Assembly: GCA_903859215.1 (NCBI GenBank)
Contig: CAIOLW010000131.1
Location: 1 to 32,812, forward strand
DNA length: 32,812 nt
Direction: 5' to 3'
Source: an uncultured bacterium
GTDB lineage: Bacteria; Krumholzibacteriota; Krumholzibacteriia; LZORAL124-64-63
The translations under genes were made by a program, and so were the position numbers. A model generated the notes under the pieces. The model made no database searches. It saw nothing but the letters and a program-made list of their open reading frames with translations, and was not told the origin of the DNA. Position 1 is the first letter of the stretch, and each line of letters begins with the position of its first letter. Below, one piece after another: positions 1-32,812 of this stretch.

Positions 1-1062
1 CCGGTCGACGAGGCGTCGTACGCCGACGTCGTTGCCGGCGCGCGCCGCGTCATCGGCTGCGACTGCTGCGCCCTGTTCCTGCTCGACCGCGCCACCGGCG
101 AACTGGTGTTGCGGGCGGCCGACGGTTACCGCGGCCTGCAGCCGGAGCTGCGCGTGTCCACGCGCGACAGCGGCAGCATGCACGCGCAGGCCTTCAGTGA
201 GGAATACCTGGTGCACGTGGCCGACGTGGCCGGCCTCGAGGACCTGCAACCCCTGGCCGCCGGCGTGGCCAGCGCGCTGGCGCTGCCGATCATCTCGTAC
301 CGCGGCGCGGTGGGCGTGTTCGACTTCGGCAGCCACCGGCCCAACGCGTTCTCGGCCGCCGAGATCGGCATGTGCACCATGCTGGTCGACCAGATGTCGT
401 ACTCGCTCGAGAACATCCGCCTGGTCAACGAGCTCAGCCGCAGCCGTGACGCGGTCATCCGCGGCATGGCGCTCCTGGCCGAGATCCGCGACACGCACAT
501 CAGCGAGCATCTGCGCCGGATGTGTGCCTACTCGGGCTTCCTGGCTGGTTTGCTGTCCGAACGCCCGGGCTACCCCGAGGCGACGCCGCAGTTCATCGAG
601 ACCATTGCGCGCGCCGCCGCCCTGCACGACGTCGGCAAGGTGGGCATTCCCGACGCCATCCTGCTGAAGCCCGGCAAGCTGACCGAGGCCGAGTTCGCGG
701 TGATGAAGTCGCACACCGAGATCGGCGCCGAACTGCTCGATGGGCTGATCAAGGACTACGGTCGCTACGCGATGATCACGATGGGCGCCGAGGTGGCGCG
801 CTGCCACCACGAGAAGTGGAACGGCACGGGCTACCCCGCGGGGCTGAAGGAACGCGAAATCCCGCTGTCGGCCCGCATCGTCGCCATTGCCGACGTCTAC
901 GACGCCCTGACCAGCCGTCGCGTCTACAAGGACGCCTGGACCCACGAGGAAACCGCCAGGACCATGCAGCAGGATTCCGGCAGGCACTTCGATCCGGAGT
1001 TGCTGGAGATCTTCCTGGCCCACCATCGCGACCTGGCGCGCATCCGGGAATCCGAAGATTAA
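1..1062 (+). CDS. GAF/HD-GYP domain protein, 5' end missing (probable cyclic-di-GMP phosphodiesterase)
   Basis: The reading frame is open from the first base, so the start lies outside the window. Visible codons 1 to about 135 look like a GAF sensory domain. The rest is an HD-GYP domain: the HD dyad is in HDVGKVGIPD (codons 209-218), followed by HHEKWNGTGYP (from codon 269) and ADVYDALTS with its downstream K-x-W segment. These are hallmark HD-GYP motifs, and the family hydrolyses cyclic-di-GMP. The GAF domain probably controls the catalytic domain in response to a ligand or redox signal, which is inferred. More sensory domains may lie upstream. A terminator-like hairpin follows at 1081-1102. 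The family call is secure; the exact substrate is not shown by sequence alone. Confidence 0.93.
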   Translation, partial: PVDEASYADVVAGARRVIGCDCCALFLLDRATGELVLRAADGYRGLQPELRVSTRDSGSMHAQAFSEEYLVHVADVAGLEDLQPLAAGVASALALPIISYRGAVGVFDFGSHRPNAFSAAEIGMCTMLVDQMSYSLENIRLVNELSRSRDAVIRGMALLAEIRDTHISEHLRRMCAYSGFLAGLLSERPGYPEATPQFIETIARAAALHDVGKVGIPDAILLKPGKLTEAEFAVMKSHTEIGAELLDGLIKDYGRYAMITMGAEVARCHHEKWNGTGYPAGLKEREIPLSARIVAIADVYDALTSRRVYKDAWTHEETARTMQQDSGRHFDPELLEIFLAHHRDLARIRESED

Positions 1063-1080
1063 TCAAGTCCGCGTCTGCAG

Positions 1081-1102
1081 GCGTCCCGTTGCGGGGCGCT
1101 TT
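1081..1102 (+). terminator. Probable rho-independent terminator after the HD-GYP gene
   Basis: An 8-bp stem (GCGTCCCG pairing with CGGGGCGC, one G-T wobble) closes a 3-nt loop and is followed by TTTCT. It lies 18 bp past the stop codon of the HD-GYP gene. The T tract is short. Confidence 0.5.
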
Positions 1103-1222
1103 CTGCTGCGCACATCTGCGAATGCTTCCCCGCAAAGCGCCCGCCGTGCGGCCGTGCGCCCTGGCACCGGCATGCGCCAGGCGGCATCGATGGACGTGGG
1201 CCGAAAGGAACGGGACGATGTT

Positions 1223-1251
1223 TTGACTATCCCCACGCAGCGACGGAGATT
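1223..1251 (+). promoter_or_regulatory. Possible sigma-70-type promoter for the metallophosphoesterase gene
   Basis: TTGACT at 1223-1228 matches the -35 consensus at 5 of 6 positions. A 17-bp spacer leads to a weak -10 element, GAGATT, at 1246-1251 (3 of 6). It lies about 40 bp upstream of the gene at 1290. Confidence 0.3.
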
Positions 1252-1289
1252 GGGCGGGGGCGCAGGCCGACAGAAGAGAGGTTGGTTCC

Positions 1290-2447
1290 ATGAAGATTCC
1301 AATGCGGTCGATGCTGGCCCTGGGCGCGGGCCTGGTCCTGCTGTCGGGACTGGGCGGCTGCAGCGATCCCGTGGCCCCGCCGACCGGCTGGTCGTTCGTC
1401 ATGCTGGGCGACACCCGGGGCGCCGACAACACGACCACGGGCCACAGTCCGTACCTGCCCGCCATCGCGCAGAAGATCGCCACGCTGCATCCCCGACTGG
1501 TGATCGTGGCCGGCGACATGTGCAACGGCAACAGCCTGAATCCTGAATCGCCGCTCTATCCCGCCAACGGGAATTTCAGCGATGCGGCGGCGAAAACGAT
1601 CTATGCGAGGGAGTTCGCCAACTGGAAGGCGGCCATGCGGCCTGTCTTCGACTACACCACGGGGATCGGCATTCCCATCTGCACCGTGCGGGGCAACCAC
1701 GAGAACGAGCATATGGGAGGCGCGCCGATCGCTGTGCTGCAGCAGGCGTACCGGGAAGCGTTCAGCGCGTACGTGCCGGCCAACGGGCCGCCGGGCGAGC
1801 AGGGGCTGAGCTGGTCGCTCACCCGCGGCAACGTCACCTTCGTCGCCGCCGACCAATACATGCATTTCGACCCGACGTTCGCCGGCGGGACGACGCCCTG
1901 GACGGGATATCACACGCTGGAACGGGCGTGGGTCACCGCGCAATTCCAGCGATCGCGCGCGCCCTACAAGATCCTGATCGCCCATGAGCCGATGTTCCAG
2001 ACAGAGGGGAACGGCGCCGGTGAGATGTACAACGAAGGCGGGCAGCACTACTTCGGCATCGATGCCGCCGGCCTGGCGGCCCGCAGTGATTTCTGGAACG
2101 ATTGCGGCGACGCCGGCGTGCAGCTCTATGTGACCGGCCACCTGCACCTGTTGACCGTCGCCTCGACCGTCACCGGTCATGGGAAGACCGTCGTGCAGTT
2201 GATGGTGGGCAACGGCGGTGCGCCCATGCAGCCGTTCATCGACAACCCGGAAGCGGGCGTCACGACGCTCTACAACAACGGCAATACCTTCGCCAACGGG
2301 GCCGTCGTGGGCACCGTCGGCTTCTCGCTGGCCACCGTGCAGGCCGGGCAGATGACCATCGAATACTACGCCCTCGACACCGCCGACAACAGCTGGACGG
2401 TGGCGGGCTACACCACGCGGATCCTGCCGACAGCGGCCATGGACTAG
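1290..2447 (+). CDS. Calcineurin-like metallophosphoesterase lipoprotein
   Basis: The 385-residue product has a lipoprotein signal (LGGC, lipidated Cys24), so it should be anchored to a membrane facing the periplasm or outside. The metallophosphoesterase motifs appear in order: MLGDTRG (Asp41), VAGDMCNG (Asp76), RGNHE (Asn136, His137), a later AHEP segment and C-terminal TGHLHLL. Together these form the two-metal site of calcineurin-like phosphoesterases, which cleave phosphomonoesters or diesters. The substrate cannot be read from sequence. The ATG at 1290 follows GAGAGG with about 8 nt spacing. The downstream gene on this strand is only a possible small ORF, so it may be monocistronic. Purple-acid-phosphatase-like or nucleotidase activity are alternatives within the fold. 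Confidence 0.9.
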   Translation: MKIPMRSMLALGAGLVLLSGLGGCSDPVAPPTGWSFVMLGDTRGADNTTTGHSPYLPAIAQKIATLHPRLVIVAGDMCNGNSLNPESPLYPANGNFSDAAAKTIYAREFANWKAAMRPVFDYTTGIGIPICTVRGNHENEHMGGAPIAVLQQAYREAFSAYVPANGPPGEQGLSWSLTRGNVTFVAADQYMHFDPTFAGGTTPWTGYHTLERAWVTAQFQRSRAPYKILIAHEPMFQTEGNGAGEMYNEGGQHYFGIDAAGLAARSDFWNDCGDAGVQLYVTGHLHLLTVASTVTGHGKTVVQLMVGNGGAPMQPFIDNPEAGVTTLYNNGNTFANGAVVGTVGFSLATVQAGQMTIEYYALDTADNSWTVAGYTTRILPTAAMD

Positions 2448-2492
2448 ACGTTGCTGATGCCCGCCGTGTTCCGGACCCTTGAGAGGCTCGAA

Positions 2493-2630
2493 ATGTCGCT
2501 GGAAGGCATGTGGTTGCCCGATCGCCATTTCGAGGTGACGGTCGGCGCCGTCGGCGATCCCCGGTCCGGCATCGCCTTCGTCGAGTACGGTTCAGTAGGC
2601 CCCGGCGATCCCGGCCTGCTGCTCAGGTAG
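2493..2630 (+). CDS. Possible small protein (45 aa), unknown
   Basis: An ATG at 2493 is preceded by GAGAGG at a 6-nt spacing, a good ribosome-binding site, and opens a 45-codon frame with G/C-rich third positions like its neighbours. An in-frame ATG at 2457 would add 12 residues. There is no signal peptide, membrane segment or motif that I recognise. It sits between the metallophosphoesterase stop and the end of the convergent alpha/beta hydrolase. It could be a real small protein, a remnant of a longer gene or chance. Confidence 0.3.
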   Translation: MSLEGMWLPDRHFEVTVGAVGDPRSGIAFVEYGSVGPGDPGLLLR

Positions 2631-2701
2631 GCGCACTCATGTCTGGCGGTGATCCGGGGGTGGAGGAACGGGCTTTGTCCGGACGATCCGCACGATCCGT
2701 C

Positions 2702-3757
2702 TCACGGCCCGTGCGGTTCCAGGTTCGGGAGCGGCGCCTTGTCGCGGACGTAGCGGTCCAGCCACTCGGTCACGGCCCGGTCGACCTCCGGCCGGAATTC
2801 GGACAGCGCGTGGTCGCCGCCCTCGAACATGATGAAGCGGAACGGATGGTGCGCCTTGTACAGCGCATCGACCATCTCGAGAGCCTCGCGCGGGTTGACC
2901 CGCAGGTCGGCGCTGCCGTGAAGGACCAGGATGGGTGTCGTCTTGTTCAGCTTCTCCGGCCACCTCACGGCCGAGCGCGCGACGAGTGCCGCTTCCCTGT
3001 CCGTGGCCCAGTTCGGCACCAGTTCCGCGAACACGTCCTTCTCCATCTCCGGCCGGCGGGTCACCATATCGAACGCGTCGGCCATGCCGGAGCCGACCAC
3101 GGCGCCCCGGATGCGGCCGGTCCGCGCGAGCGCGAGATAGGTCATCATCCCGCCCCGGCTCCACCCGTACATCCCGAGCCTGGACGCGTCCACGCGCGGG
3201 TGACTGTCGAGGAGCGGGATCAGGTTCAGCACATCGTTGACGTCCGTCCCGCCGAATTCCTCGCGACCCTCGCCCCCTTTGTTGCCGCGGTACTGGCTCG
3301 CCGCGACAACGTACCCGTGCTGCGCAAGCACGCCCAGCCGGACCACGGCGAACGTGTCGCTGAGCGCCGTGTAGTCCCGGTTCCCACCCCGGTTGAAGAT
3401 GACCGCCGGCAGGGAATCTCCCGTTGCCGGCTCGACCAGGTAGCCCTTCACGCGCAGGCCGTCGCTCAGATAGGTTATCCGCTGGACAATGAGGTGGTCG
3501 AGGTCGAGCTCGACCCCGCGCAGCCGGACGCGTTCCGTGAAATACTGCTTCTGGTCGGGCGTGAAGGCGAGGGTGTCGCGCGCAACGATCGCGCCGTCCT
3601 GTGCGTGCACCGAGGCCGCGCCGAACAGGGCGACGAGGGCGGTGAGGACACCGCAGGCGATCCTGTGCACCACCATCGAAAATACTGCCGGAATGTCGCT
3701 GCGCAGAGGGGCGGCGAAGGCTCCCCGGAAGGTTTCCCGGTCCTGGCTCATCGGCAT
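2702..3757 (-). CDS. Secreted alpha/beta hydrolase (S9/dienelactone hydrolase type)
   Basis: The frame gives 351 residues. The nucleophile elbow is GWSRGG (Ser200); the acid is probably Asp284 in HGSADLRVNP and the base His316 in EGGDHAL. This is the order of prolyl-oligopeptidase-like and dienelactone-hydrolase-like enzymes. A hydrophobic secretion signal ending in VHAQ lies at residues 29-53. The start is uncertain. ATG at 3757 gives a long tail before the signal; ATG at 3751 sits 6 nt after GGAGA; ATG at 3676 gives a conventional signal peptide but has a poor ribosome-binding site. The likely role is periplasmic or secreted esterase or peptidase; the substrate is unknown. It is divergent from the DUF4382 lipoprotein gene. 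Confidence 0.85.
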   Translation of the reverse strand: MPMSQDRETFRGAFAAPLRSDIPAVFSMVVHRIACGVLTALVALFGAASVHAQDGAIVARDTLAFTPDQKQYFTERVRLRGVELDLDHLIVQRITYLSDGLRVKGYLVEPATGDSLPAVIFNRGGNRDYTALSDTFAVVRLGVLAQHGYVVAASQYRGNKGGEGREEFGGTDVNDVLNLIPLLDSHPRVDASRLGMYGWSRGGMMTYLALARTGRIRGAVVGSGMADAFDMVTRRPEMEKDVFAELVPNWATDREAALVARSAVRWPEKLNKTTPILVLHGSADLRVNPREALEMVDALYKAHHPFRFIMFEGGDHALSEFRPEVDRAVTEWLDRYVRDKAPLPNLEPHGP

Positions 3758-3928
3758 TCTCCATGTTCAGGAATCGGCAGATCGTTCGTTGTTCGTCGCG
3801 ATGCGTCAATCTAGCGCGCAGGTTAAGGCCCGCCACGCGAGCGTACCCGCCGGGCGGCCGTCCCGCCCAGCCCATTGGGGCGACGACGCCATCGTCGCGG
3901 AAAATCGCTAATGATCAAATCGGCACAG

Positions 3929-3956
3929 TTGTTGCTGACAAAAATTGTGTTATCTT
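3929..3956 (+). promoter_or_regulatory. Probable sigma-70-type promoter for the DUF4382 lipoprotein
   Basis: TTGTTG (3929-3934), a 16-bp spacer and an extended -10 element TGtTATCTT (hexamer 3951-3956) lie in a conspicuously AT-rich stretch within GC-rich DNA. This predicts a leader of about 60 nt before the ATG at 4022. Confidence 0.45.
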
Positions 3957-4021
3957 CGTGATGCCATCCCGGGCCCGTCGACGGCCCTGGGGGGAAGCCA
4001 GATCAACCCGGGGAGACAACC

Positions 4022-4825
4022 ATGCCTGTGCGCACATCGCGTTTTCTGGTCCTGACAGCGGCCCTGTCGGGCTTGCTGCTCCTGTTCGGTTGCTCGGATG
4101 ACAACGGCAGTCCCTCGGGCGGCACGCTCAAGATCAACCTCATCGATGCCCCGGCCGCCTACGATGCGGTCTTCGTCCAGGTGGACAGCGTCCAGGTCCA
4201 CGCGGCCGGCAGCGACTCGACCGGTGGCTGGATCACCGTGTCGTCGCAGCCCGGCACCTACGACCTGCTGACCCTGCGCAACGGCCTGTCCGCCCTGCTG
4301 GTGAACCAGCAACTGCCCGCGGGCCACTATACGCAGATCCGCCTGAAGCTCGGTTCGGGCAACAGTGTGATCGTCGCGGGCGAATCGTTTCCGCTGACGA
4401 TCCCCAGCGGCCTGCGCAGCGGCCTGAAGCTGAACCACGAATTCACGATCGAGGCCGGCGCTCTCTACGAGATCACACTCGACTTCGACGCCGCCCGCTC
4501 GATCCACATGACCGGCCACGGCGTGTACATGATGCGCCCGGTGATCGGCACGATGGCGCACATGATTTCCGGCGCCCTGCACGGTTCGGCACTGCCGGTT
4601 GGCGCGCGCGCCGCGATCGAGGCGGTTGCGGGCGCCGACACGCTCGTCGCCTACGCCGACACGTTGGACGGATCGTTCCGGTTCCCGGTCCTCCGCGAGG
4701 GCGCGTGGCAGGTGACCGTCATGCCGACCGCCGGCTCGTTCGCGGACTCGGTGATCGCGGGCGTCGCCGTGGTGGCGGGGCAGGACACGGACCTCGGGGC
4801 GATCACGCTGGTGGCGTTGCCGTAG
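4022..4825 (+). CDS. DUF4382 domain lipoprotein
   Basis: The 267-residue product begins with a lipoprotein signal (LLLFGC, Cys24), then a short Ser/Gly/Asp linker. Residues about 34-180 match the DUF4382 pattern: NLIDAPAAYDAVFVQVDSVQ, YDLLTLRNG, LPAGHYTQIRLKL, SGLKLNHEF and LDFDAARSIH. Residues about 185-267 resemble a carboxypeptidase-regulatory-like beta-sandwich. The family is common in surface or periplasmic lipoproteins and its function is not established. The start is supported by GGGGAGA just upstream. It is transcribed alone, with a promoter at 3929-3956 and a terminator at 4852-4883. Confidence 0.88.
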   Translation: MPVRTSRFLVLTAALSGLLLLFGCSDDNGSPSGGTLKINLIDAPAAYDAVFVQVDSVQVHAAGSDSTGGWITVSSQPGTYDLLTLRNGLSALLVNQQLPAGHYTQIRLKLGSGNSVIVAGESFPLTIPSGLRSGLKLNHEFTIEAGALYEITLDFDAARSIHMTGHGVYMMRPVIGTMAHMISGALHGSALPVGARAAIEAVAGADTLVAYADTLDGSFRFPVLREGAWQVTVMPTAGSFADSVIAGVAVVAGQDTDLGAITLVALP

Positions 4826-4851
4826 GCCAGTGCGTCGATGTTGGCTTGAAG

Positions 4852-4883
4852 ACGGCCGCGCTCCCGGTGGGCGCGGCCGTTTT
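4852..4883 (+). terminator. Rho-independent terminator after the DUF4382 gene
   Basis: A perfect 10-bp stem (ACGGCCGCGC / GCGCGGCCGT) with a 9-nt loop is followed directly by TTTT. It starts 26 bp past the stop codon. There is no T tract on the opposite strand, so it acts in the plus direction. Confidence 0.8.
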
Positions 4884-4893
4884 GCGTGCGGGC

Positions 4894-4913
4894 GACTTGC
4901 GCCGGCGCAAGTC
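4894..4913. repeat. Perfect palindrome, copy 1 of 2
   Basis: A 20-bp perfectly self-complementary sequence has the core ACTTGCGCCGGCGCAAGT. The same 18-bp core recurs at 8580-8597. This copy lies between the plus-strand terminator and the end of the minus-strand NFACT gene. No T tract follows it on either strand, so it is not a typical intrinsic terminator. Confidence 0.85.
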
Positions 4914-4933
4914 CGCGTCACTGCCGCCGCCGC

Positions 4934-6373
4934 TCAGGCCGGCTCGACGCCCGCCATGATCCCCGGCTCGACCATCACCGTCTTGTCCTGCAGGCACACC
5001 GCCAGCCCCGGCGGCGACTTGCGCGGCTTGCGCACGAAGCGCTTTTCCGTCCACACCACCGGCACCAGCGACGAGTTGCGCGCCTTGCTGTGGAAGGCGG
5101 CCAGCGAGGCGGCCTTCTCCAGGACGGCGGGCGGCACCAGGTCGGGCCGGCCGCGCGTGCGCACGACGACGTGGCTGCCGGCGGCGCCGTGGGCGTGCAG
5201 CCACAGGTCGCGGCTGTGCGCGGCGCGATGGGTCAGTTCGTCGTTCTCGCGGCTGCTGCGGCCCACCCACACTTCCCAGCGGCCGTCGATGAGGTAGCGG
5301 CGGAACGGGCGCGAGGCTTCGTCGTCGGCGGCGGCGCGGCGCGATGGACGCGGCGCGGCGCCGGCCAGCGAGGCGTGGGCGCCGACCCACTCCTGCACGG
5401 TGGCGAGCGCAACCAGGCCCGGGACCGGCGCCTCGTCCAGCGAGGCCAGGGAAGCGAGCCCGTCGCGCAACGCGGCCGCTTCACCGCGGGCCCGTTCCAG
5501 GTTCGCCTCGATCACCTCGCGCCCGCGATCGGCCTTGCGGGCGCGGTGGAAGAGCGCATCGAGGTTGGTGGCGGCATTGCGTGACGGGTCCAGTTCGATG
5601 ACCAGCGGCGTGCCGTCGCGCAGGTCGGGGACTTCGCAGCGGGAAGCGCCGGGCTTCAGTTCGTGCAGGTGGGCGGCCAGGGCCTCGGCGCGGCGGCGAT
5701 GCTCGTCGCCGCTGCCGGCGCCGTCCAGGTCGTGTTGGCGATGCTCGCACAGTTTTTCCGCGGCGCGGAGCCGGCGGCCCAGCGCGGCGGCGACACGCGT
5801 GCGCGTCTCGCCGGCCAGCACGGCGGCCAGGTGTTCGAGGGCGGCGTCGGCGTCGTCTTCGTCGGGCTCATCGGGCGGAACCGCGGCGGCGTACAACGTC
5901 TTTTCGGGCACCACCGACAGCAGCGCGTGCGGCGGCCGCCGCGCCGCCCACAGGCAGCGCCCGCCGCCGTCGAGCAGCGCGGTGTTGCCGGGCGAGCCGA
6001 ACAGCTGGTGAAGCAGGTGCATGGGCGAGCCGTCGGGCCGCGCCAGGCGCAGGCAGGCGACACGTTCGCCCGGCAGCGCGGCCAGGCCGGTCAGCGTCGA
6101 GCCCTGCAGCAGCGCGAGCAGCGGGTGGTCGCGCTCGACCGCCAGGGCGTCGCCCAGCGCATCCGGCAGGCGGCCGGTGAAACCCGCCAGCAGCGTGGCG
6201 CCCGGGATGGTCGTCAGCAGCAGGCAGAAGCGCTCGTCGCCGGCCAGGTGCAGGCGCACCCAGCGGTCGCCGGCAGCGCAGCGGTACAGGGGGCGGTCGC
6301 CGTAGGAAACGCGCCACCGCGCCAGCCTGGCGGCCAGCGCGGCGGGATCATTGAAGGCGCCGGGTGCGCCCAT
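4934..6373 (-). CDS. NFACT-family protein (RqcH/fibronectin-binding A-like)
   Basis: The 479-residue product has the NFACT layout. Residues 1-170 are a divergent NFACT-N domain, including LFGSPGN with TALLDGGGRCLWAAR after it. Residues about 185-310 are helical and probably coiled coil. Residues about 355-465 are an NFACT-R domain with DLWLHAHGAAGSHVVVR (389-405) and WTEKRFVRKPRKSPPGL. RqcH proteins bind split 50S ribosomes and add alanine tails to stalled chains; that role here is inferred. The protein is shorter than typical RqcH (roughly 560-580 residues). The N-domain position that I align with the conserved Asp-Arg pair reads Glu103-Arg104. The ATG lies 2 nt after the upstream gene's stop, with no clear Shine-Dalgarno, which suggests coupled translation. 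The open frame continues upstream to 7048, but that part lies out of frame over another gene. Confidence 0.85.
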   Translation of the reverse strand: MGAPGAFNDPAALAARLARWRVSYGDRPLYRCAAGDRWVRLHLAGDERFCLLLTTIPGATLLAGFTGRLPDALGDALAVERDHPLLALLQGSTLTGLAALPGERVACLRLARPDGSPMHLLHQLFGSPGNTALLDGGGRCLWAARRPPHALLSVVPEKTLYAAAVPPDEPDEDDADAALEHLAAVLAGETRTRVAAALGRRLRAAEKLCEHRQHDLDGAGSGDEHRRRAEALAAHLHELKPGASRCEVPDLRDGTPLVIELDPSRNAATNLDALFHRARKADRGREVIEANLERARGEAAALRDGLASLASLDEAPVPGLVALATVQEWVGAHASLAGAAPRPSRRAAADDEASRPFRRYLIDGRWEVWVGRSSRENDELTHRAAHSRDLWLHAHGAAGSHVVVRTRGRPDLVPPAVLEKAASLAAFHSKARNSSLVPVVWTEKRFVRKPRKSPPGLAVCLQDKTVMVEPGIMAGVEPA

Positions 6374-6375
6374 CA

Positions 6376-6888
6376 CTAGAAGAGGCTGTAGCCGAGAGTC
6401 AGCTTCCAGCCGGGGCTGTCGAGCAGGCCCACGCGCATCTCGAGCATCGCATCGTGGCCGTTGTCGAAGCGGCGCGTGACCCCGCCCAGCGCGCTGAGGC
6501 CCAGCTTGGTGTCGGCCTTGCCGGTCACGTTGTCGGGGCCGGCCAGGTCGGCGCGGATCAGCGACAGGGCGCCGCCGCCGTACAGGCCCCAGGGGGCGTT
6601 GACCATCTCGCTGAAGTTCCAGGTTACGTCGCCGTTGAGCGCCAGCACGGTCACGTTGTCGCCCACGCCCACCTCGAAGCCGGGCGTGAACGAGATGTTC
6701 TCCATCAGTTCGCCCAGCTTCATGTCGGCGCCGAAGTGCATCTGCCGCATGGTCTCCCAGCTGGTGTAGCCGACGCGCACCCCGATGGGGTAGGGCGTCT
6801 CGTGCTTGTCGTAGTAGGTCTGGGCCAGGGCGGGGGCGGCCAGCAGCAGGGTCAGCGCGGCCATCACGATCAGGCGTCCACGGCTCAT
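6376..6888 (-). CDS. Outer-membrane beta-barrel protein
   Basis: The 170-residue product has a clean signal peptide (residues 1-22, cut before QTYYD). It then shows alternating polar/hydrophobic strands rich in Gly and aromatic residues, and ends in LTLGYSLF. A C-terminal Phe is the usual BAM recognition signal of outer-membrane barrels. Its size suggests an eight-stranded barrel of the OmpA/OmpX/Opa type. AAGGA lies about 8 nt before the ATG. It is the first gene of a two-gene minus-strand unit with the NFACT gene, 2 nt apart. That pairing has no obvious functional logic. The specific function is unknown. Confidence 0.85.
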   Translation of the reverse strand: MSRGRLIVMAALTLLLAAPALAQTYYDKHETPYPIGVRVGYTSWETMRQMHFGADMKLGELMENISFTPGFEVGVGDNVTVLALNGDVTWNFSEMVNAPWGLYGGGALSLIRADLAGPDNVTGKADTKLGLSALGGVTRRFDNGHDAMLEMRVGLLDSPGWKLTLGYSLF

Positions 6889-7004
6889 GTCGGCATCCTT
6901 TCCCGGGGAATCCGTTCCTCACGACCGGCGGCCGGCTCGCGCAGGGGCATGGTAGCATCCTACGCCCGTTAGGCGCCACAGGTTCCCCCCCCGGCAACCC
7001 CGTC

Positions 7005-7033
7005 TTGCCCGCGGGGGGCCGCTGGCCTACACT
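7005..7033 (+). promoter_or_regulatory. Probable sigma-70-type promoter for yicC-gmk
   Basis: TTGCCC (7005-7010), a 17-bp spacer and TACACT (7028-7033) match the consensus at 4 of 6 positions in each hexamer. It lies about 50 bp upstream of the yicC start, in the divergent region shared with the outer-membrane protein gene. Confidence 0.5.
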
Positions 7034-7080
7034 TCGCCCACGGATCACGGAAGTACTTGCAGGCTGGCGGAGGTCGCGCG

Positions 7081-7971
7081 GTGGACATGCTGAGCATGAC
7101 CGGTTTCGGCACGGGCGAGGGCACGGCGGGCCCCGTCACGATCACGACGGAGTTCCGGTCGGTGAACCACCGTTTCCTGGACGTCAGCCTGAAGCTGCCG
7201 TCGCTGCTGGCGGCCTACGAACTGGACGTCCGCAATTTCCTGAAGGACAACATCGCGCGCGGCCGGGTGTCGGTCAGCGTGCAGGTCGAGCTCGCCCGCG
7301 GCGCGGCCGTGTCCGGGGCCGACCCTGAGCGCCTGGCGCAGGGCATCCGCATGGTGCAGACGGCGGCGAACGAGCTGGCGAAGGCCACCAGCCGCCCGGC
7401 CGAGCCGGTGACGCTGGCGCACCTGCTGCAGCTGCCCGAGCTGTTCCGGGTCGAGGATCCGGAACTGGACCCCGAGCAGGTGCGCGAGGCGCTGATGGCG
7501 GCCCTCGCCGGCGCCGCCCGCGGCCTGCAGGAGATGAAGAAGCAGGAAGGCGCCGCCCTGGTGCGCGAGATGAACGGCCGCCTGGGCATCGTCGAGACGA
7601 AGCTGGCCGAGGTGCGGCTGCTGGCGCCGCAGGCGGCGGTCGAGATCCAGCGCAAGCTGAACGAGCGGCTGGCCAAGCTGCTGAGCGAGCCGCTGGAGCC
7701 GCAGCGCATGGCCCAGGAGGTGGCGCTGCTGGCCGACCGCTCGAACATCAACGAGGAGTGCGAGCGGCTGGGCATCCACATCGAGCACTTCCGCGCCGCC
7801 TTCACCGAGGGCGGGCAGGTCGCCAAGCGGATCAACTTCCTGCTGCAGGAAATGCACCGCGAAGTGAACACGATGGGCAGCAAGACCAACCTGATGGACA
7901 TCACGCAGGCCGTGATCGTGATGAAGGACGAGGTCGAGTCGCTGCGCGAGCAGATCCAGAACCTGGAATAG
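7081..7971 (+). CDS. yicC: YicC family endoribonuclease-like protein
   Basis: The product begins (M)DMLSMTGFGTGEG, the conserved N-terminus of YicC proteins. It continues with EFRSVNHRFLDVSLKLP and ends in the family's C-terminal DUF1732 signature (GSKTNLMDITQAVIVMKDEV, then EQIQNLE). Length is 296 residues, as expected. I chose GTG at 7081 because GGAGG lies 7 nt before it. ATG at 7087 would place GGAGG 13 nt away, and ATG at 7057 lies upstream of the ribosome-binding site. E. coli YicC has been linked to RNA cleavage and small-RNA turnover. It is followed 14 nt later by gmk, a common pairing in many bacteria. Confidence 0.93.
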   Translation: MDMLSMTGFGTGEGTAGPVTITTEFRSVNHRFLDVSLKLPSLLAAYELDVRNFLKDNIARGRVSVSVQVELARGAAVSGADPERLAQGIRMVQTAANELAKATSRPAEPVTLAHLLQLPELFRVEDPELDPEQVREALMAALAGAARGLQEMKKQEGAALVREMNGRLGIVETKLAEVRLLAPQAAVEIQRKLNERLAKLLSEPLEPQRMAQEVALLADRSNINEECERLGIHIEHFRAAFTEGGQVAKRINFLLQEMHREVNTMGSKTNLMDITQAVIVMKDEVESLREQIQNLE

Positions 7972-7985
7972 GCGGGGGTGGCGGC

Positions 7986-8561
7986 ATGATCCTGCTGGTC
8001 ACGGGACCGTCGGGCGCGGGCAAGGGCACCGTCATCAACACGCTGCTGGCGCGCGAGCCGCGCCTGGCGTTCTCGGTGTCGTCGACCACGCGGCCCATCC
8101 GCGGCGGCGAGGTCGATGGCCGCGAGTACGACTTCGTCGACGACGCGACCTTCGATCGCCTCATCGCCGAAGACGCTTTCGTCGAGTGGGCGCCCGTGCA
8201 CCTGCACCGCTACGGCACGCGGCGTTCGCGGCTGGCGGAGATGGAAGCGGCGGGAAAGATCCCCGTGCTGGACATCGACGTGCAGGGCGGCGTGAACGTG
8301 CTGGGGCAGTCCGGCGACGAACTGGTGTCGGTGTTCCTGTTCCCGCCGTCGTGGGAAGAGCTGGAGCGGCGGTTGCGCACGCGCGGCACCGAGTCCGAGG
8401 AGGCCATCGCCACCCGGTTGCGCAACGCCCGCCACGAGGTCGGCTACGCCACCCGGTATCGCTACTGGGTGACCAATGACACCGTCGAGGCGGCGGTCGG
8501 GCGGCTCGAGGCCATCCTCACGGCCGAGGCCTGCCGGGCGCGGGGGCAGGCGCCGCTGTAG
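7986..8561 (+). CDS. gmk: Guanylate kinase
   Basis: The 191-residue product has the P-loop GPSGAGKG (residues 7-14) near the start. The GMP-binding segment SVSSTTRPIRGGEVDGREYDF, the FVEWAPVHLHRYGT region and LDIDVQGG follow. It phosphorylates GMP to GDP with ATP in the cytoplasm, feeding GTP and dGTP synthesis. Length is near the family norm (about 200). A G-rich ribosome-binding site lies just before the ATG. It is the second gene after yicC. In many genomes rpoZ and coaBC follow directly, but here a 1.7-kb stretch with a membrane protein and a flagellin comes between. Confidence 0.96.
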   Translation: MILLVTGPSGAGKGTVINTLLAREPRLAFSVSSTTRPIRGGEVDGREYDFVDDATFDRLIAEDAFVEWAPVHLHRYGTRRSRLAEMEAAGKIPVLDIDVQGGVNVLGQSGDELVSVFLFPPSWEELERRLRTRGTESEEAIATRLRNARHEVGYATRYRYWVTNDTVEAAVGRLEAILTAEACRARGQAPL

Positions 8562-8579
8562 GCGCTCCGATCCCCGGTG

Positions 8580-8597
8580 ACTTGCGCCGGCGCAAGT
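8580..8597. repeat. Perfect palindrome, copy 2 of 2
   Basis: The 18-bp core ACTTGCGCCGGCGCAAGT is identical to that at 4895-4912, and the preceding G is also shared. It lies 18 bp after the gmk stop, at the left edge of the inserted flagellin module. Confidence 0.85.
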
Positions 8598-8608
8598 TGC
8601 GGGATCGT

Positions 8609-8635
8609 TTGCCGGTCTGTAGGTTCTGCTACGCT
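8609..8635 (+). promoter_or_regulatory. Weak possible promoter for the small membrane protein
   Basis: TTGCCG (8609-8614) and TACGCT (8630-8635, preceded by TGC) are separated by 15 bp, shorter than ideal. The evidence is weak. Confidence 0.25.
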
Positions 8636-8712
8636 ATGGTCAGTAATGGGAAATGGGGCCGGGGTTCAACCGGCGATGTCGTATGCCAACCATGCACAAG
8701 GGCCGTGAACCC

Positions 8713-9075
8713 ATGCCGCCTTCCCTCACACCTCAGGCCGATCCTGCCTGGGCGGAGCGCGCGCGCCGAGCGCTGCCCGTCCTGTGCGGCGCGCGCGCCG
8801 TCGTCCTGATCTTCTCGCTGACGGTGGGAGGCGTGGGTTCTGCCGGCCTGTGCCTGATCGCCTGCTACGGGCTCATCCAGAGGCAGGCGTGGGGCGCGTG
8901 GCTGTCCGGCCTGCTCGCAGTGGCGTCCCTCGTCGGGTACGCGCTGCATCTGGCGCCGGAGGGGTTCGCGGTCCCCGACTCCGCAGGCCACGGCCTCGAC
9001 GTGGTGCTCTGCGTGGGGATGCTGGCGATGCTGGTCGTGGCAGGCAGGGGGAAGTGTCCCGCCGCCGGGCGCTGA
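8713..9075 (+). CDS. Small integral membrane protein, unknown function
   Basis: From ATG 8713 the product has 120 residues. It has a charged, Pro-containing N-terminus, then about three hydrophobic helices (around residues 27-50, 58-78 and 95-108) and a short basic tail. In-frame ATGs at 8653, 8683 and 8692 are possible starts. I prefer 8713 because AAGGG lies about 10 nt upstream and residues before it are not hydrophobic. Upstream starts would add 7 to 20 residues. I recognise no family. It lies between gmk and the flagellin gene and ends about 40 bp before the flagellin promoter, so the two are probably transcribed separately. Codon use is like its neighbours. Confidence 0.6.
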   Translation: MPPSLTPQADPAWAERARRALPVLCGARAVVLIFSLTVGGVGSAGLCLIACYGLIQRQAWGAWLSGLLAVASLVGYALHLAPEGFAVPDSAGHGLDVVLCVGMLAMLVVAGRGKCPAAGR

Positions 9076-9116
9076 ACAGTGTCAACCTGCTGTCCCACAA
9101 TGGGTTGTCGGACATC

Positions 9117-9143
9117 TAAATCCATTCCGGATCCGGCCGATAA
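9117..9143 (+). promoter_or_regulatory. Consensus sigma-28 (FliA) promoter for flagellin
   Basis: TAAA (9117-9120), a spacer of exactly 15 bp and GCCGATAA (9136-9143) match the enterobacterial sigma-28 consensus at every position. It lies 71 bp upstream of the flagellin start codon. Flagellin is the classical late-class target of FliA. Confidence 0.93.
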
Positions 9144-9214
9144 TGCGAGTGTGGGGAAGGATCCCCGGGGCCGCCCCGATTTGGGCGGCGGCATCGACGG
9201 AAGGACCCATCCGC

Positions 9215-10057
9215 GTGGGCATCCGCATCGGCACTAATGTGGCGGCGTTGACCGCCATGCGTCACCTCGCGAACGCGACGAATCGCGTGAACCGCTCCAT
9301 GGAGCGGCTCAGCAGCGGTCTGCGCATCAATCGCGCGGCCGATGATCCCGCCGGCCTGGCCATGTCCGAGAAGTTGCGCGCGAAGATCCGGGCGCTCGAT
9401 GTCGGGGTGCGCAATGCGGGCGACGGCATCTCGATGGTGCAGATCGCCGAGGGTGCGCTCGGCGCGAGTTCCGACCTCATCGTCCGGTTGAAGGAACTCG
9501 CCGAGCAGGCGATGAACGGCACGGTGTCGGACGAGCAGCGCGGATACCTGAACCAGGAATTCCATGCGCTGGTCGAGGAGATCGACCGCATCGCGGTGAC
9601 CACCGAGTTCAACGGGCGCTACCTGCTGGACGGCTCGGGCGGCAACACCGGCATCCAGGTGGGTACCGGCAGCCAGTCCGGCGGGCAGATCGACGTCGCG
9701 ATCGGCTCGTCGTATTCCGCGGCAGGGCTCGGGCTCGACAATGTGACTCTTGCGGGCAACCCGGCGTCATGGGCGGTGCAGCCGCTCGATGCGATCGAGG
9801 CCGCGATGCGGATGGTCAGCTCCGGGCGCGCCGGGTTCGGCGCCACGCAGAACCGCCTCGAGTCGTCGGTCCGCATGATGTCCATCGAGCGCGAGAACCT
9901 GTCGGCGGCCGACAGTCGCATCCGCGACGTGGACTACGCGGCGGAGGTGAGCGAACTGACCAGCGCGCAGATCCTGCAGCAGATGGCCGTGGCGATGCTC
10001 GCGCAGGCCAGCCGGCAGCCGGCGCTGGTGCTGCAGCTGATGGGGATCCGGCAGTAG
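9215..10057 (+). CDS. fliC: Flagellin, short form lacking a large variable domain
   Basis: The 280-residue product begins (M)GIRIGTNVAALTAMRHLANA and contains LSSGLRINRAADDPAGLAMSEKL and EFNGRYLLDG. These are conserved parts of the flagellin N-terminal D0/D1 domains (about residues 1-145). The C-terminal D1/D0 domain includes NRLESSVRMM, DSRIRDVDYAAEVSELTSAQIL and QASRQPALVLQLMG. Only about 50 residues separate the conserved halves, so the surface D2/D3 domains are missing, as in other short flagellins. The GTG at 9215 has GGAAGGA 9 nt upstream. An upstream in-frame ATG at 9143 overlaps the promoter and is rejected. The protein would form the flagellar filament after export by the flagellar type III system. 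No other flagellar gene is in the window. Confidence 0.95.
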   Translation: MGIRIGTNVAALTAMRHLANATNRVNRSMERLSSGLRINRAADDPAGLAMSEKLRAKIRALDVGVRNAGDGISMVQIAEGALGASSDLIVRLKELAEQAMNGTVSDEQRGYLNQEFHALVEEIDRIAVTTEFNGRYLLDGSGGNTGIQVGTGSQSGGQIDVAIGSSYSAAGLGLDNVTLAGNPASWAVQPLDAIEAAMRMVSSGRAGFGATQNRLESSVRMMSIERENLSAADSRIRDVDYAAEVSELTSAQILQQMAVAMLAQASRQPALVLQLMGIRQ

Positions 10058-10150
10058 GGCGGGCCTCGATCGGGCATGGCGGCCTTCGCTTCAACCTGTT
10101 GTTCTGGTGTAAGTTAACCTGACGTGACCGCCCGCCGCCGCCATTATCCC

Positions 10151-10178
10151 TTGCCAAGACCCCGCGATGGGCTATCTT
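10151..10178 (+). promoter_or_regulatory. Probable sigma-70-type promoter for rpoZ-coaBC
   Basis: TTGCCA (10151-10156), a 16-bp spacer and TATCTT (10173-10178) lie about 90 bp upstream of rpoZ. A separate promoter is expected because the flagellin module cuts rpoZ off from gmk. Confidence 0.45.
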
Positions 10179-10271
10179 CTAACGCTTGCTGTCGCCCGGA
10201 GCGAGGGGTACCCGTGTGTCTTGCGGACCTGTCGTTTCCCGGCCGATTCCCCCAGCCGTGAGGATAGGTGT

Positions 10272-10514
10272 ATGACCTACATTCCGCGCCAGAAGGTCAC
10301 TGCCATCATCCCGAACAAGTTCGCCGCCATCAAGGTGTGCGCCATGGAAGCCCGCCGCCTGAACGAGCGCGCCCGCATGTTCAATGTGGCGCTGCCGGGC
10401 AAGATCACGACGCTGGCCGTACAGCGCCTGATGGACGGCAAGGTCGAGTACTACGACACCAAGGAACGCGCCCGCCTGGCCCGCCTGGAGAAGGAAACCG
10501 AGGTCGAGGTCTAG
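10272..10514 (+). CDS. rpoZ: RNA polymerase omega subunit
   Basis: This 80-residue protein has the omega pattern. [21 protein letters not shown] corresponds to the conserved helix that binds the beta' subunit, and [15 protein letters not shown] is the family's later conserved segment. Omega helps fold and hold beta' in RNA polymerase. The ATG at 10272 has GAGGATAGG just upstream. It is followed 3 nt after its stop by coaBC, the usual arrangement. Identity is supported strongly by this neighbour as well as by the sequence. Confidence 0.9.
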
Positions 10515-10517
10515 GCC

Positions 10518-11801
10518 ATGGCCGGCACGACCGGCACCAGCCCGCGCATCCTGCTGCTGGTGACCGGCGGCATCGCCGCCTACAAGAGTTGCTATCTGGC
10601 CCGCCTGCTTGTGCAGGCGGGCTTTTCCGTGCGCTGCGCGATGACCGACGCGGCGACGCGCTTCGTCAGCCCGATGACGTTCGAGGTGCTGACCGGCGCG
10701 CCCGTGGCGATCGACCTCTGGGGCGAACGCGGCACCGCGGCGCTCGACCACATTTCGTACGCGCGCTGGGCCGACATCGCGGTCGTGGCGCCGGCGACGG
10801 CCAACACGATGGCCAAGGCCGCCGGCGGCCTGGCCGACAACATGGTCTCGACGCTGCTGCTCGCGTTCCCCGGCCCCGTCGTGATGGCGCCGGCGATGAA
10901 CGACAACATGTGGCGGCACGCGGCGACGCGTGCCGTGCGTGCGACGCTGCTCGAGCGCGGCGTGCGCTTCGTGGGCCCGGGCGAGGGCTTCCTGGCCTGC
11001 GGCACCACCGATGAAGGGCGCATGTCCGAGCCGGAGGAGATCCTCGCGGCGGTGCGCGAGGTGGCGGCGACGCTGCCGGCGCGCGCTCTCGAGGATGCGG
11101 CGGCGCCTGCACTCGCGGCCCCGGGCGCATGGCTGGGGCGCCGCGTCGTCGTGACCGCCGGCCCGACCTGCGAACCGATCGACCCCGTGCGCTATGTGGC
11201 CAATCGCAGCACCGGCGCCATGGGCTATGCGCTCGCGGCCGCCGCTGCGCGCGCGGGCGCGCAGGTGACGCTCGTCAGCGGGCCTGTTGCGCTGCCTGTG
11301 CCGCGCGGGATGGCCGGCATCGTGCACGTGGAGACGGGCCGGCAGATGGCCGAGGCCGTCGATGCCGCGCTGGGCGCGGGCGCCGACTGGCTGGTCATGT
11401 GCGCGGCCGTGGCCGACTTCACGCCGGCCGAGCCGGCGACCGGCAAGCTGAAGAAGGACGTGCTGGGCGACGAGTGGTCGCTGCGCATGGTCCGCAACCC
11501 CGACATCCTGGGCGAGGTCGTGCCGCGCCATCGCCAGAGCGGCGTGAAGGTGGTCGGCTTCGCGCTCGAGACCGAGGATGTCGTCGCGCGCGCCATGGGC
11601 AAGCTGCGCGCGAAGGGGCTCGACTTCATCGTCGCCAACAACACCGCCGCGGCCGGTTCGGGCTTCGGCGACGTCGAGCACGAAGTGATCCTGCTGGGAC
11701 CGGCCGGCGAGTTGTGGCGCAGCGGCTCGCAGCGGAAGGACGCGCTGGCGCCGGCGCTGCTGTCGCAACTGGCGGCCGCCGCCGGCGACGACGGGCGCTG
11801 A
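10518..11801 (+). CDS. coaBC: Bifunctional CoaBC: phosphopantothenoylcysteine decarboxylase / phosphopantothenate-cysteine ligase
   Basis: The 427-residue product has both CoA-synthesis domains. The N-terminal flavoprotein decarboxylase starts with [13 protein letters not shown] and has catalytic His78 ([10 protein letters not shown]). It also has the PAMNDNMW motif (125-132) and the active-site Cys161 in [10 protein letters not shown]. The C-terminal ligase begins near residue 208 with [27 protein letters not shown]. It contains [10 protein letters not shown] and the KLKK motif (310-313). Together they convert 4'-phosphopantothenate and cysteine to 4'-phosphopantetheine. All key residues that I can place are present. 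The start codon lies 3 nt after the rpoZ stop. Confidence 0.96.
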
Positions 11802-11805
11802 CGCG

Positions 11806-12762
11806 ATGAGCGCGCCCCGCCAGGATTCACCCGACGATTCGGCCCCCGATTCCCTGCCGGCCATCGCCGCCGACCTCCTGGCCTGGATCCACCAGAACGA
11901 TGAACGTGCGCCGGCCTGGTTCCTGGACCAGGGCGCCGTGTCGCCCGAGATGGCGGCGGCGCTGGCCGCGGCGCCTGCGGCCCCGGCTCCTGTCGCGCCG
12001 GCTCCTGCCGCACCGGCCGCGCCGGCCGCGCCGGCGCCACCCGCCGAAGATTCCGCGCCCGCAGCGGCCGCCGATCCCGCGTTCGCCGTCGCCTGCGCCG
12101 CCTTCGTCGCCCGGACACTGGCGCTGATCGACCGCGAGGGCGTGCCCGCCGGCGGCACGTTGCCGCCCGACCCGTTGCTGGCCGCGCACGGTGGCGACAA
12201 GGCCGCCGCGCTGGCCGCGCTGTGCGCCGAGGTGCTGCCCTGCACGAAGTGCGCGTTGAACGCGACGCGCACGCATACCGTCTTCGGCGTCGGCAACCCG
12301 GACGCGGACCTGGTCTTCATCGGCGAGGCGCCCGGCCAGGACGAGGACCTGCAGGGTGAGCCGTTCGTCGGGCGCAGCGGGCAGCTTCTGACGAAGATCA
12401 TCGGCGCGATCGGCTACACGCGGGGCGATGTCTACATCTGCAACATCCTCAAGTGCCGTCCGCCCGGGAACCGCGACCCGCTGCCGGCCGAGGTCGAGCA
12501 GTGCGAACCGCACCTGAGGCGCCAGTTGGCGATCCTGCGACCGCGCGCCATCTGCTGCCTCGGGCGCGTGGCCGGGCAGACGCTGCTGGGCACCGACGCT
12601 TCGCTGGGCAAGCTGCGGCAGGCCGTGCACTTCTACGCCGGCATTCCCGTGACGGTGACGTACCACCCGGCGGCGCTGTTGCGCAATCCGGACTGGAAGC
12701 GCGACACGTGGGATGACGTGCGGCGGTTGCGGGCACTGGTGGACGCGCTGCAGGCGCGGTAG
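11806..12762 (+). CDS. Type 4 (Fe-S) uracil-DNA glycosylase
   Basis: The 318-residue product has a C-terminal family 4 UDG domain (about residues 140-318). The four iron-sulfur cysteines are Cys146 and Cys149 (CTKC), Cys217 and Cys233 (C-x15-C). The active-site motif is GEAPGQDE (173-180), and HPAALLRNP (from His287) is the second catalytic motif. It removes uracil from DNA after cytosine deamination. The N-terminal 140 residues include an Ala/Pro-rich linker (about residues 53-82), which is unusual beside minimal family 4 enzymes of around 200 residues. The ATG lies 4 nt after the coaBC stop, so it is probably co-transcribed with rpoZ-coaBC. Confidence 0.93.
11962..12048 (+). repeat. Ala/Pro-coding low-complexity stretch in the UDG gene
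   Basis: Near-repeats of GCGCCGGCTCCTGCC-like units encode alternating Ala and Pro with Val. They form a flexible linker between a short N-terminal helical segment and the glycosylase domain. Confidence 0.7.
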
Positions 12763-12828
12763 CATCATCCATTCGTCGGACGGGCGTTCCCGGTTTTCGG
12801 GGCGCCGATTCCCCATCCGGAGGCTCCC

Positions 12829-16340
<3,512 letters not shown>

Positions 16341-16341
<1 letters not shown>

Positions 16342-16829
16342 TGCCGCCCGTCGAACTGGCTCCGGGCCACGAGAAGGAGATGCGGCGACTGCGCCGCCTC
16401 GCCGACCTGTTCGACAACGAGTTCCGCATCCCCGGGACGCGGTGGCGCTTCGGGATCGACGCGCTCATCGGCCTGGTGCCGGGGGCGGGCGACATCGCCG
16501 GCGGGCTCTTCGCGCTCTACGGGCTGCGGGTGGCTTACCTGGTCGGGGCGCCGGCGTCGGTGCAGGCGCGCATGGTGCTGCAGATCGCCATCGACGTGCT
16601 GGCGGGCATGGTGCCGGTCATCGGCGATGTCTTCGATGCCGCCTTCAAGGCCCACGTGCGCAACCGCCGGCTGCTCGAGGCGTGGCTGGCCCGGCCGCAG
16701 GCGGTGCGCCGGCAGTCGAAGGCCGTGCTGATCGCGCTGCCGGCGGCGGCGGTCCTGCTGTTCCTGGCCTCGGGCGTGCTGGCGGTCTGGTCCTTCGTGG
16801 CCTTCGTGCGCTGGCTGGCCGGGCTGTAG
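16341..16829 (+). CDS. DUF4112 membrane protein
   Basis: The 162-residue product matches DUF4112: FDNEFRIPGTRWRFGIDALIGLVPGAGD near the start, then VQARMVLQIAIDVLAG, MVPVIGDVFDAAFKAHVRN and a C-terminal hydrophobic helix (about 130-158). The paired IPGT and GD motifs flanking membrane segments define the family; its function is unknown. Its ATG overlaps the amidohydrolase stop by one base (TGATG), which indicates translational coupling. Any shared function with the amidohydrolase is speculation. Confidence 0.88.
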
Positions 16830-16840
16830 CCCGGGTCGCC

Positions 16841-16858
16841 GCGGGCCGGTCGGCCCGC
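16841..16858. other. GC-rich hairpin after the DUF4112 gene
   Basis: GCGGGCCG and CGGCCCGC form an 8-bp perfect inverted repeat 11 bp past the stop. It has no T tract, so intrinsic termination is doubtful. It could stabilise the 3' end of the mRNA. Confidence 0.35.
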
Positions 16859-16936
16859 TGGTCCGGGCGTCCCCGGCCGTAACGGACTGATGTCGTTGCG
16901 CTTGGTTGCGGCGGCCGGCCGGTCGCGATCACCTGT

Positions 16937-16965
16937 TTGTCCTTTGGGGCCATCTGCGCTACATT
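16937..16965 (+). promoter_or_regulatory. Probable sigma-70-type promoter for speA
   Basis: TTGTCC (16937-16942), a 17-bp spacer and TACATT (16960-16965) form one of the better promoter matches in the window. It lies about 100 bp before the speA start. Confidence 0.55.
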
Positions 16966-17065
16966 GCGCGGGCCGGCGCCCTGGGGGTGCCGTCTTTCCG
17001 TAAGGGCGCGGGCCGCGGCCGGTCCTGTTCAGGGTCCACCTTTCTTCGTGTCGCGGAGGCCGCCA

Positions 17066-18976
17066 ATGCTGCCTGGATCCCCCTGGGTTGTCGGCAAGAG
17101 CGAGCAGCTCTACGGGTTCGAGTACTGGGGCGCCGGCTACTTCGGCGTCAACGACAAGGGCAACGTCTGCATCCGGCCGGAAGGCCCGGACGGCCCCGAG
17201 CTCGACCTCGAGGACCTGGTCGAGGCCGCGCGCCAGCGAGACATCCGCCTGCCCATCCTTTTCCGCTTCAGCGGCATCCTTCGCCACCGGCTGCGCACGC
17301 TGCACAACGCGTTCACCGCCGCGATGGCCGAGTACGACTACAAGGGCCCTTACCGCCCCGTCTATCCCATCAAGGTGAACCAGCAGCGGCACGTGGTGAC
17401 CGAGCTGATCCGCGCCGGCCGGGACCTGAGCCTGGGCCTGGAAGTCGGCAGCAAGCCCGAGCTTGTGGCCGCCCTGGCGCTGCCGGACAACCAGAACGCG
17501 CTTCTGATCTGCAACGGCTACAAGGACCGGCAGTACCTGGAACTGGCGATGATGGCGCAGCGCGTCGGGCGCGAGGTCATCGTCGTCGTCGAGAAGCCGT
17601 CGGAAATCGACCTGCTGCTGGCCATCAGTGCCGAACAGAACATCGAGCCGAACATCGGCTTCCGCCTCAGGCTGGCCGGACGCGGCGCCGGGCGCTGGGA
17701 GCGCAGCGGCGGCGAGCGCGCCAAGTTCGGCCTGAACGTGGCCGAGATCGTCAGTGCGATCAAGCTGCTGACCGAGCACGGCAAGCTGGACTGGGTGCGG
17801 CTGGTGCACTTCCACAACGGCAGCCAGCTGACGAACATCTCGTCGCTCAAGCAGGCCGTGCGCGAGGCCGCGCAGGTATACGTGCAGGTGGCGCGGTTCT
17901 GCCCGCAGCTGAAGTACTTCGACGCCGGCGGCGGCCTGGCCGTCGACTACGACGGCTCCAAGACGGCCTTCGAGTCGTCGATGAACTACACGCTCGAGGA
18001 GTACGCGCGCGACGTCGTCTGGATCCTGAAGGATGCCTGCGACAACGCCGAGGTGGCGCACCCGATGGTGGTCACCGAATGCGGCCGCGCGATGGTGGCC
18101 TACGCCTCGGTGCTGGTGACCGAGGTGCTGAGCCTGGCCAACACGTTCACCACGACCGTGGATGTGGATGCCGTCACGAAGCAGACCGAAGAGGACACCG
18201 TCCTCAACATGGCGTTGCTGCTGCAGTCGCTGACGCCCAAGAACTGCCAGGAGACGCTGCATGACGCGGTGGAATTGCGGCAGACGATGCTGCAGCAGTT
18301 CAGCCTGGGCCAGATGTCGATCGAGGATCGCGCCCTGGGCGACCAGTGCTACTGGGCGCTGTTGAACGCGATCAACACCGTGGGCAAGGAACTGCACTAC
18401 GTGCCCGAGGACCTGCGCCGCCTGCCGTCGCTGCTGACCGACACGTACTTCTGCAACCTGTCGATCTTCCAGTCGATGCCCGACAGCTGGGCCATCGACC
18501 AGATCTTCCCCATCACGCCCATCACGCGGCTGAACGAGGAGCCGAAGCGCCGCGTCGTGCTGGCCGACATCACCTGCGACTCGGACGGCAAGGTGGAGCG
18601 CTTCGCCGACCTGCGCGACATCAAGCACTACCTGCCGGCGCACGACCTGAAGCCGGACCAGCGCTACTGCTTCGCGGTGTTCCTGGTGGGCGCCTACCAG
18701 GAGATCCTCGGCGACATGCACAATCTCTTCGGCGACACCAACGCCGTGCACGTGGACGTGGCGCCGGACGGCCGCATGATCTTCGCCAACGTGCTGCGCG
18801 GCGACACGGTGGCGCAGGTGCTGCGCTACGTGGCTTTCGAGAAGGCCGACCTGATGGAGCGCTGGCGGCACGCGTTGGAGGAGTCCGTCGTGGCCGGGCG
18901 CATCACCGCGCGCGAGTCGGCGGTGCTGCAGCGGCAGTACGACGAGGTCTTCGAGGACTACACGTATCTGCAATAG
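17066..18976 (+). CDS. speA: Biosynthetic arginine decarboxylase
   Basis: The 636-residue product begins with SPWVVGKSEQLYGFEYWGAGYF, typical of SpeA. The PLP-binding Lys is Lys103 in YPIKVNQQ. Further motifs are VHFHNGSQ, FDAGGGLAVDYDGSKT, ECGRAMVAYASVL and ADITCDSDGKV with Cys504. Length is close to E. coli SpeA (658). It makes agmatine from arginine, the first step of the agmatine route to putrescine and spermidine. GGAGG lies 6 nt before the ATG at 17066. The open frame extends upstream to 16937, but those codons overlap the promoter. It is a single-gene unit ending at a strong terminator. No agmatine-processing gene is visible nearby. Confidence 0.96.
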   Translation: MLPGSPWVVGKSEQLYGFEYWGAGYFGVNDKGNVCIRPEGPDGPELDLEDLVEAARQRDIRLPILFRFSGILRHRLRTLHNAFTAAMAEYDYKGPYRPVYPIKVNQQRHVVTELIRAGRDLSLGLEVGSKPELVAALALPDNQNALLICNGYKDRQYLELAMMAQRVGREVIVVVEKPSEIDLLLAISAEQNIEPNIGFRLRLAGRGAGRWERSGGERAKFGLNVAEIVSAIKLLTEHGKLDWVRLVHFHNGSQLTNISSLKQAVREAAQVYVQVARFCPQLKYFDAGGGLAVDYDGSKTAFESSMNYTLEEYARDVVWILKDACDNAEVAHPMVVTECGRAMVAYASVLVTEVLSLANTFTTTVDVDAVTKQTEEDTVLNMALLLQSLTPKNCQETLHDAVELRQTMLQQFSLGQMSIEDRALGDQCYWALLNAINTVGKELHYVPEDLRRLPSLLTDTYFCNLSIFQSMPDSWAIDQIFPITPITRLNEEPKRRVVLADITCDSDGKVERFADLRDIKHYLPAHDLKPDQRYCFAVFLVGAYQEILGDMHNLFGDTNAVHVDVAPDGRMIFANVLRGDTVAQVLRYVAFEKADLMERWRHALEESVVAGRITARESAVLQRQYDEVFEDYTYLQ

Positions 18977-18999
18977 CGGCAACGGTTAAGGTGGTTTTG

Positions 19000-19029
19000 G
19001 CGGGGGCCCCGGCGGGGCTCCCGCTTTTT
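19000..19029 (+). terminator. Strong rho-independent terminator after speA
   Basis: An 11-bp stem (GCGGGGGCCCC with GGGGCTCCCGC, one G-T pair) and a 3-nt loop are followed by TTTTT. It begins 23 bp past the speA stop. Confidence 0.88.
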
Positions 19030-19071
19030 CGTTTGCGGTTGACGGGCGCCGCCGGGCTCTCGCTGTTGATT

Positions 19072-19100
19072 TTGAAAATGATAATCCGACAGGAAATATT
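19072..19100 (+). promoter_or_regulatory. AT-rich promoter with Fur-box-like half, upstream of a secreted protein gene
   Basis: TTGAAA (19072-19077), a 17-bp spacer and AATATT (19095-19100) form a plausible promoter. Overlapping it, GAAAATGATAATC (19074-19086) matches the first 13 bases of the 19-bp Fur-box consensus at 12 positions; the last third does not match. The surrounding 80 bp are markedly AT-rich for this genome. Confidence 0.4.
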
Positions 19101-19188
19101 CCCAGCCATAGCCTCAGATCGTGATAAGATGCATTAAATCCTGATTCGTCCGGACCTCCCGGGCTGCCCCGGTCCCAAGGAGCCGACC

Positions 19189-19902
19189 ATGCGCCGAATC
19201 CACGCCGTGCACCGTAGTCGCGTCCCGTTCCGCGTGACCGTCCTGGCGATCCTGTTGCTCTTCGGCGGGGTCGCCTCGGCCTCGACCTGGCTGGTGCCTG
19301 CCGGCGGCGAGACCTGGGTCGCCGGCAGCTCGCATACCGTGGCGTGGAGCGGCACCGGCACCTCGGCCATCGTGACGTACCACCCGCTGCCGCTGTCGAT
19401 GACGGGTTACGTCGTGGCCGCCTACTTCCCGAACACCGGCTATGTGACCTTCAACATCCCGGCGAGCACGCCGCCCGGCCAGTACGTGATGAACGTCGGC
19501 TACCAGACGGGCGACCTGCCGGTGTACAGCCAGCCGTTCACGATCGTGGCGCCGCCCGAATGCCTGAGCGGGTGCAACCTGGTCTCGGCGAGCATGCCGC
19601 CGTCCTCGCCCTGGACCGGCATCCCGCCCACGGGCGCGTGCGGCTACAACGTCTTCACGGCCACCTCGGCGGCCGAGGCGTACATCCAGTCGGCACTCTC
19701 TGCGCAGTGTTTCAGCGGCTACACGCTGGACCCCGGCAGCGTCCACATCGACGTCACGCTGCTGCCGTCGGGCATCGGCACGTGCCTGTCCGGCTTCACC
19801 GGGACGTTCGTGGCCGAGGCCACGGGCTTCGGGTGCTGCTGTCCCGATGCGGTGCCGTCCGAGTCGCAGAGTTGGGGCGGCGTGAAGGCCCGGTACCGCT
19901 AG
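19189..19902 (+). CDS. Secreted Cys-rich protein with Kre9/KNH-like N-terminal domain
   Basis: The 237-residue product has a basic N-terminus and a signal peptide ending near residue 31. Residues 33-123 (WLVPAGGETWVAGSSHTVAW, ending in QPFTIVAP) resemble the Ser-Thr-rich Kre9/KNH-like beta-sandwich found in secreted bacterial proteins. The remaining part has eight cysteines, including a CCC cluster, so disulfides or metal binding are possible. The last residues, ESQSWGGVKARYR, closely match the tail of the next protein. AAGGA lies before the ATG. It is preceded by the speA terminator and an AT-rich promoter with a Fur-like site. It may be cell-surface or secreted; the function is unknown. Confidence 0.8.
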   Translation: MRRIHAVHRSRVPFRVTVLAILLLFGGVASASTWLVPAGGETWVAGSSHTVAWSGTGTSAIVTYHPLPLSMTGYVVAAYFPNTGYVTFNIPASTPPGQYVMNVGYQTGDLPVYSQPFTIVAPPECLSGCNLVSASMPPSSPWTGIPPTGACGYNVFTATSAAEAYIQSALSAQCFSGYTLDPGSVHIDVTLLPSGIGTCLSGFTGTFVAEATGFGCCCPDAVPSESQSWGGVKARYR

Positions 19903-19999
19903 GCGGCAATGCCGCGTTGGTTGTCATCGCCGCGCTTGCCCCGGGTGTCGCCAGTTCCGGCGACCCGGATCGCGGCGGGAATCAAGGACAGGTTCGGAT

Positions 20000-20659
20000 A
20001 TGCAATCTCGTGAACGTGATAGCCGCAGCCTGCGGGTCGCCGCCTTCGGAATCCTGGCGCTCGTGCTGGCGGCGGCTCCCGCTGCCTTCGCCCAGACCTG
20101 GACCGAAACCGGTGACGCCGGCGACCTGGTGGGCACCGCCCAGTCCACGATCGGCACCGGCGCCCTGATGAACATCGCCGGCGTCCTGTCGGGGCACGGC
20201 GACGTCGACGTGTATTGCGTCCACCTGACCTCCGTGCCGCCGGCGGGACTGCCGCTGGTCTCGGTCGCCTGCGCGGCACATGCCGATCCCACACCGTACC
20301 TGTTCGATGCCGCCGGCATGGGCATCAACACGAACATGACGTGCGCCGGGGGCCTGAAGCAGGCGGTGGCCCCGTACTACTCGCTGGCGCCGGGGCTGTA
20401 CTACGTCGCCATCGCCGCCGGCGACTGGCTGCCGCAGTCCGCGGGCGGGAGCATCTGGCAGATGCTGTACTCGGGCCCGATGGCGCCCAATGGCCCGGGC
20501 GCCGGCAGCCCGCTGACGGGCTGGGTGGGACCGTCGTCGGTCACGGCGCCGGCCGCGTACACGCTCATCCTGAACCAGAATTTCACGGGCTACTGCGACG
20601 CCGCGACGCCGATCGAGAACTCGTCGTGGGGCTCGCTGAAGGCGCGCTTCGGGAACTGA
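20000..20659 (+). CDS. Secreted PPC-like domain protein
   Basis: The 219-residue product has a signal peptide ending in AAFA before QTWTETGDAGD. Residues about 36-190 follow the pattern of a bacterial pre-peptidase C-terminal-like (PPC) beta-sandwich: ETGDAGDLVGTAQ, then LSGHGDVDVYCVHL and SLAPGLYYVAIAAGDW. This domain occurs in secreted enzymes and stand-alone surface proteins; no catalytic domain is seen. The tail, ENSSWGSLKARFGN, repeats the C-terminal motif of the preceding protein although the bodies are unrelated. It starts 97 bp after the previous stop, in the same direction. The two are likely exported together and share a fate set by the tail (inference). Confidence 0.78.
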   Translation: MQSRERDSRSLRVAAFGILALVLAAAPAAFAQTWTETGDAGDLVGTAQSTIGTGALMNIAGVLSGHGDVDVYCVHLTSVPPAGLPLVSVACAAHADPTPYLFDAAGMGINTNMTCAGGLKQAVAPYYSLAPGLYYVAIAAGDWLPQSAGGSIWQMLYSGPMAPNGPGAGSPLTGWVGPSSVTAPAAYTLILNQNFTGYCDAATPIENSSWGSLKARFGN

Positions 20660-20687
20660 CACCCCTATGGCCGGGGGATGATGGGAA

Positions 20688-20718
20688 GCGGCGGGCGACA
20701 CGGGTCGCCCGCCGCCTT
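20688..20718. terminator. Hairpin between convergent genes, possible bidirectional terminator
   Basis: A perfect 12-bp stem (GCGGCGGGCGAC / GTCGCCCGCCGC) with a 4-nt loop lies between the convergent genes ending at 20659 and 20735. It is followed by CTTC on the plus strand and TTCCC on the minus strand, so the T tracts are weak. Confidence 0.5.
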
Positions 20719-20734
20719 CATGCCCGGCTGCAGG

Positions 20735-21262
20735 TCAAAGCGCTCGGCGAAGGGCGAGCAGCAGGTCGCGGACGCCGGCTTCGGTGTAGGGATCATCCGG
20801 CGCGGGAGGGCGGCCCGGCGCCTCGAAGCGCGGACGCTCGTCATAGTCACGGCCCCAGCGGGCGTCCGTCTCGCGCACGAGCTCGGCCAGGAGCAGCGGT
20901 TCGGCGAGCAGTTTGTCCGCCAGCTCGGCCAGGGCCCCGGCCGGGCGCTCGCGATGACGGGCCAGCAGCGCCGGTTCGTCGGCGAGCCGCGCCAGCAGGG
21001 TCCGCGCCAGCGAACCTTCGCCATCGGCCAGGTGCGTTTCCAGCAGCCTGCCCGCCTCCAGCAGGGCCTGCTGCGCCGCCGGCACCGGAGAGGCGCCCCT
21101 GAGCGCGCCGGCGCCCGCGCGGCCGACCACGGCGGCCGGGTCGAACCCGTGGCGCAAAAGGCTCTCGCGCTCGACGGTCGCGTCGTCGGGCCCCGCGGGG
21201 GCTGCGGCGCCCGCCTTGATGTTTGCGGGAGCCTTGCCCGGCTCTTGATTGCGCTGGCTCAT
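20735..21262 (-). CDS. Hypothetical Ala/Leu-rich protein
   Basis: From the ATG at 21262 the product has 175 residues: a polar Gln/Lys/Ala/Pro N-terminus, then largely helical Ala/Leu/Arg-rich sequence. It has no signal peptide or membrane segment, and I recognise no family. The frame is open up to 21397, but a promoter-like sequence (TTGTCT, 18 bp, TATCAT) at 21269-21298 sits just before this ATG, which argues for 21262. No clear Shine-Dalgarno precedes it, and the mRNA may be leaderless. It is divergent from the S9 peptidase gene. It is likely a real gene, because its codon pattern is consistent and it is bounded by plausible signals. Confidence 0.6.
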   Translation of the reverse strand: MSQRNQEPGKAPANIKAGAAAPAGPDDATVERESLLRHGFDPAAVVGRAGAGALRGASPVPAAQQALLEAGRLLETHLADGEGSLARTLLARLADEPALLARHRERPAGALAELADKLLAEPLLLAELVRETDARWGRDYDERPRFEAPGRPPAPDDPYTEAGVRDLLLALRRAL

Positions 21263-21268
21263 CCGGCG

Positions 21269-21298
21269 ATGATACACGCCTTCCGGGCGGGAAGACAA
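21269..21298 (-). promoter_or_regulatory. Probable promoter for a leaderless transcript (hypothetical gene)
   Basis: On the minus strand, TTGTCT (21293-21298), an 18-bp spacer and TATCAT (21269-21274) are followed after 6 nt by the ATG at 21262. Transcription would begin at or next to the start codon. Confidence 0.45.
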
Positions 21299-21367
21299 GC
21301 GGCTGCCGCCGGCCGGGCCCGCCCCACACCAGCGCGACGCCCACGCGCTCCCGGGAAAGGACCTTCG

Positions 21368-23506
21368 ATGTCCAAGCGTGCGCTGGTACTCCTGCAAGTC
21401 CTCATGTCAGTCTTCCTGCTCACGATGTCCGCGCTCCCGATTGCCGCCCAGGTCCCGACCCCGCCGGTCGCGCGCATCGTGCCGCACGACCTGGTCGCCC
21501 ACGGCCAGACCCGCGTCGACAACTACTACTGGCTGCGCGATCGCGACGACCCCGCCGTGCTGGACTACCTGAAGGCCGAGAACGCCTATACCGAGGCGAT
21601 GCTGGCCGGGTCGGCTGCGCTGCGCGACACGCTGCTGGCCGAGATGAAGGGGCGCGTGAAGAAGGACGACTCGTCGGTGCCGTACGCGCTGAACGGCTGG
21701 AGTTACTACCAGCGCTTCGTCGAGGGCGGCGAGTACGCGCTGTGGTGCCGGCGCGCGCTCGGCGCTGCCGGCGCGCCCGACGGCCCCGAGCAGGTCATGT
21801 TCGACGGGAACGCGATGGCGCAGGGGCTGGGCTACTTCTCGCTGCGCGTCGCCGAGGTGAGCCCGGACAGCCGGCTGGCCGTGTTCGCCGTCGATACGAC
21901 CGGGCGGCGCTTCTACACGCTGCGCGTGAAGGACCTGGGCACCGGCCGGGTGCTGGACGACGTGATCCCCGACGTGACCGGCAGCGCCGCCTGGGCCCTG
22001 GACAACGCCACGTTCTTCTATGCGAAGCAGGACCCCGGCACGTTGCGCTCGTGGCAGGTGTGGCGCCACGCGCTGGGCACGCCGGTGGCGCAGGACGCGT
22101 TGGTCTACCAGGAGGACGACGAGACCTTCGAATGCGACGTGTCGCGCTCGAAGTCCGACCGCTACCTGCTGATCGAGAGTTCGCAGACCCTCAGCAGCGA
22201 GTGGCATCTGCTGGAGGCGGACAACCCGACCGGCGCCTTCCGCGTTTTCCAGCCGCGCGAGCGCGACCTCGAGTACAGCCTGGACCAGCAGGGCGACCGC
22301 TTCGTGATCCTGACGAACCTGGGCGCCCGCAACTTCCGCCTGATGGAGTGCCCGCTCGACCGTACGGGACGCGAAAACTGGAAGGATATCGTGCCGGCGC
22401 GCGACGACGTGCTGCTCGAGGGCTTCGACGTCTTCACGAACTGGCTGCTCGTCGTCGAGCGCTACGACGGCCTGACGCATCTGCGCGTGCTCCCGCGGGA
22501 CGGCGGCGAGGGTCACACCCTGGCCTTCGCCGATCCCACGTGGTCGGTCAGCGACGAGATCAACCCGGTGATGGACACCGACGTGCTGCGCTACGCGTAC
22601 ACGTCGCCGACGACACCGCGCTCTGTCTATGCCTTCGACATGCGCACGCATGCGGAGACGCTGCTCAAGCGTCAGGAGGTCATCGGCGGCTTCGACCCCG
22701 CGAACTACGAGGCCGAGTACCTGCACATCACGGCCCGCGACGGGACGCCGGTGCCCGTCTCGCTGGTGCACCGCAAAGGCCTGCCGCGCAATGGCAAGGC
22801 GCCGCTGCTGCTGTACGGCTACGGTTCGTACGGCCTCAGCACCGACGCGCGCTTCAACGGCAACGCCCTGTCGCTGCTCGATCGCGGCTTCGTGTACGCC
22901 ATTGCCCACGTGCGGGGCGGCCAGGAGATGGGGCGCGGGTGGTACGAGGACGGCAAGCTGCTGAAGAAGATGAACACGTTCACCGACTTCATCGACTGCG
23001 GCCGCGGGCTGGTGGCGCAGGGCTACACGTCGCCGGACCGGCTCTTCGCGCAGGGCGGCTCGGCCGGCGGCCTGCTGATGGGGGCGGTCGTGAACCTGGC
23101 GCCCGACCTGTGGCGCGGGGTCATCGCCCAGGTGCCTTTCGTCGACGTCGTGACGACGATGCTGGACGCCTCGATCCCGCTGACCACGGGCGAGTACGAC
23201 GAGTGGGGCAACCCGAACGACAAGGCGTACTACGACGCCATGCTGTCCTATTCGCCCTACGACCACGTGGCGCCGGCGGCTTATCCCGCGCTGCTGGTCA
23301 CGACCGGGCTGCACGACAGCCAGGTGCAGTACTGGGAGCCGGCCAAGTGGGTGGCGAAGCTGCGCGCGATGAAGACCGACCGCAACCCGCTGCTGCTGCG
23401 CATCAACATGGACGCCGGGCACGGCGGCCGCTCGGGCCGGTTCCGCGCGCTGGAGGAGACGGCGGTCGTCTACGGGTTCATGCTGGGGTTGGTGCCGGCG
23501 AAGTAG
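21368..23506 (+). CDS. Secreted S9A peptidase, oligopeptidase B-like
   Basis: The 712-residue product has a signal peptide (to about residue 29, IAAQ), so it is periplasmic or secreted. It has the POP layout: an N-terminal beta-propeller (about 70-420) and a C-terminal alpha/beta-hydrolase domain. Catalytic residues are Ser565 (GGSAGG), Asp650 (GLHDSQV) and His685 (AGHGG). The 85- and 35-residue spacings equal those of E. coli oligopeptidase B as I recall them (S532, D617, H652). LTTGEYDEWGNPN keeps acidic residues (Glu609, Asp611) at positions linked to cleavage after Arg/Lys in that family. AAGGA lies 6 nt before the ATG. Its 3' end overlaps the convergent methyltransferase by 29 bp. Confidence 0.94.
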   Translation: MSKRALVLLQVLMSVFLLTMSALPIAAQVPTPPVARIVPHDLVAHGQTRVDNYYWLRDRDDPAVLDYLKAENAYTEAMLAGSAALRDTLLAEMKGRVKKDDSSVPYALNGWSYYQRFVEGGEYALWCRRALGAAGAPDGPEQVMFDGNAMAQGLGYFSLRVAEVSPDSRLAVFAVDTTGRRFYTLRVKDLGTGRVLDDVIPDVTGSAAWALDNATFFYAKQDPGTLRSWQVWRHALGTPVAQDALVYQEDDETFECDVSRSKSDRYLLIESSQTLSSEWHLLEADNPTGAFRVFQPRERDLEYSLDQQGDRFVILTNLGARNFRLMECPLDRTGRENWKDIVPARDDVLLEGFDVFTNWLLVVERYDGLTHLRVLPRDGGEGHTLAFADPTWSVSDEINPVMDTDVLRYAYTSPTTPRSVYAFDMRTHAETLLKRQEVIGGFDPANYEAEYLHITARDGTPVPVSLVHRKGLPRNGKAPLLLYGYGSYGLSTDARFNGNALSLLDRGFVYAIAHVRGGQEMGRGWYEDGKLLKKMNTFTDFIDCGRGLVAQGYTSPDRLFAQGGSAGGLLMGAVVNLAPDLWRGVIAQVPFVDVVTTMLDASIPLTTGEYDEWGNPNDKAYYDAMLSYSPYDHVAPAAYPALLVTTGLHDSQVQYWEPAKWVAKLRAMKTDRNPLLLRINMDAGHGGRSGRFRALEETAVVYGFMLGLVPAK

Positions 23507-24182
23507 GCGCGCCCGGTTCGATGCGGCACAGCACCTGCGCCGGCCACCGGCCCTGCCACATCACGCGACCCAGGAAGACGGCGTCGGCGCGCCAACCCTG
23601 CCGGTAGTTGCGCAGGGCGCGCGTCTCGTGGCCGGTGAACTCGTCGAAGACCGCCACGTAGGGTCGGCGCAGGCGGTCGACGAGCGCCAGCGCGAACAGG
23701 GTCGAGGCGTAGAGGTCGGCGTCGTAGTGGACCAGCAGCGGCTGGTCGCCCGTGCCGCGCAGCGCCTCAAGCAGCGCGGGGGCCGTGTCCTGGAACAGGC
23801 CGGGCAGGAACGTGACGCGCGCATCGTCCAGTTGCGGCGCCCGTCCCTGCGTGCCGAACGTGCCGGCGGGCATCGCCCCCCATGCCTCGGGCAGGCCGGT
23901 GAAGGTGTCCAGGCCTAGGAACCGCGCCCCGGGGTGCGTCAGGCGCTGCGCGAACCAGCGCAGCGAAACGCCCTCGTGGACGCCGAACTCGACGACCGTG
24001 ACCGGAAGGTCGGGGCCGCCGAGCCGGCGCAGGGCTTCTTCCCACAGCGCCTCGCGCGCGGGGAACAGCGGCGCCCGGTCCAGGTCGCCGAACTGGCGGC
24101 GCAGCATGGCGTAGGCGAGCGCGCGCTCGAGAGCGTCGTCGGGCAGGCGGGCCAGCAGGGATTTCAGCGCGTTCCTCATCAT
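23478..24182 (-). CDS. TylF/MycF-like class I methyltransferase
   Basis: The 234-residue product has a SAM-binding segment VVEFGVHEGVSLRWFAQ (64-79) and FLGLDTFTGLPEAW (88-101). The VHYDADLYAST motif (151-161) and VFDEFTGHETRAL (178-190) follow. This pattern is shared with TylF/MycF-type O-methyltransferases and relatives acting on sugars. Several of the Asp residues could bind a divalent metal. The substrate is unknown. Two adjacent ATGs (24182, 24179) follow AAGGA; either may be used. It lies 24 nt downstream of a second methyltransferase gene, so the two are probably one unit. The C-terminal codons overlap the 3' end of the S9 peptidase gene. Confidence 0.82.
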   Translation of the reverse strand: MMRNALKSLLARLPDDALERALAYAMLRRQFGDLDRAPLFPAREALWEEALRRLGGPDLPVTVVEFGVHEGVSLRWFAQRLTHPGARFLGLDTFTGLPEAWGAMPAGTFGTQGRAPQLDDARVTFLPGLFQDTAPALLEALRGTGDQPLLVHYDADLYASTLFALALVDRLRRPYVAVFDEFTGHETRALRNYRQGWRADAVFLGRVMWQGRWPAQVLCRIEPGAPTSPAPTPA

Positions 24183-24206
24183 CCGTCCTTGGGCTGTGCC
24201 GGTCGC

Positions 24207-25094
24207 CTACGCCCTGCGCCCCACCAGCACCGGGAACTCGAACTGCTCGTCCACGCCCGTGATCGGCGGGTGCTCCTGCACGTCGACGATTCCCGCCTCG
24301 CCCAGGGCGGCGACGAGGTCGACGTCCGGCCAAGCCTGGTGGCACTGCGCGTAGCGGCTGACCTCGCCGGTCTCGACGTCGACGATCCAGTGCACGTGGA
24401 TCTCCGCCTGCGTGTCCTCGTCCCAGGCGAACTCCTCGAGCCACAGGTGCGGGCGGCCGCTGAACGGCGAGCTGTCGACGGCCGACCAGGTGGCGGCGTC
24501 CTCCTGCACGAACAGGTCCCACGGCTGGTACTCGAGCACGAACAGGCCGCCCGGGCGCAGCAACGCCGACAACCGCGTCAGGAAGGCGCGCGCCTGCGCG
24601 GGGCGGAACGAGTGGAACTCGCCGAACCAGAACGTGGCTGCGTCGAACGGCGCGCCGCTCTGCGCCGCGAAATCATCGGGCAGCGCGGTCAGGTCGGCCT
24701 CCAGGAAGGTGACGTCGAGCCGGTTGGCCTCGGCGTGCCCGCGCGCCCAGCGCAGGGGCTCGGGCGCCACGTCGAAGCCGCAGCCGCCGTGCCCGCGCGC
24801 CGCCAGTTCGTGCCCGTAGAGGCCCGGCCCGCAGCCGACGTCCAGCACGCGCCAGGGGCCGGGGGCGCCGGACCGTTCGCGAAGCTGGTCCACGAGCCAG
24901 TCGACGTGGGCGCGGATCACGTCCGGCGACCGGCTCGCCATGTGGGTCGCCGGGTCCAGGTGGACGTCCAGCATGCGGCGGCTGAACCCCGGTTCGGCCC
25001 AGGGCAGCTGGGCGCCGTCCTGCCACGGGGCGGGCGGGCGCGGGGCCTCCAGGATCCGGCGGAGGGCGCCCGGGAACGACGAAGTGTCACTCAC
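24207..25094 (-). CDS. Class I SAM-dependent methyltransferase
   Basis: From the GTG at 25094 the product has 295 residues, with motif I VLDVGCGPG at 83-91. The following acidic motif is GCGFDVAPEPL, and motif IV-like FDAATFWFGEF and the LRPGGLFVLEYQP segment come later. These define a seven-beta-strand methyltransferase of the Methyltransf_25/11 type. The C-terminal beta-rich part (EEFAWDEDTQAEIHVHWIVD) may be a substrate-binding region. The open frame extends to 25172, but that would run into the DnaA-box region upstream of dnaB. No strong Shine-Dalgarno marks the GTG, so the start is uncertain. It is divergent from dnaB. The substrate is unknown. Confidence 0.85.
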   Translation of the reverse strand: MSDTSSFPGALRRILEAPRPPAPWQDGAQLPWAEPGFSRRMLDVHLDPATHMASRSPDVIRAHVDWLVDQLRERSGAPGPWRVLDVGCGPGLYGHELAARGHGGCGFDVAPEPLRWARGHAEANRLDVTFLEADLTALPDDFAAQSGAPFDAATFWFGEFHSFRPAQARAFLTRLSALLRPGGLFVLEYQPWDLFVQEDAATWSAVDSSPFSGRPHLWLEEFAWDEDTQAEIHVHWIVDVETGEVSRYAQCHQAWPDVDLVAALGEAGIVDVQEHPPITGVDEQFEFPVLVGRRA

Positions 25095-25130
25095 GATGGT
25101 CGGCTTTCGGTGCGGGGTTTTCCCCGGGGT

Positions 25131-25139
25131 TGTGGATAA
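25131..25139 (-). promoter_or_regulatory. Perfect DnaA box
   Basis: The minus strand reads TTATCCACA, the exact E. coli DnaA-box consensus. It lies upstream of the methyltransferase start and about 50 bp before a series of related 9-mers on the plus strand. Confidence 0.65.
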
Positions 25140-25184
25140 CCCGAAAGGCGGGCCGCGACCCGTTGGCTGCACCCGGTGGACCGA

Positions 25185-25290
25185 TTATCCCCGTTTCGCG
25201 CGCATTCATCCACCGCGAAGGCACTCTTGTCCGCAGGTTGTCCACCGGGGGAGGCAACCTGTCCCCGGGGTTTTCCGCAACCTGTCCCCG
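25185..25290 (+). repeat. Phased array of seven DnaA-box-like 9-mers
   Basis: Related 9-mers start at 25185 (TTATCCCCG), 25206 (TCATCCACC), 25227 (TTGTCCGCA), 25238 (TTGTCCACC), 25259 (CTGTCCCCG), 25271 (TTTTCCGCA) and 25282 (CTGTCCCCG). All are in the same orientation. Start-to-start intervals are 21, 21, 11, 21, 12 and 11 bp, close to whole turns of DNA. Five of the seven differ from TTATCCACA at two positions; the CTGTCCCCG copies are weaker. Confidence 0.5.
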
Positions 25291-25292
25291 GG
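25254..25292 (+). repeat. 16-bp direct repeat within the array
   Basis: GCAACCTGTCCCCGGG occurs at 25254-25269 and again at 25277-25292, a 23-bp period, just upstream of the dnaB promoter. Confidence 0.75.
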
Positions 25293-25319
25293 ATTGTGCG
25301 CCGCCCCGCCGGTCCGCTT

Positions 25320-25348
25320 TTGGGGCCGGGCGGGCCGCATGGTAATAT
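25320..25348 (+). promoter_or_regulatory. Probable promoter for dnaB
   Basis: A weak -35 element TTGGGG (25320-25325), a 17-bp spacer and an extended -10 element TGgTAATAT (hexamer 25343-25348) lie about 44 bp before the dnaB start. The DnaA-box-like array ends about 30 bp upstream of it. Confidence 0.5.
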
Positions 25349-25392
25349 GGCCGGGTTACGAGCCTTCCTTAACCGTCCGGGGATGCCCATCC

Positions 25393-26832
25393 ATGGAAAT
25401 GAAGCCCGATCGCGCCGCGGGGGCCACGTCCCCGTCGCGCACCTCCTTCGGCTACGACCGCCTGCCGGGAGACCGCCGCCCGCCCTTCAGCGAAGAGGCG
25501 GAGCAGGCCATCCTCGGCGCCGCGATGATCGACAAGGAATCGATCGGACTCGCGCGCGAGCGCATCACGCACGACGACTTCTACCGCCTCGAGCACCAGC
25601 TCATCTTCCGCGCGATGTGCACCCTGTACGAGAGGGACCAGGCGGTCGACGCCGTCACCGTCGCCGACATGCTCGAGAAGTCGGCCGAGGCCTACCTCGA
25701 CAAGATGCAACTGAAGGCGCTGCAGGGGCGCAGCCTGCTGGACCTGGTCGGCGGGATGGATTTCCTGATCGACCTCGGCGGCATGATGGGCACCTCGGCC
25801 AACGTCTCGTACCACGCGGGCATCGTCCGCGAGAAGTCGATCCTCCGGAAGCTGATCAGCGTCTCGGGCACCATCGCCGCCGAGGCCTACGAGGGGGCCA
25901 ATGACGCGGCCGCCATCCTCGACAGCGCCCAGGCGCGCATCTACGACGTCAGCAACGAGACGCGGACCGGTGGGTTCGAGGCGGTCGAGGAGATCGTCCC
26001 GAGCACGTTCAAGTCGATCGAGGAGGCGTTCCAGAGCGGCGACGACGTGACCGGCCTGCGCACCGGCTTCAAGGAACTGGACCGGCGCACCGGCGGCCTG
26101 CAGAAGGGCGACCTGATCATCATCGCGGCGCGCCCGTCGATGGGCAAGACCTCGCTGGCGCTGAACCTGGCCTACCACGTGGCCGTGCACGAGAAGAAGC
26201 CGGTGGGCGTGTTCTCGCTGGAAATGTCGCGTGAGCAGCTGGTCATGCGCATGCTGGGCAGCAGCGGCTCGTTCAACCTGCACAACCTGCGGCGCGGCAA
26301 GCTGCGCAACGACGACTGGCCGCGCCTGACGCAGGCCTGCGACCAGCTGTCGCGGGCGCCGATCTACATCGACGACAACAGCGGCATCTCGGTGCTGGAG
26401 ATGAAGGCGAAGGCCCGGCGCCTGCAGCAGCAGCACGGGCTGGGGCTGGTCGTCATTGACTACCTGCAGCTGATGAGCGGCAGCGGCCGCATCGAGAACC
26501 GGCAGCAGGAGATCTCGCAGATCAGCCGCAACCTGAAGGGCCTGGCCAAGGACCTCGGGGTGCCCGTGGTCGCGCTCAGCCAGCTCTCGCGCGGCGTCGA
26601 GGCGCGCGGCGACCACAAGCCGATGCTGAGCGACCTGCGCGAATCGGGCGCCATCGAGCAGGACGCCGACGTCGTCATGTTCATCTACCGCGAGGAAGTC
26701 TACAAGCCGGAGGACGAGTCGGTGCACAACCTGGCGACCGTCATCATCGGCAAGCAGCGCAACGGCCCGATCGGGCAGTTCGACCTGCACTTCCACAAGG
26801 AATTCACGCGCTTTTCCGACCTGGCGCACTGA
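25393..26832 (+). CDS. dnaB: Replicative DNA helicase DnaB
   Basis: The 479-residue product has the DnaB N-terminal domain (PPFSEEAEQAILGAAMIDKE, about residues 30-135), a linker and the RecA-like C-terminal domain. The Walker A motif is ARPSMGKTS (246-254). GVFSLEMSREQL, VVIDYLQLMSGSGR (Walker B), ALSQLSRGVEARGDHKPMLSDLRESGAIEQDADVV and GKQRNGPIG follow. It unwinds the parental duplex at the replication fork as a hexamer. Length matches E. coli DnaB (471). ATG at 25393 or 25399 could be the start. The usual neighbours rplI/rpsR are absent. Confidence 0.97.
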   Translation: MEMKPDRAAGATSPSRTSFGYDRLPGDRRPPFSEEAEQAILGAAMIDKESIGLARERITHDDFYRLEHQLIFRAMCTLYERDQAVDAVTVADMLEKSAEAYLDKMQLKALQGRSLLDLVGGMDFLIDLGGMMGTSANVSYHAGIVREKSILRKLISVSGTIAAEAYEGANDAAAILDSAQARIYDVSNETRTGGFEAVEEIVPSTFKSIEEAFQSGDDVTGLRTGFKELDRRTGGLQKGDLIIIAARPSMGKTSLALNLAYHVAVHEKKPVGVFSLEMSREQLVMRMLGSSGSFNLHNLRRGKLRNDDWPRLTQACDQLSRAPIYIDDNSGISVLEMKAKARRLQQQHGLGLVVIDYLQLMSGSGRIENRQQEISQISRNLKGLAKDLGVPVVALSQLSRGVEARGDHKPMLSDLRESGAIEQDADVVMFIYREEVYKPEDESVHNLATVIIGKQRNGPIGQFDLHFHKEFTRFSDLAH

Positions 26833-26840
26833 GGCGGCGC

Positions 26841-27800
26841 GTGTCCGGAGATGCACTGCACCTGGTCGACCTGGACCAGCCGCTGCCCGGGCAGCGGCGG
26901 TTCATCTCGTGCTGGGCCCGCGTGGACGGCCCGGTCACCTACGTGGTCGACCCCGGGCCGCCCAGCTCGGTCGAGGCGCTGGTGGCGGCCCTGCGCGGCC
27001 TCGGCCTCGAGCGCCTGGACCTCATCCTGCTGACCCACGTCCACCTGGACCACGGCGGCTGCACGGCGCGCCTGCTCGAGGCGTGGCCCGGGGCGAAGGT
27101 CGTCTGCCATCCGGCCGGCCGGCCGCACCTGCTGGACCCGGCAAGGCTGTGGGCCGGCTCGCGGCAGGTGCTCGGCGCGAAGGCCGAGGTGTACGGCGAG
27201 CCGCTGCCGGTGCCGCCGACCGCACTGGGCGCTGACGACCTGGCCGCCCGGCACGGCATCGTCACCATCGAGACGCCCGGCCACGCGCCGCACCACGTGG
27301 CCTACGTCGACGGCGACGACCTCTTCCTTGGCGAATGCGCCGGCACCTTCTCCACCCTGGGACAGGGGCCGCTTGCGACGGACTACTACCTGCGCCCGGC
27401 CACGCCGCCCCGGTTTCGCCCCGCCACCGCGCAGGCTTCGCTGGACCGCCTGCTGGCCCTGGACCCGCTGCCGGCCCGCCTGCGCTTCGCCCACCACGGC
27501 TGGCACGGGGCGGGCAGCCGGCCCCTGCTTCTGGAGGCCCGCGCGCAGGTCGACCTCTGGCTGGACGCCTGCCGCCGGGCCCTGGCCGCCCAACGGGGCC
27601 TGCCGCACACCGAGCCGGGCAGCGAGGACGACCTGTTCGACGCCATCTGCGCCCTGGTCCGGCAGGTGGACCCCCATTACGCCAGGGGCGCCCTGCTGCC
27701 GGACGATATCCGCGGGCGGGAACGGGAATTCACCCGCCAGTCGCTGCGGGGGATGCTCGGCTGGCTCCTGGACGAGGGCGCGGACGGCCAACCGGGCTGA
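26841..27800 (+). CDS. MBL-fold metallo-hydrolase
   Basis: The 319-residue product has the metallo-beta-lactamase motif THVHLDHGG (His66, His68, Asp70, His71), preceded by VVDPGPPSSV and followed by ETPGHAPHHVAYVDGDDLFLGE. The C-terminal FAHHGWHG can supply the last His ligand. Residues after about 220 form a helical C-terminal region like that of LACTB2- or glyoxalase II-like proteins. It is a hydrolase of unknown substrate in the cytoplasm (no signal peptide). GTG at 26841 follows GAGG by about 6 nt and lies 8 bp after the dnaB stop, so the two may share a transcript. Confidence 0.9.
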   Translation: MSGDALHLVDLDQPLPGQRRFISCWARVDGPVTYVVDPGPPSSVEALVAALRGLGLERLDLILLTHVHLDHGGCTARLLEAWPGAKVVCHPAGRPHLLDPARLWAGSRQVLGAKAEVYGEPLPVPPTALGADDLAARHGIVTIETPGHAPHHVAYVDGDDLFLGECAGTFSTLGQGPLATDYYLRPATPPRFRPATAQASLDRLLALDPLPARLRFAHHGWHGAGSRPLLLEARAQVDLWLDACRRALAAQRGLPHTEPGSEDDLFDAICALVRQVDPHYARGALLPDDIRGREREFTRQSLRGMLGWLLDEGADGQPG

Positions 27801-27813
27801 CGGCGCGGGCTTG

Positions 27814-27842
27814 TAGACTTCCCCGGTCCCCGATCCTATATT
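27814..27842 (+). promoter_or_regulatory. Probable promoter for the mla operon
   Basis: TAGACT (27814-27819), a 17-bp spacer and TATATT (27837-27842) precede the mlaE ATG by only 9 nt. Transcription would start 2-3 nt before the ATG, and no Shine-Dalgarno is visible. Confidence 0.5.
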
Positions 27843-27851
27843 GGCGCGACC

Positions 27852-28643
27852 ATGACGGCGATACTGGCAGGCATCGGCAGGGGCGTCATCGACGCCCTCA
27901 GCGGAGCGGGCAGGGGACTGCTCCTTTTGCGTTCGATCCTGCTCCAGACGCCCCATGCCTGGCGCATGCGCCGCGAGATCCTCGAGCAGATGCAGGTGGT
28001 GGCGGTCGGCTCGATGCCGATGGTCATCGTGACCTCCGTCTTCGTCGGCGCCGTCACCGCCGTCCAGGCCGTGTACCAGATGCAGGCCTACGTGCCGATG
28101 AAGTTCCTGGGCACGGTCATCTCCAAGTCGGTCTTCATCGAGCTGGGGCCGGTGCTGATGGCGCTGGTGGTCGGCAGCCGCCTGTGCGCCAACTACGCCG
28201 CCGAGCTGGGCACCATGAAGGTGACCGAACAGCTCGATGCGATGACGATCATGGCGATCGACCCGAACCGCTACCTGGCGATGCCCCGCTTCTGGGCCGC
28301 CGTGCTGATGATCCCGGTGGTGACCATCTTCTGCGACGCCATCGCCATCATCGGCGGCTACGTGGCCTCGGTGGCGACGCTCGACGTCTCGAGCGGCGTG
28401 TTCATCGAGGGCCTGCAGATGTTCTACAAGCACTCGGACCTGCTCGGCGGCCTGGTCAAGTCGTTCTTCTTCGGCGGCATCATCGCCATGAGCGGGATCT
28501 ACTACGGGTTCAACACGAAGGGCGGCGCCGAGGGCGTCGGCCGTTCGACGATGACCGCGGTCGTGGGCAGTTGCCTCAGCATCCTGGTGGCCGACTACCT
28601 GCTGGCCATCGTGCTGTTCCAGATCATCTTCGAGAAGACGTGA
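27852..28643 (+). CDS. mlaE: MlaE-type ABC transporter permease
   Basis: The 263-residue product matches MlaE permeases: a hydrophobic N-terminal part, SVFVGAVTAVQAVYQMQAYV, SVFIELGPVLMALVVGSRLCANYAAELGTMKVTEQLDAM (the family signature near the coupling helix) and four or five further membrane segments. It works with MlaF and MlaD to move phospholipids between the inner and outer membranes. The downstream genes mlaF (2-nt gap) and mlaD confirm the operon. The first genes of the E. coli system (mlaF-E-D-C-B) appear here in the order E-F-D, common outside Enterobacteria. MlaC and MlaB are not seen in the window. The promoter leaves almost no 5' leader. Confidence 0.94.
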   Translation: MTAILAGIGRGVIDALSGAGRGLLLLRSILLQTPHAWRMRREILEQMQVVAVGSMPMVIVTSVFVGAVTAVQAVYQMQAYVPMKFLGTVISKSVFIELGPVLMALVVGSRLCANYAAELGTMKVTEQLDAMTIMAIDPNRYLAMPRFWAAVLMIPVVTIFCDAIAIIGGYVASVATLDVSSGVFIEGLQMFYKHSDLLGGLVKSFFFGGIIAMSGIYYGFNTKGGAEGVGRSTMTAVVGSCLSILVADYLLAIVLFQIIFEKT

Positions 28644-28645
28644 GC

Positions 28646-29458
28646 ATGCAGCAGGACTGGGACATCCCCCCGCCACCCGACCAGCGCGTCGCCTCGCCGG
28701 CCGCGTTCAACGGCATCGTGGTCGAAGGGGTCACCAGGAGCTTCGGGCCGAAGAAGGTGCTCGACAACTGCGACCTGCTGATCCACAAGGGCGAGACGAT
28801 CGTCATCATCGGCCGCAGCGGCGAGGGCAAGTCCGTCCTGCTGAAGCACATCGTCCGGCTGCTGGAGCCGGATGCCGGGCGCATCTGGGTCGAGGGCAGC
28901 GAGGTGGGGACGCTTGAACTCGACCCGCTGATGGCGATGCGCCGGAAGTTCGGCTTCCTGTTCCAGGGCGCGGCGCTGTTCGACTCGATGACGATCGCCA
29001 AGAACATCGGGCTGGCGCTCGAGGAGCACACGGACTGGACGGCCGCGAAGATCCGCGCGCGGGCCAGCGAGTGCCTGGCGCAGGTGGGCCTGGTCGGGGC
29101 CGAGGACAAGCTGCCGAGCGAGCTGTCCGGCGGCATGAAGAAGCGCGCCGGCCTGGCGCGGGCCATCGTCATGGAGCCGCAGTACATTCTGTACGACGAG
29201 CCCACGACCGGCCTGGACCCGATCACGTCGGACGCCATCAACGACCTGATCATCCAGTTGCAGAAGGATCTGGGGGTCACGAGCATCGTGGTGACGCACG
29301 ACATGCCGAGCGCCTTCAAGATCGGCGACCGGATGGCGATGCTCAGCCGTGGCCGGATCGTGTTCACCGGCACCGTCGACGAGGTGCGCACGACGTCGCA
29401 CCCGATGGTGCGCCAGTTCATCGAAGGGCGTTCCCAGGGTCCCCTGGGGGCATTCTGA
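28646..29458 (+). CDS. mlaF: MlaF-type ABC transporter ATP-binding protein
   Basis: The 270-residue product has Walker A GRSGEGKS (56-63), a Q-loop in LFQGAALFDSM, signature LSGGMKKR (from 160), Walker B ILYDEPTTGLDP and the switch His in VVTHDM. The LSGGMKKR variant and DSMTIAKNIGLAL are typical of MlaF. It supplies ATP hydrolysis to the MlaE permease. An N-terminal extension of about 20 residues precedes the domain. The ATG lies 2 nt after the mlaE stop. Confidence 0.95.
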   Translation: MQQDWDIPPPPDQRVASPAAFNGIVVEGVTRSFGPKKVLDNCDLLIHKGETIVIIGRSGEGKSVLLKHIVRLLEPDAGRIWVEGSEVGTLELDPLMAMRRKFGFLFQGAALFDSMTIAKNIGLALEEHTDWTAAKIRARASECLAQVGLVGAEDKLPSELSGGMKKRAGLARAIVMEPQYILYDEPTTGLDPITSDAINDLIIQLQKDLGVTSIVVTHDMPSAFKIGDRMAMLSRGRIVFTGTVDEVRTTSHPMVRQFIEGRSQGPLGAF

Positions 29459-29506
29459 CCATAGCAGGGCCGCGGCGCGCCCGCTCGCCGGCCCGGGGGG
29501 AAGCAG

Positions 29507-30400
29507 ATGCGAGGCAGACTCAACGAGATCCAGGTCGGCCTGGTGAGCATCATCGCGATCGCGATCCTGATCTCGGGCATGCTCTGGCTGAAGAACATCG
29601 ACCTGCGCAAGGGGTCGCACATGTACCAGGCCGACTTCGCCAAGGTCGAAGGGCTGCGACAGGGCGACAAGGTGCAGGTGCGCGGCATCCGCATGGGCGA
29701 GGTCATCGGCATGCAGATCATGCCGCAGGCCGTGCGCGTGCAGATGCAGCTGGATGACACCGCGCGGCTGTGCGAGGACGCCGTCGTCATCCTCGGCGAG
29801 AAGGGCATCGTGGGCGAGGTCGTGATCGAGGTGGACCCGGGCATCGGCAAGCCGGTCGAGGAAGGCCACATCTTCGCCGGGCGCTCGGCCGGCACCATCG
29901 CGGCCATGACCGACGCCGCGGGCGCCGCCATCGCCGAGATGCGCACGCTGACCGGCCAGGTGACGTCCCTGCTCGAGGAAGTGCGCAAGGAAGGCAAGGT
30001 CGTCGCGACGCTCGAACAGGCCAACACGACGCTGGTCAAGGTCGACCACATGGTCGAGCAGAACCACGAGGACATCCGGGTCATCCTGACCGACCTGCGC
30101 GCCTCGACGAAGGAAATGCGCAAGCTGATGGAATCGGGTCGCCTGGACGAGGCGCTGGCCGGCACCGCGGCCGCGGCCGTGACGGCCGATTCGCTGATGG
30201 TGGGCCTGCGGACGACCACGGCCCGGTTCAACTCGCTGCTGACGAAGCTGGACCAGGGCGGCGGCTCGGCCGCGATGCTGCTGAACGACCCGGCGCTCTA
30301 CACGCGCACGGACTCGACGCTGACGGCGGTGCAGCGCCTGCTGGACGACCTGCGCCGCAACCCCAAGAAGTACTTCAAGCTGAACATCATCGATTTCTAG
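29507..30400 (+). CDS. mlaD: MlaD-type MCE domain protein
   Basis: The 297-residue product has one N-terminal membrane anchor (about residues 9-28), a single MCE domain (about 38-120, YQADFAKVEGLRQGDKVQVRGIRMGEV, ending near VVIEVDPG). A long C-terminal helical region follows (about 130-230), with VTADSLMVGLRTTTARFNSL and LLNDPALYTRTDSTL near the end. The MCE ring contacts lipids as they pass between membranes, and the C-terminal helices may form a coiled coil or extended part of the complex. GGGGGAAG precedes the ATG. It is 48 bp downstream of mlaF. E. coli MlaD is shorter (183 residues), so the long tail is typical of other lineages. Confidence 0.93.
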   Translation: MRGRLNEIQVGLVSIIAIAILISGMLWLKNIDLRKGSHMYQADFAKVEGLRQGDKVQVRGIRMGEVIGMQIMPQAVRVQMQLDDTARLCEDAVVILGEKGIVGEVVIEVDPGIGKPVEEGHIFAGRSAGTIAAMTDAAGAAIAEMRTLTGQVTSLLEEVRKEGKVVATLEQANTTLVKVDHMVEQNHEDIRVILTDLRASTKEMRKLMESGRLDEALAGTAAAAVTADSLMVGLRTTTARFNSLLTKLDQGGGSAAMLLNDPALYTRTDSTLTAVQRLLDDLRRNPKKYFKLNIIDF

Positions 30401-30456
30401 TTCGCGGGACGGCGGGCGCGGCCGGCAGGTCCGCCCCGAGACACGGGAGGAACGGG

Positions 30457-30972
30457 ATGAACGAGGGCCAGAAGAAGGACGCGCTGCTCAAGGCCATCAA
30501 GGACGCCGTGATGGTCGAGGTCAAGGGCCAGCAGCTCTACAGCCATGCCGCCGAGCAGGCCACCGACCCGACGGCGCGGGCGATGTTCGAGATGCTTGCG
30601 CGCGACGAGGACGACCACGTGCGCATCCTCACGACGCAGTACCGCCACCTGCTGGCGGACGGCCGCCTGAACCTCGAGGGCCTGAACCCGGCCGAGGTCG
30701 ACCACGGCTCGCAGACGGTCATCACCGACGACTTCAAGCGCGCCGTGCGCAAGGGCAACTTCGAGATGGCCGTCATCAGCATCGGCTGCGACCTCGAGAA
30801 CAAGGCCATCGCCTACTACCGCGACCATGCGGCGCGCACCGCCGACCCCGACCTCAAGCAGCTATTCACCTGGCTGCTGGAGTGGGAGGACGGGCACCTG
30901 ACGCAGTTGCTGGAACTGGAGAAGATCTACCAGGACGCGTACTGGGCGGAGCAGGGCTTCTCGCCGATGTAG
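30457..30972 (+). CDS. Ferritin-like/rubrerythrin-type diiron protein
   Basis: The 171-residue product is a four-helix bundle with ligands in the expected order: Glu21, Glu51-x2-His54 (RDEDDH), Glu114 (CDLE) and Glu144-x2-His147 (WEDGH). This is the diiron pattern of rubrerythrin-like ferritin-superfamily proteins. No C-terminal rubredoxin domain is present. It could store or oxidise iron or protect against peroxide, with the activity unknown. A strong Shine-Dalgarno (GGGAGGAA) precedes the ATG. It is followed by TerC and VIT-family transporters in close order, which suggests a metal or redox stress role. Confidence 0.9.
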   Translation: MNEGQKKDALLKAIKDAVMVEVKGQQLYSHAAEQATDPTARAMFEMLARDEDDHVRILTTQYRHLLADGRLNLEGLNPAEVDHGSQTVITDDFKRAVRKGNFEMAVISIGCDLENKAIAYYRDHAARTADPDLKQLFTWLLEWEDGHLTQLLELEKIYQDAYWAEQGFSPM

Positions 30973-30997
30973 CCTCGACGGGGAGCAAGGTGACCGC

Positions 30998-31975
30998 TTG
31001 ATCGTCTGGATCCTGTTTCTGGTGCTGATCCTGGGCCTGTTGGCCCTGGACCTTGGTGTTTTTCACCGCCGGGCCCACGTCATCGCCCTGCGCGAGGCGC
31101 TGCGCTGGTCGGTCATCTGGACCATCGTGGCCCTCGGCTTCGCGGTCGTCGTCTACTTCCTCTATGACCGCCACTGGTTCGGGATGGGCCTGACGGGCCA
31201 CGGGGCGCTGACCGGCACGCAGGCCGCCACGCAGTACGTCGTGGGCTATGTCGTCGAGCGCTCGCTGAGCCTGGACAACCTCTTCGTCATCGCGATGATC
31301 TTCCGCTACTTCCGGCTGCCGTCGGCGCTGGAGCACCGCGCCCTGTTCTGGGGCATCCTCGGCGCGCTGATCCTGCGCGGGGCGATGATCGGCATGGGCG
31401 TCGCGCTGATCAACCGGTTCGAGTGGATGACCTACGTGTTCGGCGCCATCCTCGTCTGGACGGCGCTGCGCATGCTGAAGCAGGGCGATGACGATCCTGA
31501 GCTCGAGCACAACCCCGTACTGCGCTGGACGCGGCGTCACCTGCGCGTGACCGCCGACTACCGCGGCACGAACTTCCTGGTGCGCGAGAACGGCGTGCTG
31601 TGGGCCACGCCGCTGGTGCCGTTGCTGCTGCTGGTCGAGACCAGCGACGTCGTTTTCGCCGTCGACTCGATCCCGGCCGTCTTCGGCGTCACGCGCGACC
31701 CGTTCCTCGTCTTCACGTCGAACATCTTCGCCATCCTGGGCCTGCGCGCGCTGTTCTTTTTGCTGAGCGGGTTCATGGACCGGTTCCGCTACATGAAGCC
31801 GAGCATCGTCGTCATCCTGGCCTACGTCGGTGTGAAGATGCTCACGGCCAGGTGGGTGCATATCCCGGCGCTCTATTCGCTGGCCATCATCACGGTGGTC
31901 ATGGCCGCGGGTGTGCTGTTCTCGGTGAAGGCCGGCGACGGCCGCCGCGGTCCCGCGGGCAAGGAAGGCAAGTGA
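30998..31975 (+). CDS. TerC family integral membrane protein
   Basis: The 325-residue product has seven or more membrane segments and the TerC signatures: VERSLSLDNLFVIAMIFRYF (about 85-104) and VETSDVVFAVDSIPAVFGVT (about 213-232). The SNIFAILGLRALFF segment follows. The acidic residues within the membrane are the conserved ones. TerC-family proteins are linked to tellurite resistance, and more recently to manganese export or metal loading of exported proteins. The start is a TTG at 30998, supported by AAGG 7 nt upstream and by the immediately hydrophobic N-terminus. No yybP-ykoY riboswitch fits in the 25-nt gap. The stop overlaps the VIT gene by one base. Confidence 0.92.
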   Translation: MIVWILFLVLILGLLALDLGVFHRRAHVIALREALRWSVIWTIVALGFAVVVYFLYDRHWFGMGLTGHGALTGTQAATQYVVGYVVERSLSLDNLFVIAMIFRYFRLPSALEHRALFWGILGALILRGAMIGMGVALINRFEWMTYVFGAILVWTALRMLKQGDDDPELEHNPVLRWTRRHLRVTADYRGTNFLVRENGVLWATPLVPLLLLVETSDVVFAVDSIPAVFGVTRDPFLVFTSNIFAILGLRALFFLLSGFMDRFRYMKPSIVVILAYVGVKMLTARWVHIPALYSLAIITVVMAAGVLFSVKAGDGRRGPAGKEGK

Positions 31976-32667
31976 TGGCCCACCATTTCGAACGCCACTT
32001 CGCCGATCGCATCGGCTGGTTGCGCGCAGCGGTGCTGGGCGCCAACGACGGCATCGTCTCGACGGCCAGCCTGGTCGTGGGCGTGGCGGCCGGCGGCGCC
32101 TCGCGCGGGGCCGTGCTGCTGGCCGGCGTGGCCGGGCTGGCGGCCGGCGCGCTGTCGATGGCGGCGGGCGAATACGTCTCGGTCTGTTCGCAGGCCGATG
32201 CCGAGAAAGCCGACCTCGCGCGCGAGCAGCGCGAGCTGGAAGAGGATCTCGAGCACGAACAGGACGAACTGTCCCTGATCTACGAGGGCCGCGGGCTGGA
32301 CCCGGTCCTGGCGCGCCAGGTGGCGCTGCAGTTGATGGCCCACGACGCGCTCGGCGCGCATGCGCGCGACGAGCTCGGCCTTTCGGAGATCCACACCGCG
32401 CGCCCGCTGCAGGCGGCGCTGGCCTCGGCCGCGTCGTTCGCCGTCGGTGCGGCGGTGCCGGTGGCGATCGTCGCCGTGGGCCCGGCCGCGCACCGTGTGC
32501 CGCTGGTCGCCGGCAGCGCGCTGCTGCTGTTGGCGCTGCTGGGCGGCGTCTCGGCGCGGGTCGGCGGGGCGCCCGCGGGCGTGGCCGCGGCGCGGGTCAC
32601 GTTCTGGGGCGCCATCGCGATGGCAGCCACGGCCCTGGTCGGGAAGCTGTTCCACATCGCTGCCTGA
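31975..32667 (+). CDS. VIT/CCC1-family metal transporter
   Basis: The 230-residue product has the VIT1/CCC1 motifs LGANDGIVSTASLVVGVAAG (21-40) and ALSMAAGEYVSV (59-70). An acidic cytoplasmic domain (about 74-125, with several Glu) and three C-terminal membrane helices follow. Relatives move Fe2+ or Mn2+ across membranes, probably as antiporters. The ATG overlaps the TerC stop (TGATG), indicating translational coupling, and AAGGAAGG lies just upstream. Its neighbours are TerC and a ferritin-like protein, a probable iron/manganese group (inference). Confidence 0.92.
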   Translation: MAHHFERHFADRIGWLRAAVLGANDGIVSTASLVVGVAAGGASRGAVLLAGVAGLAAGALSMAAGEYVSVCSQADAEKADLAREQRELEEDLEHEQDELSLIYEGRGLDPVLARQVALQLMAHDALGAHARDELGLSEIHTARPLQAALASAASFAVGAAVPVAIVAVGPAAHRVPLVAGSALLLLALLGGVSARVGGAPAGVAAARVTFWGAIAMAATALVGKLFHIAA

Positions 32668-32695
32668 GGCGACCGGCCTTTCCGTCAACGCAACC

Positions 32696-32724
32696 GGGAC
32701 GCAGCGCCTGCCGCGTGCTAGGAT
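32696..32724 (+). promoter_or_regulatory. Weak possible promoter at the right end
   Basis: GGGACG (32696-32701), a 17-bp spacer and an extended -10 element TGcTAGGAT (hexamer 32719-32724). Only the -10 part is convincing. It could drive a gene beginning just inside the window end. Confidence 0.3.
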
Positions 32725-32752
32725 ACCCGCGGTTGACCACGATCCCACTCCA

Positions 32753-32812
32753 TGATCACGGGATCCGCGCCCGGTCGGCGCCGCGAACCTCGCGGGCCGC
32801 CGTCCCTGCGGA
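32753..32812 (+). CDS. Possible 5' end of a gene leaving the window
   Basis: An ATG at 32753 opens a frame that is still open at the last base, giving 20 residues rich in Arg, Pro and Gly. No Shine-Dalgarno is present, and the peptide is too short to recognise. It lies after the possible promoter at 32696-32724. It may be a real gene start or chance in GC-rich DNA. Confidence 0.2.

Follow-up and report, generated by a model that had tools for sequence, protein, structure and literature searches.

Among the described C-terminal sorting signals, the type A C-terminal domains (CTDs) of the T9SS are seven-stranded beta-sandwiches that are bound inside the pore protein SprA and by PorV, and that carry a near-invariant lysine near the C-terminus (PMC10994853). 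Shorter CTDs of 40-55 residues, which retain motifs B, D and E, are found in Prevotella intermedia (PMC11969387). Type B signals use specialised PorP/SprF shuttles, the shuttles being specialised per signal class (PMC12618676). The tail described here is a modular element that stands strictly at the C-terminus of unrelated exported bodies, is conserved across phyla, and in homologous proteins takes the place of the T9SS CTD. It is quite probably a stand-alone C-terminal sorting tag of about 15 residues for Sec-exported proteins.

The window, i.e. the whole stretch of 32,812 nucleotides that was analysed, is contig C131 of a 4.33 Mb assembly in 391 contigs (G000). Two of its genes, both on the forward strand, were reported in the earlier note to encode secreted proteins with different bodies and nearly identical ends, and both the open reading frames and the sequence agree with this. 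Gene 1 (19189-19902), as judged from its reading frame, Pfam and orthologues, encodes a secreted protein of 237 residues with a Kre9/KNH-like domain, a Cys-rich C-terminal part and the tail, and ends in ...VPSESQSWGGVKARYR. Gene 2 (20000-20659) encodes a secreted protein of 219 residues that has no confident Pfam domain, and ends in ...TPIENSSWGSLKARFGN. Sec-type signal peptides, as claimed for both, were found at 19189-19284 (a charged n-region and a hydrophobic stretch, heuristic score 4.3) and 20000-20092 (score 4.0), their ends being approximate. Including the stop codons, the tags occupy 19852-19902 (V-P-S-E-S-Q-S-W-G-G-V-K-A-R-Y-R, delimited with the consensus of 43 proteins of this genome and 158 others) and 20609-20659 (P-I-E-N-S-S-W-G-S-L-K-A-R-F-G-N), again on the forward strand. 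The description of the gene 1 protein as Kre9/KNH-like and Cys-rich holds for the Cys-rich end, while the Kre9_KNH match (residues 37-119, 23.6 bits, E = 8.7e-5) remains slightly below the Pfam cut-off of 24.6 bits. The gene 2 protein cannot be called PPC-like, since its only Pfam match is sub-threshold and to another family. A structure of the gene 1 protein predicted from the single sequence was too poor for use (pLDDT 37). Elsewhere in the window, a flagellin-like gene (9143-10057) is, by eye, not surrounded by any obvious flagellar operon, and genes at 27852-30400 resemble, also by eye, a Mla-type lipid transport set consisting of a permease, an ATPase and an MCE-domain protein.

The frequency of the tail in this genome was determined at the DNA level with the pattern W-G-x-[VILM]-K-x-x-[FY], its position left unconstrained, and with the genome read backwards as control. 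The pattern matched 43 times, compared with 0 matches in the control, and every match is C-terminal, the protein ending at most three residues from the motif both in the first 30 loci and in the remaining ones. A strict pattern with arginine and stop codon gave 38 matches (control 0). When the glycine and the aromatic residue were dropped but the arginine and stop were kept, 39 matches were obtained (control 0), all 39 of which contain WG. A DNA hit to G000:C368 was discarded as a GC-rich coincidence in unrelated genes. The compiled set comprises 43 proteins, one of which, taken from the relaxed search, has W in place of F/Y. Their consensus is V-P-x-E-x-x-[ST]-W-G-x-[VLI]-K-[AGS]-[LM]-[FY]-R-stop, with the nine-residue WGx[IV]K[ASG][LM][YF]R-stop preceded by P-x-E-x-x-[ST] as the commonest form, and the information content of the alignment falls to background about 8 residues upstream of W. 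In 38 of the 43 tags, the aromatic residue is followed by one final R; the other five, gene 2 among them, end in RR, RQ, AR, DGR or GN. Since all counts rest on pattern searches, variants outside the pattern are missed, for example SWGAIKSMMD and TSWSAIKAMYR.

Orthologues of gene 1 from G036, G037, G038 and G072, which belong to the window's family, all keep the tail at a protein identity of 48-76%, and the DNA under the two tails differs, so that the earlier exclusion of a recent duplication of the end is borne out. Together with the counts of 43 and 38 against none in the reversed controls, this conservation rules out chance similarity as well. The earlier note would have been refuted by absence of the motif from the C-termini of other exported proteins, a condition not met given the 43 C-terminal matches, or by a larger known domain reaching into the tail. 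No Pfam or NCBIfam (June 2026) model matched in the tagged proteins of this or the other genomes covers it.

At least 40 of the 43 bearers pass the signal-peptide score, the remaining three being short or of doubtful start. This score is a crude home-made heuristic, not SignalP, and over-calls; at its loosest setting, a signal peptide was assigned to 194/221 tagged compared with 267/694 untagged ORFs in all fetched loci. The bodies in this genome are unrelated and include Kre9-like, lamin-tail (LTD), right-handed beta helix, laminin-G lectin, CBM20, Temptin-C, PPC, DUF4114 and ExeM-type nuclease domains. In other genomes Chlam_PMP, FG-GAP, NHL, cohesin, Cleaved_Adhesin and the NCBI families choice-of-anchor J, E, V, F and X were found. 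Because 'choice-of-anchor' is the NCBI name for domains preceding various known sorting signals, a sorting signal is to be expected where tagged bodies of these families carry the tail. Evidence against the sorting-tag reading comes from a few bearers that are lipoproteins and thus already anchored N-terminally: a lipobox-like sequence was found in 9 of 201 tagged proteins and appears to be genuine in about four. Tagged lipoproteins that look SnoaL-like (a fold name given by eye) are fused in tandem at L186:1366-2613 (reverse strand) and L155:1869-3044, and the internal copy of the tag in these fusions is degenerate (SWGVIKYCF), a state that would fit the loss of a stop codon separating two tagged genes.

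The tail is by no means confined to the genome of the window. In Krumholzibacteriota, the phylum of the window, the R-stop form occurs in 78 of 80 genomes, with only two control matches over all 80, and the number of copies ranges from 25 to 47 in the window's genus and from 1 to about 30 in the rest of the phylum. Eisenbacteria (the phylum of G081) carry it in 44/47 genomes, with up to 41 copies and no control match. Among the matches listed, up to 58 copies were found in genomes deposited under other names (G094), and those beyond the window's genome comprise many hundreds of tailed proteins from several poorly studied phyla. Single matches in Syntrophaceae and Cellulosilyticum records lie outside any exported protein and were attributed to chance. 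Two records share their contig coordinates with genomes listed in the window's class, namely G079, identical to G089 (WVZY01000069.1, deposited as Latescibacterota CS4-C107), and G026, identical to G084 (DHHB01000007.1, deposited as UBP1 UBA4783); their titles therefore disagree with their placement in this class.

In Cloacimonadota the tail is rare, being present in 12 of 79 genomes with one copy each. Ten of these tails belong to orthologues of a single secreted protein, about 235 residues long, which keep the end SWG[RK]IK..YR at approximately 34-74% identity; the other two matches are ascribed to chance. The Cloacimonadota bearer (L237-L245, L192, L193) is a DUF5689-like secreted protein, and it may be the original carrier of a tag that later spread elsewhere.

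A structural model was calculated with AF2 for one tagged family from ten aligned sequences (L080, L109, L117, L180). The blocks of the body, which has a cohesin-like fold (6kgf, 2zf9), mostly reach pLDDT values of 75-92, while the tail stays below 50 and lies outside the body; by this model, the tail does not belong to the body fold. Its sole predicted element is a helix at residues 179-186, exactly over the tag, which is a weak prediction. An argument from amphipathicity was left out of the evidence because the hydrophobic moment is no better than that of permuted tails (fraction 0.19). Tagged secreted proteins of about 185 residues with the predicted cohesin-like fold form tandem arrays at L080:96-3402 and L109:4220-7581, and Pfam Cohesin itself was matched in another tagged protein.

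Several untagged homologues of tagged proteins among the ORFs of the fetched loci end in a T9SS type A or FlgD-like CTD, and all six that were tested, which were also examined with Pfam, pass the TIGR04183 cut-off (23 bits). At locus L129, three adjacent genes have related bodies; the outer two carry a T9SS CTD and the middle one ends in ...ATEPTTWGGIKQLYR. The tag thus takes the position that is otherwise filled by a T9SS signal. No T9SS CTD (TIGR04183 or PF18962) appears among the 12 families matched per library (Pfam, NCBIfam) in the 43 tagged proteins of this genome, nor among the 25 families listed for 95 other tagged proteins.

We also searched for a machine that could read the tail. Of 33 tag-bearing or related genomes, 32 gave a match to SprA, 31 of them over the cut-off, and all 28 genomes searched for PorU gave one (26 over the cut-off); in the window's genome both exceed the cut-off, SprA being encoded at C241:52359-56234 and PorU at C166:11390-14782. 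SprA was not convincing in two single-tag Cloacimonadota, and the genomes with one or few tags in which it was not detected are G088, G083 and G108. It is also found in two genomes without the strict tag (G006 and G136), so that the T9SS is not sufficient for the presence of the tag, and SprA does not separate tag-bearing from tag-free genomes. No gene recurs next to the tagged genes in the fetched loci. Four PorV-like barrels among these loci are not clearly above expectation; the PorV/PorQ-like outer-membrane barrels recognised by motif near tagged genes at L102:2532-3461, L171:2319-3311 and L155:1-534 are too few to establish linkage. As to the earlier suggestion of a co-occurring sorting enzyme or translocon, SprA and PorU do co-occur with the tag, but not specifically, and no dedicated enzyme or translocon was found.

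On balance, we favour, as somewhat more likely than not, an undescribed sorting system in Krumholzibacteriota, Eisenbacteria and related phyla, in which WGx[IV]KxxYR by itself would direct the Sec-exported proteins that bear it, dozens in each genome, to an unidentified outer-membrane machine and would replace a T9SS domain of 70 residues. The body would cross the inner membrane by Sec, with a short P-x-E linker joining it to the core [ST]-W-G-x-[IV]-K-x-[LM]-[YF]-R at the extreme C-terminus. After export, an outer-membrane or periplasmic receptor may bind the short tail, a free helix in the low-confidence model, and might then take the protein through or onto the outer membrane. The earlier proposal of a C-terminal sorting signal is thus supported by dozens of unrelated exported bearers and the strictly C-terminal position, while sorting itself, like the reading of the tail by an outer-membrane carrier, remains inferred in the absence of direct evidence of transport, cleavage or anchoring.

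A T9SS-associated carrier is the likeliest reader, though it can be put forward only tentatively. The tag would then be a minimal T9SS signal, a third CTD class beside types A and B, to which PorV or a PorV/PorP-like shuttle binds before passage through SprA. The alternation of tag and type A CTD on homologous bodies and the near-universal occurrence of SprA and PorU in tag-rich genomes are in line with this, as are the variable length of T9SS signals down to the short Prevotella CTDs of 40-55 residues (PMC11969387), the near-invariant Lys close to the C-terminus of type A CTDs (PMC10994853), which the tag shares, and the specialisation of shuttles per signal class (PMC12618676). However, the tag has none of the motifs B, D and E and matches no CTD model, some genomes have SprA but no tags, or one or few tags but no detected SprA, and shared ancestry would explain the co-occurrence equally well. 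The T9SS is therefore a plausible but unproven route for the tagged proteins, the dependence on SprA and PorV being an inference.

Nearly as likely is a T9SS-independent, undescribed outer-membrane or periplasmic receptor, acting in export, retention or anchoring. Such a receptor would accord with a tag unlike any T9SS signal, with the finding that within a phylum the presence of the tag does not track that of the T9SS, and with the ten conserved Cloacimonadota tails on a single orthologous protein, but neither a candidate nor a conserved neighbour was found.

We consider it unlikely that the tag is a docking peptide which plays no part in directing transport but, once secretion is complete, attaches the protein to a scaffold or layer at the surface. 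The bearers, which include lectin, cohesin-like, beta-helix and nuclease proteins, are typical of the cell surface, and in the model the tail lies outside the fold; yet in homologues it replaces an export signal, the T9SS CTD, which docking would not need, and no scaffold was identified. A role in quality control or processing, in which a periplasmic C-terminal protease or a PDZ-type chaperone would recognise the tag, is highly improbable: although the distance to the free carboxylate is fixed in most copies, the basic R end and the invariant W, G and K are to our knowledge unlike known protease tags, and the restriction to surface-type secreted proteins would be left unexplained.

If the preferred reading of a sorting tag is correct, the tail would enable annotators to pick out the exported or surface proteome in several phyla for which metagenomes are almost the only source of knowledge; in these phyla, many tagged proteins lack an assigned family. 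It also raises the question of whether a short linear peptide can replace a folded T9SS domain, and via which receptor. A DNA pattern with almost no background matches is a dependable tag finder and makes phylogenetic profiling for the receptor possible, an approach that has reportedly been applied to PEP-CTERM.

The suggestion that the tag is distinct and undescribed is consistent with the lack of a family model covering it and with our failure to find a paper describing the motif, in a literature search that did not extend to most subscription journals or any bioRxiv preprints. Like PEP-CTERM, it marks many unrelated exported proteins with a short region of homology at the C-terminus and occurs in many copies per genome, but it has neither the PEP motif nor a transmembrane helix. 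As the earlier note had stated for the two window proteins, such a helix is missing: none of 201 tagged proteins has a hydrophobic segment in its last 45 residues (15-residue window, mean Kyte-Doolittle >2.0). Exosortase (PF09721) is present in many relatives, some other tag-bearing genomes among them. The eight genomes tested from the window's family, which include its own genus with 25-47 tags, all lack exosortase; it is therefore not the general reader of the tag, and on both grounds PEP-CTERM/exosortase can be excluded. GlyGly-CTERM/rhombosortase and MYXO-CTERM/myxosortase resemble the tag in being short, in occurring dozens of times per genome and in their choice-of-anchor and M36-type bodies. 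Their signals, however, consist of a motif, a hydrophobic helix and a basic tail, whereas the tag has no hydrophobic helix and its consensus (43 own and 158 other proteins) contains neither GG nor an invariant Cys; both systems were rejected on these grounds, and LPXTG/sortase likewise, as an LPXTG-like motif is also absent from this consensus.

T9SS type A and B CTDs share more with the tag, namely the C-terminal position, varied Sec-exported bodies, the same genomes, homologous bodies, a near-invariant Lys near the C-terminus and, in these genomes, a usually basic last residue. Nevertheless, a CTD folds into a beta-sandwich of about 70-80 residues (40-55 in the short form), while the tag has about 15 residues, an invariant W-G, no CTD motifs, no beta-sandwich and no match to any CTD model, and is accordingly distinct from it. 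The short CTDs of Prevotella intermedia are likewise reduced signals at the C-terminus, but they keep 40-55 residues, three predicted strands and recognisable motifs. With all these systems in view, the tag meets the general criteria for a C-terminal sorting tag, being short, strictly C-terminal, attached to unrelated Sec-exported proteins and present in many copies per genome.
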